DNA from: a virus
Virus record (IMG/VR): IMGVR_UViG_3300027754_000047
Location: 1-64,000 of that record
DNA: 64,000 bases
Direction: 5' to 3' (one strand)
A program made the position numbers and the translations under genes. Below the pieces are notes generated by a model, which was not told the origin of the DNA, ran no database searches, and was given only the letters and a program-made list of their open reading frames with translations. Below, piece by piece: positions 1 through 64,000 of the stretch. Every line of letters begins with the position of its first letter. The first letter of the stretch is position 1.

Positions 1-3000
1 TGCTACTTGACCTTTGAGGTCTCCGTTTTGATCTATAATAATCTGCAAATAATCGGGGTCAAAAGCTGCAACTTGTCGAGCTGAGGGAGTAGTTTCTGTG
101 TCTCCATAAGTTTGGCTAGAGCCGTTGGCGCCAGTAGATACTCGAACATCCGCTGCAACTAACGTAGAATTGCGAATAGCTGTTAGCGAGAACTCCCCGA
201 TAAGTACGTTTCTATCTCCTGCAGTAGAAAGCAAGGCTTGACGAGATTCTCCTTGGTCATCGCTACCTTGCTCTCCCTGCGGCAACGAATCAATCATTAC
301 GTTAGGTCGAGTTATTACTAGGTTTGCCGTACTTTGATTCCAAGCAAAATACTTACTGTCTTGTAGCACAGTTACTGTAGCGTTAGTTGAAAACTGGCCT
401 GCAGGAGTAGCAGCTACTTGTTGCGCAAACCATCTATACGAACTATCTATAATGAACGCATCATCTGCAGTATTAGCGCCTAGTACTGGAATTTCTATAA
501 ATACATTACGCCCAACGGTAGCCCTATACGAAGCAATTCTAATTCTTAATTTGAGTCGGCCGGATAATGAGCTGGGCGCTAAAACTTCAGAATTAGCGTT
601 AATAAGCTGTACAGCAAAGTTACCCGTACCGACAATAAACGCAGCACTAGCTACAGTGTAGATTCCCGCTAAAGGCGCATAATTAGTACTAAAGGTGTGT
701 TTAACTCCACTCTTTATAGGAATGAAAGAAAACATTGCATCCGAGGAATGAACGTGCTGCGTGGTTGCAGTAGCCTGGCGGCCTACAATAGCTGCGTTAA
801 AACCAAATTCTGCATTGCTACTCGCCCTTGCTGCATATTCTGCGTCGTCTATGACAGCTAAGTGGTTACTGCTGTAGATGGGGCTTAAGCCAACCTCATT
901 AGTATGGCTTACGCTAGATTCTATTCGAGCTCGAGTTGGTCTCGTTGTATTTAACTTAGGATAGTTGAAGTCCGTGGCTACCGAGATTGGTACTGTAGTA
1001 GCTAAGGCTTGGTTGTAGTTATGGCGAACCAAAGTACTAGCAATCATTAAACGTTTATTAGGACTACTGGTACTAAGCGTACGACTGTCAGCAACAGTAG
1101 CTCCAGTAGCTAAATCGTAAGTGCCGGTAGCACTCATGCGGCTTACAAATGTATTGTTGTTCGGAGGAAAATCTGTACCACTGTTGGACTCGTAGTTAGT
1201 GGTAAATTTAGTTACGTCGGCTCCTATTGCTTTATAGCCCGAAGTAGATTTAACTACACTTGAGGTATTTAAATTAGAAGCCCTGAATAGCAACACAATA
1301 CTAGGAGAGGAAACAGTATTGTCAGGGTAATAATCGCCGTTTATTAAACCTAGAGTTGAGTGTAAGCGAGCACTCAGTTGCGCAGTGTTTGTGCTTCCAG
1401 GGTTTACTACCACTACAGTAGCACCAAAAACATTATGGCTGTAGTAGACTGGAGTATCTGCAATACTAGGGGTGCTACTAGATGACGCAATAGGAACAGG
1501 ATATCTAACCTGCTCTTGCAATTTAATTGGATAAGTTACGTCTTGCAAGCCCGAGAACATAAACGCACGAGCAGAATGGCATAACGCTGTTATTGTTGCT
1601 ACGCCTAATGTTACTACTGAGATGTGGCCAGGATCAAATCCATTACTGCTTGGTACGTTGGCCTTAAGCTCAACGATAGGGGGAATGCCTAAGATTAAGG
1701 GAGTTAACTTAAGAATGCCAGAGCTTGTAGCGCCTACGCAACTAACTTCGACTAACGCAGTAGTAGCTAATTCAAACTTAAGGCCGAGGATTGCTGCTGG
1801 AGCATCTAAAAGCCCAGTAACAAACACCGGAGTAGCTGAGTTGGTTAGTGTAAACTTAATGCCTAAATTTGCTGCTTGGCTAGTTGATTTAGCAGCCAAC
1901 TCAGCAGCCACTAAGCCTAGATTTAAGTTACTGGTTTTGTGGTTTAGCTTAGGCGTAATAACCTCATTGGTTATTGTAAACTTAATGCCTAAATTAACAG
2001 ACCCTGTTGCGGCTGTTAAGGGGTACCAAGCAGCAGTTTCCAGAGCTACTGGTGCCGGATGGATTACTATTAAGTTTGGATTTGTTAAATCACGATAGCT
2101 AACAAGCGCCAGCGTAATACTATTACTAGGCACCTTAAGCGTTTGCAGTACCACAAAGCCGGCTGCTGGATCCAGATTACTAGAGCTTACTGTTGGTACG
2201 TTGCTTACTGCTTGTACGCTGACGGCTACTAGTTCTTTAGTTACTAAAGCAGGCTGACCAGTTACCGCTACTGCTGCTATAGTTACGCTGCCTGCACTAG
2301 CCAGTAACAACGGGGTTAAAGCTAAGCCTACAAGCTTAACATCTAATTTAGGTGTATTTGACGTTACATTGCCTAGCGGTACAGGCCTAAGTAATGTAGG
2401 GGCACCGATTACAGCCTGTAATACCGGAGTAGGAATATTGATGAACTCAAACTTAAGCCCTAAATTGCTGCCAGCTAAAAAACAAACTGGAGCAGCGGTT
2501 ACGGCTGTTAATTCCTTAGTGCCTAAATCAGGAATACTACTAAGTAACTTAGCTTGTAATACTTGAGCAGCTGCTTCAAATTTAACTGCTAACGGCTTAA
2601 CTGAGGTAACTAAGCCCAGTAAAGAAAGGGGAACTGCTGCAAAATCCTTTGTTTGCAGTTCGGGTTTGCTTAGCTGAATTGCAGCTACTAAAGTTGGAGG
2701 GCTAACTAAAGCTAACGGAATGCAAGGTAAGTTTGGTGTGTTACTAACAGCCTTAGGTACTAAGGTTACTGCTGTTAATTCCTTAGTGCCTAAATCAAAT
2801 TTGCTTAGCTGAATTGCAGCTACTAAAGTTGGAGGGCTAACTAAAGCTAACGGAATGCAAGGTAAGTTTGGCGTGTTACTAACAGCCTTAGCTACTAAGG
2901 GTACTGCTGTTAATTCCTTTGTTTGCAGGTCAGCAGTGCTTACTGAGCCAAGTAATAAAAGCGGAGAGCTAACTAAAGCTAACGGAATGCAAGGTAAGTT

Positions 3001-4272
3001 TGGTGTGTTACTAACAGCCTTAGCTACTAAGGGTACTGCTGTTAATTCCTTAGTGCCTAAATCAGGTTTGCTTAGCTGAATTGCAGCTACTAAAGTTGGA
3101 GGGCTAACTAAAGCTAACGGAATGCAAGGTAAGTTTGGTGTGTTACTAACAGCCTTAGGTACTAAGGTTACTGCTACAAAATCCTTTGTTTGCAGTTCGG
3201 GTTTGCTTAGCTGAATTGAGGCTACTAAAAGCGGAGGGCTAACTAAAGCTAACGGAATGCAAGGTAAGTTTGGTGTGTTACTAACAGCCTTAGGTACTAA
3301 GGGTACGGCTGTTAATTCCTTAGTGCCTAAATCAGGAATACTACTAAGTAACTTAGCTTGTAATACTTGAGCAGCTGCTTCAAATTTAACTGCTAACGGC
3401 TTAACTGAGGTAACTAAGCCCAACATAGAAACCGAAACTGCTGCAAAACCCTTTGTTTGCAGTTCAGCAGTGCTTACTGAGCCAAGTAATAAAAGCGGAG
3501 GACTACTTAAAGCTAACGGAATGCAAGGTAAGTTTGGCGTGTTACTAATAGACTTAGCTACTAAGGGTACTGCTGTTAATTCCTTAGTGCCTAAATCAGG
3601 AGTGCTACTAAGTAACTTAGCTTGTAATACTTGAGCAGCTGCTTCAAATTTAACTGTTAATGGCTTAACTGAGGTAACGGAGCCCAGTAAAGAAAGGGGT
3701 ACTGCTACAAAATCCTTTGTTTGCAGTTCAGCAGGGCTTACTAAGCCAAGTACTAAAAGCGGAGGGCTACTTAAAGCTAACGGAATGCAAGGTAAGTTTG
3801 GCGTGTTACTAACAGCCTTAGGTACTAAAGTTACAGTAGTTCCTAATGGCCTAGGCACCAAGAGTGTAATAGAGTTAGTACTAGCGATAGCCGCTACCGC
3901 TACTGCCTGAAACTCCTTGGTAAACAGATTAGGGTCAGGAGAGTTGACAATAGCTTTATGGAGATTGTTTACTGAGCCAAGTACTAATGGAGTTAACTTT
4001 AGGTTAACTACAGCTGTAGTCGTGGACTTAGTTACTACTGCAGGAATACCAGACCACCCAACCAGAAACCCGTTGGTTGTAGTATTAACGGATAAAGTGG
4101 TGCCTACAGCTTCTGCTAAGCTTAGCCTTAATGGGGCTAAGAAGAATTTACCGTCTACAACCGTAGTAACGGCTTTTGGCGCTGCGCTAACAGGCAGCGT
4201 AAGCAGCGGGATAATAAGCTCGCCTGTACTGACTGCCGATACAATTACTGGACACGTATTAAGATTAGGCAT
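1..4272 (-). CDS. Giant repeat-rich virion/tail-like protein, C-terminus beyond the window
   Basis: This frame is open from an ATG at 4270-4272 to the left edge, giving at least 1424 codons with no stop. The protein is rich in Thr, Ser, Asn, Leu and Val and has no enzymatic motif. Its N-terminal half is built from repeated short strands with signatures such as LGTKEL, LVPKAV, NTPNLPCIPLAL and NLGLKF. The later part (towards the window edge) is non-repetitive and Asn/Ser/Thr-rich, like phage fibres. It follows the 2177-residue gene in the same frame, separated only by TAA-GCC-ATG, and the start has no clear Shine-Dalgarno sequence. It may therefore be made by re-initiation, by readthrough, or be the broken half of one larger gene. 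A tail fibre, adhesin or other surface role is inferred from composition and position. Confidence 0.75.
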   Translation of the reverse strand, partial: MPNLNTCPVIVSAVSTGELIIPLLTLPVSAAPKAVTTVVDGKFFLAPLRLSLAEAVGTTLSVNTTTNGFLVGWSGIPAVVTKSTTTAVVNLKLTPLVLGSVNNLHKAIVNSPDPNLFTKEFQAVAVAAIASTNSITLLVPRPLGTTVTLVPKAVSNTPNLPCIPLALSSPPLLVLGLVSPAELQTKDFVAVPLSLLGSVTSVKPLTVKFEAAAQVLQAKLLSSTPDLGTKELTAVPLVAKSISNTPNLPCIPLALSSPPLLLLGSVSTAELQTKGFAAVSVSMLGLVTSVKPLAVKFEAAAQVLQAKLLSSIPDLGTKELTAVPLVPKAVSNTPNLPCIPLALVSPPLLVASIQLSKPELQTKDFVAVTLVPKAVSNTPNLPCIPLALVSPPTLVAAIQLSKPDLGTKELTAVPLVAKAVSNTPNLPCIPLALVSSPLLLLGSVSTADLQTKELTAVPLVAKAVSNTPNLPCIPLALVSPPTLVAAIQLSKFDLGTKELTAVTLVPKAVSNTPNLPCIPLALVSPPTLVAAIQLSKPELQTKDFAAVPLSLLGLVTSVKPLAVKFEAAAQVLQAKLLSSIPDLGTKELTAVTAAPVCFLAGSNLGLKFEFINIPTPVLQAVIGAPTLLRPVPLGNVTSNTPKLDVKLVGLALTPLLLASAGSVTIAAVAVTGQPALVTKELVAVSVQAVSNVPTVSSSNLDPAAGFVVLQTLKVPSNSITLALVSYRDLTNPNLIVIHPAPVALETAAWYPLTAATGSVNLGIKFTITNEVITPKLNHKTSNLNLGLVAAELAAKSTSQAANLGIKFTLTNSATPVFVTGLLDAPAAILGLKFELATTALVEVSCVGATSSGILKLTPLILGIPPIVELKANVPSSNGFDPGHISVVTLGVATITALCHSARAFMFSGLQDVTYPIKLQEQVRYPVPIASSSSTPSIADTPVYYSHNVFGATVVVVNPGSTNTAQLSARLHSTLGLINGDYYPDNTVSSPSIVLLFRASNLNTSSVVKSTSGYKAIGADVTKFTTNYESNSGTDFPPNNNTFVSRMSATGTYDLATGATVADSRTLSTSSPNKRLMIASTLVRHNYNQALATTVPISVATDFNYPKLNTTRPTRARIESSVSHTNEVGLSPIYSSNHLAVIDDAEYAARASSNAEFGFNAAIVGRQATATTQHVHSSDAMFSFIPIKSGVKHTFSTNYAPLAGIYTVASAAFIVGTGNFAVQLINANSEVLAPSSLSGRLKLRIRIASYRATVGRNVFIEIPVLGANTADDAFIIDSSYRWFAQQVAATPAGQFSTNATVTVLQDSKYFAWNQSTANLVITRPNVMIDSLPQGEQGSDDQGESRQALLSTAGDRNVLIGEFSLTAIRNSTLVAADVRVSTGANGSSQTYGDTETTPSARQVAAFDPDYLQIIIDQNGDLKGQVA
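2450..3850 (-). repeat. In-frame tandem repeats of 132/135 bp inside the giant gene
   Basis: The string GCTAACGGAATGCAAGG recurs at 2711, 2846, 2978, 3113, 3248, 3512 and 3776. Spacings are 135, 132, 135, 135, 264 and 264 bp. All are multiples of three, so the repeats encode 44-45-residue units, and the two long spacings hold a second unit type (with KPLTVKFEAAAQVLQAKLL-like sequence). Units carry SPPTLVAAIQLSKPDLGTKEL or close variants. Near identity at the DNA level implies recent expansion or homogenisation by recombination. This is protein-coding and not a CRISPR array. Confidence 0.9.
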
Positions 4273-4275
4273 GGC

Positions 4276-7200
4276 TTAAGTGTTGCAAATAAATAATGCG
4301 AATTTTAAGCCTAAGTTAGGCGCAATGGTAATTAGCTTTAAATCACAAGCAGGGGAATTTACTTTTAATTCTTTAGTAATTAAATTAGGAGTAGTCGTAA
4401 GTAGAGTGCCGTTAGGTTGACCTGGAAAACGCAGCATTTCGAATTTCAGTCCTAAATAAGTAGGCAGCGAGTTGGTAGCTAACTTAGCCGGAATAATCGG
4501 CGGAGCGGTTGGAGCCCCTAAGTCTATGATTGCGGTGTTAATTATAAAAGCAGCAGGCGGGAAGGAGTATAACGTAGGCGCCAGCATTGTACCAGTAACT
4601 ATGTCATTAAGTATGGGCCTGTTGCGCACCAAACTAAATACTGATTTAAAATTAGCAGTTAGATCTCCTAAGATCTTAATGGCAGGATTACCTATAGGCT
4701 CAAAAGTGGGCAGGACATTCAGTATGTTAGCTACTATTTCTGGGTTACCACTGGGGCCGTATTTACGAGTACCGCAAATAAATCGACTATCTGCAGGATA
4801 GCTAACAGGCTGCTGCCGGCCGGCTAGGCCGCTGGTACCGAGATTGAAATCGTCTAGCGTAGAATCCAGCAAGCAAGGGCAACTTTTTTCTAGTTGTAAG
4901 TCCGAGGCGTTGGTTGAGACGCCTGTAAAGGCAAAATAGTCCGCTTGGTAACTAGGGCCGTCCACACCTGCACCAGTCCAGATGCCTGCCTTACGGCGAC
5001 CATAAACCACCATAGGGTATGGGCCATCATCCACCTCAACTACCAACTCTACGTCAAGGGTTAGGTTAACGTAATTGGGGGGTGAAGGCGCGGTGCCGTC
5101 GGTAATTACCACGGTTATTGGAGTTTGGTTAAACTTAAGTAAAGCTGCCGCCGTCGATGCATCTCGGTAACTCCAAGTGTTAAAAATGCTGTTAGTAGTG
5201 GTAGTAATAATAGTGCTACACGCCGGGTAACACCCCGTACGGCTATTAGCAGCAGTAATAGTCGTGCTTGTTGGAGGTATAGGGTAAAGAAAATTCCCAC
5301 TGTAAGCGGCAGTATCTACAGGCAGGCTTCCTACCGGTACCGGCATTAGGCCTGCTTCAGTGTAGGTTTCCTTAGTACCAATATAAGTGTAGGCAGTATT
5401 TGGATTAAATCGATCAGAAAAAACAAAGGTAGAAGTCGTTACCGTTGGGTCGTGCAGATTGGTGCCTTTTATTAAAGTAGCGGCTCCCGCCGTCCGTTGT
5501 AATAAATAAGCGACAAGCCAATTGTTCTGCTGGTATTGTATGTTGACTTGCCAATTGTTGAAGTTTACAGGCACGGTATCTGCATTGGCAGCACTGGCTG
5601 TAAAGGTTAATCTGACGTCTAGGCCTCTAATTCTATTTGCAAACTTAGTTGTAGGTACCACAAAGTTAAAGGTTTTAGCATTGCTAGTAGTAAAATTTAA
5701 GGGTGTATTACCCTCTGTAGAGCTGAAGCTGTGAATCTTTATGGGATCTGTAACTGCAGTGTAAGAAGCGCCACAATAAACCTTGGCGGACTTACTGAAG
5801 ATTCTAGGCACTATTGGAGTTAAGGTGCCGTCTTTTAAAATACGTTCTGGGCCTGCTGTTTGGCCTTCGCAACCGTAACCTGTAATCGCTAGTTTATTTA
5901 CCCGGCGGCGATCAAATCTAAATCCAGCGTTAGGGGTATCAAAGTAATTAACGTAATTAGCGCTGGTGGTTAAATGGCCGTCGATTGCTACTTGGTTGTA
6001 GTCGGTTATTGATGAGTTAAACAACACGGCAGTAGTCGTAGCTCCTGCGTCATAATCCGTGATGTAATCGTAATTGTTTTGAATTTCTAAGCTTAACGGC
6101 CCGTGGTATTCTTGTAAATGATTAATACGCTGATTAGCGTTCGTAGCTTCAGCCGCTGTGGTGCAACACTTCTTAAGCTCAGCAGCTACAGTATCAAAGT
6201 TAGTCCAAGGCATTCCGTAAGCTTGGGGAATCTTTGCAAAGGCTGTACCGTTTAAAACAGGGCTGCCTGTTAGGCTGGTTACTACCGTAGCGGGATACGT
6301 AGCTGGGTTAAAGCTAAACTTAGCTTGTAAGGCTTCTATAAGGTGCGAGCCTAAAGGTAGGCCTGGATTTGAGTAAACTAAAGGCTGTGCGTCTACGTCT
6401 GCTTCCACATTTGCTAAGTCACTGTGCATTAACCAACGGTAATCGCCGTAGTAGTTTACTGGAGCGGTTTGGCCGGCTATGTTACTTAAGCCTACGTAAG
6501 CTTCGGCTGGAGCAGCATCAGCAGCAGTAGCGTAGCCAGCAGGATTGCCTGTTACAGAGTTGTCGTAGCGAGTAATGGCGTGAGTATCTAAGTACCACAT
6601 GCCGTAAGCAGCACTGGCTAAGGCACTACCCCCCCAAGGAGTCGCGCCTGCACCGCCGCCTGCACCGCCGCCGCCGGATCCTAGGTTGTAGCCTCCGCTT
6701 AATAAACTAGTGCCATATTCTCGGCCGTCTCCTGCACCCCAAGCAACCAACACAGGTTGGTGGCTTTTCTTGGTGCTATGTAAGATGGAGCTTGGAACAG
6801 TAGGTCCAGTTATCGTGGTTGACAGTATTGACCCTAAGGCTGAGGCTATATCGGGTACTCCAGCTAAAGTATTTAAACTTTTAGCTATAGGCCAATCGCC
6901 AGTGGTGGCGGCCACAATATGCCCTAGCCCTGTTTTGAATCCGCTAAAAGGCAGCGTAGGTAATAAGCTTAAGTCTAAACTAGGATTAGAATTATTGTTA
7001 GCATATATACCATTTCCATCGATGGCTGGGACTATGGCCTTCCAAGCTACTGGGCGGTTGTCTGCGTTTACTACCACTACTGTACCAGACGAGCTTACAT
7101 GCAAACTACTCGGCACTACGTAATTAATAGCAACCGCAGTCGGAGTAGGAGTTCCTAGAGCTGCTGTAGCGCCGGTAGTGTCGTTAATCTTCCCATAATA

Positions 7201-10200
7201 GTATGAGCGGGTTTTAACCTTTAATGCGGTGTTACCTGCATACAGGTAGTCGGTACTATTGTCGTTAGTTTGCCTATTTCTACGAATAAAGCGAAAACCA
7301 GAATAAGGATTAAATACTTCTGGAAACCAGTTAATGTCGGACCCGGTAAAGAAAACCGATGCTTCAAAGTCAAAGGTACTGGCAGCTACTCCGTTAATTT
7401 GGAGATCAGCTACGTCACTAGGAGCCGGTTTTGATAGGTAGTAAGACTTTTGTAAATTCTTGATATAACCGATGTAACCTGTAAAGTCGGAACCCGGAGC
7501 TACATCTTTAACCTTAAACTTACTGATGCTTATAGGGCTGCCAGTCGGGTAACAGCAAATAGGATCGAAATTAACGTCGTAGTTATCGTCGTTATCATTG
7601 ACGGATGTTATGCCTATTATTTCATTGGTCGGAGTAAAGAATCCTCTATTTAACAAACTAAAGGCTCTAGGAGTGCCAACACCTTCGTCAAGTGGAAATC
7701 CTATTGTAGCATCAAACATACCCACTAGTGCAGCTCTGCTACCTGTACCTGCTATCTGCATGCAAGGATTGTCTGCAGCATTAAAACCAGTAGTGCCACT
7801 ATGCCCTAAGCCGGTAGGGCCGGTAACAGTTGCCATTCCGCCGAAAAGATTGGCCAACATAGTAGGACTGGCTCGGCCCCAACTAACTACTCGCCCACTA
7901 GCTGAAACTTTCTGAATTGTAGTATAAGCATCGCCTCCAAGATCTGCTCGAACCCTGCTCATTGAATGCACTATTCCGTGCGTAGTGTAAGGCCCACAAA
8001 CTACTTTCTTAAAAGTTAAGTCTTGAAATGGGCGGTGGTTAGCGGTAGTCGCACCACCTTTGAAACGAGCCAACTGGACTTGCCAAGGATCTGTTGCTTC
8101 AGACGTTACCTCAGGCTCGGCAGGTAAGTGGTACTGATCCATACTCTGGCAGTGATGGGGATACGTAGGCAAGGATGGCTGATATTCGGTGTAACTAGTA
8201 CCCCACATAGGCCCAAGCTCGGTAGCGACTACGGAAGGGTCAGAGGATAAAGAATTCGGGTCGTAATTACGGTAGAGTCTACCTGCGTTTCCATAGACTC
8301 TACCTGCACCCACACACTGAATCTTTAACTTGCTATCTATCATGGCTGTGTGGAAGGCTCCTGCTGCTATGGTGCCCTTTAAAACCTTACCTGTAGGGTT
8401 GCTTAGGCCAAAACCCGCAGCAGTAACTTGCCCTACCGTTACGCCGGCGTGGTTCGTAACATTAGTAACGCTAACGCTACTGTACTCGTTACCGGACTCG
8501 TATATAGTGTCGCTGCTAGCATTCAATACTCCAGGTGGATTGTCCTCAGGCAGTGCTAGCATATTGTTAGTGCCAGCCTTAAATACGGATTGGCCGAAGT
8601 GAACGCTACGGCTAGCAACTCGTGCAGTTTGATCTGAGGCCGGAATAGGAGAGCTGCCTGCTGGCATTACGTAGCCGTTAGTAGAGCCTGCAATGGCGGA
8701 GTTGCCTGCGCCCCACACGTATATAGCTCCAGCTTGAGTACGAGCTACGCAATGGTAACCTCCTAAGGCCAGTTCGACTACCGGATCTGTTGGGGTAGTT
8801 GTATCAATTGCACCAGCAGAATTTACTAGGTTAATTGCTGCGGGTACTTCACATTGGTTATATTGATTGTTGCCCCAGCAATAAACTCGCCCATTAGCGG
8901 TTACTACTCCTACGTGGCCAGGTAAATTCAGGTAGCTGACGTGGGCTGCGTAACGCTCAGTTGACGTACGGGGATTAAAGCTATAGGGGTAAGAGCCAGC
9001 ACTAAAAACTGTGGTGACTCCTACCGTACCAATACTAGGGTCATCTACATAGCTTCGAGCTACATACTCCATTAGCTCTTCATCTAGGCCTGGAATCACG
9101 TAGCCTGGCAAGCCTTGAGCTTGAACCTGCGGGCCTACAGCAGCAGCTACGTCTACTATTCCTGCACCAGTAGTACTTAAGTAGTCCGTAAGCTTTACTG
9201 GCGGAATGCATTGCCCCCAACGGTTACTGCCCCATACGGCTACAGTATTATCGTGTACAGCTATTCCGTTGTAGGTACCTACTGCTATAAGATGGCCTCC
9301 TCCGCCGTGAAGATGGCTATCGAGCGCTAGCGAATTTGGGATGTTGTTTATTTTGTATAGGCTGTCTGCTGTAGCGCTTTTAGGGTCAACTCCTAAGCCC
9401 ATGTTCCAGGCACTGCGCCAATCTACACTACGAGGCGGAGCATGAATAAGCTTACTCGGAACTTGATGCTCCGCAGGAATAAGGTCTCCATGGTAAGCGC
9501 TAAACATATACTGTAAGCGGCGGGAAACACTTTCCAACAATACATAGCCGTACTGAGTAGCCTTTATATCTTCATAAGCAAGCCAACGTTCAGAATCTAG
9601 TGGGTAGGTGCTAGACCATAAAGCCTTAGTTTGAATAGCATTGCCAGCAGGCCGAGAAGTCTCAGAAGTAAGATTTGGGTAATAGCCTAGCGGCGGACGT
9701 ATTACCGGAGTGACTGCGTTACTTGGAGTACTTTCAGTAATCCTAAACCTAAAGTAATCGCCTAGATCTGGTACGTAGGCGTTTGCTGCGGTAAGTACTC
9801 CGCCTAAGATTTTGTCTTGGTTGTTTAAGGCTAGGTAGGTAACTAGCGGATTGCCCAATGAGGTTTTAGTTGCGTAGGTGGCAAAACACTTAATACTAGC
9901 TGTATTAGCTGTTATAGCTCCTACTGCAGTATCTCCTAGTACGTACACTTCTGGACAAGTAGGACTCTGAGTGAAACCGGGTAGCAGTCTATTTACCGTC
10001 GTATGCCTACCTAACGAGATACTGGTAAGTGGTAAATCTCTACCTAAAGGTACACCCACAGCTGAGCAACTGTTAGCGCTAGTAAAGTTTTTAATCGCAG
10101 ACCCTAGAACCCCATTAAGCTCAGTAAATACAGGGGTTAAGGTTAAGCTTACGTTAAAGGCGGGATTGATAGCCCCTGCTGCAGTATTGAGGGCTAGTTC

Positions 10201-10809
10201 GCCTGGTTTGTTAGTAAAGTTGCAACTAAGCAGTTGGGTGTTAGCAGTACCTGTAGCCAAGAAGTGCCCGTACTCATTAAAATTACTAATAAGGTTAGGG
10301 TATCTAAATCCAGTGTTATAGAACTCGTAATAGTTTAACGGGTCACTTGCCTGCTGGGCATTACCACCGATAGTAGGCTCGGCGACAGCTTGTTTTAACT
10401 GCAGAATGGATTGAGGAATACCATTTAAAAGAATATTTCTTAATCCGCCATAGGGCTTTAGTACAGGCACTGGAGTAGCATAATCTTCAGTGTAGCGTCC
10501 GCCAAGAATTCTATTAGCGTAGGCTGCTTCTATTATTCGGACTCGGTTGCCGCTAAATGGCAATAGGCGGGAATGCTTTTCCCGGACTAGTAGATGTTCC
10601 GGACCTGCTATTACGCTTGTAATTTCAACGCTAGTATCCAAGCCTAGGGTTTTAGAACTGCAGTTGATGTAGGCAGGAAAAACCCCAGGGCAAGGTACCG
10701 TAACCCCGTAACCGGAACCAGGGGTGGAGTCTAATTGACCAGAGCCTAATGGGCTGCTGGTGCCAGCGTAGGCACCAGCATTAGCAGCGGCAAGTAACAC
10801 TACCGGCAT
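4276..10809 (-). CDS. Giant structural protein with RCC1-like repeats (2177 aa)
   Basis: A single 2177-residue ORF starts at 10809 behind TAAGGTAAAAA-ATG. RCC1-type blade signatures are visible: AVWGSNRWGQC near residue 525, VYCWGNNQYNQC near 645, GYHCVARTQ..IYVWGAGN near 690, FHTAMIDSK near 820, VVSWGRASP near 980 and VAWGAGDGREYG near 1360. RCC1 repeats normally build seven-bladed beta-propellers used for protein or ligand binding. The rest is Thr/Asn/Tyr-rich beta-type sequence, and the C-terminus switches to NLGLKF/NLITKEL strands identical in style to the next gene downstream. A tail-associated or host-recognition role is the natural inference for a phage protein this large. No enzyme motif was seen. 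It ends in TAA, and the frame continues open beyond it. Confidence 0.8.
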   Translation of the reverse strand: MPVVLLAAANAGAYAGTSSPLGSGQLDSTPGSGYGVTVPCPGVFPAYINCSSKTLGLDTSVEITSVIAGPEHLLVREKHSRLLPFSGNRVRIIEAAYANRILGGRYTEDYATPVPVLKPYGGLRNILLNGIPQSILQLKQAVAEPTIGGNAQQASDPLNYYEFYNTGFRYPNLISNFNEYGHFLATGTANTQLLSCNFTNKPGELALNTAAGAINPAFNVSLTLTPVFTELNGVLGSAIKNFTSANSCSAVGVPLGRDLPLTSISLGRHTTVNRLLPGFTQSPTCPEVYVLGDTAVGAITANTASIKCFATYATKTSLGNPLVTYLALNNQDKILGGVLTAANAYVPDLGDYFRFRITESTPSNAVTPVIRPPLGYYPNLTSETSRPAGNAIQTKALWSSTYPLDSERWLAYEDIKATQYGYVLLESVSRRLQYMFSAYHGDLIPAEHQVPSKLIHAPPRSVDWRSAWNMGLGVDPKSATADSLYKINNIPNSLALDSHLHGGGGHLIAVGTYNGIAVHDNTVAVWGSNRWGQCIPPVKLTDYLSTTGAGIVDVAAAVGPQVQAQGLPGYVIPGLDEELMEYVARSYVDDPSIGTVGVTTVFSAGSYPYSFNPRTSTERYAAHVSYLNLPGHVGVVTANGRVYCWGNNQYNQCEVPAAINLVNSAGAIDTTTPTDPVVELALGGYHCVARTQAGAIYVWGAGNSAIAGSTNGYVMPAGSSPIPASDQTARVASRSVHFGQSVFKAGTNNMLALPEDNPPGVLNASSDTIYESGNEYSSVSVTNVTNHAGVTVGQVTAAGFGLSNPTGKVLKGTIAAGAFHTAMIDSKLKIQCVGAGRVYGNAGRLYRNYDPNSLSSDPSVVATELGPMWGTSYTEYQPSLPTYPHHCQSMDQYHLPAEPEVTSEATDPWQVQLARFKGGATTANHRPFQDLTFKKVVCGPYTTHGIVHSMSRVRADLGGDAYTTIQKVSASGRVVSWGRASPTMLANLFGGMATVTGPTGLGHSGTTGFNAADNPCMQIAGTGSRAALVGMFDATIGFPLDEGVGTPRAFSLLNRGFFTPTNEIIGITSVNDNDDNYDVNFDPICCYPTGSPISISKFKVKDVAPGSDFTGYIGYIKNLQKSYYLSKPAPSDVADLQINGVAASTFDFEASVFFTGSDINWFPEVFNPYSGFRFIRRNRQTNDNSTDYLYAGNTALKVKTRSYYYGKINDTTGATAALGTPTPTAVAINYVVPSSLHVSSSGTVVVVNADNRPVAWKAIVPAIDGNGIYANNNSNPSLDLSLLPTLPFSGFKTGLGHIVAATTGDWPIAKSLNTLAGVPDIASALGSILSTTITGPTVPSSILHSTKKSHQPVLVAWGAGDGREYGTSLLSGGYNLGSGGGGAGGGAGATPWGGSALASAAYGMWYLDTHAITRYDNSVTGNPAGYATAADAAPAEAYVGLSNIAGQTAPVNYYGDYRWLMHSDLANVEADVDAQPLVYSNPGLPLGSHLIEALQAKFSFNPATYPATVVTSLTGSPVLNGTAFAKIPQAYGMPWTNFDTVAAELKKCCTTAAEATNANQRINHLQEYHGPLSLEIQNNYDYITDYDAGATTTAVLFNSSITDYNQVAIDGHLTTSANYVNYFDTPNAGFRFDRRRVNKLAITGYGCEGQTAGPERILKDGTLTPIVPRIFSKSAKVYCGASYTAVTDPIKIHSFSSTEGNTPLNFTTSNAKTFNFVVPTTKFANRIRGLDVRLTFTASAANADTVPVNFNNWQVNIQYQQNNWLVAYLLQRTAGAATLIKGTNLHDPTVTTSTFVFSDRFNPNTAYTYIGTKETYTEAGLMPVPVGSLPVDTAAYSGNFLYPIPPTSTTITAANSRTGCYPACSTIITTTTNSIFNTWSYRDASTAAALLKFNQTPITVVITDGTAPSPPNYVNLTLDVELVVEVDDGPYPMVVYGRRKAGIWTGAGVDGPSYQADYFAFTGVSTNASDLQLEKSCPCLLDSTLDDFNLGTSGLAGRQQPVSYPADSRFICGTRKYGPSGNPEIVANILNVLPTFEPIGNPAIKILGDLTANFKSVFSLVRNRPILNDIVTGTMLAPTLYSFPPAAFIINTAIIDLGAPTAPPIIPAKLATNSLPTYLGLKFEMLRFPGQPNGTLLTTTPNLITKELKVNSPACDLKLITIAPNLGLKFALFICNT

Positions 10810-10817
10810 TTTTTACC

Positions 10818-11102
10818 TTAGAAGATGGTTGGTATGACTCGGTGCACTGTGGGGGCTACAACGGGTGCCGGTGTTGGTTCCGCGATAACTACAGGTGCTG
10901 CTACAGCCATGATCACGAAATCTGGTTCGCCATCATCCTTTGGCGTTGGTTCCGTAACTACAAGGGCTTCAATTTCCCCTGCGTCAACTACTTCAACTAC
11001 TTCAACTACTTTAATTTTCCCTGCGTCAACTACCTCGATGCTTGAATCGTTAGTAGTAAAGGTTGGGTCTGTTAGTTTGTTCCGCCAATTTTTATTATGC
11101 AT
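10818..11102 (-). CDS. Small acidic Val/Pro-rich protein (94 aa)
   Basis: The ATG at 11102 is preceded by TTTAGGAGAACCACT, a good ribosome binding site. The protein is low-complexity, with VVEVVEVVDAGEIEALV and a Pro/Ala/Val-rich C-terminal half containing EPTPAPVVAPTV. No domain was recognised. It lies immediately upstream of the 2177-residue structural gene and just downstream of a strong hairpin terminator, so it is the first gene of that late transcript. The sequence style suits an extended linker or a small virion accessory protein, but this is a guess. Confidence 0.75.
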   Translation of the reverse strand: MHNKNWRNKLTDPTFTTNDSSIEVVDAGKIKVVEVVEVVDAGEIEALVVTEPTPKDDGEPDFVIMAVAAPVVIAEPTPAPVVAPTVHRVIPTIF

Positions 11103-11122
11103 AGTGGTTCTCCTAAAAGTAT

Positions 11123-11150
11123 AAAGCCACCTTAACGCTAAGGTGGCTTT
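11123..11150. terminator. Bidirectional-looking hairpin terminator
   Basis: AAAGCCACCTTA, a four-base loop, then TAAGGTGGCTTT form a 12-bp stem with U-rich flanks on both strands. It separates the small membrane genes at 11.2-11.7 kb from the giant structural genes. It lies only about 20 bp upstream of the 94-aa gene, so it may act as a partial (attenuating) terminator. Confidence 0.75.
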
Positions 11151-11196
11151 ATTATAGCTTTATTTAGCTAATATAGCTATATTGCCGTTGGGGCTA

Positions 11197-11343
11197 TCAC
11201 TTATTCCAAGGAAGCTTAGGCTTCATCCAAGCCCATACCGAGGTACCAAAGAACGTACCAGCGACGAACATAAGGACGGTCCAAGAAATAAGGCCAATGG
11301 TGTTAGTGACGAATCCGGTAAAGTCTGCGAGTAAGTTAATCAT
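11197..11343 (-). CDS. Small membrane protein (48 aa)
   Basis: This gene starts with ATG at 11341-11343 behind AAAAAGGACTAAACT and ends TGA at 11197. The product begins MINLLADFTGFVTNTIGLIS and ends KPKLPWNK, with one hydrophobic segment covering roughly residues 10-40 and a short basic C-terminus. Its start is 3 bp past the stop of the upstream coiled-coil membrane protein, so the two are co-transcribed and coupled. A holin-like or other envelope role is possible, but nothing specific was recognised. Confidence 0.7.
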   Translation of the reverse strand: MINLLADFTGFVTNTIGLISWTVLMFVAGTFFGTSVWAWMKPKLPWNK

Positions 11344-11346
11344 AGT

Positions 11347-11745
11347 TTAGTCCTTTTTGATGCAGTTTTCTAAATCTTGCCGTAACGTATTGTTTTCTTT
11401 ACTGAGGTAGGTGCAAGTCTTTTCTAACTCATCGTTTCTGCGCTTTAGGAGCTCAATTTCTTGGCCCATGTTTAAGTTTCGAATTTTCATTTCTGCTAGG
11501 TCTAGTTCAAGCCTTGCATTGCCTTTTGCTAGATTTTCTGTTTTAAGCTCTAAGGTAACCATTGCTTGTTGTAAGCGATCAGTCATTCTTAGGGCTACAT
11601 CAATCAAAGCTACATCACTTTCTGCTCGAATCTTTTTAGCTTCAGCCGTGGTTTTCTTTCTATTAAATATTGCATTGAGTGCGGCGGTAATTACTCCGCC
11701 TGCAATCAAGGCTAATAACAACTCTAAACCTTTGGTAGTATCCAC
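11347..11745 (-). CDS. N-anchored membrane coiled-coil protein (132 aa), spanin-like architecture
   Basis: GTG start at 11745 with TAAGGAGTATTGCC upstream. Residues about 6-26 (LELLLALIAGGVITAALNAI) form one transmembrane segment. They are followed by a long charged heptad-rich helix, including ELKTENLAKGNARLELDLAE and LKRRNDELEKTCTYLSKENN. One N-terminal membrane anchor plus a coiled coil is the layout of phage inner-membrane spanins (Rz) and of some anti-holin-type proteins. No lipoprotein partner or endolysin is adjacent, so the lysis assignment is tentative. Confidence 0.7.
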   Translation of the reverse strand: MDTTKGLELLLALIAGGVITAALNAIFNRKKTTAEAKKIRAESDVALIDVALRMTDRLQQAMVTLELKTENLAKGNARLELDLAEMKIRNLNMGQEIELLKRRNDELEKTCTYLSKENNTLRQDLENCIKKD

Positions 11746-11768
11746 GGCAATACTCCTTACCTATAGTT

Positions 11769-12401
11769 TTAGTCTAAGGTAATAGTAATTGCATTAGCTG
11801 CAAAAGTAGGCTGATCTCCAACACCTAGCGCTTTAGCCGTACTAAGCTGGCCGTAGGCAATAACGTGTGGCCTGAGTGCGGCGCCGGTGTTCTTTGTGAG
11901 AACGGAAGAGATAAAGAAGCCAACTGCTGCACCGGTTACTGCGACTGCGATCGTGCCAAAGTTAACTTGTGCAACTGGTAAAGTGACCGCTGCAAGGGTA
12001 CCGCCGTCGGCGGTGTTAGCCAAAGTGGCAGTAAATGCTTGTCTGGTGTAGCCGCTATCTATCAACTCAATCGATGCACCTGAGGTGCCGCCGCCGCCAG
12101 TTGGTACCCACGCGGTGCCAGCTAAGGTATTGGTGTTGGAGGTGATATTAACGTCGGCCATTGTTAGGACGGTTTGTCCGCCTACTGCGCCTGGGTGTGT
12201 TATTAGGCCCAAGTACAGTAGCTGCGCACCCGCTGTACTAGTGCCTAAGAATCCGCCGCCGGCAGCCAGAGTAGTGGTGGTGTCGCTGTTATACAACGAA
12301 CAGACTGTACCGCTTGCTGTAGCTACAGCGCCAGAACTAAACGGGGTTACGAAAATAGCTTTTAAAAGTTGACCGGCGACCATGTTTGGAAAACTGCCCA
12401 T
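11769..12401 (-). CDS. Putative virion surface/decoration protein (210 aa)
   Basis: Good start context: AAGGAGCTAACACT-ATG. The sequence is Gly/Ala/Thr-rich with predicted beta strands, including GGFLGTSTAGAQLLYLGLIT and the loop TGGGGTSGASIELIDS, and has almost no charged catalytic-type residues. This composition and its position next to the giant structural genes suggest a small tail or capsid-decoration protein. No family was recognised with certainty. A promoter-like motif and the terminator of the upstream operon lie just 5' of it, so it probably heads the late structural transcript. Confidence 0.65.
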   Translation of the reverse strand: MGSFPNMVAGQLLKAIFVTPFSSGAVATASGTVCSLYNSDTTTTLAAGGGFLGTSTAGAQLLYLGLITHPGAVGGQTVLTMADVNITSNTNTLAGTAWVPTGGGGTSGASIELIDSGYTRQAFTATLANTADGGTLAAVTLPVAQVNFGTIAVAVTGAAVGFFISSVLTKNTGAALRPHVIAYGQLSTAKALGVGDQPTFAANAITITLD

Positions 12402-12425
12402 AGTGTTAGCTCCTTAAGGTTGAAG

Positions 12426-12456
12426 TGGTAATTTTACCAGGCAAAGGGATTAGCTG
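12426..12456 (-). promoter_or_regulatory. Possible phage promoter upstream of the 210-aa gene
   Basis: Read on the minus strand this holds GCTAAT, CCCTTTGCCTGG and TAAAAT. It is a weak version of the recurring element (CTAAAATAG, CCCCTTTTTGAGG, TATATA) seen at 44.0, 48.9, 50.2, 50.4 and 50.8 kb. It lies between the operon terminator at 12476-12499 and the start at 12401, which is where a new promoter is expected. Confidence 0.4.
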
Positions 12457-12475
12457 CAAATGTGTAATAGTTAAA

Positions 12476-12499
12476 GAAAGGCCTAGGGTTAGGGCTTTC
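12476..12499 (-). terminator. Hairpin terminator after the deaminase operon
   Basis: On the minus strand GAAAGCCCTA and TAGGCCTTTC form a 10-bp stem with one mismatch, followed by TTTAACTATTA. It sits 8 bp past the deaminase stop. The TTTAACTATTA tail resembles the TTTAGCTATTAAA that follows other terminators here. Confidence 0.6.
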
Positions 12500-12507
12500 A
12501 TATGTTA

Positions 12508-12954
12508 TCAGCTTGCTCGTTGCAAGCGTAAAGTACTGTATATGTTGCCGTTGATTTTGTCAAGCAGCCTAATTTGGCCATCGGGGTCAGTATAGTATAT
12601 TTCGTCAAAAAGTGTAGTGCACCAAGGCATACAAATGGCGCAAGGCCTAGCCATTCTAAGTTCGCCCTTGGCATTATAGCGCACGTTGATTAGAGTAAGC
12701 TTATTGCGTTCATTGCACTTAAGATATGCGTTTAATTCTGAGTGCTGTTCGCCAAAGCGGTAACCTAGGGCTGCAGCCTTAGGATGGCCCTTAAAGCTGT
12801 TATTACCTATGGCTACCACTTTACCTTTGCACAAGATGTAAGACACGTGTTTCTTATTGCGAGTAATGGCCATGCAAATAGGCTTAGCTAAAACTAAGTA
12901 CCTATTTAGCCAAGGATTTGCAGCTAAAGGATCCTGATAACAATTACCGGTCAT
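12508..12954 (-). CDS. Cytidine/deoxycytidylate deaminase-fold protein (148 aa)
   Basis: The zinc-binding signature of the CDA superfamily is present: HSE at residues 71-73 (His ligand and proton-shuttling Glu) and PCAIC at 104-108 (Cys105 and Cys108). The domain begins after a short N-terminal extension. The length and the H-x-E...PCxxC spacing suit a small deoxynucleotide or nucleoside deaminase of phage nucleotide metabolism. However, a clear dCMP-specific insertion was not seen, so substrate (dCMP, cytidine or a modified base) is open. Its start overlaps the 3' end of the upstream 126-aa gene by four bases (ATGA). Confidence 0.8.
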   Translation of the reverse strand: MTGNCYQDPLAANPWLNRYLVLAKPICMAITRNKKHVSYILCKGKVVAIGNNSFKGHPKAAALGYRFGEQHSELNAYLKCNERNKLTLINVRYNAKGELRMARPCAICMPWCTTLFDEIYYTDPDGQIRLLDKINGNIYSTLRLQRAS

Positions 12955-13331
12955 CTAGGTTTTGGTCCAAATTTTTCGTGAATTACTCGGGTGACTGTGT
13001 CCAAACTTAAGGCAACGTTATTTGCCAGTTTAAGGTCTTTGGCCTCCATGTGCTCTTTTAATGCCTGCTGCATAAGATCCATGACTCCGGCAAATCGCCC
13101 TAGTAACTCAATCTGGGTAACGAGTTCCGCTAGAGTGGAAGGGTAGATACTAGCTGCCTGAACGGGGCCAAGTTCCAGATTATTGTAATACTGACTTAAG
13201 AGCTGCCCATGCGGGTGGTTCTTAGGCAAACAGATCTGGATTGCTTCGCTTACAACAGCCATAGTGTCTTTGACCGGTTTAGCTGCGTTAAGCTTCTTAG
13301 CCGCCTTCTTTTTGGTCAATGCCTTAGCCAT
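12951..13331 (-). CDS. Hypothetical protein (126 aa), basic N-terminus
   Basis: No family recognised. The first 20 residues are Lys/Ala-rich (MAKALTKKKAAKKLNAAKPV), and the rest is predicted helical with no Cys/His cluster. It is linked by ATGA-type overlaps to both neighbours (stop within the deaminase start; start within the end of the upstream gene). It is therefore translationally coupled in the 12.5-14.5 kb operon. Confidence 0.65.
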   Translation of the reverse strand: MAKALTKKKAAKKLNAAKPVKDTMAVVSEAIQICLPKNHPHGQLLSQYYNNLELGPVQAASIYPSTLAELVTQIELLGRFAGVMDLMQQALKEHMEAKDLKLANNVALSLDTVTRVIHEKFGPKPR

Positions 13332-13656
13332 GCTTTGTTTCCTCAGTTTTGGTGACTATTTGAATTATAACTACGCCGGGCTCAACAAAAGGTAACTGAG
13401 TTATTTGAATTATGCGCTCTGAGCCGCCTGGGTCAGGAAATAGCTGGTTTAGCGCATAATCAGGTCCACCTTCAAAATCAAAGTAAACCAGTAGGTTAGG
13501 AGCTTTAACCTCACTGCTAGCTCGAATGAATTCAGTTTGCCCTGCTACCTGATAGGTGTTTTCGCTAATTTTGGTAATGGTGCGCTTAACCCCATAGCGA
13601 GAATAAAATACTACGGGTGTGGTTATTTTATTTTTAGGTTTAAGTTTTTTAATCAT
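13324..13656 (-). CDS. Hypothetical protein (about 110 aa)
   Basis: I place the start at the ATG of 13654-13656 (MIKKLKPKNKITTPVVFYSR), 17 bp after the preceding stop. A longer version from a GTG at 13734 would lie inside the upstream gene and is less likely. The sequence is beta-rich with a basic start and ends in QIVTKTEETKHG. No domain was recognised. Neither candidate start has a strong Shine-Dalgarno sequence, so the start is uncertain. Confidence 0.6.
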   Translation of the reverse strand: MIKKLKPKNKITTPVVFYSRYGVKRTITKISENTYQVAGQTEFIRASSEVKAPNLLVYFDFEGGPDYALNQLFPDPGGSERIIQITQLPFVEPGVVIIQIVTKTEETKHG

Positions 13657-13672
13657 TAGGCCGATATACCGT

Positions 13673-13978
13673 TTAAGTAAGATCTCCGTACGGTATTCCT
13701 GTATTTGGATCCGCATCTGGCCCGTCAGTTTCACTGCTAACTGCTGGTACTTGAGCTATTTGCAACTCCTTTAAAGTAGCATAAAACTCCGGCCCACTCA
13801 AGTGGGGGCTAAGTTTAATCAACAAAGCCTGGATATCAGCAGTAGCCTGCTTAACTTGTTGTACCAATTTTTTATTGCTTTCTTCTAAGCGTTCTATTTC
13901 TTTTACCAAATTCTCATTATTCAGCCGTAAAGCGCTTAACACAAAACTATTTGAACCGTTGTACTGAGTGTTGGGCAT
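13673..13978 (-). CDS. Small coiled-coil protein (101 aa)
   Basis: Start context TAAGGACTTTT-ATG. Residues about 15-60 form a strong heptad helix (NENLVKEIERLEESNKKLVQ), and the C-terminus is acidic and Pro/Gly-rich. No enzymatic motif. It lies in the same tightly packed operon as the deaminase. Confidence 0.65.
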   Translation of the reverse strand: MPNTQYNGSNSFVLSALRLNNENLVKEIERLEESNKKLVQQVKQATADIQALLIKLSPHLSGPEFYATLKELQIAQVPAVSSETDGPDADPNTGIPYGDLT

Positions 13979-13999
13979 AAAAGTCCTTAAAGTTACTGG

Positions 14000-14488
14000 C
14001 TAAGCAAGCCACCACGACGGTGGGTTGCTATTTTTCCATACGGCTATCTTGCTTTTCTCTCCGATGTAATAGTTACGGTAAGCAACTACTGCATTACTAT
14101 GCTTATACTCCACGGGCATTGCTTGTGCAAATGGAGTCAATTCTCCATCGGGAGTACTCAGGGGATAATACTTGGAGAACCAAACAGCCATGGCTTCACA
14201 AGAATGTATTTTATTGTACCTTCGTGTGTATTCATGGCAGAGTTCAAGCGTGTGATCTGCCAACCACATGTAGTTCTCTTTGGTTTGCCTTGCCCATAGC
14301 GTGCAAGGATGATTGGCAAAAGCCTGTTTGTACAGATCAAACGGAATAGTATACACAGTAGGACTGCCGGATAGCCGATGATTAGTGGAGAGCATCTGAC
14401 AGCCCTCCACGATCATCTTCACCACATGCTTGTCGCATAGCATAACTGCTGCAAGTCTTGCATCAGGGTCGACTACAAAGATATTCAT
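14000..14488 (-). CDS. Conserved phage protein of unknown function (162 aa)
   Basis: The sequence has the look of a family common in environmental phages. It starts MNIFVVDPDARLAAVMLCDK, then has HVVKMIVEG, NHPCTLWARQTKENYMWL and CHEYTRRYNKIHSCE. Conserved His, Cys, Trp and Tyr residues suggest an enzyme, possibly acting on nucleic acid, but I cannot assign a reaction. Its ATG overlaps the TGA of the upstream 58-aa gene (ATGA), and the upstream codons supply the AAGGAGGAGG ribosome binding site. Confidence 0.7.
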   Translation of the reverse strand: MNIFVVDPDARLAAVMLCDKHVVKMIVEGCQMLSTNHRLSGSPTVYTIPFDLYKQAFANHPCTLWARQTKENYMWLADHTLELCHEYTRRYNKIHSCEAMAVWFSKYYPLSTPDGELTPFAQAMPVEYKHSNAVVAYRNYYIGEKSKIAVWKNSNPPSWWLA

Positions 14489-14661
14489 GGGTTTTCCTCC
14501 TCCTTCTTAAAGCAATCCCAACTACGAGATGCTGCAATTTCAACTGAGTTTTCCGCATTAAACATGGACATCAACCTGCACACTTCCCGCCGCGCCTCGT
14601 CGCGCTCAATGCGCAGCCGTTGGTTGTCCTCCAGAGCGGTGATTAAGTCTTGTTGAGTCAT
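14485..14661 (-). CDS. 58-aa WDCFKKEEENP-tailed small protein
   Basis: ATG at 14659-14661, TGA at 14485-14487. The product contains RIERDEARREVCRLM and ends SWDCFKKEEENP. It belongs to a small paralogous set in this window (others at 15.6, 15.8 and 16.0 kb) sharing an RDEARR-(x)-C helix and a WDCFKEE tail. The tail codons contain AAGAAGGAGGAGG, which is the ribosome binding site for the next gene, whose ATG overlaps this stop. The function of the peptide itself is unknown. Confidence 0.75.
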   Translation of the reverse strand: MTQQDLITALEDNQRLRIERDEARREVCRLMSMFNAENSVEIAASRSWDCFKKEEENP

Positions 14662-15194
14662 TGTGTTTCCTCCAGAAGACGGTTCAGTTCTGCAAACTGC
14701 GCAGCATACTCATTCTTCTGTGCTTCATTCCGCATCACATCAAATCCCGCCCTCTCCTCTTGAAGCCGTCCCCAACTCAGAGGCGGATACTGAAACTCAT
14801 GCTTCTTTATCCACTTCTCCCACTTCTTTTCAGCGACTCCCAACGACACGCCATACGCAGAGACGGAGATAGCCCCTAAGCACGACTGATCATACTGATC
14901 ATCCACTGAAGGTTCACCCTGCGAGTTCTCCTCGCAGATGTCGCAGCAAAGGCTATACACCGCACGGACGGATGAACAGACGGGAGAACGATAGAGGACA
15001 TCCCTTGCGGCGGCAACCTCTTCCTTGGTTGCCTTGCCGTCGAGGTAACGATTCACAACGGCGAGTTGCGGATTGACATCCCAATCAGCGAACTTGTTGG
15101 CGCGCCCGATGCACCAAAGCGTGAACTTGATCCGCACACCACGGGGAAGATCGTACAGCGCAGAGCGGAAATCGGTGTAAGTGAGCGTCTTCAT
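14658..15194 (-). CDS. Hypothetical protein (178 aa)
   Basis: I choose the ATG at 15192-15194 (MKTLTYTDFRSALYDLPRGV), preceded by the purine-rich CAAGAAAGAAACAGACAC that also precedes other starts here. The central RYLDGKATKEEVAAARDVLY resembles helical repeats seen in aquatic bacterial and phage proteins. Two Cys pairs occur (LCCDICEE). It ends LLEETQ with an ATGA overlap into the 58-aa gene. GC content and codon use are higher than in the flanking structural genes, suggesting a different origin for the 14.5-16.5 kb block. Confidence 0.65.
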   Translation of the reverse strand: MKTLTYTDFRSALYDLPRGVRIKFTLWCIGRANKFADWDVNPQLAVVNRYLDGKATKEEVAAARDVLYRSPVCSSVRAVYSLCCDICEENSQGEPSVDDQYDQSCLGAISVSAYGVSLGVAEKKWEKWIKKHEFQYPPLSWGRLQEERAGFDVMRNEAQKNEYAAQFAELNRLLEETQ

Positions 15195-15219
15195 GTGTCT
15201 GTTTCTTTCTTGTAGAGGT

Positions 15220-15597
15220 TTAGGCGTTTGAATCTTCACGCCATAGAGCGTGTCCGAAGTGAGCATCGGCGGTGCGGACATCCTGTCGTGCGGCATCTCG
15301 TTCGGCGAGAGCAGTCTTGAGTTCAGCACGAAGTCGCACAATCTCCGCTTCCATCTCGTCCGCATCATCTTGAAGCGCACGAATCGCTTCGTCCGAATCA
15401 GGGAATGGACGCTCGTCCTGATCTTCATCGACGGCGGCGACTACAGGTGCGACAAGCAGAAGTGCCTTTCGTGCAATCTCGTAGATGGCGAGATTGGCAT
15501 CGGTTGGATTCGAGTTGAACGCTTTATCGGCGTTGTCATAATCACGACGAGCAGCGGCAACAGGATCAATCATTTTGTTTCTTTCTTGTTCAGTCAT
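15220..15597 (-). CDS. Acidic coiled-coil protein (125 aa)
   Basis: Start at 15595-15597, overlapping the TGA of the 14-aa ORF. A second in-frame ATG nine codons in (MIDPVAAARRDYD) is preceded by GAACAAGAAAGAAACAAA and could be used instead. The C-terminal half is a coiled coil (DEMEAEIVRLRAELKTALAE) with RDAARQDVR, a divergent version of the RDEARREVC helix of its neighbours. It lacks the WDCFKEETP tail. Confidence 0.6.
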   Translation of the reverse strand: MTEQERNKMIDPVAAARRDYDNADKAFNSNPTDANLAIYEIARKALLLVAPVVAAVDEDQDERPFPDSDEAIRALQDDADEMEAEIVRLRAELKTALAERDAARQDVRTADAHFGHALWREDSNA

Positions 15598-15638
15598 GGT
15601 GTTTCCTCCTTGAAGCAGTCCCATGGGGGCAACTTCAT
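15594..15638 (-). CDS. 14-codon ORF MKLPPWDCFKEETP, coupling peptide
   Basis: It starts at an ATG (15636-15638) that overlaps the stop of the preceding membrane gene and has AAAGGAGACACC upstream. It ends TGA at 15594-15596, overlapping the next ATG. The whole product is essentially the WDCFKEETP tail alone. The tail codons TTCAAGGAGGAAACACC provide the ribosome binding site of the next gene. This is the minimal form of the overlapping-RBS cassette. It is inferred to be translated from its start context. Confidence 0.5.
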   Translation of the reverse strand: MKLPPWDCFKEETP

Positions 15639-15814
15639 GGTGTCTCCTTTGTAATCTTCTTTGCAATGTTGCTAAGGGTAATTAGAAATCCTTGAATCCC
15701 AACTGAAGTTAACGGAGATAATCCACAGTATCTGTTTAAAAATACAAACACACCTATATGAATTGCCACACCCACGCAAACAGCAAGGGTATAATACGAT
15801 ATTACTTTGATCAT
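15635..15814 (-). CDS. Small membrane protein (59 aa)
   Basis: ATG at 15812-15814 with CAAGGAGGAAACACC just upstream, inside the tail of the previous gene. Two hydrophobic stretches (ISYYTLAVCVGVAIHIGVFV and SVGIQGFLITLSNIA) indicate two membrane passes. It ends KKITKETP, using ACAAAGGAGACACC as the ribosome binding site for the 14-codon ORF. No family recognised. Confidence 0.65.
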   Translation of the reverse strand: MIKVISYYTLAVCVGVAIHIGVFVFLNRYCGLSPLTSVGIQGFLITLSNIAKKITKETP

Positions 15815-16017
15815 GGTGTTTCCTCCTTGAAGCAATCCCATCCGCGCCGAATGGCTTCTTCTCTGCAATACTTTTCAAACTCACACACTTCCCGACGCGC
15901 TTCGTCGCGCTGCTCTGTGAGTCGCAGGCATTCTGCATTGTGCCGTGCAAACACCTCAACAAGGACCTCTTGTAATGACATAGTCGTGTCGGGGATATTG
16001 GTTTTGGGGGTAGTCAT
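15811..16017 (-). CDS. 68-aa WDCFKEETP-tailed protein
   Basis: Start ATG at 16015-16017 overlaps the previous TGA, with CAAGGAGGAAACACC as its ribosome binding site. The product holds RLTEQRDEARREVCEFEKYC followed by RRGWDCFKEETP. It is paralogous to the products at 14485 and 16014. One predicted helix with two Cys residues; function unknown. Confidence 0.7.
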   Translation of the reverse strand: MTTPKTNIPDTTMSLQEVLVEVFARHNAECLRLTEQRDEARREVCEFEKYCREEAIRRGWDCFKEETP

Positions 16018-16391
16018 GGTGTTTCCTCCTTGAAGCAATCCCACATATTATTACCTGCAATAGAATGTTTACTCACTAAAGGACCGTAGTACTTCCTAGT
16101 AGGACAAGACCTCTCCTCACAATACATACGCCGTGCCTCGTCTCGCTCTTTGATGAGTCGGGCAATCTCTAACCGCATTTCATCGTGTGCCTCTAGACTG
16201 TCCTTGAGGTCTTCCTTCAATGCTTTATTATTTAAGCAAACTCCCATGATTCCCATGTGATCTGCCCAAGGCACTCCGCACACTCCGCACTTTGGTGCGG
16301 GGATGGTATCTCCGTGATCGTTGTCCCCTAAGAAGTTAGGGTCATCTGTAAGGTCTTTAGAATTTGGGTCATACTCTGTTGGGTCTAGCAT
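16014..16391 (-). CDS. 125-aa WDCFKEETP-tailed protein with Cys motif
   Basis: ATG at 16389-16391 behind GGAAGGAGCCACA, directly after the stop of the 41-aa membrane gene. An upstream in-frame ATG exists but lies inside that gene. CGVCGVPWADHMGIMGVC near residues 38-55 looks like a small metal-binding knuckle. It is followed by the helix LIKERDEARRMYCEERSC and the tail MWDCFKEETP. Largest member of the paralogous tail family. Confidence 0.7.
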   Translation of the reverse strand: MLDPTEYDPNSKDLTDDPNFLGDNDHGDTIPAPKCGVCGVPWADHMGIMGVCLNNKALKEDLKDSLEAHDEMRLEIARLIKERDEARRMYCEERSCPTRKYYGPLVSKHSIAGNNMWDCFKEETP

Positions 16392-16404
16392 TGTGGCTCC
16401 TTCC

Positions 16405-16530
16405 TCACTTGTCAAACTCGTCATAATCGTCCTCTTCTTTGCAAGCAGGCATAAGTGCGCAGTACAGCCCATAAACGCACGCTGCAAGAGTTACAAGAGA
16501 AAGAATTACGCAAACGATGTCATAAGTCAT
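16405..16530 (-). CDS. 41-aa single-pass membrane peptide
   Basis: Start ATG at 16528-16530 overlaps the stop of the phosphoesterase gene (ATGA) and follows GAAAGAGAGTATTACA. The product is MTYDIVCVILSLVTLAACVY, then a short loop, ending KEEDDYDEFDK. This is one transmembrane segment with an acidic tail. Its stop is followed 1-12 bases later by the GGAAGGAG site of the next gene. Confidence 0.6.
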   Translation of the reverse strand: MTYDIVCVILSLVTLAACVYGLYCALMPACKEEDDYDEFDK

Positions 16531-17084
16531 TGTAATACTCTCTTTCGGATTTCCTCAAGGGAGATTGGCGTGTAGTTGATTCGCTCAACACACACACTGA
16601 AGTACCTTGCATCAGGTTCGATTCCGTCTTCACCGTCTTGGCCATCAACCCTATTGACTACTTCGGCGTGAAGGTGAGCATGGATGTTTGTCATCCAGCA
16701 CTTTCGTTTTCCTCTCCATAGGCTGCCAGGGTGAATAGGAATATGCGATAGAATTTCATTATCGAGTTTATGTGTTGCTCGTACATCCCGAAAGTACTTC
16801 TCGTACTGCGGTAAAGTCAAAGTATCGTGATTGCCTTTGATAAGCACCTTGCTGCCATTAAGTGAGTGTAGAATTTTAAGATGATCTTTGTGGAATGCCA
16901 CATCACCCAGAACATAAACCTTATCCCCCTTCCGGACAGTATTGTTCCAACGCTCCACCATCGCCTCGTCGCCTTCTTTGGCGTTGGTAAATTCATGCCG
17001 CACTCTTACGCCATTACTCCTAATGAACTTGTAGGCGTTCTCATGCCCAAAATGCGTGCAACCTATTAGAAAGGTGGTGCTCAT
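16527..17084 (-). CDS. Metallophosphoesterase (185 aa)
   Basis: Calcineurin-like two-metal phosphoesterase signatures are in order: CTHFGH (His11, His14), VLGDVAFH (Asp61), KGNHD (84-88) and the C-terminal NIHAHLH. The size and pattern match small bacterial and phage phosphohydrolases acting on phosphodiesters or phosphomonoesters; the substrate is unknown. It differs from the second such enzyme at 46.5 kb. It overlaps its neighbours by ATGA at both ends. Confidence 0.85.
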   Translation of the reverse strand: MSTTFLIGCTHFGHENAYKFIRSNGVRVRHEFTNAKEGDEAMVERWNNTVRKGDKVYVLGDVAFHKDHLKILHSLNGSKVLIKGNHDTLTLPQYEKYFRDVRATHKLDNEILSHIPIHPGSLWRGKRKCWMTNIHAHLHAEVVNRVDGQDGEDGIEPDARYFSVCVERINYTPISLEEIRKRVLQ

Positions 17085-17287
17085 TTTATCTTCTTTTTTT
17101 CGTTTGAATTAAGAGCATGGTACGCATTGCATAGGCGGGAACTGCATTGATCTACACCATTCACCATATTATGTAGTTTTCTACTAGTTTCTTGTTCCTG
17201 CTGCCACAGAATAAAGAAGTCTAATAATACTTTTTTATGTTTGGCTCGCGCCTCTTCATAGGCGATCATTTTCTTTGATTTACTCAT
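17081..17287 (-). CDS. Small basic helical protein (68 aa)
   Basis: Start MSKSKKMIAYEEARAKHKKV at 17285-17287 with AGGAAAAACACA upstream, overlapping the 3' end of the gene before it. Lys-rich N- and C-termini (NSNEKKKIK). No domain recognised. Confidence 0.6.
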   Translation of the reverse strand: MSKSKKMIAYEEARAKHKKVLLDFFILWQQEQETSRKLHNMVNGVDQCSSRLCNAYHALNSNEKKKIK

Positions 17288-17438
17288 TGTGTTTTTCCTG
17301 GGCTTCAATTACTTCGTTTTGACATTGTTGCGCTGACGCAGTAAGTCTCTTAAATGTAAGAAGGTCTGCCTGGGAGAATCCAGCGACGTAGGTTGTAGCT
17401 ACAATTATTGATATAGTTGTCAGCAGCAGAGTGTTCAT
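17280..17438 (-). CDS. Small membrane-anchored or exported peptide (52 aa)
   Basis: ATG at 17436-17438 overlaps the previous stop (ATGA). The hydrophobic N-terminus MNTLLLTTISIIVATTYVAG is a signal-anchor or signal peptide, followed by a helical, charged tail (QNEVIEAQEKHNE). The last codons contain the AGGAAAAACACAATG start region of the next gene. Confidence 0.6.
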   Translation of the reverse strand: MNTLLLTTISIIVATTYVAGFSQADLLTFKRLTASAQQCQNEVIEAQEKHNE

Positions 17439-17632
17439 AGTTGGCCTAACACGTAAAGGAACAATAAATTGTAGAGGACCAGCAGCCCAATGGAGGTCCA
17501 CTTTAGTCCTTGCTTCCACCTTATTACAGGTTGATACTGCATCAAACATAATACAGCTAAAGCGCTAGGCACTAGCACTAGGGGTAACAAGACGTTTAGC
17601 ATAGGTGTTACTAAGAGGTCAGTAAGGTTCAA
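17435..17632 (-). CDS. Small membrane protein (65 aa), probable TTG start
   Basis: Two hydrophobic segments (LNVLLPLVLVPSALAVLCLM and SIGLLVLYNLLFLYVLGQL) indicate two membrane passes. I place the start at a TTG (17630-17632) that overlaps the upstream TGA and is preceded by GGAG at a suitable distance. The alternative ATG at 17600-17602 has no Shine-Dalgarno sequence. Possible holin-like topology, but nothing diagnostic. Confidence 0.6.
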   Translation of the reverse strand: MNLTDLLVTPMLNVLLPLVLVPSALAVLCLMQYQPVIRWKQGLKWTSIGLLVLYNLLFLYVLGQL

Positions 17633-18045
17633 GTAAGGGCTCCACAAGGTATGGCGGTTCTAGAATCTGTTTCGGCTTCTTTTGCTGCGGTTATCTGTTT
17701 GATTTGCTTAGTGAACGCTTTTCCACCTCGCATCATCCAGGGCTCAATGGGTAAGTTCTTTAACCATTGTTCTGCTGTAGGCACAAAGCCCATATCTTCG
17801 AGTACGTGGTACTCTCCTATTGTTCTTACGGGCACTTTAACTCCGTCGGACTTACGCGTCAACGTAGTACCAAACACTTGTTCCAGTAGAAAGATTCCAA
17901 AGCTGGAATGTAAGATGGCTCGGTGGCGAACATCAGGCAAATGAGCCTTAGTCTGGTCAAACCAATCGTGTAAATGTTGGTAATCATCAGCGCAACCTCC
18001 AAAACGTTGGGCACTAGATAATGCATGATGATAAGGGTGGGCCAT
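17629..18045 (-). CDS. DUF6915-like protein (138 aa)
   Basis: The sequence MAHPYHHALSSAQRFGG, then HDWFDQTKAH, RHRAILHSSFGIFLLEQVFG, VPVRTIGEYHVLEDMG and PTAEQWLKNLPIEPWMMRG follows the DUF6915 family, found in phages and bacteria. Several conserved His residues and an Arg-His pair suggest a metal-dependent or nucleic-acid-related role, but none has been established. It overlaps its upstream neighbour by one base. Confidence 0.8.
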   Translation of the reverse strand: MAHPYHHALSSAQRFGGCADDYQHLHDWFDQTKAHLPDVRHRAILHSSFGIFLLEQVFGTTLTRKSDGVKVPVRTIGEYHVLEDMGFVPTAEQWLKNLPIEPWMMRGGKAFTKQIKQITAAKEAETDSRTAIPCGALT

Positions 18046-18683
18046 TAAGTTTCTTCCTCTGGTTCCTGTGAGTTGCTGTAGTGGTGGGTGGTCAACAACA
18101 CATTATTTAGGGTTCCTGCTTCAGGGCCTAACAATGTAACGCTAAACAAATTATCGTATATATCTCCATCTCCCGCTCCTCCATCCGAGTTAAGCTCGTT
18201 GTAGAAGATCGTTGGGTCCAGATTATACTTATCAAAAATTGCTTGGCATTCTTCTTCAGTAGCCACTGTTAAAGTATTCGGCTTATCGTAGCCTGCTCTG
18301 AGGACCTTAACCTCCGTATTCTCTAAGTCGCAATTGTCGGTGCCGGACGAATAATAGCTTACTATTCGCCCTACCCCGTGCGCCATGCAGGCAATGCCTG
18401 TAAACAATAGATCCGCGTTAAGTTCAGCTCCGCGCAACATTCCCGTTAGTTCCAATAAAGCTGTAAATTCTTCATTGGAAAACTTGTTCTCAGAGTCATC
18501 CCCGCAAGGTAAGAATTGACTTAGCCTTGGGTCAGTTTTTATTAAGGTTGCCCTTAGCGTACTAAAATCAGAAAACCCTTCGTTAGAGACTCCAACCATG
18601 TTAATGTAAGCTGCAATGGCAGTTATTCCTTTTTGAGAATAACAATAGGCTGCCCAGCCTGGATGAAAAGATACTGCGGTCAT
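18045..18683 (-). CDS. Hypothetical protein (212 aa)
   Basis: No family recognised. A mixed alpha/beta acidic protein beginning MTAVSFHPGWAAYCYSQKGI and ending NSQEPEEET. Its ATG overlaps the end of the DNA ligase gene, so it is translationally coupled to it; a role in replication or repair is possible only by association. Confidence 0.65.
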   Translation of the reverse strand: MTAVSFHPGWAAYCYSQKGITAIAAYINMVGVSNEGFSDFSTLRATLIKTDPRLSQFLPCGDDSENKFSNEEFTALLELTGMLRGAELNADLLFTGIACMAHGVGRIVSYYSSGTDNCDLENTEVKVLRAGYDKPNTLTVATEEECQAIFDKYNLDPTIFYNELNSDGGAGDGDIYDNLFSVTLLGPEAGTLNNVLLTTHHYSNSQEPEEET

Positions 18684-19789
18684 TCGTAATTCCTCAAAGT
18701 TACTCCAATTGGGAACCGTGGCACATTTCCATTAGTTAACCCCTGATACCTGACTGTTAGTAGTTTGCCAATAACAGTCTTAGGTGCCTTAAGGTAAGGC
18801 TTTAGTTTATCTAGTTCTCCCTCCATTTTACAAGAGAACTCCGCCCCGTTCTTAGTGACGCAGCGAAAGATAGCGCATTCCGCCATCTTGCCTCTGCCTG
18901 CTTCAACTCCAATGACGTCGAACTCAGCGTCATCAAACTCTTTAATCTTCTGCAGATTGTAAGAACGTTTATTCTCATACAGTGGAGCGGCATTCCGAAT
19001 CATTGCGCCTTCGTACCCGGCCTTACGGCACTTGGCGAAGTATTCAGTAACCCCCTCCTCATCCATAAGTATCGTGGCCACCAATACCAATGTTTTATTT
19101 GGCTTTAGCCTATCTCTTAGTTCCATGCGTTGTTTAAACCCATAGAACCCTACAGCCACATCATAGATGTGGTACTGCACTACCTCGTTACCTGCCTTGG
19201 GTTCCGTAGGCCTAACCAAACTAACGATTTCCTCAAACTTATCTTTGTAGGAGTGGTTGTACAGTTCTCCGTCAAAGTTAATGTCTTCTCGGCCAGCCCA
19301 TTGCCGTTCCAGCTCTGCAACTATGTGAGGCAAGCTAGTAATCTGCTTACGGGTTCGGGTCCACAAAGTACAAACTCCGGCCTGCAACATTGCAATGCAC
19401 CTAATGCCGTCAAGCTTAGGCTGAACGTATGCAGGGTAGGTGATCTTAGCTGAGTGCTCACTAAACTTGTGAGCCAGCATAGGCTCTAGGCCTCCCGTGA
19501 TGCAAGCATCTACCTTGCCTGCCTTGGTAGCCGCTTGAGTTTTGGTGTAGCCCTTTTTAAGCTTCTTTTCCCACTGAGCTTGGGCTTCTAATGCTGCTTG
19601 CTGACTAGCCGTTGTAGCGTTCTTCTTGCCTAAGTTCTTGCCCTCAGCAACAACATCAGTGGTTGCTTGGATCTTGCCGCCGACTTTGCCGTATTTTTTA
19701 TGTATAACGTTGTCGGCTGTTGATATGGTCCACTGCTGAACTGAGCCATCTTCATTCTTAGAATATAGGGTAGGTAGGACAGTAGTCAT
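18680..19789 (-). CDS. ATP-dependent DNA ligase with N-terminal WGR-like domain (369 aa)
   Basis: Seals nicks in duplex DNA through a ligase-adenylate intermediate. The nucleotidyltransferase motifs are in order: motif I PKLDGIR with the adenylated Lys125, motif III FDGELYNH with Glu175, motif IV EGAMIR (260-265) and motif V LQKIKEF (Lys281/Lys283). A C-terminal OB-fold follows. Residues 1-60 (QQWTISTADNVIHKKYGKVG) look like a WGR domain fused in front, as in several phage and bacterial ligases. The linker 60-95 is Ala/Lys/Thr-rich. Start is well supported by GAGGTGGTAACCAT-ATG. Confidence 0.92.
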   Translation of the reverse strand: MTTVLPTLYSKNEDGSVQQWTISTADNVIHKKYGKVGGKIQATTDVVAEGKNLGKKNATTASQQAALEAQAQWEKKLKKGYTKTQAATKAGKVDACITGGLEPMLAHKFSEHSAKITYPAYVQPKLDGIRCIAMLQAGVCTLWTRTRKQITSLPHIVAELERQWAGREDINFDGELYNHSYKDKFEEIVSLVRPTEPKAGNEVVQYHIYDVAVGFYGFKQRMELRDRLKPNKTLVLVATILMDEEGVTEYFAKCRKAGYEGAMIRNAAPLYENKRSYNLQKIKEFDDAEFDVIGVEAGRGKMAECAIFRCVTKNGAEFSCKMEGELDKLKPYLKAPKTVIGKLLTVRYQGLTNGNVPRFPIGVTLRNYE

Positions 19790-20001
19790 ATGGTTACCAC
19801 CTCAAATGTCGTCCAGCCGCCGCGCCGCCGTCGAATCTTCTTAGCTTCCATTTCCCCCTTTACCATTGCCAATGTCCTATATTTGTAAGGGCCAATTGTT
19901 ACATATGGCTGTGACTGCGCTTCGACAGTGAAGCGGTGGTAAATGGTAGTAATGTATCGATTAACTTCATGAATTTCTTTTTTTGTTTTCATTACGGTCA
20001 T
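19786..20001 (-). CDS. Hypothetical basic protein (71 aa)
   Basis: Short protein with TKKEIHEVNRYITTIYHRFT and a basic cluster KKIRRRRGGW. It ends by overlapping the ligase start (ATGA), so it is coupled to the ligase. An in-frame ATG at codon 4 (MKTKK) is an alternative start; neither has a clear Shine-Dalgarno sequence. Confidence 0.55.
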   Translation of the reverse strand: MTVMKTKKEIHEVNRYITTIYHRFTVEAQSQPYVTIGPYKYRTLAMVKGEMEAKKIRRRRGGWTTFEVVTI

Positions 20002-20057
20002 TACATGTTAGGATCTGCACTCCTAGTGAGGCCAGATCGTGTTACTTTTTGAAAAAC

Positions 20058-20096
20058 TACCCCGCTAGTTAGAGTACGCTTCTAACTAGCGGGGTA
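20058..20096 (-). terminator. Strong hairpin terminator
   Basis: TACCCCGCTAGTTAGA and its exact complement are separated by a seven-base loop. On the minus strand the stem is followed by GTTTTTC. It terminates the transcript of the 79-aa membrane gene (20122-20361). The 19786-20001 gene therefore probably needs its own promoter in the 60 bp between. Confidence 0.85.
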
Positions 20097-20121
20097 AATC
20101 GGAGGTAATAGCTGTGATCGG

Positions 20122-20361
20122 TTACCGTCGAGTAGAAGCCTTACAGCAGGCTTCCTTATCTTCTATAGCTTTCAATTCCGCTTCAAACTCAGCCAGGCTT
20201 GCGCTCATCTTTTCGAATTCACTCCAGACGTCTCGCATTTGGTGGCTGTCAATCAACTCTGCGAGTTGCTTTTTTGTATTCCAGTACATTACGGTCACTA
20301 CCGCAAAACCAGTAAGAGCCAAGAAAAATCCAACCAACGCGTAATTCAAGTCAAAATACAT
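20122..20361 (-). CDS. Single-pass membrane protein with coiled-coil tail (79 aa)
   Basis: Start ATG at 20359-20361 behind AAGGAGTAAC. One transmembrane segment (YALVGFFLALTGFAVVTVMY) is followed by a heptad helix (MSASLAEFEAELKAIEDKE) and a Cys pair near the C-terminus. No family recognised. The layout resembles small phage envelope or lysis-accessory proteins. Confidence 0.7.
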   Translation of the reverse strand: MYFDLNYALVGFFLALTGFAVVTVMYWNTKKQLAELIDSHQMRDVWSEFEKMSASLAEFEAELKAIEDKEACCKASTRR

Positions 20362-20505
20362 GTTACTCCTTAAGTAAAATACCAACGAAAGTCAGTCAAC
20401 CAAAACGATTGTAATTAGCTTAGCGAGGCTTCATCACCTAAATTCCTTGATTTCAATTCGGTCGAAGTGTTTGTCAGAATACTAACGCTAGAAAGAGTTG
20501 AAGTG

Positions 20506-21057
20506 TCATCGGTGGTGTCTGAGGTCGTCATACATCTTCAGCAGATCGTCATACTTCTTCTTGAGAGCATCACGGCCGTCCTTGATTCGGACTCCCTTGG
20601 CGAACTCATCGTAGTTCTCATCAAGGACGAAACGAATGGTCTTGACTTTGAGTTCCTTGCTGGCGAGTTCTTGTTGCCCTTGAATCAAGTCGAGAACGCC
20701 CTTCTTGTCCATTGTGGTTGAATCATCCCATTGACTGACCAGTGCTTTGACTTCCTTGAGTGTCTTGGCATCAATCAAAACTTGACGCAGAAGGTCGGAA
20801 TACTCATTCACTTGGTCTTTGCTGATTGGAGTGCGAATGAACTTCGGCGCTTTGGTATCGGTATCTGGATTGCCGCTTCCATCGGCGGAGAATCCTCCGT
20901 CGGCGCCAGCGCCTCCAAGTAGCCCACCAGGACGATTGACTTGAGTATCGCCAGATGGTGCGCGGCGACCACCAAGTCCCTCACCAGGTGGTGTGGGTGT
21001 GGCGAATGCGAGTGCCGAAGTTGCGACCAGAGCTGTTGCGATAAGTGTCTTAATCAT
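20506..21057 (-). CDS. Secreted protein with signal peptide (183 aa)
   Basis: Start context CAAGGAAATACACA-ATG. Residues 1-19 (MIKTLIATALVATSALAFA) form a classical cleavable signal peptide. A Gly/Pro-rich linker (about residues 20-70) follows, then a charged helical domain ending YDDLLKMYDDLRHHR. Export of a phage protein points to the periplasm or envelope: lysis, exclusion or virion egress. Codon use differs from the neighbours (GC-rich third positions), suggesting acquisition. Confidence 0.7.
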   Translation of the reverse strand: MIKTLIATALVATSALAFATPTPPGEGLGGRRAPSGDTQVNRPGGLLGGAGADGGFSADGSGNPDTDTKAPKFIRTPISKDQVNEYSDLLRQVLIDAKTLKEVKALVSQWDDSTTMDKKGVLDLIQGQQELASKELKVKTIRFVLDENYDEFAKGVRIKDGRDALKKKYDDLLKMYDDLRHHR

Positions 21058-21106
21058 TGTGTATTTCCTTGTTCAATGTATTGCTTGCAGTATTCGTGAA
21101 ATGCTT

Positions 21107-21301
21107 CTAAGGCTTCCTTGCTTGCATCGCTTCCTTTAGCTCCGGGGAAAGCATATGGGAGGCTGTTCGGTATCCTTTGAATTCTGTTTGAAGTCCAGAA
21201 TTAGCCTGGATTACTAACTCCTTAGCCAACGTCGTTACTTTCAATAACTCGGCCTTAAGTTCTGCAATCTCTTTCTTTAACTCTGCAATTTCTTCAGTCA
21301 T
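21107..21301 (-). CDS. Small coiled-coil protein (64 aa), possible frameshifted C-terminus
   Basis: Start ATG overlaps the previous stop. Residues 1-25 are a perfect heptad helix (EIAELKKEIAELKAELLKV). The frame stops at 21107. An alternative frame stays open from about 21190 to a TGA at 21055-21057 that overlaps the next ATG, and would encode LPYAFPGAKGSDASKEALEA followed by FHEYCKQYIEQGNTQ. That tail fits the local ATGA-coupling habit, so a frameshift event or an indel is possible. Confidence 0.6.
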   Translation of the reverse strand: MTEEIAELKKEIAELKAELLKVTTLAKELVIQANSGLQTEFKGYRTASHMLSPELKEAMQARKP

Positions 21302-21636
21302 GGCTGCGCCCCTGTAAGAGGTGTTTCTGGGGTGTCAGGGGTTTCGGGCAGTTGGTACAAGCCCGTAAGAATTGCAGTCATCACAATCTTTCCTACCCCT
21401 CGAGCCCACTCTCGGTCTTGCTCTTTGCTGGCTTCTGAAAGCTCAGCATAAGGCACCAACAATCCAGCCCAACGATCTTTGCGAGCCTGGCTTATACCAG
21501 GTTCGCTCAATAGTAAAGCCTTTGCCCATTCCATCCACTGAACGTGTTCAAACTCAGCCAAGGCTTCCAAGATCCTCGGATCAATAAAAGGCTTGAGTGT
21601 ATGTTGCTCGGTTGTTTCAATTTCAACTGTTTCCAA
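21298..21636 (-). CDS. Conserved phage protein, RyR-like small domain (112 aa)
   Basis: The segment ALAEFEHVQWMEWAKALL, then RKDRWAGLLVPYAELSEASK and EQDREWARGVGKI matches a small domain common in siphophages and bacteria (conserved H-x-x-W, a W, VPY-x-x-L and EQDREWA) that resembles RyR-type domains. The C-terminus is Pro/Thr-rich. Biochemical role unknown. Coupled by ATGA overlap to the next gene. Confidence 0.65.
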   Translation of the reverse strand: METVEIETTEQHTLKPFIDPRILEALAEFEHVQWMEWAKALLLSEPGISQARKDRWAGLLVPYAELSEASKEQDREWARGVGKIVMTAILTGLYQLPETPDTPETPLTGAQP

Positions 21637-21638
21637 TG

Positions 21639-22220
21639 TTAATCCTTTTGTTCCAATTCAACTTTGTCGACGGAAGCCACAGCTTTGAGCACCAACTTTA
21701 TTGCGTGCTCAAAGTTTCCAAGTTCTGTTTCGGCGTTAGCCACTCTCAGCGTTAACGTAAAGTCTCGGCGTTTTTGCAAGTCTTTAATTAGACTACCAAG
21801 CATTTCTGCTGCATCGATTGCAGCTAAGGTAGACTCCTTATCGTAAGGGGTTGCAGGTGGCGAGTAACGAGCAATAACTTGCTCAATTTTTATGTCTTTG
21901 AGCTGTAAAGCCAACTGAGTTAGTTGAGCTCTAACGTAGTCCTCGTTTTTTGGTTTGGCTTTATCGCAAAAATGGCCACAGTCAAAGCCAAGGGCCCACT
22001 CAGTTGCCATCCCTCCTAAGCTTTTTGCTGAAGCTGAATAGGTTACCCCTCCGTGTACCTCAACCCCTACCACATCTTGATAAGGAACCCCATTTAATGG
22101 ATGCCCAGCAGGTAACAATACATACCCGCACAAGTGCCCTGCCCAGGGATTTCTCACCATTACGCAAGGATACCCAGTATCTTTGTCTATCCAGGTTATA
22201 TCTGTCGTTGCGCCTGTCAT
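21639..22220 (-). CDS. Conserved phage hypothetical protein (193 aa)
   Basis: ATG at 22218-22220 with AAAAGGAAAACT upstream. The first 100 residues contain WAGHLCGYVLLPAGHPL, VEVHGGVTYSAS and ALGFDCGHFCDKAKP, a pattern of conserved His/Cys/Asp residues recurrent in phage proteins of unknown function. The C-terminal half is a helical coiled coil with no recognisable motif. Confidence 0.65.
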   Translation of the reverse strand: MTGATTDITWIDKDTGYPCVMVRNPWAGHLCGYVLLPAGHPLNGVPYQDVVGVEVHGGVTYSASAKSLGGMATEWALGFDCGHFCDKAKPKNEDYVRAQLTQLALQLKDIKIEQVIARYSPPATPYDKESTLAAIDAAEMLGSLIKDLQKRRDFTLTLRVANAETELGNFEHAIKLVLKAVASVDKVELEQKD

Positions 22221-22302
22221 AGTTTTCCTTTTCTTGTTTTTATTTAGTACGAATGCCCAGGGGGGGACTTGAACCCCCATGCCGTTGAAGGCTGCGGATT
22301 TT

Positions 22303-23057
22303 CTTACTACTCCGGAATTTCTCCGGCCCTTTCGGTTGTAGTCTGGACTATATCTTCCCCTTCAACTAAATGGTCAGGGGTATCGTGCATAGTCTCTGAA
22401 CCTTCCACTTGCAACGTTTTCTCGTTGCTTAGCGGCTCGGCTGCTGATTGGCCAATTTCCCATATTTTTATAACTTTCACGGTCGCTGTTTCCAGCCACG
22501 TTGTAGTCATGGGAACTATAAGGCTATTCCAGCAATTCTCGATATTCTCAATCTTTGATTTCTCAAAGATGACTCTTTGACAATTCAAGAACCAATGGAG
22601 TCGGCCGTGCATCTTCCTGGTAATTACCAAGAGATTAGTTGAATCATTATTCTTAGGATTGGCGTCCATATGATGGACTACTTCATGGGTTTGAAGTTTT
22701 CTACCTAGAATAGATTCCGCTATTGCACGGTGCTTCCAAAGCTGGCCGGTTGCTTTAAACGATTCAGGATCGTACTCATACTGGTTTGTATGAACTCCTT
22801 TATCGCATAAAAGACTTCTACAAGCTTTGCAGAATAGAGCGGATCCTCTAGCCGCAGAGAAAACACAACTACATGCTTTACAAGACAAGGTATAGGAATA
22901 CCTGCCTTGAGTTTCAAAGCGCTGTTTAGCTGATTCTCTTTTGGTTAGTAAGTAACACATTCTGCAAAGCTTTCGACCGACTTGTCTTGGACTGTCACAT
23001 TTAGAACATATTAACATGGCGTTTAGTATAACGCGTCTGCCAGTAAGTTCAAAATCA
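22303..23057 (-). other. Group I self-splicing intron with HNH ORF (755 nt)
   Basis: The intron begins after U34 and ends in G immediately before exon 2, the group I omega-G rule. The 3' part has diagnostic core elements: AATCAGCAGCCGAGCC (P/Q region, P4-P5), GGTTCAGAGACTATG (R, P7 5' strand) and GAAGATATAGTCC (S, P7 3' strand). These are typical of phage-type group I introns. The ORF for the endonuclease runs through this core almost to the 3' splice site. I could not place the P1 guide with confidence. Confidence 0.88.
22307..23017 (-). CDS. Intron-encoded HNH homing endonuclease (about 236 aa)
   Basis: The start is taken as the ATG at 23015-23017 (MLICSKCDSPRQVGRKLCRM); the frame is open further upstream, but only into the tRNA exon. 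Two N-terminal zinc knuckles (CSKC..CRMC and CKAC..CKAC) lead to the HNH core HEVVHHMDANPKNNDSTNLL followed by MHGRLH. Such enzymes cut intronless alleles to spread the intron. The last 80 residues are encoded by the ribozyme core, so either the tail is dispensable or core and protein sequence have co-evolved. Confidence 0.88.
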   Translation of the reverse strand: MLICSKCDSPRQVGRKLCRMCYLLTKRESAKQRFETQGRYSYTLSCKACSCVFSAARGSALFCKACRSLLCDKGVHTNQYEYDPESFKATGQLWKHRAIAESILGRKLQTHEVVHHMDANPKNNDSTNLLVITRKMHGRLHWFLNCQRVIFEKSKIENIENCWNSLIVPMTTTWLETATVKVIKIWEIGQSAAEPLSNEKTLQVEGSETMHDTPDHLVEGEDIVQTTTERAGEIPE

Positions 23058-23140
23058 AAGTCCGCTGCGTCTGCCAATTTCGCCACCTGGGCCTAACTAG
23101 CTAGCACATAGTACTGCTAGTAGATTGAATTAGCAAGTAC

Positions 23141-23479
23141 CTACTGCTTAGTTTCATTTGCGGCCATGTACAGCAACAAACACTCCTCAAACGCGTGTAT
23201 CGTTGGTGCGAGTCCATCCACGTCGTTTTGGTACCCCTCATCTATGGGTATTCTGTCTGCTGCTTCCTTGTACCGGTCCCATGCGTTTACCAGCTCAGTG
23301 ATAGACTCATTTGTCACCAGCCTAGAATCTGCTGTATTAAATATGACCTGCTCAATGGGAGCTAAGCAGCTTATTAAGTATGTTTGTCTTTTTGCCAGCA
23401 GTTTTGTTGCCAGGTCCAAGATAGCGTATGAATTGCATAACTGGCAGTACGCCAATTCGCAAACTATCGAGTCACCCAT
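23141..23479 (-). CDS. Hypothetical protein (112 aa)
   Basis: Start ATG at 23477-23479 (MGDSIVCELAYCQLCNSYAI) with AGAAAGGGCAAAA upstream, overlapping the previous stop. Helical, Cys-containing, ending MAANETKQ. No domain recognised. It is the last gene before the tRNA-Leu, 48 bp away and without a terminator between, so the tRNA is probably co-transcribed. Confidence 0.6.
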   Translation of the reverse strand: MGDSIVCELAYCQLCNSYAILDLATKLLAKRQTYLISCLAPIEQVIFNTADSRLVTNESITELVNAWDRYKEAADRIPIDEGYQNDVDGLAPTIHAFEECLLLYMAANETKQ

Positions 23480-23990
23480 TTTTGCCCTTTCTGTAAGAAA
23501 ACTTGTAAACGCGGCCACGCGAAATTACGGGCATTTTCTTTAGCCCTTGCATTGCATTATTTTGCACAGCTGCAACGGCGAGTAACGCATCCACTGTTTT
23601 CTGCCACTCAGGCGGCCCAAGCAGAGCCGCAGTTGCAATTTTCTTGTCGCTATTACGTAGCCCAACCAACATGATGTAAGGGCCTGAGTAATCGTGGACA
23701 ACACCTAGATATAAGCTTAACCTATCCTGGCCAAGCTGGCTTATTAAATTGGCTGCGGTTAAGGCGTTGTATTGGTCGGTAAAATAATGACCAAACAAAC
23801 AAAAGTTATTAAAGTCAGCAACATCGATGTTGTCGTTAATCTTTTGAAACTCCAGCTTAATTCGCATTGCGCATTCATATAAGCCAACATCTAGCAGCCT
23901 ACACTCAGCTGCTAGATACTTAAAAGTTTTAACCAGTGCTGGCTGCAGCATGGCTATTGCTGCTTGTGCATCTTCTTTACTAGCTTTCAT
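23472..23990 (-). CDS. Hypothetical protein (172 aa)
   Basis: Start MKASKEDAQAAIAMLQPALV behind CAAGAAAGAAAGAC, the purine-rich leader also used at 15194 and 24679. Mixed helical protein with a basic tail (GRVYKFSYRKGKNG). No family recognised. Confidence 0.6.
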   Translation of the reverse strand: MKASKEDAQAAIAMLQPALVKTFKYLAAECRLLDVGLYECAMRIKLEFQKINDNIDVADFNNFCLFGHYFTDQYNALTAANLISQLGQDRLSLYLGVVHDYSGPYIMLVGLRNSDKKIATAALLGPPEWQKTVDALLAVAAVQNNAMQGLKKMPVISRGRVYKFSYRKGKNG

Positions 23991-24071
23991 GTCTTTCTTT
24001 CTTGTTGGTTTGGGTGTTTGTCTGAATGCGGCGTGTGCGGAGTGCCTTGCGGTTGTGGATCAATCGAGCTC

Positions 24072-24308
24072 TCAGCGAAGGTATCGAGCCAACTCCTGAT
24101 AGAATTTGAGCTTATCGTCATCCGATAGAGAAGAAAGCCATTCATCTGCGGTTTGCGGTCTTGCAGCAATCTCAGCTAATTGCTTCCATTCCTCAAAGGC
24201 GATTAGATCGCCTTTACGCGCGAGCTGTTCAAGGTAATGGATTCTATTGCGCATGATGGTCTTTGCGTCTAGGTCTGGAACAACAGGAACAACAAGGAAA
24301 TGTGTCAT
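24072..24308 (-). CDS. Small helical protein sharing a duplicated segment (78 aa)
   Basis: Contains RNRIHYLEQLARKGDLIAFE, nearly identical to a segment in the adjacent 124-aa membrane protein, with matching DNA. The C-terminus TADEWLSSLSDDDKLKFYQE is a short amphipathic helix. Its ATG overlaps the stop of the upstream gene. Function unknown. Confidence 0.6.
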   Translation of the reverse strand: MTHFLVVPVVPDLDAKTIMRNRIHYLEQLARKGDLIAFEEWKQLAEIAARPQTADEWLSSLSDDDKLKFYQELARYLR

Positions 24309-24457
24309 AAATCGACCATGACTCCCGTAAAGGTGATGTCGGGCATTCGTCCAATGTCAACGACATCGTGATTTCCAGTCAAATACTTCCATTCTTGAAA
24401 GGCTATTAGATCGCCTTTACGCGCGAGCTGTTCAAGGTAATGGATTCTATCGCGAAT
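24193..24457 (-). repeat. Duplicated ~65-bp segment in two adjacent genes
   Basis: The + strand stretch with GATTAGATCGCCTTTACGCG and AGCTGTTCAAGGTAATGGAT occurs at about 24197-24250 and again at about 24390-24445 with only a few differences. It encodes the shared RIHYLEQLARKGDLIAF segment. Indicates a recent partial duplication or a transfer of this helix between neighbouring genes. Confidence 0.8.
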
Positions 24458-24679
24458 AAGAGCTCTTCGGTTTGCTTCAGCTTGCTCTAAAGCTAGCATA
24501 TCTGCGTCATAAGAGCGGCGAATCGCTGCCCTTTCGCGTTCATGCTCGATGAAGAGGAGGATGAGGAGGATGAAGACGATGAGGATGATGAAGGTTTTGA
24601 TGAAGGTTGAAAGGACATCCGCCCAGAATTCACCCGATCCAAGACCAGCAATGAGATCAGCAATGATGGCGTTGGTCAT
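24305..24679 (-). CDS. Single-pass membrane protein (124 aa)
   Basis: A transmembrane segment at about residues 27-46 (TFIKTFIILIVFILLILLFI) is followed by a charged coiled region (HERERAAIRRSYDADMLALE) and the duplicated RIHYLEQLARKGDLIAF segment. Start is preceded by CAAGAAAGAAAACTAA. Function unknown. Confidence 0.65.
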   Translation of the reverse strand: MTNAIIADLIAGLGSGEFWADVLSTFIKTFIILIVFILLILLFIEHERERAAIRRSYDADMLALEQAEANRRALIRDRIHYLEQLARKGDLIAFQEWKYLTGNHDVVDIGRMPDITFTGVMVDL

Positions 24680-25357
24680 TTAGTTTTCTTTCTTGATTAA
24701 AGAAGTAGGTGGAGTTAGCTTACCAGGCAAAGTAAGCATGCCGGCCTTACTGTAGGTCCGGTAATTCGACATATGTATATGCCTGGCTTGTAACGTTAAG
24801 GCTGGGTTGGAAACCAAATAACCTGCTGTTGCTGCCGTGTAGGCAATGCACTGATCACAACGGATTTGGCCCATTTCAAAGTTAGCATTGGTTATTTTAT
24901 TTTGGCCTTGCCAACTCCAAACGTCTTGGCTGTACTCCTTGTGCGGATCCAGCTGCCACACTTGGGAACAAGGCTCAACAAGTATGTACCGAGTAATGCA
25001 AAAGAAGTCATGGGTTTGCAACATTGTTGACAGTTTGCTAAAGGATTCCGTTAATACGATGTCGTTATTAAGCAGAACATGTACTGCCGTTGAATCAGTA
25101 TTTTTATTTGCCAAGTCGAAGAACTGTTGAAAGGTTGGTCGATTTGCAACTGAATGTATTGAAACCTTCTCAGCTAAAGCTGGAGCCAAATCAGCAACAA
25201 ATGCTTTAGCTGCTTGTGCTTCCTGGGTTAGGAACATGACTCTTGTTACCCAAGATCTGCCTACGTTGCTGCTTATGGCATACTTTATCTCTTCGACCCG
25301 CATGATTGCATTAGGCTTGTTGCTGGCGGGAACCCAGTAGTCAAGGTACAAGTTCAC
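24680..25357 (-). CDS. GT-A-like glycosyltransferase (225 aa)
   Basis: The layout fits a short nucleotide-sugar transferase: N-terminal alpha/beta fold, a VLLNNDIVLTESF strand with the DXD-like Asn-Asp pair near residue 98, FFCITRYILVE, SQDVWSWQG, and a C-terminal acceptor-side block IRCDQCIAYTAATAGY, HIHMSNYRTYSK. Similar proteins occur in large phages and in glycan biosynthesis clusters. The acceptor could be phage DNA bases, virion protein or host surface glycan; nothing here decides. Confidence 0.65.
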   Translation of the reverse strand: MNLYLDYWVPASNKPNAIMRVEEIKYAISSNVGRSWVTRVMFLTQEAQAAKAFVADLAPALAEKVSIHSVANRPTFQQFFDLANKNTDSTAVHVLLNNDIVLTESFSKLSTMLQTHDFFCITRYILVEPCSQVWQLDPHKEYSQDVWSWQGQNKITNANFEMGQIRCDQCIAYTAATAGYLVSNPALTLQARHIHMSNYRTYSKAGMLTLPGKLTPPTSLIKKEN

Positions 25358-25380
25358 GTAGCCGCTCCTTGCTAATAGAT

Positions 25381-25752
25381 TTAACCAACTATATCAATGA
25401 GAGCCCTCATGTACTGCTCTACGTCAGCTACGTCTGGGTGGACTACAGCGAATGCAGTTACTTGCCGCTGCATTCGCATGCAGGCGTGTTGAGCCACTGG
25501 CGCACATTGAGTCCTTATGTTCTTCTCGTTGCTGATCCAACTACGAACGTTCTTGGCTGACCCAATGGCTGCACAGGGAAAGTCGTTTAAAAGCAGAATA
25601 CACAACGGCTTGAGTGCCGCTAAGTTTTCTTTATCCAATCTGCTGATTGCGCAGAATAAAGATCCTTCCAAGACGGCCTTAATACCATCTCCGGGGGGAA
25701 TTCCCAATAGCAAGTATCGCTCTAACGTTTCGATTGTCTGAACTGGAATCAT
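25381..25752 (-). CDS. Hypothetical protein (123 aa)
   Basis: No family recognised. Begins MIPVQTIETLERYLLLGIPP, contains several Cys, and ends YMRALIDIVG. It lies alone between a long inverted repeat and the glycosyltransferase-like gene. Start has GGCAAAAAC upstream, a weak site. Confidence 0.55.
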   Translation of the reverse strand: MIPVQTIETLERYLLLGIPPGDGIKAVLEGSLFCAISRLDKENLAALKPLCILLLNDFPCAAIGSAKNVRSWISNEKNIRTQCAPVAQHACMRMQRQVTAFAVVHPDVADVEQYMRALIDIVG

Positions 25753-25805
25753 GTTTTTGCCTTTACGTAAGTGCCCATTTAATAGCTACGGAACAGTTAT
25801 TAATT

Positions 25806-25881
25806 AACATAACACAGCTATCATTTGAAGTAAAAAACTTTTTAGGGTTTAATAGATTCAAATGATAGCTGTTATGTTATG
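25806..25881. repeat. Long inverted repeat between tRNA-Arg and the 123-aa gene
   Basis: Arms AACATAACACAGCTATCATT and TTCAAATGATAGCTGTTATG pair over about 24 bp with one bulged base and a 27-base AT-rich loop. It has no U-run on the minus strand, so a plain terminator is doubtful. RNA processing or protein binding is possible. The rest of the 25753-25981 gap is AT-rich with no ORF. Confidence 0.75.
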
Positions 25882-25981
25882 TGGCCCGTAGGCCTATGGT
25901 ATTTAACGTTTATTTTAAACAATTAACTCGAGTCTAAGTTAGTTGTTTAAAATAGTGTTAAAGGCAAATGGATATTGTTAA

Positions 25982-26055
25982 CGCATCTGGCTGGACTCGA
26001 ACCAGCGACCAGCGGCTTAGAAGGCCGCTACTCTATCCAACTGAGCTACAGATGC
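25982..26055 (-). tRNA. tRNA-Arg(UCU)
   Basis: Full cloverleaf: acceptor GCATCTG/CAGATGC, D arm GCTC..GAGT, anticodon stem GCGGC/GCCGC with loop CTTCTAA (anticodon UCU), T arm GCTGG-TTCGAGT-CCAGC, discriminator G. No CCA is encoded. Reads AGA, a codon often enriched in AT-rich phage genes. Confidence 0.93.
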
Positions 26056-26061
26056 TGTGGC

Positions 26062-26616
26062 TCAGTCTGCTTCAATCATTTTCATGGCGTCCCCAAAGCC
26101 TAAGCTGCAATGGCCATTGTACTGATACTCTTGGGCCAAGATTACAAGATTGGCTATTGAACTGCAAGCGCAGCCTAAGGAGGTCGGAGGATCCAACGGC
26201 TCAGGCAATTCGGTAAGCAGCCTAGTTCGACAAGCCAACACTTGCCCAAACCTGTGTTGCAGCTTTGGCCCTTTTAGGCCCTTGTGTAACAACAAGGCGG
26301 TCCAAAGTTCGGCCTCAAAGACCATACCTAGTAGCAATTTGCGGTACTGATCAAAGGCTTTAGCTCGACAAGTATCGCAAATTGCAGGTTGACTGTACCC
26401 GATACAAAACACTTTGCTGCTGTTTGGCTCTACCAGCTCTATTTTTCTTGTGGTTAGTACTACAGGCATAACCACTTTGTTATGGCAGGTGTCAAAGTAG
26501 CAGGGCTCCTTAACAGTTCCTGTAGGGCTGAGTTGTAACCTGCTTCGGATGTTTGTCCGGGCTATTTGGTATTCGATCACCATTGCGGTTAACGTCTGGC
26601 TAATTCCTTGAGTCAC
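26062..26616 (-). CDS. Hypothetical protein with Cys clusters (184 aa)
   Basis: Likely GTG start at 26616 with AAAAAAGGTAAGTATCAA upstream; an ATG at codon 12 has no ribosome binding site. CYFDTCHNK and ICDTCRAKAFDQY resemble a split zinc ribbon, which suggests nucleic-acid or protein binding. No family recognised. It ends 6 bp before the tRNA-Arg, so it shares the transcript. Confidence 0.65.
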   Translation of the reverse strand: MTQGISQTLTAMVIEYQIARTNIRSRLQLSPTGTVKEPCYFDTCHNKVVMPVVLTTRKIELVEPNSSKVFCIGYSQPAICDTCRAKAFDQYRKLLLGMVFEAELWTALLLHKGLKGPKLQHRFGQVLACRTRLLTELPEPLDPPTSLGCACSSIANLVILAQEYQYNGHCSLGFGDAMKMIEAD

Positions 26617-26731
26617 TTGATACTTACCTTTTTTTTCTTGCTTTTATGCTATGCCTCCTTGTAGGAGTAACATACATTGCATCAATTTTACCTCTTTTTA
26701 GGAGGCATCAATTGGTAGGGGTGTACGTCTA

Positions 26732-26762
26732 GTTATATTAACGTATAAATGGGCTTAATTTA
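26732..26762 (-). promoter_or_regulatory. Phage promoter-like element
   Basis: Minus-strand read: GTAAATTAAGCCCATTT, ATACG, TTAATATAAC. It aligns with the recurring element at 44013-44046 (AAATTAGCCCCTAATATTGG, TTAATATAC). It lies in the 26617-26905 gap just downstream of a terminator and upstream of the 184-aa gene and tRNA-Arg. The rest of the gap has no ORF. Confidence 0.6.
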
Positions 26763-26820
26763 CGATATAAGCTTGAGGTGTTTAAGGGTAAAATAGTTTA
26801 ACTTTAACCCCAATAAAATA

Positions 26821-26856
26821 AAACCCCCAGCCAAAGTTTTTTGGCTGGGGGTTTTG
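26821..26856 (-). terminator. Strong hairpin terminator
   Basis: AAACCCCCAGCCAAA and TTTGGCTGGGGGTTT form a near-perfect stem. On the minus strand it is followed by TTTTATTTTATT. It ends the transcript of the RNA polymerase/virion-protein block. Confidence 0.88.
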
Positions 26857-26905
26857 TCGTGATATTAACCAAACACTGACGGGAGATCTATTTAGTTCTA
26901 AAATT

Positions 26906-27151
26906 TTACGTAAGTCTGCTGCCAAAGGCTCCACCTAAGAGGCCACCAAGAAGCAGACCTGGCAGCGGCTTAGTCTCCTTGATTACTAAGTCAGATTTCT
27001 TAGCACGAAGTAGTTTAAAGTCTTCTGCATCAAGCTGCTCGTTATTGTTGACATCCAACTCATCCTGATCTCCAAGGAGCTCTTCTGCTACAGGAGTAGC
27101 AGCTGCTTGCTTTAAAATCATGTATTTAAGGTTGTTTGCAATTTTAATCAT
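26906..27151 (-). CDS. Small virion-like protein with glycine-zipper tail (81 aa)
   Basis: Begins MIKIANNLKYMILKQAAATP, the N-terminal helix motif shared with other genes in this block. It then has an acidic middle (GDQDELDVNNNEQLDAEDF) resembling an EF-hand-like D-x-N-x-x-x-L loop, and ends LPGLLLGGLLGGAFGSRLT, a short glycine zipper. Putative internal virion or membrane-interacting protein. Confidence 0.65.
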   Translation of the reverse strand: MIKIANNLKYMILKQAAATPVAEELLGDQDELDVNNNEQLDAEDFKLLRAKKSDLVIKETKPLPGLLLGGLLGGAFGSRLT

Positions 27152-27182
27152 AGTTGGTTCCTTTAAAGGTAACGGTTTTAAC

Positions 27183-27737
27183 TTATTCAGCTGTCATTTT
27201 GTCATAAGCCCTAAAAGGTACACTAGCCAACATCTTGCCGTAATTTGCGGCAGCTAAACCTGCCTGACCAATGGTTGTCGTGGTATCCGAGTTTCCGGAA
27301 CTAAGCAAATCGTTAAGGTAAGCGCCAAACGAGCCTCGACCGCTGAAGCGTTCGTCACCAGTTGCCATTAAACCACCAATGGTGTGGTCTAACTTGGTGT
27401 TACGGCCCTTAATTCCTGTACTCATACCTGCACCATAGTAGCCAGCTGCACCACCAGCACCGGCGCCTAGGAGGCCGGCAATAATTGCATTACGCTTCTT
27501 GTTCTTGTCATCGCTAGCAAAATACCCGCCGGCAGCGCCTGCGCCGCCGCCGAGCAATGCAAGTATAGCGGCAGCTGGAATTTTACCTGCTTCGGTAGCG
27601 CCATCGTAGGTAAAAGGAGCGTTCAGGTTGAGGGCATCAGGTACGCTGCCACCTTGGGGAACATCCATTGCTTGTTTGCCATAATTTGGACTGTGGGGTG
27701 CGTAGGCACTTTTTAAATTCGATGCGAGCTTAATCAT
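27183..27737 (-). CDS. Glycine-zipper virion-like protein (184 aa)
   Basis: N-terminus MIKLASNLKSAYA matches the block's shared motif. Two Gly/Ala-rich membrane-type segments (ALLGGGAGAAGGYFA and AIIAGLLGAGAGGAAGYYGA) flank a basic turn DDKNKKRNA, the classic glycine-zipper hairpin. Such proteins form membrane channels or insert in host membranes during DNA ejection. The role is inferred from the architecture and from proximity to the RNA polymerase. Confidence 0.7.
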   Translation of the reverse strand: MIKLASNLKSAYAPHSPNYGKQAMDVPQGGSVPDALNLNAPFTYDGATEAGKIPAAAILALLGGGAGAAGGYFASDDKNKKRNAIIAGLLGAGAGGAAGYYGAGMSTGIKGRNTKLDHTIGGLMATGDERFSGRGSFGAYLNDLLSSGNSDTTTTIGQAGLAAANYGKMLASVPFRAYDKMTAE

Positions 27738-27791
27738 AGGTGGTTCCTTTAACGGTAATAAGGTGGAGAGAGTAGTATACCTTATGTTTAA

Positions 27792-28400
27792 TTAATCGTA
27801 AAGTTTAATAGTGGGGGCAAGTTTAGGATTGGCTCTAAGTTTTTCCCTAGTTAGGCTTCGACCGAATAAACCGCCTAATAAGCCTACAGTGCCAGCTCCG
27901 CCTAAGCCCAACAAAGTGGCTGCCGCTATGCGGTTAAAAGAACTAGGTGGGCCATCAGCTAAGCCATACCCTAAGCCTGCTCCGCCTAGGCCTCCTAATA
28001 CAGCACTTATAGTGGCCCAGTTACCAAAACTAGCGTTTAGTTTATTTAACAGTTGTTTTTCGGTTTTACGAAAAGTGTTCTTAGCTTCTTGAAGTCTAGC
28101 TGCTTCTTGCCAATAAGCGTGGCCGGCCCCTAACTTACTACCTACACCAAAACCTAACACAGCGCCAGGTGGGCCTCCCATTAAGCCTCCAGCTACAGCT
28201 GCAGGTAAACCATAACCTGCCTGATATAGCGCTGAGTCTGCTAGTTCGTAAAGGCGTTGAGTATTAACAAAACTAGGCCCCAAGTGTTGCCGCTTAAGAT
28301 CATACTGATCATCTCGAAATAAAGACTCAGTAGAACTGGGAGTGGCTATTAACTTAGCCAACTCTACCGATGAATCTAGTAAGTTTTTTTCTTTAGCCAT
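27792..28400 (-). CDS. Glycine-zipper virion-like protein (202 aa)
   Basis: Contains GLPAAVAGGLMGGPPGAVLG, ISAVLGGLGGAGLGYGLADG and AATLLGLGGAGTVGLLGGLF, three Gly-rich hydrophobic segments, with helical linkers between. Its ATG overlaps the stop of the upstream 385-aa gene. Most likely a membrane-interacting internal virion protein; no sequence family was identified. Confidence 0.7.
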   Translation of the reverse strand: MAKEKNLLDSSVELAKLIATPSSTESLFRDDQYDLKRQHLGPSFVNTQRLYELADSALYQAGYGLPAAVAGGLMGGPPGAVLGFGVGSKLGAGHAYWQEAARLQEAKNTFRKTEKQLLNKLNASFGNWATISAVLGGLGGAGLGYGLADGPPSSFNRIAAATLLGLGGAGTVGLLGGLFGRSLTREKLRANPKLAPTIKLYD

Positions 28401-29557
28401 CAGGGTGTAGCTTTAGCTTTTTGGAGTGCATTATAGGCTTCTAGTAAATGTGATTGATCTGCCCCAAAAAATTGTTGCATATATTGCCCGTACCTTGAGC
28501 CGCCAATCTCTTTTGCTTGGTCAGCCATGCGCTTGCCTTTAGCCCAGAAGCCAGCATCAGCCGGTAGGCTTGGGTGGTTTGCATTATACTCATCGATAGC
28601 GGCTGGCCCTTCAAGCCCTACAGATGTAGCCATGTTGACTCCTGCTTGGACTGCGCCTTTCAAGGGAGCTACCCACGGAGCACTAGTCAAAATACCGAGA
28701 CCTTGCCTAGCTGTAGTATAGGCGTCACTAGGCAGCACACTGGAATGCATAGTTTTAGCAAAGCCTTGATCTACGGGATTGGTACCGCCTCCGTCCCACG
28801 CATAATACTTAGGATTAAGAGCATAGTGCTTAAGCGACTCGAAAGCAGAGCCAAAAGTACCTTTAACAGCTATTCTAGCGGCCTCAGATTGAGACATTCC
28901 TTGCTGTACTAGTTGAGTTTCTAGTTCTTGCCGACGTTTATCCATTAAGTCGTACCCGTTTGCAGCATGGTGAGCTAGATCATTTACGGCAACCGCTGAA
29001 GTAGCAGTAAGAGCAGGAGTAACTACTCTTTTAGTTATATTTCCTGCCCTTGAGGTCCCTGTTAGGTTCCTAACTCGACCTGAATGAGGGGCAAATACAA
29101 AACGACCTGGCGGAGTATTAGCAACAGCTCTGACCGGAGTAGCAGCAAGCCGACCTGCTCCTCTAACTAATCTGGAGCCAGCGCCTAATGTGCCAGCGAC
29201 TAACGCCAATGCTGCGGGAGTATTACTAGCTATTGCTGGGGCAGCCACTATTCCGCCTGCGGCTCCGCCGGCTAAGCCAGCAACCCCTGTAGACAGGGCG
29301 GCTGCATCTAACAGTTTATCGTTCTGGTATCGTAGGGGAACCTTATTCGTCCCAGGTGCAGCATTTCTAACTCTACGCACAGTATCTAACCAAGTAGAAT
29401 CATCAGCATAATCTGAACCAACTCGACCACCTGACCAATAGTTTGCAGCACCTGTAAAAGGTTCTGCCAATTGATTACCAAAAGTAGACCACCAACCAGG
29501 CTGCTCGGCGGCTTGCTTAAGAACTAGGTTAATTAAGTTGTTGGCGAGTTTAATCAA
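28400..29557 (-). CDS. Ala/Gly-rich virion-like protein, paralogue of the 477-aa gene (385 aa)
   Basis: TTG start at 29555-29557, overlapping the RNA polymerase stop, with GGAGGAGTGGG upstream. Residues 1-20 are MIKLANNLINLVLKQAAEQP. Residues about 25-110 (FGNQLAEPFTGAANYWSGGR and GSDYADDSTWLDTVRRVRNA) are nearly identical to the start of the 39235-40668 product, then the two diverge. AALSTGVAGLAGGAAGGIVA is a membrane-type Gly/Ala segment. Probable ejected or internal capsid protein. Confidence 0.75.
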   Translation of the reverse strand: MIKLANNLINLVLKQAAEQPGWWSTFGNQLAEPFTGAANYWSGGRVGSDYADDSTWLDTVRRVRNAAPGTNKVPLRYQNDKLLDAAALSTGVAGLAGGAAGGIVAAPAIASNTPAALALVAGTLGAGSRLVRGAGRLAATPVRAVANTPPGRFVFAPHSGRVRNLTGTSRAGNITKRVVTPALTATSAVAVNDLAHHAANGYDLMDKRRQELETQLVQQGMSQSEAARIAVKGTFGSAFESLKHYALNPKYYAWDGGGTNPVDQGFAKTMHSSVLPSDAYTTARQGLGILTSAPWVAPLKGAVQAGVNMATSVGLEGPAAIDEYNANHPSLPADAGFWAKGKRMADQAKEIGGSRYGQYMQQFFGADQSHLLEAYNALQKAKATP

Positions 29558-32500
29558 CCCACTCCTCCAACTATTTTGACGGTATCCGTTGCGTCTATTT
29601 CACCTCGGTTAAACGCTCTAATAACGTCATCCTTGGTACGGAAAGATTTTACGTTGTTCTTATCGGCACCCTTACGGCTGGCTAGGAATAGCCCATATAA
29701 GAACTCGTTCTTGATAAAGTTGTGAGCCTTCATAGTGGAAGCCGATAACAAGTTCCTACTAGGCAACATGCGGTCGTAAGCTTCCTTTACAGCCCCTGCA
29801 CTACTAGGTACGTGTAAACGCATCTGATCGCCGTCGAAGTCAGCATTAAAACCTACAACGACTGAAGGGCTCATGCGCATGGTATTACCTGTAGTTAATA
29901 CCGGCTTGGCTGCCATGAAGTTGTATTTGTGTAGTACCGGAGCTCGAGTAATGAGTACCGGCCTTTTTTCCATTTCATACAACAAAGCCCTACGAGCTGA
30001 GTCGGTCTTATTTTCTACTTGCTTCATGGCCTCAATAGGACTAGAGCCAGCAGCAGTAAGGGCTCTAATAATGTACGGCCTAAATACTGTAAATGCCATA
30101 TCTTCTGGTACCCCAACGTGGTCCATATCCATTGATGGATCAGGTGCAATAACGGCATTACCTACCCCTTCGACCGTAGAAGACAAGACCTTGCGTTGAA
30201 ACATACTAAACTTAGGATTGGAACCTAGCAAATGGCGAATTAAACCATTAACGTTCTTTTGCTTTAACTTAGCTGAAGCTGGATCGGTTAGGCCTACAGT
30301 AGCTTTGACCATACGGTAAAGGGCTAGTTGTTCTTTACCTGTAGAATCTGCACCTAGTTCAGTTTGCAGTTCCTTTAAGTTACTATTCATTGAATAGAGT
30401 TCTTTGTAAAGGAAGTTCATATCTGCCACCATCTGCATAGAGCCGGTGTCAGTAATAGGTCGGAATCTAGGAGGCAAGACCGGCATGGAGTCCCACAAGA
30501 ATTCCGATGGGTCTATTTTTCTTTTAGCCATTCCGTCTAGGTAGGCTAACTTAGTAATAGCATTAGATCGCTTTTGGCCTTTAGCTGTAGCCATTTCTTT
30601 CTTAGCTGCAGCCTGCTGGCTAGGAATGTCGTAGTTATGTAAGTAGGCAGTAAGGCCAGCCATACCCTTGATACCCTTAACGTCTTCGCCGCTGACTACA
30701 GCTTCGAAATCCTTTTGGGTCAAGCCAGTTAAGGATCTAACTGCATCCTCCATTACCGGGTTAACTACTTTAGCTGCTAAAGGAAAATGCCCGAAGGAAG
30801 ATTGGTTTACGCCGAAGATCTTCTCGTCAAAGAAGCCGCCATCTACAGCTTTGCCGGTACGGAAGTCTATATCTTTGGGGCTCTTTACTTCACCACCAGA
30901 CATAGCCTTAACGTCTGAATTGGTCATACCGTAGATGTTAATGATGCCGCCTTGGCGTTGAACGTTTACTCCAGCGCCCTTAAGTTGAGCTACGAACTTA
31001 TCCCAAACAAATGGTACGGCTACGTTGGGTACTGGAGTGCCAGCTTTAACTGCTCGCCAGTACTCGTCGTTCTTTTGCCCTCTGATAAGCCTAGCATCCT
31101 TAAGGACTTCTATAGCACCGTGGGCTAATAGGGAGTTAACATCTGCAATACCAATACGCTTAGCGCCTTCGGAGCCTCCCTTTACTGGGGCTTCTTCATT
31201 AGAGTACCCACCGGTATCTCGGCCGCTCAACTTGCCTTCTGCTTGATGGTGCAAGTTCATAAAGTAGCGAGTACCGGTAAAAACGTTATCTATATTCTTG
31301 TTGAGTCTCGGATCAAATATAGTTTCTGTGTCTGAAACTCTAGCTTTTTTAAGTTCGGCTTGAGCGAAGTCAATAAGGGATCCGTCGATGAAAGCTGGCA
31401 TTTTGTACGGTACGCCGGTCTGGGCTGCCAACTTCCCCAATGCCGCTTCAACGGCTTGTACAGGATTAACCCGAGTGACAAGAGCCAATGGATTATAGAT
31501 AACTTCATAAGCTGCTCCTGCCTTATCTTGAGGCATATCACTATCTTCTATTACCGCAGAGATAACACCTTTATCTCCGTAACGCCCTACTAGCTTATCA
31601 CCAGCTGTCATAGGCTTATAGGATTTAATAGCAACTTGCCAACCGGTTCGGGTTGGAGTCACGTCGGTAACTACTCCAGGCTGAGAGTGTTCCCAAGTTT
31701 GAGCCCTATTCGTAAAACTAGGTCGAGATTTCTTCACTAAACCAAAAGTGTCAGACTTACGTTCTCCTACCCCTAAGATAATAGGATCGCCTGGATTAAC
31801 AACCGTGCCTGGTTTAATTACTCCGGTGCTATCCATTTGCTTTAGTTGGTCTTTGGAGTACTGCCCAGGAAACAACGAGATAAACTTGTTGTAATCAGCA
31901 GTATAGTCGTCCTTGTTGTCATAACCTACAGTGTACATATGCTCTGAAGACATCTTCTTCGCAGCACTAGCGGAAACAACTACTCCGTCTTCGAAGTTGG
32001 AACCACCTAGTTCCTCGTCGCCCCAAATCATATATGCTACTTTGAGGTTCTTACCCATAGCTAGGGCACCATTAGCGTCAGTATAGTTAGACTTAGCTAA
32101 TAACTGACCAGGCTTAACCTGATCTCCTAGTTTAACTCCAGCAGTATTGTGTATGTAGGTGTTGTGTACTAGTAGACCGCAATCTACTGCAAACACTTGG
32201 CTGCTGGCGACTTCGAAGTCATAGACATAGGCGGCAGGTTCAGCCTTAGTAATACTTACTACTGTATCCCACATAACGTCAGAGTCTGCCCAAGGCTTAA
32301 GCACTCCGGATTTAATGCGGTGCCGTTGTATGTAGCTTCCAGCAGTAGCAGTCTTGTAAACCGAATGAGGGGTTGTTGCCCCAGTGCCGGCATATGCCAA
32401 GACCCTACTAGCCTGAGTAACAGGGATCCCGTCGAACGTAGCAGCCCTAAAACTAAGGGAGGTTAAACTATTTAGCTTTTCGTTTCGGTCCTGGTAGCAG

Positions 32501-35500
32501 AACCAGGCTGCTAGTCTATTAATGTGGCTAGAGATTACTCTCAGGCCATAACTAGGATTCCAAGCTGCATTTTGGTGGAGCTTAGTCTTTGGCAGTGTGC
32601 AGAATATTCCTAGAGAGGCCAAAATATCTACCAGTCTATCTCTCATTAACAAACTAGCAGTCCAAGCTTGTAGCTGTACGGCTCCATTAGTATCTGAGTG
32701 TAAGCAACCATCTCCAGACATGTAGCCTTGGATTAGGCCCTTACGAAACTCTACTGAGCGGAGCATAGTTTGCTCAGAGGGAGCCTTAGCGCCACTACCG
32801 TGTCCAAACTCTTGCCGCAGCCAAGTAGCGGTTTGCTTACAGGTAAAAGAGGCTTTACCTGTACTAACAGCATTGACGTGAACTTTAAACCCAAGTGTAG
32901 TCAAAAGGATATTAAGCTCTGCTTGCCGAGCTGCTGGTTGAGCGGCCAGTACTACTAAGTTTGGCTGACTTGCAGGTATGTGGCCCTCTGCTAAGTATAA
33001 TCCTGCCAATAAGCCCCAAGCATGAGTATCGTGATCCATGGTGCTGCAGGCGCCTAAGGTCATTCCTACTACAGGCAGTCGAGTTACGCCTACCTCACAG
33101 TCAGCTGGATATATGGGCACTAACTCTCCGGAGTCTCCTAGCGTAACTAAGGAGTGATCCTCAGTAGTAACCACTTGACGGCCAGATAGTGTAGTAGTCA
33201 GCACCAGGCGCTTAGTGTTAGGGATCTTAGCAAACCCTGTGATAGGCTCCCAAGCTGCCGCCTTAGTGTCCAGATTAATGGATCTTATTAGATCCCCTGA
33301 CTCTTGCTGATAGTCTTGGGCGGCTACTTGCTGAATTACTCCAGTTGCTCGTTTGATCCAAACTTTGGTAGCTCCGGCAACACACTTACGGTTAAAAGGA
33401 AAGTTGTTGTACAATTCGTACCGCTTCTTATCCTTGCCGTGCTTAACCTCAATGTAGTCTGCTGTTACATCGGTAACCAAACCTGCACCTAAAGCCGCAT
33501 CTGCTCTTACAGCACCTAAATAGGCTGATACTCCATCTTCGAAAGATTTACCTTCAGCATCGTTGGGATCCAGAGCTTGCACTAATGGTGCTTCTGCTTG
33601 CTGTAAAGGTAACGCTTGAGTGAAGTACTTTGAACCCATTAATAAGCGGCCACCCTTAATACCGGAAATACCAGGTACTAGGTTGGAGTTTAAATTAAAC
33701 ATGTTGGCATAGCTTGGTACCTCGTACTGTACAGCCTCAGGCTCTACGTAAGAGATCTTACCATTAACCATAGCTCGTACTGGGTCGCCGGTTCGTAAAG
33801 CCCTAGCAAGCTCGCCTGGAAAAGCTACAACAGCATCGGTAACAGTTCTAGCAGGTATTTGTTCAATCTTACCTGTTTGGATATTCTTCATCTTAGAGTA
33901 GATCTGGCCGTCAGAACCCTTTAAAGCTCCAATGGTTAATCTAAGATCTACACCTACTTGAGAAGATTCTGGAGTGCGTACTGGATCAATAAAGCCTAAG
34001 TGACTTGGTTGAACGGAGCGGGTATCTACAGGAATACCGTGGGCAGCAGAACCAATACCACCTTCGCCGGTGCGAATGACTCTAAGGTTCTGATCCAGAA
34101 TTTCCATTGGATTAACTTCTTCAATGGGCGCACCTAAACCCGAACCCATTAACACTCCACTAAGTACCGGAGTAAACACGCCGTTTCTAAATGCTTGTAA
34201 ATTGCCTTTATTGGTAGCCTTAAAAAGGGCACCACGTAAAGCACCTCCAGCATCTTTAACTATTCGCTCTGCAAAGAAATCCTCAGGGCCATAGAAACGT
34301 TGATAAGTTAAGGCATCGCGATCATCTACATCTTCGCTGCCCTTTTGAGCATTCAAAACCTTTTGACTAGCTCTTAGTAAGGTGCTGCCGGTAACTCTAG
34401 TTAAGTCTTCTTCGTTTAACTGAATGTGATCATTGCTTGCCTCAAAGTTAAACATAGGCTCAGTTGATTTAACTGGATCCATTAAACCGTTTAAATCGTC
34501 AAAGCCTGCTACCTTTACTCCGACAGCTAATCTAAAGCCACCTGTAGGCTTAGGATCTAATAATAAACTGCGGCGAAACTGCTCTAGTTCCGGACAATCA
34601 ATATCGATGCACCATTCTCCGTTATTAGGAGGTAAGACCTGGCGAACAATATAAGTGAAGCGCCGGCCATTACCGCAAGTAGCTTCAAACTTAGACTTAA
34701 AAAGCTTCTTTAGCTTTTTAATTTCTTCAGAAGTAATTACCACTAAACGGCCTTTGTCTTCTACTGGCGAGATACCTGGAGCATTATCTCCGTCTCTTAA
34801 AGCGTAGTAGACTCCGGTAACCATACCTGCAGGTACGGTGATATAACCTTCGGATTCTAATTTAAGGGTACCCCTCATAGGCACCGCTGCAGTCTTAACG
34901 CGAGCTCCTAAAGTTCTAGCTACTACTTCTTTATTAAGCTCAGTGTTATATAGGGCTGTACGAATACCTTCATACAGGTCAGGCTCACTTATGCCACTAG
35001 ATGGATTACTAGTAAGCCGCTCATATATACGAGCAGCATCATAAGGAGATGATGCTCTATTGTTAGCAAAAATCTCTTTGCCCCAGCTACGCTCAAGTAC
35101 CTCGTCTGGTACTCCGTAAGCCTTAAGCATAGGATATAGTGGCGCAACTGATTGACCAATTTCGGTAACAAACTTACCGGTATCTGGCATGAAGGCAACT
35201 CTAAAGCCTCGACCCTTACCCGGTAAGGTATTAAAGTGAGCTTCGTATTCACCCGACTTACGCTTACGTACATAAGCGCCGGGCAACAACCTAGCTTGAT
35301 TGGCTACAGTGTATTCGCTGCCTGCGTTTATAAAAGTGCCTCTGTTGGTTAAGTAAGGCACTCGAGCTAAAGTTAATGATCTATCTGTCTTATCTAGTAC
35401 AGCTCCGGTGGCTATATCTCGCATAACCAGCTTACCCTTTAACGGGTAATACAAACTTTGATTCTGCATCAAGGCTTGCTGTTGCTCTTTTAAACTGTAA

Positions 35501-35691
35501 TCTTCCGACTTACCATAACGCAAGTCAGTCAACTCCACTCTGTAGCGGGTATTTTGTAAAGGAAACTTAGCTGCTACTGCAGTAAAAACATTATCAAAGA
35601 TGTTTTTACGTGTAGCTGTGTAGTCGCTAAAGCCTCTAAGAGTTGGAGCTTGTGGTTGGATTAGGGCGTTTAAATCGTCCTCAGTAGCCAT
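29554..35691 (-). CDS. Fused RNA polymerase beta + N-terminal beta' protein with intein (2045 aa)
   Basis: Multisubunit-type RNA polymerase. Beta features in order: VPYLTNRGTFINAGSEYTVA (about 110-130), FIDPVRTPESSQVGVDLRL, the intein (770-1177), ALAMGKNLKVAYMIW, SNFEDGVVVSAS, GDKLVGRYGDKGVIS (about 1370) and NPLALVTRVNPVQAVEAALG. Beta' features follow: GEVKSPKDIDFRTGKAVDGG, MPVLPPRFRPI and the catalytic NADFDGDQM (DFDGD 1951-1955). The chain ends 90 residues later (RNLLSASTMKAHNF..). The bridge helix and trigger loop of beta' are absent and must be encoded elsewhere. Spliced length is 1637 aa. Position among virion-like proteins suggests a virion-packaged enzyme. Confidence 0.93.
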   Translation of the reverse strand: MATEDDLNALIQPQAPTLRGFSDYTATRKNIFDNVFTAVAAKFPLQNTRYRVELTDLRYGKSEDYSLKEQQQALMQNQSLYYPLKGKLVMRDIATGAVLDKTDRSLTLARVPYLTNRGTFINAGSEYTVANQARLLPGAYVRKRKSGEYEAHFNTLPGKGRGFRVAFMPDTGKFVTEIGQSVAPLYPMLKAYGVPDEVLERSWGKEIFANNRASSPYDAARIYERLTSNPSSGISEPDLYEGIRTALYNTELNKEVVARTLGARVKTAAVPMRGTLKLESEGYITVPAGMVTGVYYALRDGDNAPGISPVEDKGRLVVITSEEIKKLKKLFKSKFEATCGNGRRFTYIVRQVLPPNNGEWCIDIDCPELEQFRRSLLLDPKPTGGFRLAVGVKVAGFDDLNGLMDPVKSTEPMFNFEASNDHIQLNEEDLTRVTGSTLLRASQKVLNAQKGSEDVDDRDALTYQRFYGPEDFFAERIVKDAGGALRGALFKATNKGNLQAFRNGVFTPVLSGVLMGSGLGAPIEEVNPMEILDQNLRVIRTGEGGIGSAAHGIPVDTRSVQPSHLGFIDPVRTPESSQVGVDLRLTIGALKGSDGQIYSKMKNIQTGKIEQIPARTVTDAVVAFPGELARALRTGDPVRAMVNGKISYVEPEAVQYEVPSYANMFNLNSNLVPGISGIKGGRLLMGSKYFTQALPLQQAEAPLVQALDPNDAEGKSFEDGVSAYLGAVRADAALGAGLVTDVTADYIEVKHGKDKKRYELYNNFPFNRKCVAGATKVWIKRATGVIQQVAAQDYQQESGDLIRSINLDTKAAAWEPITGFAKIPNTKRLVLTTTLSGRQVVTTEDHSLVTLGDSGELVPIYPADCEVGVTRLPVVGMTLGACSTMDHDTHAWGLLAGLYLAEGHIPASQPNLVVLAAQPAARQAELNILLTTLGFKVHVNAVSTGKASFTCKQTATWLRQEFGHGSGAKAPSEQTMLRSVEFRKGLIQGYMSGDGCLHSDTNGAVQLQAWTASLLMRDRLVDILASLGIFCTLPKTKLHQNAAWNPSYGLRVISSHINRLAAWFCYQDRNEKLNSLTSLSFRAATFDGIPVTQASRVLAYAGTGATTPHSVYKTATAGSYIQRHRIKSGVLKPWADSDVMWDTVVSITKAEPAAYVYDFEVASSQVFAVDCGLLVHNTYIHNTAGVKLGDQVKPGQLLAKSNYTDANGALAMGKNLKVAYMIWGDEELGGSNFEDGVVVSASAAKKMSSEHMYTVGYDNKDDYTADYNKFISLFPGQYSKDQLKQMDSTGVIKPGTVVNPGDPIILGVGERKSDTFGLVKKSRPSFTNRAQTWEHSQPGVVTDVTPTRTGWQVAIKSYKPMTAGDKLVGRYGDKGVISAVIEDSDMPQDKAGAAYEVIYNPLALVTRVNPVQAVEAALGKLAAQTGVPYKMPAFIDGSLIDFAQAELKKARVSDTETIFDPRLNKNIDNVFTGTRYFMNLHHQAEGKLSGRDTGGYSNEEAPVKGGSEGAKRIGIADVNSLLAHGAIEVLKDARLIRGQKNDEYWRAVKAGTPVPNVAVPFVWDKFVAQLKGAGVNVQRQGGIINIYGMTNSDVKAMSGGEVKSPKDIDFRTGKAVDGGFFDEKIFGVNQSSFGHFPLAAKVVNPVMEDAVRSLTGLTQKDFEAVVSGEDVKGIKGMAGLTAYLHNYDIPSQQAAAKKEMATAKGQKRSNAITKLAYLDGMAKRKIDPSEFLWDSMPVLPPRFRPITDTGSMQMVADMNFLYKELYSMNSNLKELQTELGADSTGKEQLALYRMVKATVGLTDPASAKLKQKNVNGLIRHLLGSNPKFSMFQRKVLSSTVEGVGNAVIAPDPSMDMDHVGVPEDMAFTVFRPYIIRALTAAGSSPIEAMKQVENKTDSARRALLYEMEKRPVLITRAPVLHKYNFMAAKPVLTTGNTMRMSPSVVVGFNADFDGDQMRLHVPSSAGAVKEAYDRMLPSRNLLSASTMKAHNFIKNEFLYGLFLASRKGADKNNVKSFRTKDDVIRAFNRGEIDATDTVKIVGGVG
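32161..33384 (-). other. LAGLIDADG intein inside RNA polymerase (408 aa)
   Basis: Begins at Cys770 (FNRK|CVAGATKVWI) and ends at Asn1177 with block G LLVHN followed by Thr1178 as the C-extein nucleophile. Block B is TTEDHSLVTLG. DOD motifs LLAGLYLAEG (about 895) and LIQGYMSGDG (about 990) give a two-motif homing endonuclease. Block F is VYDFEVASSQVFAVDCG. Removing it joins FNRK to TYIHNTAGVKLGDQVKPG, the conserved beta segment ahead of the LALGxN strand. Intein removal appears necessary for activity. Confidence 0.93.
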
Positions 35692-35702
35692 AAGGAATTA
35701 AC

Positions 35703-36557
35703 TCAAATCTCTACGATTTTATTTCCATTTGCATCTACTCTAATACCTACTCCGGACTCTAACGCAGTTGCACTTAAGTTCTTCTTAAGAATAGATTTAA
35801 GCGCTTTAACCTTTTTCTGCTCTACGTCATTCTCATTACGTCTACTCATTAAATAGCTAGTTAATGCTGCTAGGCCGGTGGCAGAGCCTAAAAGCCAAGC
35901 TGCACCAGGCACACTGACAGCTGGCCCATAATGGGTGTCTACTTCCCCTCCTATGTTGGTGTAAGGTGGACTAACAAGGGTGCCTTCGGATCTTTCTAGC
36001 TCTAGGTTATCGCCCCCCATCGAACTAGGCACAATTCCTGCTTGCTTGCGACTTAAATACAAATCATCTAATTGGCTTTGTAATGCAGATGTCTTTTCAG
36101 ACAACGCAGTTTCAAACTCTTGTTTAGCCTCGGCAAGGGTATTGTCTAGTTTATTTTTTCTATTACGATCAATATATTTCTTAGTAAAGTGGTAAGCTAA
36201 GAATCCGGGAGGCAAAACAGCTAACGGAGCCAACAACCCCCAAGTCAATGCATCACCGTAGCCTGCTGTTTTTGCTTGAATTGATTCTAGTTCAGGCTCT
36301 GCTGCTTCCAGTTCAGCCGGAGTTACTCCGGAGGCGGCTAGTAGCTTAGCTCTAACTGATTCCATTTCCCCAGGTGCAACATACTCGTCATTAACGTGGC
36401 GAGCTAAACCATAAAGCCCGGCAATACCTGCTCCTGTTAAAGCACTAATACCTGCCCAACGTAATAGTTCGTTAGCATTTACGCCTGCAGTCTTGGTAAC
36501 AGCTTTAGCTTGAGCCGCAGCCCATAAAGTAGGATTGGTAGGTGTATTTTGAGCCAT
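35703..36557 (-). CDS. Ala-rich membrane-type virion-like protein (284 aa)
   Basis: Several hydrophobic segments: WAGISALTGAGIAGLYGLAR, LTWGLLAPLAVLPPGFLAYH and PGAAWLLGSATGLAALTSYL, joined by acidic and coiled-coil linkers (AEAKQEFETALSEKTSALQS). Start at 36557 just upstream of the RNA polymerase, whose ATG is 12 bp after this stop. Co-transcription with the RNA polymerase and membrane architecture suggest an ejection or virion core protein. Confidence 0.7.
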   Translation of the reverse strand: MAQNTPTNPTLWAAAQAKAVTKTAGVNANELLRWAGISALTGAGIAGLYGLARHVNDEYVAPGEMESVRAKLLAASGVTPAELEAAEPELESIQAKTAGYGDALTWGLLAPLAVLPPGFLAYHFTKKYIDRNRKNKLDNTLAEAKQEFETALSEKTSALQSQLDDLYLSRKQAGIVPSSMGGDNLELERSEGTLVSPPYTNIGGEVDTHYGPAVSVPGAAWLLGSATGLAALTSYLMSRRNENDVEQKKVKALKSILKKNLSATALESGVGIRVDANGNKIVEI

Positions 36558-36611
36558 CTTATTTTACTCTACTAATAAAGTACATTACTCTTAAATATAC
36601 ATCGTTGCTAC

Positions 36612-37277
36612 TCAGTAACCGACCGTGCCGCCTGGCGGCATATTCATACTAGGTAGAATTGATTCTAAAAGTCCAGGTTCAGCAGGTTTAGCAGGTTCAG
36701 CAGGTTCAGCAGCGTAGCGATCGCCTAACATCTTAGCTCCAATACCTAAGCCGCCTCCAAGTAACGCATACAGGAGTGCGTTGCGTTTGCGGTTTTTTGG
36801 ACCAGATAGTAAGGCAGCTAAACCGCCGCCCAGTAATGCACCTCCGCCGCCATAGAGCGCCATATTGCTTGTGGAGCTGCTAGTAGGGTTTAAATAGCCT
36901 CGTAAGCTAGCTCGCCCAGCAGCTTCTTCCTCTTTAGTTTTAGCTGCGGCTGCGGCTGCTTCACCTTTAGTTTTAGCTGCGGCTGCGGCTGCTTCATCTT
37001 TCTCTCTAGTTGCTATTGCGGCGTTTTGTGCTGCGGTGATAGGGGCGAAAGCTTTTTGACGGGCAGCCTCTCTCTCTACTTCCCGTGCAGCCTCGTTTCT
37101 TATTTTGGCCTGGTCGTTTAGGGTTTTGCCTGGATTCTGTATTCTTTGAATTTCCGCTCTTTGAGCCTCTAGTATTGGATCTGTTGCATTTCCTTCTGGG
37201 CTAAACTGCTCAAGTGTCGGCGAGCCTAATCGGCGAGCGTACTTGGTAATTAAAGCATTTTGTAATCTAATATCCAT
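36612..37277 (-). CDS. Coiled-coil plus glycine-zipper protein (221 aa)
   Basis: Good start: AAGGAAAATAAT-ATG. Begins MDIRLQNALITKYARRLGSP, has an Ala/Lys/Glu-rich helix with a direct repeat (two copies of EAAAAAAKTKGE-like sequence around residues 90-115), then a glycine-zipper hairpin (GGGGALLGGGLAALL, KNRKRN, ALLYALLGGGLGIGA) and a Pro/Ala/Glu repeat (AEPAEPAKPAEPG). Layout matches its neighbours at 27.2 and 42.1 kb. Confidence 0.72.
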   Translation of the reverse strand: MDIRLQNALITKYARRLGSPTLEQFSPEGNATDPILEAQRAEIQRIQNPGKTLNDQAKIRNEAAREVEREAARQKAFAPITAAQNAAIATREKDEAAAAAAKTKGEAAAAAAKTKEEEAAGRASLRGYLNPTSSSTSNMALYGGGGALLGGGLAALLSGPKNRKRNALLYALLGGGLGIGAKMLGDRYAAEPAEPAKPAEPGLLESILPSMNMPPGGTVGY

Positions 37278-37287
37278 ATTATTTTCC

Positions 37288-37668
37288 TTATACTCCTACC
37301 GGTTGTTGAGTAGGCATTTGCAGTATGTCCATGTCATACAAGTGTAAATGTAATTCTTCTGCAGGCACCTGAATCACGGCAAAATACCTGACCCAAGTAA
37401 TCCAGTTCTGCTCAGGTGCTACCCACTCGACTGTTTCACTAAACTCACACCAGCCTCGATCCCGCCACTTACATAAAACGTCAATAAGCTTATTATAGCT
37501 AATTAAACAATCGGGTTCCCAAAGCTTAAACTGCTTAGAGTTAAAGAAGGGGGTATCTTGGGCTTTACTACTTTCTGGGTCTGTATCTTTATAGATAGGC
37601 TGAGTGGTTCCGTAAAACGGAGGATCACTAATACCTACATGTTTAAAACTAAATTCATCGTTAATCAC
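37288..37668 (-). CDS. Hypothetical Trp-rich protein (126 aa)
   Basis: Probable GTG start at 37668 (AAGGCTATTAA upstream). Contains CKWRDRGWCEFSETVEWVAP and QNWITWVRYFAVIQVPAEEL, a beta-type soluble protein. No family recognised. It sits between glycine-zipper genes, so virion assembly or structure is possible. Confidence 0.6.
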   Translation of the reverse strand: MINDEFSFKHVGISDPPFYGTTQPIYKDTDPESSKAQDTPFFNSKQFKLWEPDCLISYNKLIDVLCKWRDRGWCEFSETVEWVAPEQNWITWVRYFAVIQVPAEELHLHLYDMDILQMPTQQPVGV

Positions 37669-37688
37669 TTAATAGCCTTTTAATTCAT

Positions 37689-38051
37689 TTAGTCTACTGG
37701 GCGCTTGACTTGGTCTTTAGCGTTGCGGTATTTAGCAATCAATTGAATCTTCTTTACCTCGCCTAACGGATCATCCTCATCCCCAAGTATATCTCCAGTA
37801 GGGTCTAAAGCACCTTCTACTTGACCCATACCTTTAGCCGCTAAGCCTCCTGCTAAAGCACCACCGGCTAATAAAGTTAAGGCTGCTGTAGCTCCAACCC
37901 AGCCTACGCTTTTACCTATAATTTTTAAGGCACCCATAGCGTCTGCTTGCTTTTGAGGCAACGCAGCCAATAACTCCGACGGAGTATAGCCTAATTCGGC
38001 GGCTTTAGTACAAAAGCCTAATCTAAAAGATTGTAATTCCAAATCAACCAT
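37689..38051 (-). CDS. Small membrane-type virion-like protein (120 aa)
   Basis: Begins MVDLELQSFRLGFCTKAAEL followed by GYTPSELLAALPQKQADAMG. The segment GWVGATAALTLLAGGALAGG is a Gly/Ala membrane helix, and the C-terminus is acidic then basic (KRPVD). N-terminal helix, KQA and Gly/Ala helix repeat the plan of its neighbours. Confidence 0.68.
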   Translation of the reverse strand: MVDLELQSFRLGFCTKAAELGYTPSELLAALPQKQADAMGALKIIGKSVGWVGATAALTLLAGGALAGGLAAKGMGQVEGALDPTGDILGDEDDPLGEVKKIQLIAKYRNAKDQVKRPVD

Positions 38052-38092
38052 AATTACAGTTCCTTAAAAATAAGATTCTACCAAAAGTACTA

Positions 38093-39235
38093 CTAGAATC
38101 CTAATTTACCTAAGTTTATCAAAGTACCTAAGGCTGCACCGGTGCCTTGTAACACGTTCTGCTCCATAGGGCTGACATTCATAAACAGCCCAATACCTTT
38201 AGCGGCAACAGCACCTGCAACGGCTCCAGCTCCAGCTCCAATAGCTGCCTTAGCTAGATCCCCTACGGTAAACCAAGGTCTACTACCAGTGTTAGCTGCT
38301 GCTTGCATCAATCCAGCAGCTTGTCCGTGATCTATATAACCGCTGTATAACTGCTCAGCAGCTAAATCTGCTAAATGCATTTTATTAATAGGCAAGTCTA
38401 AATTAATGAAAGCTGCTTTAACCGGAGCTGCAGGTAACGGTAAGTTATATGCTTTGTTCTGATATTGGGCTTTAAATGCCGCGCTATCTGCGTCGGAATA
38501 GGATTCATTAGGCCTTGCACTAAAGTTATTTATTTCTGCGAAAGTATTAGGTAGATTGGCTAACCAAGGAGCTCCCATTCCGGCCATAGCGGCAATACCG
38601 GCTAAGGCTCCACCCTTACCCTCAAACCGCTCAGGGAATAAATACTGCAGTATGGGAATACTCGCTAAACCTAAACCCGTTAAACCAGCTCCGGTAACTA
38701 GATTACCTAATCGTTGTTGATTAGCTCCGCTAACTCCTTCGTCGTACCAGACTCCAGGGCGGTAGCCTAAGTATTTAGGTAAATCTGCGCTAAAGGCTGC
38801 GTGCTTACTTAAATGGTAAGCAGCGGTTGCTGGGTAGGTTGCACTCCAAGGAGTTTGATTTTCAGCTGCTTCTCCCACTTCTTTGGTAGCATTAGTAAGG
38901 TCTGCTTTCATTTGGCTGGCTTGGCTTTTCATCTTAGAGTAGCTACCTTTACCTCCCCCTTTAAAATTAGCCATACCTCTACCAGGCCCCATAGCCTTTA
39001 ACTTAGCCTGCTTACTACCAATGGCAGTACCGTTAATAACTTGCTCAGGTAGGTGCATTCGAAAACCAGTAGGAGTATGAGTAACGCCAACTATGCCGTC
39101 AGCCTCAGAATCAACTATAAACTCGCTAGGACTCTGCATAATAAGTCCTCGCATAATTAAATGCTTTTTATCATAGTCCTTAGTATCTGAGTAAGCTTTA
39201 GCGTTTTTTAAATCTTTAAGTTTAGATTTAACCAT
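38093..39235 (-). CDS. Virion-like protein with membrane segments (380 aa)
   Basis: The N-terminal domain (QSPSEFIVDSEADGIVGVTH, TGFRMHLPEQVI) is a soluble beta domain. It is followed by a basic Gly/Lys/Ser linker (MANFKGGGKGSYSKMKSQAS) and hydrophobic stretches (LVTGAGLTGLGLASIPILQY, ALAGIAAMAGMGAPWL and IGAGAGAVAGAVAAKGIGLF). Its ATG overlaps the upstream stop by one base. Internal virion or ejection protein by context; no family recognised. Confidence 0.68.
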   Translation of the reverse strand: MVKSKLKDLKNAKAYSDTKDYDKKHLIMRGLIMQSPSEFIVDSEADGIVGVTHTPTGFRMHLPEQVINGTAIGSKQAKLKAMGPGRGMANFKGGGKGSYSKMKSQASQMKADLTNATKEVGEAAENQTPWSATYPATAAYHLSKHAAFSADLPKYLGYRPGVWYDEGVSGANQQRLGNLVTGAGLTGLGLASIPILQYLFPERFEGKGGALAGIAAMAGMGAPWLANLPNTFAEINNFSARPNESYSDADSAAFKAQYQNKAYNLPLPAAPVKAAFINLDLPINKMHLADLAAEQLYSGYIDHGQAAGLMQAAANTGSRPWFTVGDLAKAAIGAGAGAVAGAVAAKGIGLFMNVSPMEQNVLQGTGAALGTLINLGKLGF

Positions 39236-40668
39236 TAAAGCGCTCCACTAGGTTTGGCGTCAGAGCCTGGTATTGATTCAAAACTACTAGGAGCTGTTTT
39301 GGCAGTATGGTAGGTTGAAGGAGTTGCAGCGGCTTGAGGAGCAAGGCCTACTCGATTAACAATAGAGTCGTGCAATGCCTGGGCTTTGGCAGGATCCTTG
39401 GCATACAACTCACTAAGTGTAGCGGTATACTGCTCAGGATGCAAAATTAACTGGCTAGCAAGTACGTAGTTAGGATCTGAGGGATTCCAGTCTTTAATAA
39501 CTTGAAGGCGTGGATCATTTGGATTTGCGTAATTTTCCAATTCGCTTTGAATACTAGCTACTTGAGCTTTATTTGCGTTAAAAGCTTTAGCTAGTTCTCT
39601 AGGATATTTCTGATCGCGATAAGACTTTCCTTGATAAGGATTTAAATTATTTAGGAAGTTTCCAAAGCGCCCTAATGTGTTAAAAATAGGCGATTGCTGG
39701 GCTCCGTAGGCATCAACCTGCGGCTGATACCTAGCATACTCCTCAGGATCGGAGGAGTTTGCTTGTGTATTTAATTCCTCAGTCTGTTCGGGAGTTAATT
39801 GAGATCGAATATCTCGTTCGTCAGGTTTTAGGCCGCCGAGGAAAGTGGAACCCACGAACCCAATAGGGCCTAAAGGAGAGACAGGAGTTCCACTAGCTAA
39901 CCCTTTAACTCCTTCAACGGCACCACTAAGCAAACTACCTGTATCTTGGTAAGCATCACTTGCAGAACCAATAGCATTACCCCAAAGATCTACTCCCATG
40001 CTGCCTGTTATGGCTGGAACCCCTAAATTAGTTACAGCTTTTTCCATGTTGCTACCAAAACCAGCTGCCTGATCCCATGGCTGCTTTAGGTATTGCATTA
40101 ACGCTCTAGGGTCTTGTATCCACTGCCTACCAGGGATTAATACATCTCTACCAAAGTTGTATGTGTTATTAAGAGCATTACGCCCTTGTTGAACAGCAAA
40201 GTTAACTGCTTGTTGAGTTCTAGGGTGATTGACCACGCCGGTTGCTGCTGTGGCTATAGGAGCCCCAAGCCTTACCGCTGTACCTGCTAGCGCTGATCCT
40301 GCGGCAGGTACAGCGTTAAGAGCGGCGCTACCCCCTGCTAACATTGCGGGCGCTGCTAAGGCGACGCCTGCGGCTCCGCCGGCTAAACCAGAAACGCCTG
40401 TAGATATGGCAGCAGCGTCTAACAGTTTATCATTCTGGTAATATAGGGGTTGCTTAGTAGTACCAGGTGCAGCGTTATTAACTCTACGGACAGTATCTAG
40501 CCAAGTGGAGTCGTCAGCATAGTCTGACCCAATACGACCACCTGACCAATAATGAGCAGCACCTGTAAAAGGTTCTGCCAATTGATTACCAAACGCAGCC
40601 AACGAACTAGGTGGGGCGGCTGCTCGTTTATTTAAAACAGAAAGAATGGGATACAGTCGAATATCCAT
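39235..40668 (-). CDS. Virion-like protein paralogous to the 385-aa gene (477 aa)
   Basis: N-terminus MDIRLYPILSVLNKRAAAPP, then FGNQLAEPFTGAAHYWSGGR, GSDYADDSTWLDTVRRVNNA and AAAISTGVSGLAGGAAGVAL, which match the 28400-29557 product almost residue for residue. The middle is a different Ala/Gly/Asn-rich sequence. The C-terminal third is charged and helical (QLTPEQTEELNTQANSSDPE). First gene of the long minus-strand RNA polymerase/virion block. Confidence 0.75.
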   Translation of the reverse strand: MDIRLYPILSVLNKRAAAPPSSLAAFGNQLAEPFTGAAHYWSGGRIGSDYADDSTWLDTVRRVNNAAPGTTKQPLYYQNDKLLDAAAISTGVSGLAGGAAGVALAAPAMLAGGSAALNAVPAAGSALAGTAVRLGAPIATAATGVVNHPRTQQAVNFAVQQGRNALNNTYNFGRDVLIPGRQWIQDPRALMQYLKQPWDQAAGFGSNMEKAVTNLGVPAITGSMGVDLWGNAIGSASDAYQDTGSLLSGAVEGVKGLASGTPVSPLGPIGFVGSTFLGGLKPDERDIRSQLTPEQTEELNTQANSSDPEEYARYQPQVDAYGAQQSPIFNTLGRFGNFLNNLNPYQGKSYRDQKYPRELAKAFNANKAQVASIQSELENYANPNDPRLQVIKDWNPSDPNYVLASQLILHPEQYTATLSELYAKDPAKAQALHDSIVNRVGLAPQAAATPSTYHTAKTAPSSFESIPGSDAKPSGAL

Positions 40669-40722
40669 AGGGCTTCGTATTGTAACTGGAATACGGCTAA
40701 AATGACTGCTAAAAGGAACTAG

Positions 40723-40837
40723 GCCCTAAATCAAATGCCACGTTGCCTATACTATAGCACCTATATACACTTAGTATGGCTTAATAATTAGTATATATAG
40801 TGCTATAGTATAGGCAACGTGGCATTTGATTTAGGGC
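40723..40837. repeat. Perfect 38-bp inverted repeat at a divergent gene junction
   Basis: Arms 40723-40760 and 40800-40837 are exact complements (GCCCTAAATCAAATGCCACG and onwards), around a 39-base AT-rich centre that contains additional TATATA palindromes. Genes diverge on both sides, so a shared terminator is excluded. Candidates are a bidirectional control site, a replication origin or a protein-binding cruciform. No other element was found in the 40669-40915 gap except the promoter candidates listed. Confidence 0.9.
40761..40791 (-). promoter_or_regulatory. Phage promoter-like element in the inverted-repeat centre
   Basis: Minus-strand read ATTATTAAGCCATACTAAG, then TGTATATAGG, aligns with the 26732-26762 element. 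It would drive the 39235-40668 gene and the RNA polymerase block from inside the hairpin centre. Confidence 0.4.
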
Positions 40838-40879
40838 TCTCAGAGTATTTCTCTATAGAATAGGCAGTTAGCGGAGCAA

Positions 40880-40915
40880 GGTAAGCTTACATTAATTTGT
40901 GTTACAATTACCAGC
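40880..40915 (+). promoter_or_regulatory. Possible leaderless promoter for the plus-strand cluster
   Basis: TGTGTTACAATTACCAGC directly precedes the ATG at 40916. TACAAT is a near-consensus -10 only about 7 bases from the start codon, with no Shine-Dalgarno sequence. If used, the mRNA would be leaderless. Confidence 0.45.
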
Positions 40916-41302
40916 ATGAAACCAGAATCCACCCCGTTCCTCAAGTTAGCAGAATTAATCGCTAGTGCAGCCTTGGAAGGTTGCGAAAAGGAGTATTCAA
41001 AGAAGACAGTTAAGGATCGCAGTAGTCGAGTTCAAGCTCGACGAGATATGATTCAGCGCCGAGGAGCTGCTGCAGTCAAGGGTAAGGATATTGAGCATAA
41101 AGATGGAAATCCTCGAAACAACAGTCCATCAAATTTAACCTTACGTAGTCGGGCAGCTAACAGATCTGACAACGGCCATCGTAAGGGTGAGCCGTACGCT
41201 AAGGCTAAGAAGGGTATCACTAACACTTACAAAAGAGCTATGGCTTTGCCGGGAGTATTATTTCGTTTAGCTACTAAGTTTGGAGGAAATAATGACAGCT
41301 GA
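40916..41302 (+). CDS. HNH-like small protein (128 aa)
   Basis: Contains VKGKDIEHKDGNPRNNSPSN, then LTLRSRAANRSDNGH, the second half of an HNH_3-type motif (His, Asn-rich loop), preceded by a basic region. The N-terminal His of a complete HNH site is not obvious, so catalysis is uncertain. It heads the plus-strand cluster and ends overlapping the next gene. Could be a homing-type nuclease remnant or a DNA-binding virion accessory. Confidence 0.6.
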   Translation: MKPESTPFLKLAELIASAALEGCEKEYSKKTVKDRSSRVQARRDMIQRRGAAAVKGKDIEHKDGNPRNNSPSNLTLRSRAANRSDNGHRKGEPYAKAKKGITNTYKRAMALPGVLFRLATKFGGNNDS

Positions 41303-41726
41303 ATTGTGGTCGATGTTAGGCGGCTCCGTGGTAGGATTCTTATTTCGTTATTTAGCTGAGAAGCGCCAAAATGAAAAAGAACTATTTGAACGTTTAATTA
41401 AACTTAATCAAGCCACTACCGACAATTACAACGCAGCAGCCCAACGAGTGCCTGTAGATTTAGGTAAAAACATTAGACAGATTATTGTTTTGACTATACT
41501 GTTTGGCACTTTGATTGCTCCTTTTATCTTACCCTTTTTTGGGGTGCCTACTTTTGTAGAAGTAGATACCGTCACTCCTGGTGGCCCCTTTGGTTTAATT
41601 GCGTCTGTAGCTAAGAAGTACTTTGTAGAGATTAACGGTTTCTTGTATACTAGTGAGAATCGCCAGATCTTGGTAGCGGTAGTTGGTTTCTATTTTGGCT
41701 CAGCCGCAGCCTCAAATAAAAGTTAA
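41292..41726 (+). CDS. Two- or three-pass membrane protein (144 aa)
   Basis: ATG at 41292 behind GGAGGAAATA, inside the end of the previous gene. Hydrophobic segments: LGGSVVGFLFRYLAE, IIVLTILFGTLIAPFILPFF and ILVAVVGFYFGSAAA. A charged helix (KRQNEKELFERLIKLN) lies between. Resembles phage holin or envelope-associated proteins in topology only. Confidence 0.68.
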   Translation: MTAELWSMLGGSVVGFLFRYLAEKRQNEKELFERLIKLNQATTDNYNAAAQRVPVDLGKNIRQIIVLTILFGTLIAPFILPFFGVPTFVEVDTVTPGGPFGLIASVAKKYFVEINGFLYTSENRQILVAVVGFYFGSAAASNKS

Positions 41727-41737
41727 AGGAGTTTACT

Positions 41738-42037
41738 ATGCCTAATGTAATTACTTGGATCAAATACACCTTGAGTCACGCCTTTAGTAGTACAAGTCTT
41801 TTGTTATACTTAGTTTGTATCTTAGGTTTTTTGGCTGCTTGTAATGCTGCTCCGGAATTAGTTCCAGCCAGCCCGATACCTAACGTTGTTATTGAACGCA
41901 TTAAAGACAATATTGCCAACCCTGGCCCAACTACAAATAGTTACGTTTGGTTGTGGGTGTGGATTCCAGCAGTAGGCTTAGTAGGCACATGGGCAGTTAA
42001 GACTTTATTCTTTGCCAAGCCTAAAGCTGACGTTTAA
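41738..42037 (+). CDS. Membrane protein with possible lipobox (99 aa)
   Basis: Start context AAAGGAGTTTACT-ATG. The segment SLLLYLVCILGFLAACNAAP ends in a lipoprotein-like LAAC, although the N-terminal stretch before it is long. A second transmembrane helix is WLWVWIPAVGLVGTWAVKTL. Possible lysis accessory or membrane protein. Confidence 0.65.
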   Translation: MPNVITWIKYTLSHAFSSTSLLLYLVCILGFLAACNAAPELVPASPIPNVVIERIKDNIANPGPTTNSYVWLWVWIPAVGLVGTWAVKTLFFAKPKADV

Positions 42038-42064
42038 CTTAACTCTTATTAAAAAGGAGTACTT

Positions 42065-42427
42065 ATGCAAATCTATAATCACTTACGCCCTCAGTTAGTA
42101 GCCAACATTAAACAAGCCTCATTGATGGGTATGGAGAATCCTACGGCAGGCGGAGTACTTGGCGGCTTGGGGGGTGCCGGCCTAGGTGCTGGCTTATTAC
42201 ACCTTTTAGCAGCTGATGATAAGAAGACTTTAATGAACTACTTAATGGCTGCCGGTGGTGGTGGTTTAGCTGGTGCCGGAGTTGGCGTCGGCGCAGGTAA
42301 GCTTAAAGATTCATTTGACTTTGTAGCTAAAGAAAAAGAACAAGGTAACGCTGACGGCGACTCTGGTACTGCTGCTAAACAGGAAACAGATAAAGCTAAT
42401 AAAGAACTAGAAGCAGCTAAAAAGTAA
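42065..42427 (+). CDS. Glycine-zipper protein (120 aa)
   Basis: Start context AAAAAGGAGTACTT-ATG. N-terminal MQIYNHLRPQLVANIKQASL echoes the MIKLANNL..KQA motif of the minus-strand block. Two Gly-rich membrane segments (GGVLGGLGGAGLGAGLLHLL and AAGGGGLAGAGVGVGAG) flank AADDKKTLMN. Charged C-terminal tail (KQETDKANKELEAAKK). Same architecture as 27183-27737 but on the opposite strand. Confidence 0.72.
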   Translation: MQIYNHLRPQLVANIKQASLMGMENPTAGGVLGGLGGAGLGAGLLHLLAADDKKTLMNYLMAAGGGGLAGAGVGVGAGKLKDSFDFVAKEKEQGNADGDSGTAAKQETDKANKELEAAKK

Positions 42428-42450
42428 ATCCTTTTAATAGCTAAAAGAAA

Positions 42451-42484
42451 ACAAGCCCCAAGGTTTTAACCTGGGGCTTGTTTA
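42451..42484. terminator. Bidirectional terminator between convergent genes
   Basis: ACAAGCCCCAAGGT and ACCTGGGGCTTGT form a 13-14-bp stem flanked by T-rich DNA on both sides. It serves the plus-strand cluster and the minus-strand AAA+ gene that ends at 42503. On the minus strand the flank TTTTAGCTATTAAAAGG carries the conserved post-terminator tail. Confidence 0.88.
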
Positions 42485-42502
42485 TTATGTGATTATGGGT
42501 AT

Positions 42503-43960
42503 TCAGTCTCGCAACGCAGCAGGGCTGCGGCGGCGAATCTGAGGCACTTGTTGAACTTCTTCCGGCAAGTTGTACTCATGCGCTGCCACCTCAATGGCCT
42601 GGGCCAAGATAGTAGCAGCCTTTTCTCGCTCCGAGTTATGAGTCCTCGGTGCTCGGTTTACCAGCTTCAGCTGAAGGCGCATAGCCTCGAAGGCCTCCAT
42701 GATGTCCTCTGGCAACACCACGTTGCGGTCTGCTAGTTGAGCAAGAATAGCGGCTGCAACGCCGATCTGCACCACGGTGCTTGGGTTCTGGTGCCCGCAA
42801 GTCTGCAGCTTGTCTAACCAAGTGTTGGTGTCCACTTTGGTGGTCAAATTACAAACTCTACCCAACAAACGCAGGCTAGCTTCTGGAGCTAAAGGCTCCA
42901 TCTCAATCAAGCTATTCATTCTGCCTGGTCGAAGGAATACAGGCAGAATGCGCTCGGTATCGTTGACCGTAAAGATGGTCATCAACGAGCGACCCTTGGT
43001 GCTGACGCCGTCCAGGACGTTCGTCAAGTTGTCTTGGCGAATGGTACGCTCATCGTTCTCGGACTCCATCAAACGATTCACGTCTTCCACTACTAGGATG
43101 GCCGGTTCATACTGCTGAGCCCACTCGTTACCAAACTCAAGATCGCGAGCATCTTTGATGAAGATGCAAGTGATGCCTCGGCTGCTTGCTTCGGCCATTA
43201 CTGCATTTACCAAAGCAGACTTACCGGTACCGTAACCGCCAACCAACATGTGGTTGGATTGAAAACGGACTGCACCTGCTGCGCCCTTCAACACATCTTG
43301 CCGGCGCAAACGCTGCAAGATTTGCGTGTTGATTCGCTTCTCTGTTGCAGGGTTGAAGACCAGGTCTTCGAGGACTCCCTTGCAGTCCTCGTATTTTGCC
43401 ACGTGTCGCGCATGGTTGAAGGCAGTCCCTTCACCTCTACGGTAAGGGAACTCAATTGAAACAATCGTCCCCTTCACCTTAGAGTGAATGCCGGTTGCGA
43501 TGTTTCCTCGCAACGTTGCTTCAAACTGCTCCACAATGCGAGTCAACAGGCCAGGTGCTTTAATGCGCAACCGCAAGTAAGGCTCGTCTGTGTATTCTGC
43601 TTGCTCCAGGCTGGCCTGGATGCTTATGTTGTATTTTCCACCGTCTTCAGCAGAGACGACTTTTAATTCAATCCAACTGCCGATTGGCACTTGCACTGTC
43701 TGACCCTTATTTTGGATAGACAGTTTGCTTGCCCCTGCAGGGACTATCGGAACGCAATCCAACTGGTGGATTGTTGCCCAATAGCTTAGAAGGGCATCTT
43801 CGAAGTAAATGCCCGTCAACTGCACATATGTGTTGACCATTTCTTCTTGGCTGGCCACGTATGCCGCCAATGCTGCTGATGTTGCCTTCAGGCCAAAGCC
43901 TGTTGGCGCCTGAACCCCAATGTGGTTCGGGGTATGCTGCTGAAACTTGACTTCATTCAT
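42503..43960 (-). CDS. AAA+ ATPase (485 aa)
   Basis: Walker A GGYGTGKSALVNA (about residue 240), Walker B AILVVEDVNRLME (about 285), sensor 1 TIFTVNDTERILP and an arginine-finger-type LRPGRMNSLIEME place it in the CDC48/Vps4/FtsH-like AAA clade. The N-terminal 220 residues are unique and could be a substrate-recognition domain. No protease follows. Likely an unfoldase or remodeller; a role in virion assembly or host takeover is open. It has its own promoter (44013-44046). Confidence 0.85.
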   Translation of the reverse strand: MNEVKFQQHTPNHIGVQAPTGFGLKATSAALAAYVASQEEMVNTYVQLTGIYFEDALLSYWATIHQLDCVPIVPAGASKLSIQNKGQTVQVPIGSWIELKVVSAEDGGKYNISIQASLEQAEYTDEPYLRLRIKAPGLLTRIVEQFEATLRGNIATGIHSKVKGTIVSIEFPYRRGEGTAFNHARHVAKYEDCKGVLEDLVFNPATEKRINTQILQRLRRQDVLKGAAGAVRFQSNHMLVGGYGTGKSALVNAVMAEASSRGITCIFIKDARDLEFGNEWAQQYEPAILVVEDVNRLMESENDERTIRQDNLTNVLDGVSTKGRSLMTIFTVNDTERILPVFLRPGRMNSLIEMEPLAPEASLRLLGRVCNLTTKVDTNTWLDKLQTCGHQNPSTVVQIGVAAAILAQLADRNVVLPEDIMEAFEAMRLQLKLVNRAPRTHNSEREKAATILAQAIEVAAHEYNLPEEVQQVPQIRRRSPAALRD

Positions 43961-44012
43961 CTCGGATTTTTCCTCTGAAAAGACATTTTATCAATATCAA
44001 TATGAACCGCCT

Positions 44013-44046
44013 ATGTATATTAACCAATATTAGGGGCTAATTTAAC
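44013..44046 (-). promoter_or_regulatory. Phage promoter upstream of the AAA+ gene
   Basis: Minus-strand read: TTAAATTAGCCCCTAATATT, GG, TTAATATACAT. It follows the terminator at 44069-44102 and its TTTAGCTATT tail. About 50 bp upstream of the start at 43960. Matches the recurring element family. Confidence 0.65.
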
Positions 44047-44068
44047 AAACATAAATAGCTAAAGAAAT

Positions 44069-44102
44069 AGCCGGGACCAAGGGTTTCCCCCTGATCCCGG
44101 CT
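44069..44102 (-). terminator. Hairpin terminator after the 98-aa gene
   Basis: AGCCGGGA and TCCCGGCT form the outer stem. On the minus strand it is followed by ATTTCTTTAGCTATTTATG. It ends the transglycosylase operon. Confidence 0.8.
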
Positions 44103-44112
44103 ACGAAATGAA

Positions 44113-44409
44113 TCATTCAGCACAATGCACTAGCGAAAATGCTAGTGCATATGCAGCTGGCGCTGCCACCGGGGCCCAATAAGCCCTTACTTCGGTTATG
44201 ACATACACCATACTGGATCTCTTTCCATCCCGCAGGTGGTGCCTGTCCAAGATAACCTCATATCGATCATCCAGGATGTCGTCCAACCTGTCTGCTGTCT
44301 TTACCAACAACCCTAGCTTGCAGCAGGGAGACGCGCCCTGGTTGTTACCCACCGCTATGTAGCGGTGTAGTGGCTCCATCAATAGAAGCGTAGGCGTATC
44401 CGTTGTCAC
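44113..44409 (-). CDS. Hypothetical protein (98 aa)
   Basis: GTG start (44407-44409) overlaps the transglycosylase stop, with CTGGAGGCACC as ribosome binding site. Contains LVKTADRLDDILDDRYEVIL and a hydrophobic tail (AAPAAYALAFSLVHCAE). No domain recognised; it is translationally coupled to the lytic enzyme. Confidence 0.6.
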   Translation of the reverse strand: MTTDTPTLLLMEPLHRYIAVGNNQGASPCCKLGLLVKTADRLDDILDDRYEVILDRHHLRDGKRSSMVYVITEVRAYWAPVAAPAAYALAFSLVHCAE

Positions 44410-44822
44410 GGTGCCTCCAGTGCAGCCTGCACCTTGGCCCAATAACCCAAGGTAGCATTCTTGCGGTGCCCCTTAGGGCCGCCGTTATGCTGCCTTGCCA
44501 GCACTTCCATGCTCGCGTTCTTCGGCGCATAGCGCCGAAGGTAGGCCTTTACCACTTTCGTGGCGTAGGCCTTATCCTTACAATCGGCATACGTGCCGCC
44601 GATTGATTTGTCATACTGGGTCGCGTCAACCCAGTATGCCTTATGGATTTGGTAAGGCCCAATAGCCTTACCTTTGTCTCCGACCGCATTCGCGGGGTCG
44701 GCTTCGCCGCCAGTCTCCACCTGGCAAATGGCCTGGACTAATCGGTCCAGGTCGATGTCACTCACTTGCGCCTTCGCCTGGCTACAAGCCAAGGTAAGGA
44801 CAACCAATAAGATTCGGAGCAT
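44406..44822 (-). CDS. Exported lytic transglycosylase/lysozyme-like enzyme (138 aa)
   Basis: Residues 1-18 (MLRILLVVLTLACSQAKA) are a signal peptide. The mature part has the SLT/goose-lysozyme-like core: AICQVETGGEADP with catalytic Glu36, AIGPYQIHKAYW, and ARQHNGGPKGHRKNATLGYW. It should cleave peptidoglycan glycan strands in the periplasm, so it is a candidate endolysin or ejection muralytic enzyme. Start is behind AAGGGAGTAACGAA-ATG. Confidence 0.85.
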   Translation of the reverse strand: MLRILLVVLTLACSQAKAQVSDIDLDRLVQAICQVETGGEADPANAVGDKGKAIGPYQIHKAYWVDATQYDKSIGGTYADCKDKAYATKVVKAYLRRYAPKNASMEVLARQHNGGPKGHRKNATLGYWAKVQAALEAP

Positions 44823-44863
44823 TTCGTTACTCCCTTTCTTGTTTGTTGTTTCCGTGCAAATCC

Positions 44864-45541
44864 CTACGGAACGTCCGTAGGGTTACAAATTTGTTGTTTC
44901 TTTCGCGGGGCGCGAATACGGCGCACGCAACCCTTACGCCATCTAGCAGCAGTTGCCTTGCCGTCAAGGTTAACCCAGCTGTAGCTATTATCTTGCGCTT
45001 GCACTGCTTTACCTACTTCCCGCAGGGCTTCGTTGCTAAGCATGCAAATGTATCCTTTGGACCCGTCGATTCTTACTGCAACTTGTTTTTGCATCAGGTC
45101 CTCAATGTACAAAGCCTCTAACACCCAGCGCTGGTCTGGGTAAAGGTGAGCTTGATCTAACAGCTCTTTCAATTCCTCTTTATGAGGAACCTTTTTGGCT
45201 TGAGGGTCCCAAACGCATTTTGTTTTCATTTCGCTCAGCACCTTAACTGCATCAAAAGACAAAAACTTAGGCCTAGTTCGGTAATGAGTTCCTTGCCTAC
45301 CGTAAGTTTTTCGTATTAGGTCCTTCACGCAAAAGATGCTTTTGCGGGGAGCGAAGCTTAAATCTTTACCCACCCCCATTAGTTGCATGATGGCGTCATG
45401 GGCTGCTGATTCCGCATCCACTAAGGGGTCGTCTACTCGGCCTACTCTTTTAAGGTACTTCCGGCAAAGAAAGCAGCTTATGCGAATAGCCTTTTTGATA
45501 TTAGCCTCGGAATAATCTGGGGCTTCTATTACTGCTTCCAT
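44864..45541 (-). CDS. Sigma-factor-like protein (225 aa)
   Basis: The middle (DAESAAHDAIMQLMGVGKDL, then IRKTYGRQGTHYRTRPKFLS) resembles region 2, and YPDQRWVLEALYIEDLMQKQ followed by VAVRIDGSKGYICMLSNEAL resembles region 4 helix-turn-helix, the order of ECF-type sigma factors. The C-terminus is very basic (RWRKGCVRRIRAPRKKQQIC). It could direct host or phage RNA polymerase to phage promoters. Homology is weak by eye, so another DNA-binding role is possible. Confidence 0.55.
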   Translation of the reverse strand: MEAVIEAPDYSEANIKKAIRISCFLCRKYLKRVGRVDDPLVDAESAAHDAIMQLMGVGKDLSFAPRKSIFCVKDLIRKTYGRQGTHYRTRPKFLSFDAVKVLSEMKTKCVWDPQAKKVPHKEELKELLDQAHLYPDQRWVLEALYIEDLMQKQVAVRIDGSKGYICMLSNEALREVGKAVQAQDNSYSWVNLDGKATAARWRKGCVRRIRAPRKKQQICNPTDVP

Positions 45542-45714
45542 TTGAGTACCGTTCTAGAGACTATGTACAGTCCTGCTAAAACAGTGCCACAAGTGATTAT
45601 GTAGCGGCCTGTAATTGCGTCGCCTTTTAGGGCTTCGATTACTCCTGCAGCTACGGGAGCTACGGCCACCCAGAACTCTGTAGTCCGAGTGCCTGATTTC
45701 ATAGTTGGGTCCAT
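45529..45714 (-). CDS. Small two-pass membrane protein (61 aa), holin-like
   Basis: Start behind GGTAAGGCTCCAA-ATG. Two hydrophobic stretches (FWVAVAPVAAGVIEAL and YIITCGTVLAGLYIVSRTVL) with a short loop (KGDAITGR) and a basic C-terminus KWKQ. This class II-holin-like topology and the nearby muralytic enzyme make a lysis role plausible but unproven. The 3' end overlaps the sigma-like gene. Confidence 0.65.
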   Translation of the reverse strand: MDPTMKSGTRTTEFWVAVAPVAAGVIEALKGDAITGRYIITCGTVLAGLYIVSRTVLKWKQ

Positions 45715-45776
45715 TTGGAGCCTTACCGCGTTGCGGCATTAAGAGTGTATCTTATTGCCTAACTCGGCTATGAAAA

Positions 45777-45808
45777 GACCCCTTGATCCAATTAAGAATC
45801 AAAGGGTC
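45777..45808 (-). terminator. Hairpin terminator downstream of tRNA-Met
   Basis: GACCCCTTGAT and ATCAAAGGGTC form the stem around an AT loop. On the minus strand it is followed by TTTTCATAG. A second hairpin (GGGGCACTT/AAGTGCCCC, 45825-45854) stands just upstream. Confidence 0.75.
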
Positions 45809-45893
45809 CTTGAGGAGAAAGAAAGGGGCACTTAGGTTTAATCCCAAGTGCCCCCATTGGGGGAAAAGATGCAGTTGCCTTTTTCAAGGTGAA

Positions 45894-45967
45894 TGGACCG
45901 GGTGGGATTCGAACCCACGCCTTATCGATTATGAGTCGACGGCTCTAGACCACTGAGCTACCAGTCC
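45894..45967 (-). tRNA. tRNA-Met-type tRNA (CAU)
   Basis: Acceptor GGACTGG/CCGGTCC (one G-T pair), D arm GCTC..GAGC, anticodon stem GTCGA/TCGAT with loop CTCATAA (anticodon CAU), T arm GTGGG-TTCGAAT-CCCAC, discriminator A, no CCA. CAU could be elongator Met or, if C34 is modified to lysidine, Ile (AUA). The sequence does not decide. Confidence 0.92.
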
Positions 45968-45976
45968 AAGGTAAGG

Positions 45977-46093
45977 CTTTAACTAAGCTGCTGTTCATGG
46001 AATTCCAGGATTCTTTGGACTTTTAAATCCATAAGGCGTAAATCCCGGTCTTGTCGTAGGTTTTCTCTACGCTCTAGGGCAGCTTAGTTAAAG
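45977..46093 (-). ncRNA. Candidate structured RNA closed by a 15-bp stem, upstream of tRNA-Met
   Basis: CTTTAACTAAGCTGC (45977-45991) and GCAGCTTAGTTAAAG (46079-46093) are perfect complements. The enclosed 87 bases hold smaller helices (CGTAG/CTACG around 46056-46072 and TGGA/TCCA around 46016-46031). It sits 10 bp upstream of the tRNA and has no ORF. Multi-branched, tRNA-sized overall. It may be a degenerate tRNA-like element or a processing leader. Confidence 0.55.
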
Positions 46094-46151
46094 GGGTCAG
46101 GCTGAGGAGCGCTGTACTCAACTCAGCCTAATTCAGTACGATTGTTAGTCG

Positions 46152-46175
46152 TATATCATTATAACCCGTTTATGC
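46152..46175 (-). promoter_or_regulatory. Possible promoter with GTTATAATGA (tRNA-Met transcript)
   Basis: Minus-strand GGGTTATAATGATATACG contains a perfect -10 hexamer TATAAT. The same GTTATAATGA occurs upstream of the 73-aa gene (46461-46480). These look like a second, host-sigma-type promoter class, without an obvious TTGACA at -35. Confidence 0.5.
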
Positions 46176-46192
46176 TAAATTTTTAGCTTTAA

Positions 46193-46414
46193 TTAGTCAG
46201 ATAAATCTTCATCTTCTATTAGCAATTCCAAATCTAATTCACTATTTTTATTTTGTAAATCAGGGAAACTAATGTTGGTACTCGTTTGGCTAGGCTTATT
46301 TGCTAAGTTATTGGAGTAATCAATCTGAGCTTGGGTGTAGTCTGATTGTTTAACGTATGAGGTTGACAGTATTGCCTTGTACGAAATTAGTGTTTCTTTT
46401 TTACGACGACCCAT
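46193..46414 (-). CDS. Hypothetical acidic protein (73 aa)
   Basis: Start MGRRKKETLISYKAILSTSY behind AACAGGTGCAAA. Basic N-terminus, Asn/Ser-rich middle and very acidic C-terminus (LDLELLIEDEDLSD). No domain recognised. Possibly a disordered regulator or host-protein mimic. Confidence 0.6.
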   Translation of the reverse strand: MGRRKKETLISYKAILSTSYVKQSDYTQAQIDYSNNLANKPSQTSTNISFPDLQNKNSELDLELLIEDEDLSD

Positions 46415-46460
46415 TTTGCACCTGTTAGCTAAATGAAGAGCTCTAATGAGTTCTTTCTAA

Positions 46461-46480
46461 GTCATTATAACTTATTTTTA
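46461..46480 (-). promoter_or_regulatory. Possible promoter with GTTATAATGA (73-aa gene)
   Basis: Minus-strand TAAAAATAAGTTATAATGAC shares the TATAAT context with the site at 46152-46175. It is about 46 bp upstream of the start at 46414. Confidence 0.5.
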
Positions 46481-46496
46481 CCGAATGTTTAGTGGC

Positions 46497-47156
46497 TTAA
46501 AGTTGCATAGTTTCGACAAAAGGATTGCCATCAATGACTACTCCACAAGCTATAATAGGCTTTTTAAGAAAAGCTGCACCGTATTGCATAGCCCAATGGT
46601 TGCGATCCACTCCGCAACCAATGTTCATACCCCATACTTTAGCTGTTGGCCCTGCTTGATACCAGACTCCACAAGCTGAGTGATAGTGCCCTAATACCGT
46701 AGATTGCATTCGCAACTTGGCTGCATTGAATGCGGGTTGTTGGCCTCCGGCTCCTTCGCCGTGGTAGTAGTAGACTCCGTCGATTTCAACGTTATCTACC
46801 CATTTCCAACTATGAGTGTCGTATAAGGAGTTGAACTCCTTTAAGTAAAGCCTAGGAATTCCTAGTTTAGCGTTTAATCGAAGTACTCTTAGATCATGAT
46901 TACCTACAGTTATGCTTGCTGTAGGGAATGCTTCGTATAGTTGTTTAACTTGCTTACAAGCCAAGTCGTATTCTAATGCTGCTCCAGGATTCTCTGGGTG
47001 CTTATCGTGAAAAGATATGCAATGATGGTCAACAACGTCTCCAATATGTACTACCTTATCTATACGCCAACGTTTAGCAACTGCCTTTAAAAAGGGAATA
47101 TATTTGCGATGCATGGCTGGGGCGTGGGTGTCCCCGATTACTAATACTCTGCTCAT
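46497..47156 (-). CDS. Calcineurin-like phosphoesterase (219 aa)
   Basis: Full two-metal signature: VIGDTHAP (Asp9, His11), HIGDVVDHH (Asp40), VGNHDLR (Asn86-Asp88), YYHGEG and GHYHSACG. This is a complete metallophosphoesterase domain for its size. Substrate unknown; phage relatives act on nucleotides, nucleic-acid ends or protein phosphates. Start follows GGAGCCTAA. TTGACAGTAT lies about 20 bp upstream. Confidence 0.88.
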   Translation of the reverse strand: MSRVLVIGDTHAPAMHRKYIPFLKAVAKRWRIDKVVHIGDVVDHHCISFHDKHPENPGAALEYDLACKQVKQLYEAFPTASITVGNHDLRVLRLNAKLGIPRLYLKEFNSLYDTHSWKWVDNVEIDGVYYYHGEGAGGQQPAFNAAKLRMQSTVLGHYHSACGVWYQAGPTAKVWGMNIGCGVDRNHWAMQYGAAFLKKPIIACGVVIDGNPFVETMQL

Positions 47157-47263
47157 TTAGGCTCCAAAGTAAGTGGATACTGTCAACTTATTGTTAGCTA
47201 AGGGCGCAGAGTAAGCAGGTAAGGTACCGGTGTCAAGTTTAGGCTATTGATAGCTAAAAGAAT

Positions 47264-47285
47264 GTGTAGGGTGGAACCCCTACAC
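47264..47285 (-). terminator. Hairpin terminator after the wHTH gene
   Basis: GTGTAGGG and CCCTACAC pair across a short loop. On the minus strand it is followed by ATTCTTTTAGCTATC, again the conserved tail. A second hairpin (GAACCTGT/ACAGGTTC, about 47299-47328) stands between the gene stop and this terminator. Confidence 0.75.
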
Positions 47286-47342
47286 ACTCCCTTTGATTGA
47301 ACCTGTAAACCCGTTAGCAAACAGGTTCAAGTCCAAGCCAGG

Positions 47343-47717
47343 TTATCGCATTAACATAATGCGATCATTAATGATTTTGATCTTGCGCTTGTTAACAAGC
47401 CTTCGTAGGCGTTGGCCGATTTGCTGGCGGCTGAGACCTGCCTCAACTGCCGCCAGGTATATTTTTTGTTTCAGTACTACTCCTTCGGGGTCGCTGAGCT
47501 CACGCACTATCTTTAGCACTCCTGCCTCCAGGGGTTCTCCTTCCTTTGCCTTTTTTGGAGGCTTTGGAGGTGAGAACAAAGACTGCTTGGGCCCATCCAA
47601 TGTGGGGCTAACTTTGATGTCTAGGCTCCAACCGGAGCCGACGGCCGCAGTGTGTAGGGCTTCGGCTAATTGTACAATCTCTTTCAGTCTGGCAAACGGA
47701 CCTTTTATATCTTTCAT
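47343..47717 (-). CDS. Putative winged-helix DNA-binding protein (124 aa)
   Basis: ATG at 47715-47717 (MKDIKGPFARLKEIVQLAEA). The C-terminal 60 residues (VLKIVRELSDPEGVVLKQKI, AAVEAGLSRQQIGQRLRRLV, NKRKIKIINDRIMLMR) look like a winged helix-turn-helix with recognition helix SRQQIGQRLRRL. The N-terminal half has a Pro/Lys linker. A transcriptional regulator role is inferred. Confidence 0.65.
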   Translation of the reverse strand: MKDIKGPFARLKEIVQLAEALHTAAVGSGWSLDIKVSPTLDGPKQSLFSPPKPPKKAKEGEPLEAGVLKIVRELSDPEGVVLKQKIYLAAVEAGLSRQQIGQRLRRLVNKRKIKIINDRIMLMR

Positions 47718-47772
47718 AACAACGGGTTTCCTAAAAGCCCTCGGTAGACGCGTACCTTGGGTAAAATGACAA

Positions 47773-47805
47773 CCGCCCTTACACACTACAAGTATGCAAG
47801 GGCGG
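47773..47805 (-). terminator. Hairpin terminator after the kinase gene
   Basis: CCGCCCTT and AAGGGCGG stem with a 17-base loop. On the minus strand it is followed by GTTGTCATTTTACCC. It separates the kinase gene from the wHTH gene. Confidence 0.65.
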
Positions 47806-47823
47806 GGCGTCGAATGTTTGTTT

Positions 47824-48231
47824 TTAACCCACAAAGCGTGGGTCGTGGTGTTCCCAACGGCCAGCCATCTGCTGGACCTTCTCCGCAGGGCAACCGTGGG
47901 TGTTTGACCAGCTGTTTTCACAGTGTACAACGAATACACTGTAGCCATACTTAGCGGCCAAACTAAGGTACGCCTCGTAGTCTCGCCTCACTACTGAGGT
48001 GTTAGCTACGGCCAAGCGGGGCCAATCAGCCCTCATTGCAGTAGTCACTTGCTCTTCGCACCACCGATGAGCTAGACTAAGCTTGGTGTAGTCGAATAGG
48101 TACTCTCCTGTTTCGTTCAGGAAATACTTATCCGCCTCAAAGGCGGGGCACGACAAATCCAGTGAAGCAGCCAAGCTGCTTTTACCTGAACCGGGCAACC
48201 CTCTGATAACGTACAAGATCTTTTGATTCAT
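47824..48231 (-). CDS. P-loop kinase of the AAA_33 / polynucleotide-kinase-like type (135 aa)
   Basis: Walker A GLPGSGKSS at residues 11-19, FEADKYFLNETGEYLFDYTK (lid and acceptor-side Asp), VANTSVVRRDYEAYLSLAAK and NTHGCPAEKVQQMAGRWE. This is the pattern of small NEDD4BP2/PNK-like kinases found in phages, which phosphorylate 5' ends of RNA/DNA or small substrates. No phosphatase domain is fused. Start has AAAAGGAGGAAGAA upstream. Confidence 0.82.
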   Translation of the reverse strand: MNQKILYVIRGLPGSGKSSLAASLDLSCPAFEADKYFLNETGEYLFDYTKLSLAHRWCEEQVTTAMRADWPRLAVANTSVVRRDYEAYLSLAAKYGYSVFVVHCENSWSNTHGCPAEKVQQMAGRWEHHDPRFVG

Positions 48232-48298
48232 TTCTTCCTCCTTTTAGCTGTGCTTTAGGCTTAACGCAAACCTAATTTTTAATGGTAACACAGTTCAC

Positions 48299-48336
48299 AT
48301 GTTATATTCACACAATAGGTGGGCTATTTTAATAGC
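48299..48336 (-). promoter_or_regulatory. Phage promoter-like element upstream of the kinase gene
   Basis: Minus-strand read: TTAAAATAGCCCACCTATTG, TGTGAATATAACAT. It directly follows the tail of the 48342-48364 terminator. Weaker match to the consensus. Confidence 0.5.
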
Positions 48337-48341
48337 TAAAT

Positions 48342-48364
48342 AAGGACCCCGGTTAGGGGTCCTT
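48342..48364 (-). terminator. Hairpin terminator after the 148-aa membrane gene
   Basis: AAGGACCCC and GGGGTCCTT stem with a short loop. On the minus strand it is followed by ATTTAGCTATTAAAAT. Confidence 0.8.
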
Positions 48365-48385
48365 GGGTCTCAAAAGCCCCTGTGT

Positions 48386-48832
48386 TTAGCTACCAGACTG
48401 CACGAAGATCGTTTCTCCTGCAGCTCCCGCTGCCTTTCCTGCAACACCCGCCGTCTTGTCCACCGCCTCCTGAGGAGGAGCTTTCATTCCCTCATCGGCG
48501 GGCCGTCGGTCCCTATTGGCCTGGGACCGGGCCTTGTCGTCCTCTTCAGAATTCTTGGCCTTCTTCCTGTCCATCACTTCGTTCGCCTTGGCTTCCACCA
48601 TTGGGGTGGAAGCAACCAGCATGCCGAGCGCGGCGAAGGCCAACGTCGTGATCGTGGCCATGCCGTTGAAGCCGGCCACCACCATCGAGCGGGTTTCATC
48701 CATGGACCAAGTCCACGGAAATAACCAGCTTTCCCCGCTAGCAGGGACCAAAGCGTCTCCGCCGCCAATGGCAACGAAGAAGAGAATCGACACAACCGCG
48801 TAGGGCATAAAGCCCCAGAAGAACTTCTTCAT
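48386..48832 (-). CDS. Two-pass membrane protein with charged tail (148 aa)
   Basis: Two transmembrane helices (FMPYAVVSILFFVAIGGG and GMATITTLAFAALGMLVAST) enclose a Trp/Pro/Asp-rich periplasmic loop (SWLFPWTWSMDETRS). The C-terminal 60 residues are charged and then Ala/Gly-rich (GVAGKAAGAAGE). GC-rich codon use differs from neighbours. A structured leader (48841-48915) and its own promoter precede it. Function unknown; envelope-located. Confidence 0.7.
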   Translation of the reverse strand: MKKFFWGFMPYAVVSILFFVAIGGGDALVPASGESWLFPWTWSMDETRSMVVAGFNGMATITTLAFAALGMLVASTPMVEAKANEVMDRKKAKNSEEDDKARSQANRDRRPADEGMKAPPQEAVDKTAGVAGKAAGAAGETIFVQSGS

Positions 48833-48840
48833 TCGAAGTT

Positions 48841-48915
48841 CCTTTCCGGGGTATTACCCCTAGTAGTCGCTTACTTGTAGTCAGGATTACGCACCCAACA
48901 GCAAGTATCGCTACT
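48841..48915 (-). promoter_or_regulatory. Structured 5' leader, copy 1
   Basis: Reading on the minus strand from the promoter: GTAGCGATACTTG, a GGGTGCGTAATCC loop region, CAAGTAAGCGACTAC, then the hairpin GGGGTAATACCCC and GGAAAGGA as ribosome binding site. The same order of elements recurs at 50120-50203. Probably a cis-acting RNA control element, possibly folding to expose or mask the ribosome binding site. Confidence 0.65.
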
Positions 48916-48916
48916 T

Positions 48917-48967
48917 ATATATATATACCGCAAAAGGGGGTCTATTTTAGTCCCTCAATACTGTCAA
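48917..48967 (-). promoter_or_regulatory. Phage promoter, copy 1
   Basis: Minus-strand read: TTGACAGTATTGAGGGA, CTAAAATAGACCCCC, TTTTGCGG, TATATATATA. It lies between the terminator of the structured RNA and the leader of the 148-aa membrane gene. Confidence 0.75.
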
Positions 48968-48979
48968 CCTTTAATAGCT

Positions 48980-49478
48980 AAAAAGAACGATCCTTATGGC
49001 CCCGAAGGGTGGCAAGGATCGTTCTATAGCTGTTGCGGTGTTTCTGCAGAAACCTTGACAACAGCTAGTTATTGTTCCGGAACCTCCGGGCATGGCTTAC
49101 TAACACCTCTTCGTCCTGCCGCAACCTACTGATCTTGTAGGTCGCTTTAGTTATCCCCTCGCAAGGGGGGCGGTTTACGAGGGACAACCCAACTCTCGTT
49201 GGATTTCTAGGTAGGCTCTCGTCCCCTAGACATACCCACTCCAGTTTTATTAGAGTAGGCTGTTAATAGGTCCCTCACAGGTATGGGACCAACCTTGACT
49301 AGCCTCCGTTGCCACGGGGCGCTGCTCTTTTGCCGAGCCAGCATTAAAGTCGAACCTAAATGGAGTGTACAGCTCCAGTGCTACCGGGGGTATTTATTCC
49401 GGTAAGCTGCTAACCCACCAGTTAGGTAGGTCATACGGTAGGTACCGTAGGGCCCTATATATTGCTATATAGAGCTTA
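48980..49478 (-). ncRNA. Large highly structured noncoding RNA candidate (about 500 nt)
   Basis: It has its own promoter (49480-49525) and intrinsic terminator (48985-49024), and no credible ORF. The minus-strand sequence folds into many local helices: CTATATA-GCAA-TATATAG, TACCGG..CCGGTA, GGTCCC..GGGACC, TCTAGG..CCTAGA, CCAAC-GAGA-GTTGG, GACCTAC..GTAGGTT and GCTGTTG..CAACAGC enclosing GTTTC-TGCA-GAAAC. GNRA-type tetraloops recur. It is comparable in size and ornateness to phage GOLLD/ROOL-type RNAs, but I cannot match it to one. Confidence 0.7.
48985..49024 (-). terminator. Terminator of the large structured RNA
   Basis: GAACGATCCTT and AAGGATCGTTC pair perfectly around a GC-rich loop. On the minus strand it is followed by TTTTTAGCTATTAAAGG. 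Confidence 0.88.
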
Positions 49479-49479
49479 T

Positions 49480-49525
49480 GTATTATACCCCAAAAAGGAG
49501 GTTATTTTAGCCTTACCTTGATACC
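49480..49525 (-). promoter_or_regulatory. Phage promoter for the large structured RNA
   Basis: Minus-strand read: AGGTATCAAGGTAAGG, CTAAAATAACCTCC, TTTTTGGGG, TATAATAC. It follows the terminator at 49534-49562 directly. Confidence 0.65.
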
Positions 49526-49533
49526 TAAAAAAA

Positions 49534-49562
49534 GCCCCCCAACTCCTTGCGGAGTGGGGGGC
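49534..49562 (-). terminator. Strong terminator after the 175-aa secreted gene
   Basis: GCCCCCCAACTCC, TTGC loop, GGAGTGGGGGGC. On the minus strand it is followed by seven T. It isolates the secreted gene from the structured RNA. Confidence 0.92.
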
Positions 49563-49583
49563 ATCGTCCATGGTGGGGGGCCT

Positions 49584-50111
49584 TTAGCGGCTCCACCACC
49601 ATGCCAACTGATCAGACCATGAAGGATTGGTCAACCGCTGCACTCGCTGCTCGCTCGCAATCTGCTGTGCGATTGCAGCAGAGGTGGCCGATTTGTTTCC
49701 CATCGACGCCCTAACATGGATCGCCGCCGTCCACGCCGGGATGCGGACGTAGTCAATTCCAGCAGCCTGCGCCACCCACGCATCGTGGGTGGTTTGGACC
49801 GTCATGATTGCAGCGACGCCCAAGTCGGGCGTCACCTTCGTCGCCGCTTCTACAGCGGCGCAAGTGGAGGCTCCTGCCTCCACAATTCCTTCTGGGGTGG
49901 TGGTGCACTCCACCTTAAGATCCAGCTGCTTCTGCAGCTGCTGCTCTGCCTCACTCCAAGCTGCCTTGGTCTCCTGGATGGAGACCAGCATGGCTGCGGC
50001 CTTTGCCGCAACCTCCTCCGCCGTCGGCGCCTTAGCCGAAGGTGGAGTCGCTTGGCAAACGCCTCCGATGAAGAAGGCGATTGTACAAACGAGTGTTAGA
50101 AGAGTCTTCAT
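49584..50111 (-). CDS. Exported Ala-rich helical protein (175 aa)
   Basis: Residues 1-21 (MKTLLTLVCTIAFFIGGVCQ) form a signal peptide; GGVC gives a possible lipobox. The mature part is Ala/Glu-rich and helical with two further Cys and ends in a Trp cluster (SDQLAWWWSR). GC-rich codon use. It has the structured leader copy 2 and promoter copy 3. Putative periplasmic protein; role unknown. Confidence 0.7.
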   Translation of the reverse strand: MKTLLTLVCTIAFFIGGVCQATPPSAKAPTAEEVAAKAAAMLVSIQETKAAWSEAEQQLQKQLDLKVECTTTPEGIVEAGASTCAAVEAATKVTPDLGVAAIMTVQTTHDAWVAQAAGIDYVRIPAWTAAIHVRASMGNKSATSAAIAQQIASEQRVQRLTNPSWSDQLAWWWSR

Positions 50112-50119
50112 GAGACTCC

Positions 50120-50203
50120 TCCTTTCCGGGGTATTACCCCTTTAAGCTGTTGTTGACAGTATGAGCGGTTACGCAACCCTCATTATCAGCTACAACAGCC
50201 TTA
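50120..50203 (-). promoter_or_regulatory. Structured 5' leader, copy 2
   Basis: Minus-strand order: GCTGTTGTAGC, TGAGGGTTGCGTAACCGCTCA, ACTGTCAACAACAGC, then GGGGTAATACCCC and GGAAAGGAGGAG before the ATG. The outer stem GCTGTTG/CAACAGC closes an inner GGTT-GCGT-AACC hairpin. The architecture and the last 20 bases match leader copy 1, although the outer stems differ in sequence, which is compensatory-type evidence for structure. Confidence 0.65.
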
Positions 50204-50241
50204 GGTATATATACCTCAAAAAGGGGTCTATTTTAGCCCTA
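50204..50241 (-). promoter_or_regulatory. Phage promoter, copy 3
   Basis: Minus-strand read: GGGCTAAAATAGACCCC, TTTTTGAGG, TATATATACC. Its transcript would begin at the outer stem of the structured leader. Faces away from copy 4. Confidence 0.75.
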
Positions 50242-50368
50242 AAAAGGCCCTTTTAGGCCCTTTTAGGCCCTTTTAGGCCCTTTTAGGCCCTTTTAGGGCT
50301 ATTGACAGTTTTAGGCCCTTTTAGCCCTAAAAAGCCTCTTTTAGGCCCTTTTAGGCTCTTTTAGGCCT
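50236..50368. repeat. 10-bp phased repeat array GGCCCTTTTA
   Basis: GGCCCTTTTA recurs about five times end to end (50246-50297) and again as variants (GGCTCTTTTA, AGCCTCTTTT) to 50368. The unit length matches one DNA turn, and the array lies exactly between divergent promoters. Likely a protein-binding array (operator or iteron-like); it is not a CRISPR because there are no spacers. Confidence 0.85.
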
Positions 50369-50369
50369 G

Positions 50370-50418
50370 TTGACAGTATTAGGGGCTAAAATAGACCCCT
50401 TTTTGAGGTATATATACA
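50370..50418 (+). promoter_or_regulatory. Phage promoter, copy 4 (plus strand)
   Basis: TTGACAGTATTAGGGG, CTAAAATAGACCCC, TTTTTGAGG, TATATATACAT. The core is identical to copy 3 and faces the opposite way. It would transcribe the second structured RNA. Confidence 0.78.
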
Positions 50419-50419
50419 T

Positions 50420-50740
50420 ATGGCCGTTATAGCTATATATAAGAGCTTATCCATGTCGGAATGGCCTTTATAGCTATAACGAGCCAATATGTAGTAGTAC
50501 GTATTGGCAGTTGATCCCCCTCACCCCTTGCGGGGTGGTGCAGGTCGCTAACCCTAAGGGGGAGGCTATCCGGACAGGTACCTCCTACGGTGGGGCCTTA
50601 ACCCGACCTCCCCCCCGAAGTCTGGGGTCACGGTTGCAATGCGAAACCTCCACATGAAGGTGTGGAACACGGGAATCGCGCTTAAGCCTATTGGAAATAG
50701 GGTGAAGCAAAAACCCCCCTGAAATGGGGGCTTTTTTTTT
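50420..50740 (+). ncRNA. Second structured noncoding RNA candidate (about 320 nt)
   Basis: Bounded by promoter copy 4 and an intrinsic terminator, with no start codon in good context. Helices seen: CGTTATAGCTATA with TATAGCTATAACG (perfect), GCCAATA..TATTGGC, CACCCC-TTGC-GGGGTG, TCCACA..TGTGGA and CCTATT-GGA-AATAGG. Purine-rich junctions separate them. I do not recognise it as RNase P, tmRNA or 6S RNA. Confidence 0.65.
50713..50740 (+). terminator. Terminator of the second structured RNA
   Basis: ACCCCCCTGAAATGGGGGC stem-loop followed by nine T, then AGCTATTAAAGG leading straight into promoter copy 5. Confidence 0.9.
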
Positions 50741-50752
50741 AGCTATTAAAGG

Positions 50753-50804
50753 TTGACAGTATTAGGGGCTAAAATAAGGCTCCTTTTGAGGTATATATAT
50801 ATGT
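50753..50804 (+). promoter_or_regulatory. Phage promoter, copy 5 (plus strand)
   Basis: TTGACAGTATTAGGGG, CTAAAATAAGGCTCC, TTTTGAGG, TATATATATATG. It drives the 67-aa plus-strand gene. The leader begins GTAGAGGGTTT and has the hairpin CTAATTGATGG/CCATTAATTAG. Confidence 0.75.
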
Positions 50805-50880
50805 AGAGGGTTTAGACCTAATTGATGGGTGTTCCATTAATTAGAAACAAACCCTACTACTACTCTTGAAAGGAGTAGCC

Positions 50881-51084
50881 ATGTCAATAGTTTGGCAGCC
50901 GTCCTTACGGCATCCCAAATTCCAGGTCGTAAAAGACCTGGTCTTTGGAATCGTGGGAACAATGGACGGATGGGAAACCTCCTCCATTACTACCACGGAG
51001 CAGGCAGAGGCCCTGCTCCAGATCCCGGGGTGTCCCTTTGAGCAGGAGCTCAAGGAGATCATCAAGAAAGGAGTGAGCCCGTAA
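50881..51084 (+). CDS. Small hypothetical protein on its own transcript (67 aa)
   Basis: ATG at 50881 (MSIVWQPSLRHPKFQVVKDL) behind GAAAGGAGTAGCC. Compact acidic alpha/beta protein ending EQELKEIIKKGVSP. It is the only protein gene on the plus strand in this island, with a private promoter, structured leader and terminator that overlaps its stop. This suggests a strongly expressed regulator or inhibitor; no domain recognised. Confidence 0.72.
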   Translation: MSIVWQPSLRHPKFQVVKDLVFGIVGTMDGWETSSITTTEQAEALLQIPGCPFEQELKEIIKKGVSP

Positions 51085-51095
51085 GGGCTTTTTTT
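51076..51095 (+). terminator. Terminator overlapping the 67-aa gene stop
   Basis: AGCCC-GTAA-GGGCT followed by seven T and AGCTATTAAAG. The TAA stop codon is in the loop. Confidence 0.85.
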
Positions 51096-51112
51096 AGCTA
51101 TTAAAGTACCTA

Positions 51113-52984
51113 TTACTGTGGAGGCATTCCGGTTGCTGGCGGAGCCGGTTGCCTAAGTTGGTCTTTACCTTGGTTACCTGCTTGCTGAGTAATCTGATCC
51201 AACATACCCTTGATGACAGCATGTAGGTGAGGGTCTTGGCTCTTAATACCTTCCAAGATCTGCCTACGTTGCGGACTGCCCAATGGAGCCGTAGCCATGA
51301 TTTCGTTAACTCGGCCTTGAGCATCCCCAAAGAAGCTTTCCAAGTCCTTACCTGCTCCTGCAGCCGTAGGCCCAGCTACGCCGTTAATAGGCATTGCTGG
51401 AGCGCCCATACCGCCACCGATATTTGGCCCACCTGGCATACCGCCTGCTCCTGCTTCCTGCCCTGGGGCTCCAATGAAGGCTCCTGGAGGCGCAGCCATA
51501 ATCTGCTCGTTTTCTTCTGCTTTGCGCATGCGTTCCATGTAAGACTTTTCTTCTCGCATCTTGAACTCTTGCTCGCTTTGGCGCTTCTTGAAGGTGTCCT
51601 TCCAATCCAAGCCGAAGAGGGTAAGTACGTCTTGTTCCGATGCGACGCCTTGCATCATCATCTGCAACATCATCATGCGGCGTTCAATGTCATCTGCATG
51701 AGTAGGTCGAGTCAAGTTAACTTCACAAGGCAACCAGTTTAGAATAGCGCTAATTCTGTCAACAATCCAAGTTAAGGCTCGTTGTAAGCCGCCTAGAAAG
51801 ATAGTTTCCCCTGCTTCAAATAAACGAGCAGCAAAAGGGGCTGTTTGAACACTAAGGGTCTTACGGTACAGTTCTACTGGAACGCCTAAGCCGTTTAAGA
51901 AGTCAGCTTGGGCTGCATCTAACAGTTGTGGAGTAACAAAGTTCTTACCTTCACCGCCTAATAGTTGGTAATTAACTGGAGTAGGTAACCATTGCCAACC
52001 AGTGGGATCTTTACGAGCTCTATCAATAGAGCGCATAACCTGAGAGCCGAAGGAGCCAATGTTTACCGACTGCATAAAGTCGCCATTGGCTCCAATAGAT
52101 GCCGGAGTAACCAAGCGAATAGGCAACATATGATCTAAGGCAATAGCTTCGTTATTGCGCTTAAGTATTTGGGCTAGGTATGCATCCCTAAAGCCTGCAA
52201 TTACCGGAGGCAAACCCCATTCACCCATTTTGATGTCGCTAAGGTTGCCAATGGAGATATGGTGCAACATGCCGTCAGCAAACTGAAACAAGCTACTAGC
52301 TCGCACAGCTTGAACAATACCCCATGGAGCTTCTTGTAAGTACTTCTTATTGCCGGCCTGAATCAAGGTTCGGTCTTGACTCGGTACTTCGTAGTAATAC
52401 TCAGGAATACCTCCGTATGGCTGGTTTACGATTCTAATCTGCCGAATTGGCCAACGCTTAATAGTGATCTTATTCTCTTCTAGTGTAGGTCGATCATCTG
52501 GATTAAGCGTTTGAACCTGCTTACCGCAACTAGCGCACTTGTAACTAAACCCAGTGCTTAGACTAAACTTATATTCTACGTTAGCAATAGGCCGAGCTGC
52601 TCCACACTCAGCACAAGTTAAAAAGCGCTTAAATGGAGCTAATACCGAGATACAAGAATTACCGTAGACCTTGATATCCCGGCCAATCAAAAACAACAGA
52701 GTTTTAATCTGTTGTTTTTCTAAGAGGAACTTCTTGTACTCCGCCGCCTTATCTTCATCCTTAGTAATCACGTTAAGGTCGGTGCCGGTAAAGTAAGAAA
52801 CTACGTATTCAATAGCTTGGGCAAAAGTTCTATTGCTGTAATACATAGCCTCCGCCATCTCAAATGATTCGTTTATGTTCGTAGGCATATGCAGGGATGC
52901 ATAGTCTAAGAACGGACTAGGAATACTATCTGAGTGGCTTAAAGCTCGGCGCTTGCTAAAGTCTGGCGTTGAAAAATCTGGCAT
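51113..52984 (-). CDS. Portal protein (623 aa) with zinc-ribbon insertion
   Basis: Forms the dodecameric DNA-entry ring at a capsid vertex. The sequence has portal-like organisation: N-terminal MYYSNRTFAQAIEYVVSYFT, clip/stem region with SVQTAPFAARLFEAGETIFL and DAYLAQILKRNNEAIALDHM, and a Gly/Pro/Met-rich C-terminal tail. A four-Cys ribbon CAECGAARP..YKCASCGKQV is inserted at about residues 120-155, which is unusual. Family assignment rests on overall pattern and phage context. Confidence 0.7.
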   Translation of the reverse strand: MPDFSTPDFSKRRALSHSDSIPSPFLDYASLHMPTNINESFEMAEAMYYSNRTFAQAIEYVVSYFTGTDLNVITKDEDKAAEYKKFLLEKQQIKTLLFLIGRDIKVYGNSCISVLAPFKRFLTCAECGAARPIANVEYKFSLSTGFSYKCASCGKQVQTLNPDDRPTLEENKITIKRWPIRQIRIVNQPYGGIPEYYYEVPSQDRTLIQAGNKKYLQEAPWGIVQAVRASSLFQFADGMLHHISIGNLSDIKMGEWGLPPVIAGFRDAYLAQILKRNNEAIALDHMLPIRLVTPASIGANGDFMQSVNIGSFGSQVMRSIDRARKDPTGWQWLPTPVNYQLLGGEGKNFVTPQLLDAAQADFLNGLGVPVELYRKTLSVQTAPFAARLFEAGETIFLGGLQRALTWIVDRISAILNWLPCEVNLTRPTHADDIERRMMMLQMMMQGVASEQDVLTLFGLDWKDTFKKRQSEQEFKMREEKSYMERMRKAEENEQIMAAPPGAFIGAPGQEAGAGGMPGGPNIGGGMGAPAMPINGVAGPTAAGAGKDLESFFGDAQGRVNEIMATAPLGSPQRRQILEGIKSQDPHLHAVIKGMLDQITQQAGNQGKDQLRQPAPPATGMPPQ

Positions 52985-53328
52985 TAGTTGTTTCCATCTT
53001 CCGGCAGATCAATTACTTTACCTATTAAACTTCTAGCAAATTCATTACCGCCTAAAACTGCCCAATCGTAGGCAGTTAGTTCGTCGTCATCTACAGCTTC
53101 AGGATCTAAAGTTGGGTTAGCAATAACGTGAAAAGCAATCAAGTAGCTTACAATGTTAGGCTTGCTGTAATAAGCCGCCATCATAAGTATATTTCGATTT
53201 CCCTTATCTTTTAGCTCTAACAGCCTAGGAAACCTATCTAATAGCCTGTTCAAGAGTACCAGGTCTTCTCCTAGTAAGGCTCCAATAAACAAAGGTACCG
53301 CTTCTTTAATGTTACTTACTATCTTCAT
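52984..53328 (-). CDS. Ankyrin-repeat-like protein (114 aa)
   Basis: ATG at 53326-53328 behind AAGGAGCAAGTTA. Two ankyrin-type units: KDKGNRNILMMAAYYSKPNI followed by VSYLIAF, and DDDELTAYDWAVLGGNEFAR. Such repeats mediate protein contacts. It directly precedes the portal gene (TAATG overlap), so it may be an assembly partner or a host-targeting factor. Confidence 0.65.
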   Translation of the reverse strand: MKIVSNIKEAVPLFIGALLGEDLVLLNRLLDRFPRLLELKDKGNRNILMMAAYYSKPNIVSYLIAFHVIANPTLDPEAVDDDELTAYDWAVLGGNEFARSLIGKVIDLPEDGNN

Positions 53329-53488
53329 TAACTTGCTCCTTAGATGGCGCCTTGCATTTACATCGACACTTAATACCACAAGTAGGTAGTTCTGGGATTA
53401 GTTCGTCTGAAGCAACCTTAATAGCCTTGTCGGCAAGAAACTCAGCTTCTACTATTCCTCGTTTAATAAACTCTGATTGGTTTTCCAT
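53312..53488 (-). CDS. Small Cys-rich protein (58 aa)
   Basis: ATG at 53486-53488 (MENQSEFIKRGIVEAEFLAD), TAA at 53312-53314, overlapping the start of the ankyrin-like gene. PTCGIKCRCKCKAPSKEQ contains four closely spaced Cys among basic residues, a likely metal site. The last codons supply AAGGAGCAAGTT for the next gene. Confidence 0.6.
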   Translation of the reverse strand: MENQSEFIKRGIVEAEFLADKAIKVASDELIPELPTCGIKCRCKCKAPSKEQVNEDSK

Positions 53489-53568
53489 AGCATTTTCCAG
53501 AAAGGTATTTGAAGTTTTACTTAAATCTGTTTTAATTTAAATTAGTATTTTTTATGAATAAATATTGT

Positions 53569-54234
53569 TTATTCCAACACCCTAAATATAAACGTTCGTT
53601 TGCGTTGTTGCGAATCGTAGATATCTATGTTCAAAACCTGACATACGTAGTCTTGCCCTTCATAAGTGCATACAAACTCAGGGGCATGTATTTTACCATC
53701 TTGGCCCAGTTGTGCTACTGGCGGAGTCCAGGCAGGAGCTTGAGTTCTGTCTAATATGGGGAGTTCTAAAAGCAGCCAAGCTGGAGTTTCTTTAACCTGG
53801 TTAGCAGGCTGGTATACTATGTTTGTGCATTCTAAGGCTAACCGGGCCCCATACCATTCAATTTCAATAATCTTTTTAGGTAAGGCTGTAACGGTACTTT
53901 GATAGTTAAAAGAAAGGCCCCGGGAGTCGTTAGACTCCTCGGGGCCCTTAATAAGGGCATTACTGCTGGATCCAACAAGGGGGGTGGAAGCAACAGTAAT
54001 AACGCCTCCATTTACTAGGGTCGGAGATTGCCCTAAGCTTATACTAAAGTTTCTTTTATCGGCACTAGGAGGTACGGGAATGCTTGCCACCTCCGCCCAG
54101 CCTTTTGAGTTATCTGTGAGCTGCACAATATTAGCTGCAACTGCAGCCGGCCCTTTACCCACCTTTAGGCCTAACGGCCTAGTGGTGGAAGCGGGGTTAC
54201 GTTTAGACGGTAGCGGTTTGTTTGAGGGAGTCAA
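53569..54234 (-). CDS. Hypothetical virion-like protein (221 aa)
   Basis: N-terminal basic Pro/Ser/Thr-rich extension, then beta-rich sequence (SFNYQSTVTALPKKIIEIEW, WLLLELPILD, FVCTYEGQDYVCQVLNIDIY). No family recognised. It overlaps the end of the 485-aa gene upstream and lies near the portal, which suggests a structural role. Confidence 0.58.
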   Translation of the reverse strand: MTPSNKPLPSKRNPASTTRPLGLKVGKGPAAVAANIVQLTDNSKGWAEVASIPVPPSADKRNFSISLGQSPTLVNGGVITVASTPLVGSSSNALIKGPEESNDSRGLSFNYQSTVTALPKKIIEIEWYGARLALECTNIVYQPANQVKETPAWLLLELPILDRTQAPAWTPPVAQLGQDGKIHAPEFVCTYEGQDYVCQVLNIDIYDSQQRKRTFIFRVLE

Positions 54235-55660
54235 CTAGGTCCTGATCTAAGCCCATTTCTTCTACATCTTGCTCAGTAAGCTCGTTAATAGGGGTATTGG
54301 TTAGTTTACTAAGTTTAGGCTTACATGCATCATATGCAAAAGTTTTAGAAACGCAACAAACAAGGTTAGGGCCTATAGCTATTTTTATAAAGTTAGGGTC
54401 TTGGTTGAGCGCAACCCCTGCGTTAATTATACCTATCCGGTTTTCTAAATCTGCTAGGGACATTAAGCCTAAGCTGTAACAAAGGGCAAGAGTCATATTA
54501 GATAAAGTAGCTCCTTCGCTGTCCCTCATATCTATGCTTTTAGAATCTAAATACACCTTTGTTGTATTCACCAGCAGTTTGTTATCAATTGGATTAAATT
54601 TTAAAAACTGACCGCTTTTGTCAAAACTAGGAGCTACTCCTAATAACAAGCACATCTTAGGGATTAGGTACACAGGGCTAGTGTGTAAAAGATCCAACTT
54701 CTTAACCTTGTAATCTATTGACCCCCACAAATTACAGTACGTGCCGTATTGTTGAGCTGCGTGAGTATCCGCAAAGAAAAGTTCTAGAACTTCCCTACAA
54801 CCAGCCAAAGCAGCTTGGCGATGCAAAATAGGAAATTTAAGGTCTATTTGCCTGGAAGCGTGGTGACTGGACTCTGTTCTATTTAGTAGCGATTTAAGGA
54901 CATGGTTAGCTATAGAAACCGCAGACTCTTGTATTTCAAACCAATGATGGTCCAAGGTGTAAGGCCAAATGGAGGTCTTTGAAGGCTTGCGCCATTTAAC
55001 CTCAACCCCTGGCTGGACATCCTTAGCAGATCTGCTTGCTTGAAAGCCAACGTGCCTGCTTACGTTTCTTGCTTGGTATGAACTTACTTGTGCGGCGTTT
55101 AAGTAGTTAAATGCCGTATCCACTCGGTCGGAGTAAGAGTAACGTACGTTTCCAGGCTTTTTATTATTACTGCCGTCCACAGACTGTAAGTCGTAACAAC
55201 TATTTGCTATTGCAGTTAGTAAGCTTTCATCTTGAGGTAAGTTTATGTAGCCCAGTAACCAAGCTTTCATGGCTTCTGTAAGCCGAACCTTCATTCCAGC
55301 AACCCCTCTAGTGCTTCTTGAGTTTCCGTTGTGTAGGTTTTTTCCGTGCGCCAACAACTTTAACATCTTTACTGTTTGGGGTAATAACTTTATTTGCCCC
55401 TTGAGCTCAGCTGCCGCCAAGGTAGTTGGATCTAAGATTACTAATCCGTTTAAATCTACCGGGATAGCTTGAGAAACTAAAACACAATTGTAGTAAGCCA
55501 ACACTCGGTTGTTTGCAACTATAGGTATAAATAACCCGTGGGTTTGACTTAAAAAGGGATTTGTACCTACTTGCGCCCACCAGGTATTAGGTTGGTTAAA
55601 GATCTGTTTAACGTATGGGGTGAACTTAAGTGCGGATTCAAAATCACAAAAATATTGCAT
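54203..55660 (-). CDS. Hypothetical protein (485 aa)
   Basis: Start behind AAGAAAGGTAAATGGT-ATG. Begins MQYFCDFESALKFTPYVKQI, has a helical C-terminus (LENRIGIINAGVALNQDPNF, ELTEQDVEEMGLDQDLVDSL). Contains DHHWFEIQE and several Cys/His, but no motif I can name. Length and position between the portal-side genes and the MoxR/VWA pair do not decide the role. Confidence 0.6.
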   Translation of the reverse strand: MQYFCDFESALKFTPYVKQIFNQPNTWWAQVGTNPFLSQTHGLFIPIVANNRVLAYYNCVLVSQAIPVDLNGLVILDPTTLAAAELKGQIKLLPQTVKMLKLLAHGKNLHNGNSRSTRGVAGMKVRLTEAMKAWLLGYINLPQDESLLTAIANSCYDLQSVDGSNNKKPGNVRYSYSDRVDTAFNYLNAAQVSSYQARNVSRHVGFQASRSAKDVQPGVEVKWRKPSKTSIWPYTLDHHWFEIQESAVSIANHVLKSLLNRTESSHHASRQIDLKFPILHRQAALAGCREVLELFFADTHAAQQYGTYCNLWGSIDYKVKKLDLLHTSPVYLIPKMCLLLGVAPSFDKSGQFLKFNPIDNKLLVNTTKVYLDSKSIDMRDSEGATLSNMTLALCYSLGLMSLADLENRIGIINAGVALNQDPNFIKIAIGPNLVCCVSKTFAYDACKPKLSKLTNTPINELTEQDVEEMGLDQDLVDSLKQTATV

Positions 55661-55678
55661 ACCATTTACCTTTCTTGG

Positions 55679-55711
55679 TAGGGGTTAAGGGGACATTACC
55701 CCTTAACCCCT
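55679..55711. repeat. Intergenic hairpin upstream of the 485-aa gene
   Basis: TAGGGGTTAAGGGG and CCCCTTAACCCCTA pair perfectly around a short loop. There is no T-run on the minus strand; it stands between the stop at 55720 and the start at 55660. More likely an mRNA processing or stability element than a terminator. Confidence 0.7.
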
Positions 55712-55719
55712 ACCGGCTG

Positions 55720-56955
55720 TTAGTCAACTTTTAAGGTGGTACCATAAGGAGCCACCACTGTACTGTTCATTACCCAAATTACATCGACATCCGGCTTAGC
55801 GCCGAAATCTCCGTACCCGTCGGTAAACATCACTACAACGTCTACATCTATTTTCTTATCTTTGATGTGTTGCATGACTGGAACAAAGGAGGTACCTCCA
55901 CCGCCTGTAACTGCTGGAATGGGTTCGTACGGCTTGACCCAGGTGGCCTTATGTACCGAATAGTCACACTCAATCAAATACAGATCCACCTTGTACAACC
56001 GTCGGATGGTATCCATTTCCGATATACCTGCTGCAATATCCTTGGGGCTCATAGATCCAGAAGTATCTATTGAGAATGCCAGTTTTGGCTTCTTTGCTCC
56101 AATACGACTAGTCAAGATAATGTCTTGGTAGAGGTAGCGTCTATTAGGTGGGGTAAAAGTGTGTCTATTACCTCGAGCTTGGCAAAAACGCTGCCGCAGG
56201 TAATAAGCCAAAACATCCTTCCAAGGAACCTTAGAAGTGTTAAGATTATCCACCATACGCTGCATAAATCCGGGGCAGTTACCAGCAAGTATACTTCTTG
56301 TAGCTGCTTCTAAGCCGGCTTCGGCCCATTCTTTTGCTCCTGCTGGAGCGTCTTCTGATCTTGGGCGCACGGCGACTCCTCCGTCGGTACCGTCGCTGCC
56401 ACCACAACCGCCTGAACTTCCTACCATGTCTCCTGCCTCGCCGTCAAAGGTTTTATATACTTTACCTTTACCTTGAGCCATTAGCCGATCGTATACTTCT
56501 TCAATGGTGATTTCTTCTGGTGTAACTATATTAAACTTTTGGGCTGTGCAGTAGTCTGTAAGGTCTAGTCTAATACCCTTATTAACAAAATGCCCATCTA
56601 GCATGTTATTGATTAAGATGTCCCCTGCAATGTTCCACACAAGTGGATCCCGGGCTCCTCTACGAGAAAAGTGCCCCAATAACAAATGCATTACTTCGTG
56701 GGCTAATACAAAATGCGTCATGCTTTCCGAGCAATTACTTATAAACTTTTCGTTGAAAGAAATGTCCCCTGCTGCATTTACGCAAGCCGTAGTGCAAGAG
56801 CTGTCGGCAGGAATTACCCGCATATTACATTTCTCTAACAAGAAAGCCCAGAACGGAAACTCTTGGTACATCTTGAACATGGTTTTGGTTAACTGCTTTT
56901 TAACCTGTTCTATGTTTACAGTAAGCTGAGTAGGTGTAACTGCGCCTGTTGTCAT
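55720..56955 (-). CDS. VWA domain + zinc metallopeptidase-like protein (411 aa)
   Basis: N-terminal DUF2201-type domain with HEVMHLLLGH (His86, Glu87, His90) resembling a gluzincin-type zinc site. Residues about 110-190 form a helical linker and a Gly/Asp-rich stretch. The C-terminal VWA domain has a MIDAS site SIDTSGSM near residue 298, then GGGGTSFVPV and MFTDGYGDFG. Pairs with the MoxR-type AAA+ gene before it (TAATG overlap), as in the widespread MoxR-VWA chaperone modules that insert metals or remodel complexes. Confidence 0.88.
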   Translation of the reverse strand: MTTGAVTPTQLTVNIEQVKKQLTKTMFKMYQEFPFWAFLLEKCNMRVIPADSSCTTACVNAAGDISFNEKFISNCSESMTHFVLAHEVMHLLLGHFSRRGARDPLVWNIAGDILINNMLDGHFVNKGIRLDLTDYCTAQKFNIVTPEEITIEEVYDRLMAQGKGKVYKTFDGEAGDMVGSSGGCGGSDGTDGGVAVRPRSEDAPAGAKEWAEAGLEAATRSILAGNCPGFMQRMVDNLNTSKVPWKDVLAYYLRQRFCQARGNRHTFTPPNRRYLYQDIILTSRIGAKKPKLAFSIDTSGSMSPKDIAAGISEMDTIRRLYKVDLYLIECDYSVHKATWVKPYEPIPAVTGGGGTSFVPVMQHIKDKKIDVDVVVMFTDGYGDFGAKPDVDVIWVMNSTVVAPYGTTLKVD

Positions 56956-57977
56956 TAAAGTACCTCAAATGGGGCCAACAAAGCTTTGTGCTTAGTGAGC
57001 CATTCTTTTGCTTCTGCTGATCGCATAACAGCCAGCATATATTTTTCATTTTGCTGGGAAAGTAGGCCTCCAAAGTACAACGAAGAAATCTCTGGGCGAA
57101 TGCTTAGCATAACTTTTGCCGCCTTACCGATTAAGGCAGGAGATTTAATAGCTCGGAAAAGCAAGTTAGACACCACTGCGTAGGTAAGCGATAGTTTATT
57201 CGGTCCATCTTCATACGTGGCAGTGCCGTCCAAAAGCTTATCAATGTCTGGGAGCAGCTTAACCTCATTGCAGTATTGCATAAACCAATTGGATGCACCT
57301 TTGCCCACAGCTCCTTCTATTGCAGCTCTGTCCATGATTCCATGCTTGAGCAACCGAGACACCATTGTCCAACCTCTAGGAGTAGGAAAATTGCCATACT
57401 CGTCTGTTGGGTCTGAGTAAAGGTGTTGCCCGGTGGTGCTGGCCATAAAGCCCAGTACGTGCTCATGGATGTCGTGGCCAATTGCCCAGTTACGCCATTG
57501 ATCAAATTCTGCATTCATTTCTAAGATAACAAAGCGGTTACGCAACGGAGCACTCAGCGGATTAACGTGAGCTTTGTGGCCGGACTTGTTACCACAAGCC
57601 ACGATCCACCAACCATCCCCTAGCTTATGTGGCCCGCAGCGACGGTCCAGGATGAATTGCAATGCTGCATTTTGAACAGACGGATCTGCCGTATTCAACT
57701 CGTCAAAAAGGATAATTCCCTTGCCGTCCTTAGGCAAGAAGTCAGGCTTAGCCCACTCAACGTTAAACTCTGAGCCATCTCCCTTGCGGTTGATAACAGG
57801 TAAGCCTCGCATATCAACAGGCTCTAACATGCTTAAGCGCACGTCTTTTACCTCGTCGCCACCTGCGACTTGTTTAATGATCTCGGATTTTCCAATCCCG
57901 GGGCCGCCAAATATTAAAAGCGGAATATTTGCTGTGCGGTATTCTTTAAGGGTTTCGATGTAATTCTTAGTAGCCAT
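56955..57977 (-). CDS. MoxR-type AAA+ ATPase (340 aa)
   Basis: Walker A GGPGIGKS (24-31), Walker B GIILFDELN (87-95), DPSVQNAALQFILDR, sensor 1 IVACGNKSG and the arginine-finger-type APLRNRFV fit the MoxR/RavA branch of AAA+ proteins. These act with VWA partners to activate or remodel target complexes. Adjacent VWA/metallopeptidase gene supports this. Start has no strong Shine-Dalgarno sequence. Confidence 0.9.
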   Translation of the reverse strand: MATKNYIETLKEYRTANIPLLIFGGPGIGKSEIIKQVAGGDEVKDVRLSMLEPVDMRGLPVINRKGDGSEFNVEWAKPDFLPKDGKGIILFDELNTADPSVQNAALQFILDRRCGPHKLGDGWWIVACGNKSGHKAHVNPLSAPLRNRFVILEMNAEFDQWRNWAIGHDIHEHVLGFMASTTGQHLYSDPTDEYGNFPTPRGWTMVSRLLKHGIMDRAAIEGAVGKGASNWFMQYCNEVKLLPDIDKLLDGTATYEDGPNKLSLTYAVVSNLLFRAIKSPALIGKAAKVMLSIRPEISSLYFGGLLSQQNEKYMLAVMRSAEAKEWLTKHKALLAPFEVL

Positions 57978-58002
57978 AGTAAAATCAAAATCATTTCTTT
58001 AG

Positions 58003-58257
58003 TTAGTTAGTGTCCGGATAGTATGCAATATGGGATTGAGGAGTCCAAGCGCTAACGGGAATTACGTCGCCTTGAATGCACAAAAAGAAACAGTTGGCTG
58101 AATTGCCTTTCTTGCCTTCGTACAACAATACGAAGGCCTTTACCGCATCTATAGATTCAAAATCTATTACTTCAGGGGCATCGGCAGAGTCCGATATCTT
58201 GATCAGCTTATATGGGGTATTAATTGGAGCTGTAATTGGAGTTTTTTCTTTAGCCAT
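58003..58257 (-). CDS. Hypothetical protein (84 aa)
   Basis: Compact alpha/beta protein (YKLIKISDSADAPEVIDFES, AVKAFVLLYEGKKGNSANCF). No family recognised. Overlaps the 149-aa gene upstream by 8 bases and lies just ahead of the MoxR gene. Confidence 0.6.
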   Translation of the reverse strand: MAKEKTPITAPINTPYKLIKISDSADAPEVIDFESIDAVKAFVLLYEGKKGNSANCFFLCIQGDVIPVSAWTPQSHIAYYPDTN

Positions 58258-58699
58258 TGGAGCCTACCTCTTCAAGTTCAGGTTCCAAGGGCACACCTGC
58301 AACTTCAGCCAATATGAACTCACAGGAATTTAGGTAGCTGTTGGTATGAGCAACTTGACTCAAGAGTTGACTGATAGGACTAGGGTTTCGTGTGTTGTTA
58401 TAGGCTTGCAGTTCCAGGAATTGTTTGCCTATTTCGTCTTTTAACTCTATACCGGTGGTTGAGTCGTGCTTGCCATACTTGTACGCATTGGCGTGAAAGA
58501 AGCTTGGCTCCATTACTGCCATGCCAAATAGATTAGTTATGCGGTTTATGTGGTTTAAGTTTATGTCTGTATTTGATCCTGCAATTATCCGCTCAAAGGT
58601 ACCGGGATCTATTACAAATATCCTCATTAATTCTGGTTCACTAAAGACTCTTGTTGCTACAAGGCAACGTATAAAACTACTACAATAGGCCGTAATCAT
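58250..58699 (-). CDS. Hypothetical protein (149 aa)
   Basis: Start behind ACGGAGCAACC-ATG. Helical protein with SNTDINLNHINRITNLFGMA and a C-terminal acidic tail (PLEPELEEVGSNG). No domain recognised. Confidence 0.62.
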   Translation of the reverse strand: MITAYCSSFIRCLVATRVFSEPELMRIFVIDPGTFERIIAGSNTDINLNHINRITNLFGMAVMEPSFFHANAYKYGKHDSTTGIELKDEIGKQFLELQAYNNTRNPSPISQLLSQVAHTNSYLNSCEFILAEVAGVPLEPELEEVGSNG

Positions 58700-58750
58700 G
58701 GTTGCTCCGTTTAATTACTAAATTTATTACTTAAGTTTGATACATAAAGT

Positions 58751-58772
58751 AGGGGCCCCCATGGGGGCCCCT
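58751..58772 (-). terminator. Hairpin terminator
   Basis: AGGGGCCCCC and GGGGGCCCCT form the stem around AT. On the minus strand it is followed by ACTTTATG. Ends the 357-aa gene's transcript. Confidence 0.7.
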
Positions 58773-58796
58773 TATGTTTATCAAAGGCAAGACCTT

Positions 58797-59870
58797 TTAC
58801 AGTCCGCCACGTAGCCCCGGGTGAGTGTCCTTTACCTTTAGCGACTTTGGAAAGTTCCAATCAGAGCTGCCACTGCCACCCGCAGCTTTAGGCTCTACCA
58901 AAACCGACTCTTGCCTCTGAGTCGGTTTTGGTGTACTTTCTACGCTAGAGATATGGGTACCCAAAGAGTCCATAGCTGCCCATGCCGATGAGTCTGAATG
59001 AAAGCTGTCCACTGCCCTCGCGGCAATGAACACATCATATGGAGGAACTTGCAAGACTGCCTCCATATTATTCGGACTAATCGCCCAAGAGGGCGCTAAC
59101 GGCGTAGGTGTGCTACGCTTTTTCATGACGTACTTGACCGCTGCTGCCACTCCCAGCATTCCCGTAGGATCTGCAGCAATCTCCTGCTGCAGTGCTCGGA
59201 ATCGGGCGGGATTATCTTGATAGATGATTTCATACATGGCTTCCTCGCAACAACCCATTGTGCGATAAGCCCTTAACACATGCATCCCTGTTGCCTTTGC
59301 AGTCATCTCTTTGAATCTGCGAAACGCTATCGTGCCGCTAGGGCCATTGCCCGTTACCATGGCAAGCATCAACTTTGACCCCCAGCTGTCAAAGTCTGGA
59401 TCAACTTCAAACGGCACCCACACAACGGGTTCGTTTAACTGAAACGAACCGTAATCTTTTACAAGTGCAATTTTATGGAATCGATGAACTGCCGCTTGCA
59501 TAGGCGTAAGATTTTTGTTGATGTACCATACCTCGGCAAAACTTTTTGGCGCACTCTCGGCCATCATTTCCAAGTCTAACGAAGTTATCAACGCTCCGCG
59601 ATAGTGCCAGCTACCGCCTTGAAAAGCACTAATTTCAAGCTCTTCTTTTGCCGGCTTCCACGTTGTGTGGAATCCTTTATTACTATCGGGCACCAACGTG
59701 AGTTGGTGGTTTTCTACTACCCTCTGGTCGTCCGAGCCGTACAGCAGGGTAGAAACCATCAGATCCAGCTGACCAAAGGTTAGCCCGTAGTGTGGACGTT
59801 TATCTCCTTTAAGTTGATTGAGGCCTCCATAGCCCCTAGTTTTTATCGTCCTTGTACTCGTTATCGGCAT
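58797..59870 (-). CDS. Hypothetical protein (about 357 aa)
   Basis: I choose ATG at 59868-59870 (MPITSTRTIKTRGYGGLNQL), with AGGAGAGCATGG upstream; a longer reading frame to 59954 crosses a hairpin. Contains PSGTIAFRRFKEMTAKATGM and CCEEAMYEIIYQD, and a disordered Ser/Pro/Gly tail. No family recognised. A 12-codon out-of-frame ORF starts 4 bases earlier. Confidence 0.6.
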   Translation of the reverse strand: MPITSTRTIKTRGYGGLNQLKGDKRPHYGLTFGQLDLMVSTLLYGSDDQRVVENHQLTLVPDSNKGFHTTWKPAKEELEISAFQGGSWHYRGALITSLDLEMMAESAPKSFAEVWYINKNLTPMQAAVHRFHKIALVKDYGSFQLNEPVVWVPFEVDPDFDSWGSKLMLAMVTGNGPSGTIAFRRFKEMTAKATGMHVLRAYRTMGCCEEAMYEIIYQDNPARFRALQQEIAADPTGMLGVAAAVKYVMKKRSTPTPLAPSWAISPNNMEAVLQVPPYDVFIAARAVDSFHSDSSAWAAMDSLGTHISSVESTPKPTQRQESVLVEPKAAGGSGSSDWNFPKSLKVKDTHPGLRGGL

Positions 59871-59891
59871 CCATGCTCTCCTAATTGAAAA

Positions 59892-59919
59892 ACCCAGTAT
59901 CCATGGGATGGTACTGGGT
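59892..59919 (-). terminator. Hairpin with T-run just upstream of the 357-aa gene
   Basis: ACCCAGTA and TACTGGGT pair, followed on the minus strand by TTTTTCAATTAGGAGAGC, i.e. the ribosome binding site. Acts as an upstream terminator or an attenuator controlling the 357-aa gene. Confidence 0.65.
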
Positions 59920-59997
59920 GCTGTTGTGGACCCTGTTTCCATATGTACGTACATATTGAAATACCACTAAGTATGTTAACGCAGGTATGCGGCTTAT

Positions 59998-60252
59998 TTA
60001 GCTGCTATCTATGTCCAGTTTTCGGCGTTCGCCCAGGTCTTCAAGGGTCAATTTGCCGTTGTCGGTTACCTTTAAGCGGTAGTAGCCTAAAAGTTTTCCT
60101 TTATTAGTAGTGGTACTAAGGACCAAAGCCAAAGCGTTACGGGCTTTACCGTAAAAAGCAGGCTCAACGGTAATAATGGCACCTCCTTCCCCTTGCGGGG
60201 AAAAGGAGGTGACAGCTTCCATAGGATCAGGTTCGTGTACTAATACTCTCAT
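59998..60252 (-). CDS. Hypothetical protein (84 aa)
   Basis: Small beta-rich protein (MRVLVHEPDPMEAVTSFSPQ, LLGYYRLKVTDNGKLTLEDL). Its ATG overlaps the stop of the 216-aa gene. No family recognised. Confidence 0.6.
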   Translation of the reverse strand: MRVLVHEPDPMEAVTSFSPQGEGGAIITVEPAFYGKARNALALVLSTTTNKGKLLGYYRLKVTDNGKLTLEDLGERRKLDIDSS

Positions 60253-60899
60253 GAATTAGCCCTCATTTGTTTAAATAAGGCTAAAGCTTCCCCTGAGCCT
60301 GGGCCATTTTTAGCCACGTAGGTGCAGTGAAACGGAGGGCCGTTCTTAGTGTTTAAATACAACCTACCTGCAGGATTAGATGGTAGAAAAAAGGAGATAG
60401 TGATGAAGTCCTTTATTCCTACCAACTGCCTAAGCTGCAGTTTTACGGGATCTCGGACTAAAATAGCTTCTTCTTCACAGCCGTATAGAATCTTATTGCC
60501 TTCTTTATCTGTAGCCATCCATTTAGCGTTGTTTAGCCAACTACTAAAGCCTGCCCATTGATCGTGGGGTACTCCTTGTAAGTAACGACTCCAACCCGGT
60601 TCTGGTGGAATAAAGCCTTCAGGAGCTTCTACGTCTTCTATAAGCAAAGAACTAGGCAGTTCAAAATTAACAACGTCTAAAGGCAAGTTGAACTCACTAG
60701 CGTAAAGTTCAAACAGGTTAATAGGGATCCGTAAATACATATGCATAGTATTTACAAAAGCAAAGTGATACTGAACTTGATACGACATTAAGTCTGTATC
60801 AAGGCGTATGGTAGTTTCTTTAATTAAATCGCCACCCCTAGGGGTGATAATTTTCGTAGGTTGAAACAGCCTTAGTTTTGTAGGATCTGCAGATTCCAT
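60249..60899 (-). CDS. Hypothetical protein (216 aa)
   Basis: Beta-rich with alternating hydrophobics (YQVQYHFAFVNTMHMYLRIP) and KDFITISFFLPSNPAGRLYL. No motif. It is part of the 60-62.8 kb operon of coupled genes and may be structural. Confidence 0.58.
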   Translation of the reverse strand: MESADPTKLRLFQPTKIITPRGGDLIKETTIRLDTDLMSYQVQYHFAFVNTMHMYLRIPINLFELYASEFNLPLDVVNFELPSSLLIEDVEAPEGFIPPEPGWSRYLQGVPHDQWAGFSSWLNNAKWMATDKEGNKILYGCEEEAILVRDPVKLQLRQLVGIKDFITISFFLPSNPAGRLYLNTKNGPPFHCTYVAKNGPGSGEALALFKQMRANS

Positions 60900-60906
60900 A
60901 AGTACC

Positions 60907-61263
60907 TCATTCTACTCCCAGGCTAGGAGTGCTGCTGCCGCTCTTTGCAGCAGCTGCCATAGCTGCTGGGGCTTCCGCTTCTGCTGCTGCTGCTTCTGCT
61001 TCTGCTTCTTGCTGAGCCTTAAGCAAGATTAATTGAATGTTGTTATGAATAACTCGTAAAGAGCCTAAAGTATCCGATGCGTCTTCGCCGTTAAGAATAA
61101 AGCCTTGACTGCTGTCGTGGACAATTCCGGTAATGGTGCGCACCTTAGTGGTAATCTTCACCTCCAACAAATCGCTGCCCCCATTAGGGTTAGGGAGTCG
61201 GGTAAATGTTGTGCTTTCGTTGAGCAGGGCGATCTTTGGGGGGGTTTGTTGCGTTTGGGTCAT
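60907..61263 (-). CDS. Ala/Glu-rich tailed protein (118 aa)
   Basis: Start AAAAGGTT-ATG inside the end of the RuvC-like gene (74-base overlap). N-terminal beta domain (DLLEVKITTKVRTITGIVHD), C-terminal Ala/Glu run (QQEAEAEAAAAEAEAPAAMA). Function unknown. Confidence 0.58.
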   Translation of the reverse strand: MTQTQQTPPKIALLNESTTFTRLPNPNGGSDLLEVKITTKVRTITGIVHDSSQGFILNGEDASDTLGSLRVIHNNIQLILLKAQQEAEAEAAAAEAEAPAAMAAAAKSGSSTPSLGVE

Positions 61264-61828
61264 AACCTTTTAATTCCTTGTAACTTGGAGTAAATCTTGC
61301 CGCCATATACACAGATAAGGCGTCATACACGTGTTCGTTTAAGCCTGCGAGTTCTTGGCCTCGTTTGCCCTTTATCCATCCTGTGAAGTCCGGGAATACT
61401 AATTTTACAGCATCTCGGACTTCATGCTTAGTAGCTAGTTTATTACCGGTTGCAGCGGCCTTCGCCTCAAAAGGGGTAACTAGTGTAGCCTTTATGTTTA
61501 AGCCTTGTAAGCAAGCACAAGCGGCCCCTCTTGCCACTGCCATACTTCTTGCAGCGCTGGCGGACTTAGATCCGCCAGTAGGGCATTCTATAAATATATG
61601 TGCCGGTTGGTGAAGCCTAACGGCATCAGCTATACCTACGGTTAGTTCGGTAGTGCGCCGCCATTCATCTGCAGATACCTTGATCCGACTGCTTTTAGCT
61701 TTTTCTGTGTGAATGGTATGGACGTGTAATAATTCGTCCACTCCTCCTGGATTAATACGAAGTACAGCAATACCTGTATTGGCTAAGGCTAGATCAAGGC
61801 ATACCACAATGGAAGGGCTTAATTGCAT
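61190..61828 (-). CDS. RuvC-like (RNase H-fold) nuclease (212 aa)
   Basis: Acidic residues of the RuvC/RNase H fold are in order: CLDLALANTG (Asp12), HIFIECPTGG (Glu81) and HVYDALSVYMA (His166, Asp169). A Holliday-junction or branched-DNA resolvase role in phage recombination or packaging is likely. The C-terminal 35 residues are a basic, Pro-rich extension (PPKDRPAQRKHNIYPTP). Confidence 0.85.
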   Translation of the reverse strand: MQLSPSIVVCLDLALANTGIAVLRINPGGVDELLHVHTIHTEKAKSSRIKVSADEWRRTTELTVGIADAVRLHQPAHIFIECPTGGSKSASAARSMAVARGAACACLQGLNIKATLVTPFEAKAAATGNKLATKHEVRDAVKLVFPDFTGWIKGKRGQELAGLNEHVYDALSVYMAARFTPSYKELKGYDPNATNPPKDRPAQRKHNIYPTP

Positions 61829-62299
61829 TTACTTATTGTTGTCGTCTTCAGCTTCGTTGTCAAGTTTGAAGTCAGTGTCTTTGAAAGGATTTATGTTGTT
61901 ATTAGGATCCGCTAAGAAAAACTTACTCATAATATCCTTGAAGTCACCTTTCTCTTTATCGTTAAGAGTAACTGTGTTCCAAGCAGCCGGACCGTATGGG
62001 CCAAAGAAATGAATCGGATTTGTTGTTTGAATCTTAATGGTCTTTTCTTCAACCGGAGGCACTAAAATCCTGGCAAACTCCATTAAGGCCAAAGGATGCA
62101 CCGCCCCGTACAGTACCGATGGAATTAAAGACACCCATTCTTCCATTTCATTTAACTCAAATCCCACATACACCTTAGTAGGACCTAGTTGTTTTACATT
62201 TAGAATAACGCCGAGGATGCCCTCTTCGTTAATAGCAAGTTTATGCTTTACCAGCTCGTCAGTTAGTTCGCCGGCTAGGTAGTACTTAGGTTGAGTCAT
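61829..62299 (-). CDS. Hypothetical protein (156 aa)
   Basis: Begins MTQPKYYLAGELTDELVKHK, contains ILVPPVEEKTIKIQTTNPIH and ends in an acidic Asn/Asp tail (LDNEAEDDNNK). Phage ssDNA-binding proteins often have such acidic tails, but no OB motif is certain. It directly precedes the RuvC-like gene. Confidence 0.6.
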   Translation of the reverse strand: MTQPKYYLAGELTDELVKHKLAINEEGILGVILNVKQLGPTKVYVGFELNEMEEWVSLIPSVLYGAVHPLALMEFARILVPPVEEKTIKIQTTNPIHFFGPYGPAAWNTVTLNDKEKGDFKDIMSKFFLADPNNNINPFKDTDFKLDNEAEDDNNK

Positions 62300-62799
62300 G
62301 TTAGTCCTTTGTGTAAAGTTCTAAGTGCTGTTTCTGCAGCAGTGTTAATAGGTGAATCCATGTATTGCTTTATGTTGCTAATACGAGCGGTGGCTGCTTG
62401 ATGCCAAATACGCAACAACACGTCTGCTAGGTTCTTTAAGACCCACGTGCGAGCTTGCCAAGAAAGACTTACAAAGCCAGAAGCTAAATAGGCTTCTTCG
62501 ATATGAATGTGGCTAAGGCCGTCCCGAGACAAGATATAGCGTAAGGCAGTTACTGCTCGAGCCATCTCTTCTTCTGAAATGTTGAGGGTCTTAGTAGCTA
62601 CCTCAGTATCCATGGTTTGAATCAACGTACACATACCTACAAACGCCCCAGGAACACAGTTAAGAATGTCGTGCTCTGGTACATATGAATCGTTTACTGT
62701 CCTGGACCCTATCGGATTGATGGACAACATATTCCTAGGGTCAAACGGCAGCGGAACATTAACTGGTACCGCTAAACTTCTTCGAAAATCTTCTGACAT
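62296..62799 (-). CDS. Hypothetical protein (167 aa)
   Basis: Start behind GAGGTAAAAACTT-ATG, inside the end of the 309-aa gene. Helical protein (VATKTLNISEEEMARAVTAL, ADVLLRIWHQAATARISNIK). No family recognised. Confidence 0.6.
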   Translation of the reverse strand: MSEDFRRSLAVPVNVPLPFDPRNMLSINPIGSRTVNDSYVPEHDILNCVPGAFVGMCTLIQTMDTEVATKTLNISEEEMARAVTALRYILSRDGLSHIHIEEAYLASGFVSLSWQARTWVLKNLADVLLRIWHQAATARISNIKQYMDSPINTAAETALRTLHKGLT

Positions 62800-63701
62800 A
62801 AGTTTTTACCTCTAATGGTTAGTTCTGTGACTAAGGTTTTCATATCCCTACACGCTGCTACAGGGCGTGTAGCTCTGTAGCATTCATCATAGCCAAGTTT
62901 ACACTCTTGACAAGTTGTTGGTAAATTTCTTACACAAGGTTGCATACGTTCTAGCATTAGCTTCTTGTTGTATTGCTTTTGCTTAGGACTCGTCTTAAGC
63001 CAACTTACCAGTTCTGAGTCTACGTTATTTATGATTCTTTTGTATTTAGCGCCAGCTTCATAAGAGTAGCCAGGCCTATCGGCGCTAAGGTATACCGTTA
63101 CTTGGCACTGAACGCAACTTCTAATATCTGTTAAACCTTTAATACGCTTGTCTGCTCCCTTACGGGTAGTTCCTAGTATTCTAGATATTCGGCGTAGCCC
63201 TGCTAACGGCATTAAAACGTATACGACAAACCCAGCTGCAGGTCCATCGCTTAATTTTACCTTAGCGTACATGTCTTGGGTGCTGTTATCTCTAACTATG
63301 GCTAGTACAACACCAGGCATCCAACCTAGTTGCTCAGCCCTATTGTTAAATAAACTTACAGCTTGTTGAGTTACTAGCCGTTTATTGCCGGCAATTTGCC
63401 AGGCTAATAGATCTAAAGTTTTTACGTCCATTAAACAAAATAAGAAGTCTTGAGCTAAAGGGCGGACTAGGCTAGTGTCACATTCTAGTACTTCTGCTGC
63501 AACTCTGGTTACAGCCGCTGCAGTACTGGGAGTGATTATTGTTTGATTATACGGTCGGAGCAATCTAAACGCATGTTGGTACAACTCGTAAGCCTTAACG
63601 GGCTGATTGTACCTAGGGGTCTTAGGCGCCTTCCAATTGTCCGCTGTTATGGCTTTACGAGCCGGCCTATTACAGGCTAATACGGTTTTCTGCGGAGGCA
63701 T
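62772..63701 (-). CDS. Cys-rich hypothetical protein (309 aa)
   Basis: Start behind CGCAAGGGCCCTT-ATG. Carries CVQC (about residue 197) and a C-terminal cluster CVRNLPTTCQECKLGYDEC followed by CYRA, likely zinc sites. The middle is helical with KGADKRIKGL. Possibly a nucleic-acid-associated protein; no family recognised. Confidence 0.62.
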   Translation of the reverse strand: MPPQKTVLACNRPARKAITADNWKAPKTPRYNQPVKAYELYQHAFRLLRPYNQTIITPSTAAAVTRVAAEVLECDTSLVRPLAQDFLFCLMDVKTLDLLAWQIAGNKRLVTQQAVSLFNNRAEQLGWMPGVVLAIVRDNSTQDMYAKVKLSDGPAAGFVVYVLMPLAGLRRISRILGTTRKGADKRIKGLTDIRSCVQCQVTVYLSADRPGYSYEAGAKYKRIINNVDSELVSWLKTSPKQKQYNKKLMLERMQPCVRNLPTTCQECKLGYDECYRATRPVAACRDMKTLVTELTIRGKNLCQKIFEEV

Positions 63702-63717
63702 AAGGGCCCTTGCGGGT

Positions 63718-64000
63718 TTATTTCTTTTTATCTTCTAGTACTACTAAGATATCCGTAGAGCGCATAATTAGGTAGTCTGCAGGCATAGGAATCTCCATAC
63801 CTGCAAACGCACTAAACAACACTTCGTCTCCTACCTCAAAGGCAGGCTTAGGACCCTTTAGGTTAGTGCAAGGGCCTATCTTAATGACTGTGCCTCGTTT
63901 AGACTGGAAGTCCTTAGAGTCGTCAATTAATACAATCCCTGCTGCAGTAGCCTTAGGACGCTCCCACTTTCGTAGTACAACCCAGTCTTGTAAGGGTTGA
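63718..64000 (-). CDS. GroES/Cpn10-like co-chaperonin, N-terminus beyond the window
   Basis: The frame is open to the right edge; the stop TAA is at 63718-63720. The visible 94 residues contain QDWVVLRKW, AAGIVLIDDSK, RGTVIKIGPC, FEVGDEVLFSAFAG and ADYLIMRSTDILVVLE, in the order and spacing of Cpn10. GroES-like co-chaperonins cap the host GroEL, and T4 gp31 is the phage precedent for capsid folding. The conserved mobile loop region appears as WERPKATAA and is short. Confidence 0.88.
   Translation of the reverse strand, partial: QPLQDWVVLRKWERPKATAAGIVLIDDSKDFQSKRGTVIKIGPCTNLKGPKPAFEVGDEVLFSAFAGMEIPMPADYLIMRSTDILVVLEDKKK

Follow-up and report, generated by a model that had tools for sequence, protein, structure and literature searches.

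As far as can be judged from its nucleotides, the interval 48980-49475 on the minus strand is a real, orphan, structured RNA gene that belongs to an accessory RNA/protein island of a freshwater phage. The window analyzed here, that is, the whole stretch of 64,000 nucleotides, is part of a virus record of 129,472 bases (IMGVR_UViG_3300027754_000047), which also carries a fused β/β′ RNA polymerase gene (29554-35691, minus strand) interrupted by an intein with a LAGLIDADG domain inside it. The portal protein of this phage is only a remote relative, with 26-28% identity, of the portal proteins of Salmonella phage Arash and some Vibrio phages. The reading that we favor, and hold to be probable, is that of an independently transcribed, structured noncoding RNA gene of ~495 nt that serves as an interchangeable unit of the island and yields a discrete, trans-acting RNA with a role toward the host or rival phages.

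The signals that delimit the gene are compiled in Table 1. The first-pass annotation had credited the RNA with a promoter and an intrinsic terminator of its own, and both are borne out. When a 35-nt promoter matrix trained on sites of relatives only, with none from the window phage, is run over the whole 129-kb genome, the predicted promoter at 49510-49476 (-) comes out as the fifth best site, with 19.9 bits, and the position of its -10 element puts the start of the RNA near 49475. The motif TAGCTATTAAAG follows the terminator of the RNA and recurs behind other terminators of the island. Since a terminator upstream (49564-49527) and a promoter downstream (48950) part the RNA from both neighbors, it appears to form a separate unit. 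It does lie between two genes of the same strand, as a leader, trailer or attenuator of one of them would, but it has a terminator on either side, and the downstream gene starts from a promoter of its own at 48950(-), right after a strong terminator, which makes such a dependent role highly improbable. The products of the two neighboring genes have no match in Pfam or PHROG, and both genes, used as search anchors, recovered the identical contig alone; for gene 49584, a weak relative is present in the island of one relative (L085).

Table 1. Coordinates of the RNA gene, of its island neighbors and of the pistol-bearing RNAs of unrelated phages.
Feature	Position	Strand	Remarks
Structured noncoding RNA gene, ~495 nt	48980..49475	(-)	transcript 49475 -> 48980; start inferred from -10 element
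RNA gene promoter, island class, CTAAAATAACCTCCTTTTTGGGGTATAATACATAA	49476..49510	(-)	-10 TATAAT at 49487-49482
5' hairpin, 10 bp, GCAA tetraloop	49452..49475	(-)	flush with inferred start; loop at 49465-49462; mean pair probability 0.96
5-bp hairpin CCAAC-GAGA-GUUGG, GNRA loop	49189..49202	(-)	loop at 49197-49194; mean pair probability 0.99
Perfect 14-nt palindrome GUUUCUGCAGAAAC	49040..49053	(-)	hairpin, self-complementary loop UGCA
Intrinsic terminator	48980..49025	(-)	12-bp stem 49025-49014/48995-48984, inner UUCG-type second helix as cap, then U5
Terminator of upstream gene 49584-50111, GCCCCCCACTCCGCAAGGAGTTGGGGGGCTTTTTTT	49527..49564	(-)	insulates RNA gene
Next island promoter, for gene 48386-48832	48916..48950	(-)	47.3 bits, relatives-only matrix; parts RNA from gene
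Small protein gene, signal-peptide-like N-terminus	49584..50111	(-)	promoter at 50236(-)
Small protein gene, N-terminal membrane segment	48386..48832	(-)	own promoter 48916..48950
Second structured noncoding unit	50421..50740	(+)	promoter 50386-50420 (48.4 bits), own terminator; fold z -4.4
Pistol-bearing large phage RNA	L117:6541-6860, L115:4890-5268, L118:760-1162, L120:230-560		pseudoknot core + pistol

The folding of the gene is unusual. The 501 nt of 49480-48980 (-) reach -203.4 kcal/mol, against -156.8 +/- 6.3 for shuffled sequences (z -7.4, equaled by none of 100 shuffles), and the z-score is -6.7 for the transcript alone, -4.1 for the RNA body minus its terminator and -4.5 for the opposite strand. 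Across 22 control windows the mean z-score was -0.9 (sd 1.8), but one of them, at -6.3, folds almost as well for its composition, so that folding by itself is no proof and this control counts against the reading that we favor. Both GNRA loops reported in the first-pass annotation (GCAA and GAGA) are real, and its impression of an ornate RNA stands, with 16 helices of at least 5 bp and a pair probability above 0.6 along the ~495 nt; its statement that nearly every stretch belongs to a helix was somewhat generous, because 63% of the bases are paired in the MFE structure and 46% have a pair probability above 0.6. The earlier description of the interval as noncoding is well supported by its sequence, as it holds no complete ORF longer than 45 codons and only three of 40-45 codons. 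These short frames are what a very short protein gene, or a decayed gene folding by chance, would leave behind, a reading that we regard as quite improbable in view of the very stable fold, the intact promoter and terminator and the lack of any other matching record; furthermore, one of the three frames (49093-48971) overruns the terminator of the RNA.

Searches for homologues returned the gene itself. The Rfam scan that had been proposed at first pass gave no covariance-model match in the interval at the gathering threshold and none that was convincing with permissive filters at E values up to 10, and this holds for the group I intron, the pistol and other known ribozymes alike. The group I intron model does match elsewhere in the window, which indicates that the search works; the intron in question, at 22323-22591 (-), overlaps an ORF that encodes an HNH endonuclease domain. 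BLAST comparison of the RNA with phage records, plasmids, E. coli genomes and 28 related viral records recovered only the sequence itself or identical copies, IMG/VR contains identical copies only (with 0 mismatches in 16 kb between them), and a 21-nt piece of the RNA found no match in bacterial genomes. The earlier admission that the RNA could not be matched to any known one thus stands, as no convincing Rfam family and no other record matches it.

Several features of the locus lay beyond the reach of the first-pass annotation: the promoter is specific to a clade and restricted to an island, 1 kb off there is a second structured RNA, and in relatives this island holds other structured RNAs. 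The repeats around the RNA gene proved to be a class of promoters that can be written as CTAAAAATARNCCCYNTTTTGNGGTATATATAC. With the relatives-only matrix, the five best sites of the genome all fall in the island, within 2 kb, four of them (50386+, 48950-, 50236- and 50769+) scoring 45-48 bits. The site assigned to the RNA gene is the weakest of the five, which weighs against an independently transcribed unit, although its score still exceeds the best value in six whole-genome shuffles (16.7). The island lies between the portal and metallophosphoesterase genes and is hypervariable. In the relatives, which were gathered via the portal gene and scanned in long records of 174, 183 and 111 kb plus several partial ones, strong sites are likewise restricted to the island downstream of the portal (G000, G003, G017, G023 and several partial relatives), and the exact promoter pattern occurs in 20 stretches among 2.9 million viral contigs, all of them from this clade. 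The metallophosphoesterase gene, tried as an alternative search anchor, was dropped after it retrieved mainly unrelated phages. One of the relatives, G003, also carries several tRNAs and a tmRNA gene predicted by ARAGORN (L046:3223-3588, minus strand).

Some transcripts of the island code for small proteins that bear a signal peptide or a membrane segment, and the others are structured RNAs with no conserved ORF; most of the transcripts open, like the RNA described here, with a hairpin after the start. Two RNA units are present in the island of the window phage, the second of which, at 50421-50740 (+), has a longest ORF of 48 codons and no homologue that we could find. At window positions 50240-50370, between two divergent island promoters, a 10-nt unit (AGGCCCTTTT) is repeated in tandem about nine times and could be a regulatory or replication element. 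As in phage morons, each island unit has its own promoter and terminator and the content differs among close relatives; unlike morons, some units are structured RNAs and all are united by a single clade-specific promoter class. The RNA gene itself, with its own promoter and terminator, has the profile of such an accessory unit, in that it is seen only in identical contigs even though portal relatives are 69-82% identical.

At the same place, relatives carry structured noncoding units of the same promoter and terminator design, and in these covariation is observed. In six related lineages (L006, L010, L085, L109, L015 and L026) one unit of the island encodes an RNA, ~190-465 nt long, that has a covarying H-type pseudoknot core in common with the others. 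The island RNAs of L006 and L010, the portals of which are ~77% identical, are ~235 nt long and have a like promoter and terminator; L085 carries a third version, and the form in L109, which is ~465 nt long, has the same terminator and the same 3' portion. In the consensus structure of the L006, L010 and L085 RNAs, six pairs are changed on both sides, a figure reached by one of 500 shuffles. R1, a covariance model built on the shared core, with E values that are only roughly calibrated, added L015 (E 3e-16) and L026 (E 0.0018) and gave no convincing match in several other relatives (G010, G014, G015 and G017). The core consists of the P4 hairpin CGG-AAUnCYA-CCG, with the loop CYA pairing with URGG of the downstream strand AAAURGGURAG. 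In nine sequences 95% of the pair cells of this pseudoknot are standard, more than in any of 500 shuffles, and sliding the partner strand by one column halves the standard pairing or worse. In L010 a C-G pair of the knot is replaced by U-A, both sides having changed. A third base-paired helix (P6), considered for the core, was dropped in favor of the pseudoknot, because L010 disrupts the helix and yet retains the knot through this compensatory change. As far as searched, the pseudoknot-core RNAs are a family new to Rfam 15.

Two further observations concern the islands of L085 and L015. At L085:15121 and L015:13423 an island promoter leaves so little room before the ATG that a leaderless mRNA would result; the gene encodes a conserved 138-aa protein with no Pfam match, and the L015 unit at 13423, considered as a longer RNA, was rejected since it starts with this leaderless-looking ORF. 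The structured 3' region of the gene (L085:15640-15745, L015:13925-14045) is conserved in both (GGAGCRTTGGG ... CGGCTACGGCCAAAG.CTCCG) and is another candidate RNA element.

The RNA of the window phage shares island position, promoter class and terminator with the pseudoknot-core family, and relatives exhibit both long and short forms (465 versus 235 nt), so that it might be a diverged long-form member in which the knot is the functional part and the rest a variable elaboration. Run without filters over the 2.3-kb island, R1 gives its best match inside the RNA gene, at 49408-49336, with a roughly calibrated E value of 0.019. The hairpin there, CCGGAAU(aaau)ACCcCCGG, has the conserved ends of the family and four extra loop bases, and six of 3000 shuffles are as good, in a scoring devised post hoc. 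The same hairpin obtains only 3.8 bits and an E value of 0.69, again roughly calibrated, from R2, a broader model with nine members. A second possible site, 49447-49407, is core-like when aligned with L115, but 45 of 200 shuffles do as well in a two-block matrix, which is to say that the site is no better than shuffles. The two candidate sites are, moreover, mutually exclusive and cannot both be the core, and pairwise comparisons among the 501-nt RNA, a 328-nt RNA and the RNAs of the relatives reveal no significant sequence homology. On balance, we regard membership of the window RNA in this family as possible but doubtful. Membership of the second RNA, 50421-50740, is likewise unsupported.

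Searching viral contigs with the core pattern recovered the clade RNAs together with five contigs of unrelated phages (L115, L117, L118, L119 and L120). In four of these (L115, L117, L118 and L120) a pistol ribozyme recognized by Rfam lies roughly 30-40 nt downstream of the core, the stretch being noncoding and its last ~330 nt conserved up to the terminator; the pistol-bearing large RNA as a whole is apparently absent from Rfam. This large RNA has its pseudoknot core in common with the island RNAs of the relatives, whereas the window RNA has no pistol match and does not clearly possess the core. We can only tentatively suggest, and with more doubt than belief, that the window RNA, the 50421-50740 RNA and those of the relatives form one new class. 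Its basis would be a small H-type pseudoknot domain that travels among unrelated phages, in some cases along with a pistol ribozyme, and its members would be expressed from an island devoted to RNA and protein units, under a promoter class of their own, and act on the host. A motif of the type ACCTGAGCAAGT...TAAACTGCTC, potentially able to fold into a small pseudoknot, recurs near several gene ends in L117 and in L047/L085, that is, in both phage groups.

Large structured phage RNAs are, to our knowledge, rare, and we know of none with a settled function. A likeness to GOLLD and ROOL had been proposed at first pass and holds as far as style is concerned, whereas no covariance model matches, the RNA is shorter and it has no adjoining tRNA array; the window contains two tRNA genes in all (25982 and 45893), each of them solitary. 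ROOL, the function of which is unknown, is an elaborate many-helix, nanocage-forming phage RNA often found near tRNA islands; the window RNA shares its elaboration but neither an Rfam match nor the tRNA neighborhood. GOLLD is likewise large, elaborate and noncoding, occurs in phages and prophages and is made up of a conserved and a variable part as in the RNA family of the relatives, but many of its representatives are longer than 800 nt and are found close to tRNA islands (PMC12286853), unlike the 495-nt RNA described here, the nearest tRNA of which is 3 kb off and which has no Rfam match. To OLE the likeness is in style only, again with no Rfam match. Given that the RNA is phage-borne, ornate and an independent unit, it might nonetheless form a homo-oligomer like these three, whether a cage or a dimer held by kissing loops. 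The self-complementary loop of the palindromic hairpin gives a hint in this direction as a possible homodimer contact, symmetric loop contacts of this kind having been found in OLE and GOLLD (PMC12286853). Short palindromic hairpins also arise by chance, and together with the differences in family, length and tRNA context this renders a homo-oligomer unlikely.

Returning to the independently transcribed accessory RNA, the clade-specific promoter would start it, a hairpin would stand at its presumed 5' end or close by, and a strong terminator would end it. This combination points to a discrete RNA that is likely to be stable and to act in trans, presumably by serving as a folded scaffold to which a phage or host factor binds. 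It most likely serves the same purpose as the membrane and secreted proteins expressed from the same promoter class, namely to interact with the host cell or with rival phages; its replacement by other RNAs in close relatives also suggests that its role concerns the host or competing phages and not the building of virions. No function is known for the proteins expressed from this type of promoter, so the host-interaction role must be considered guesswork. In a broader context, the results expose a covarying pseudoknot core, unlisted in Rfam 15, that is common to unrelated phages and, in one group of them, adjoins a pistol ribozyme. They also single out an orphan RNA gene with clean boundaries, in an island where close relatives exchange RNA units, and these two properties would make it possible to address its function through deletion and exchange tests.
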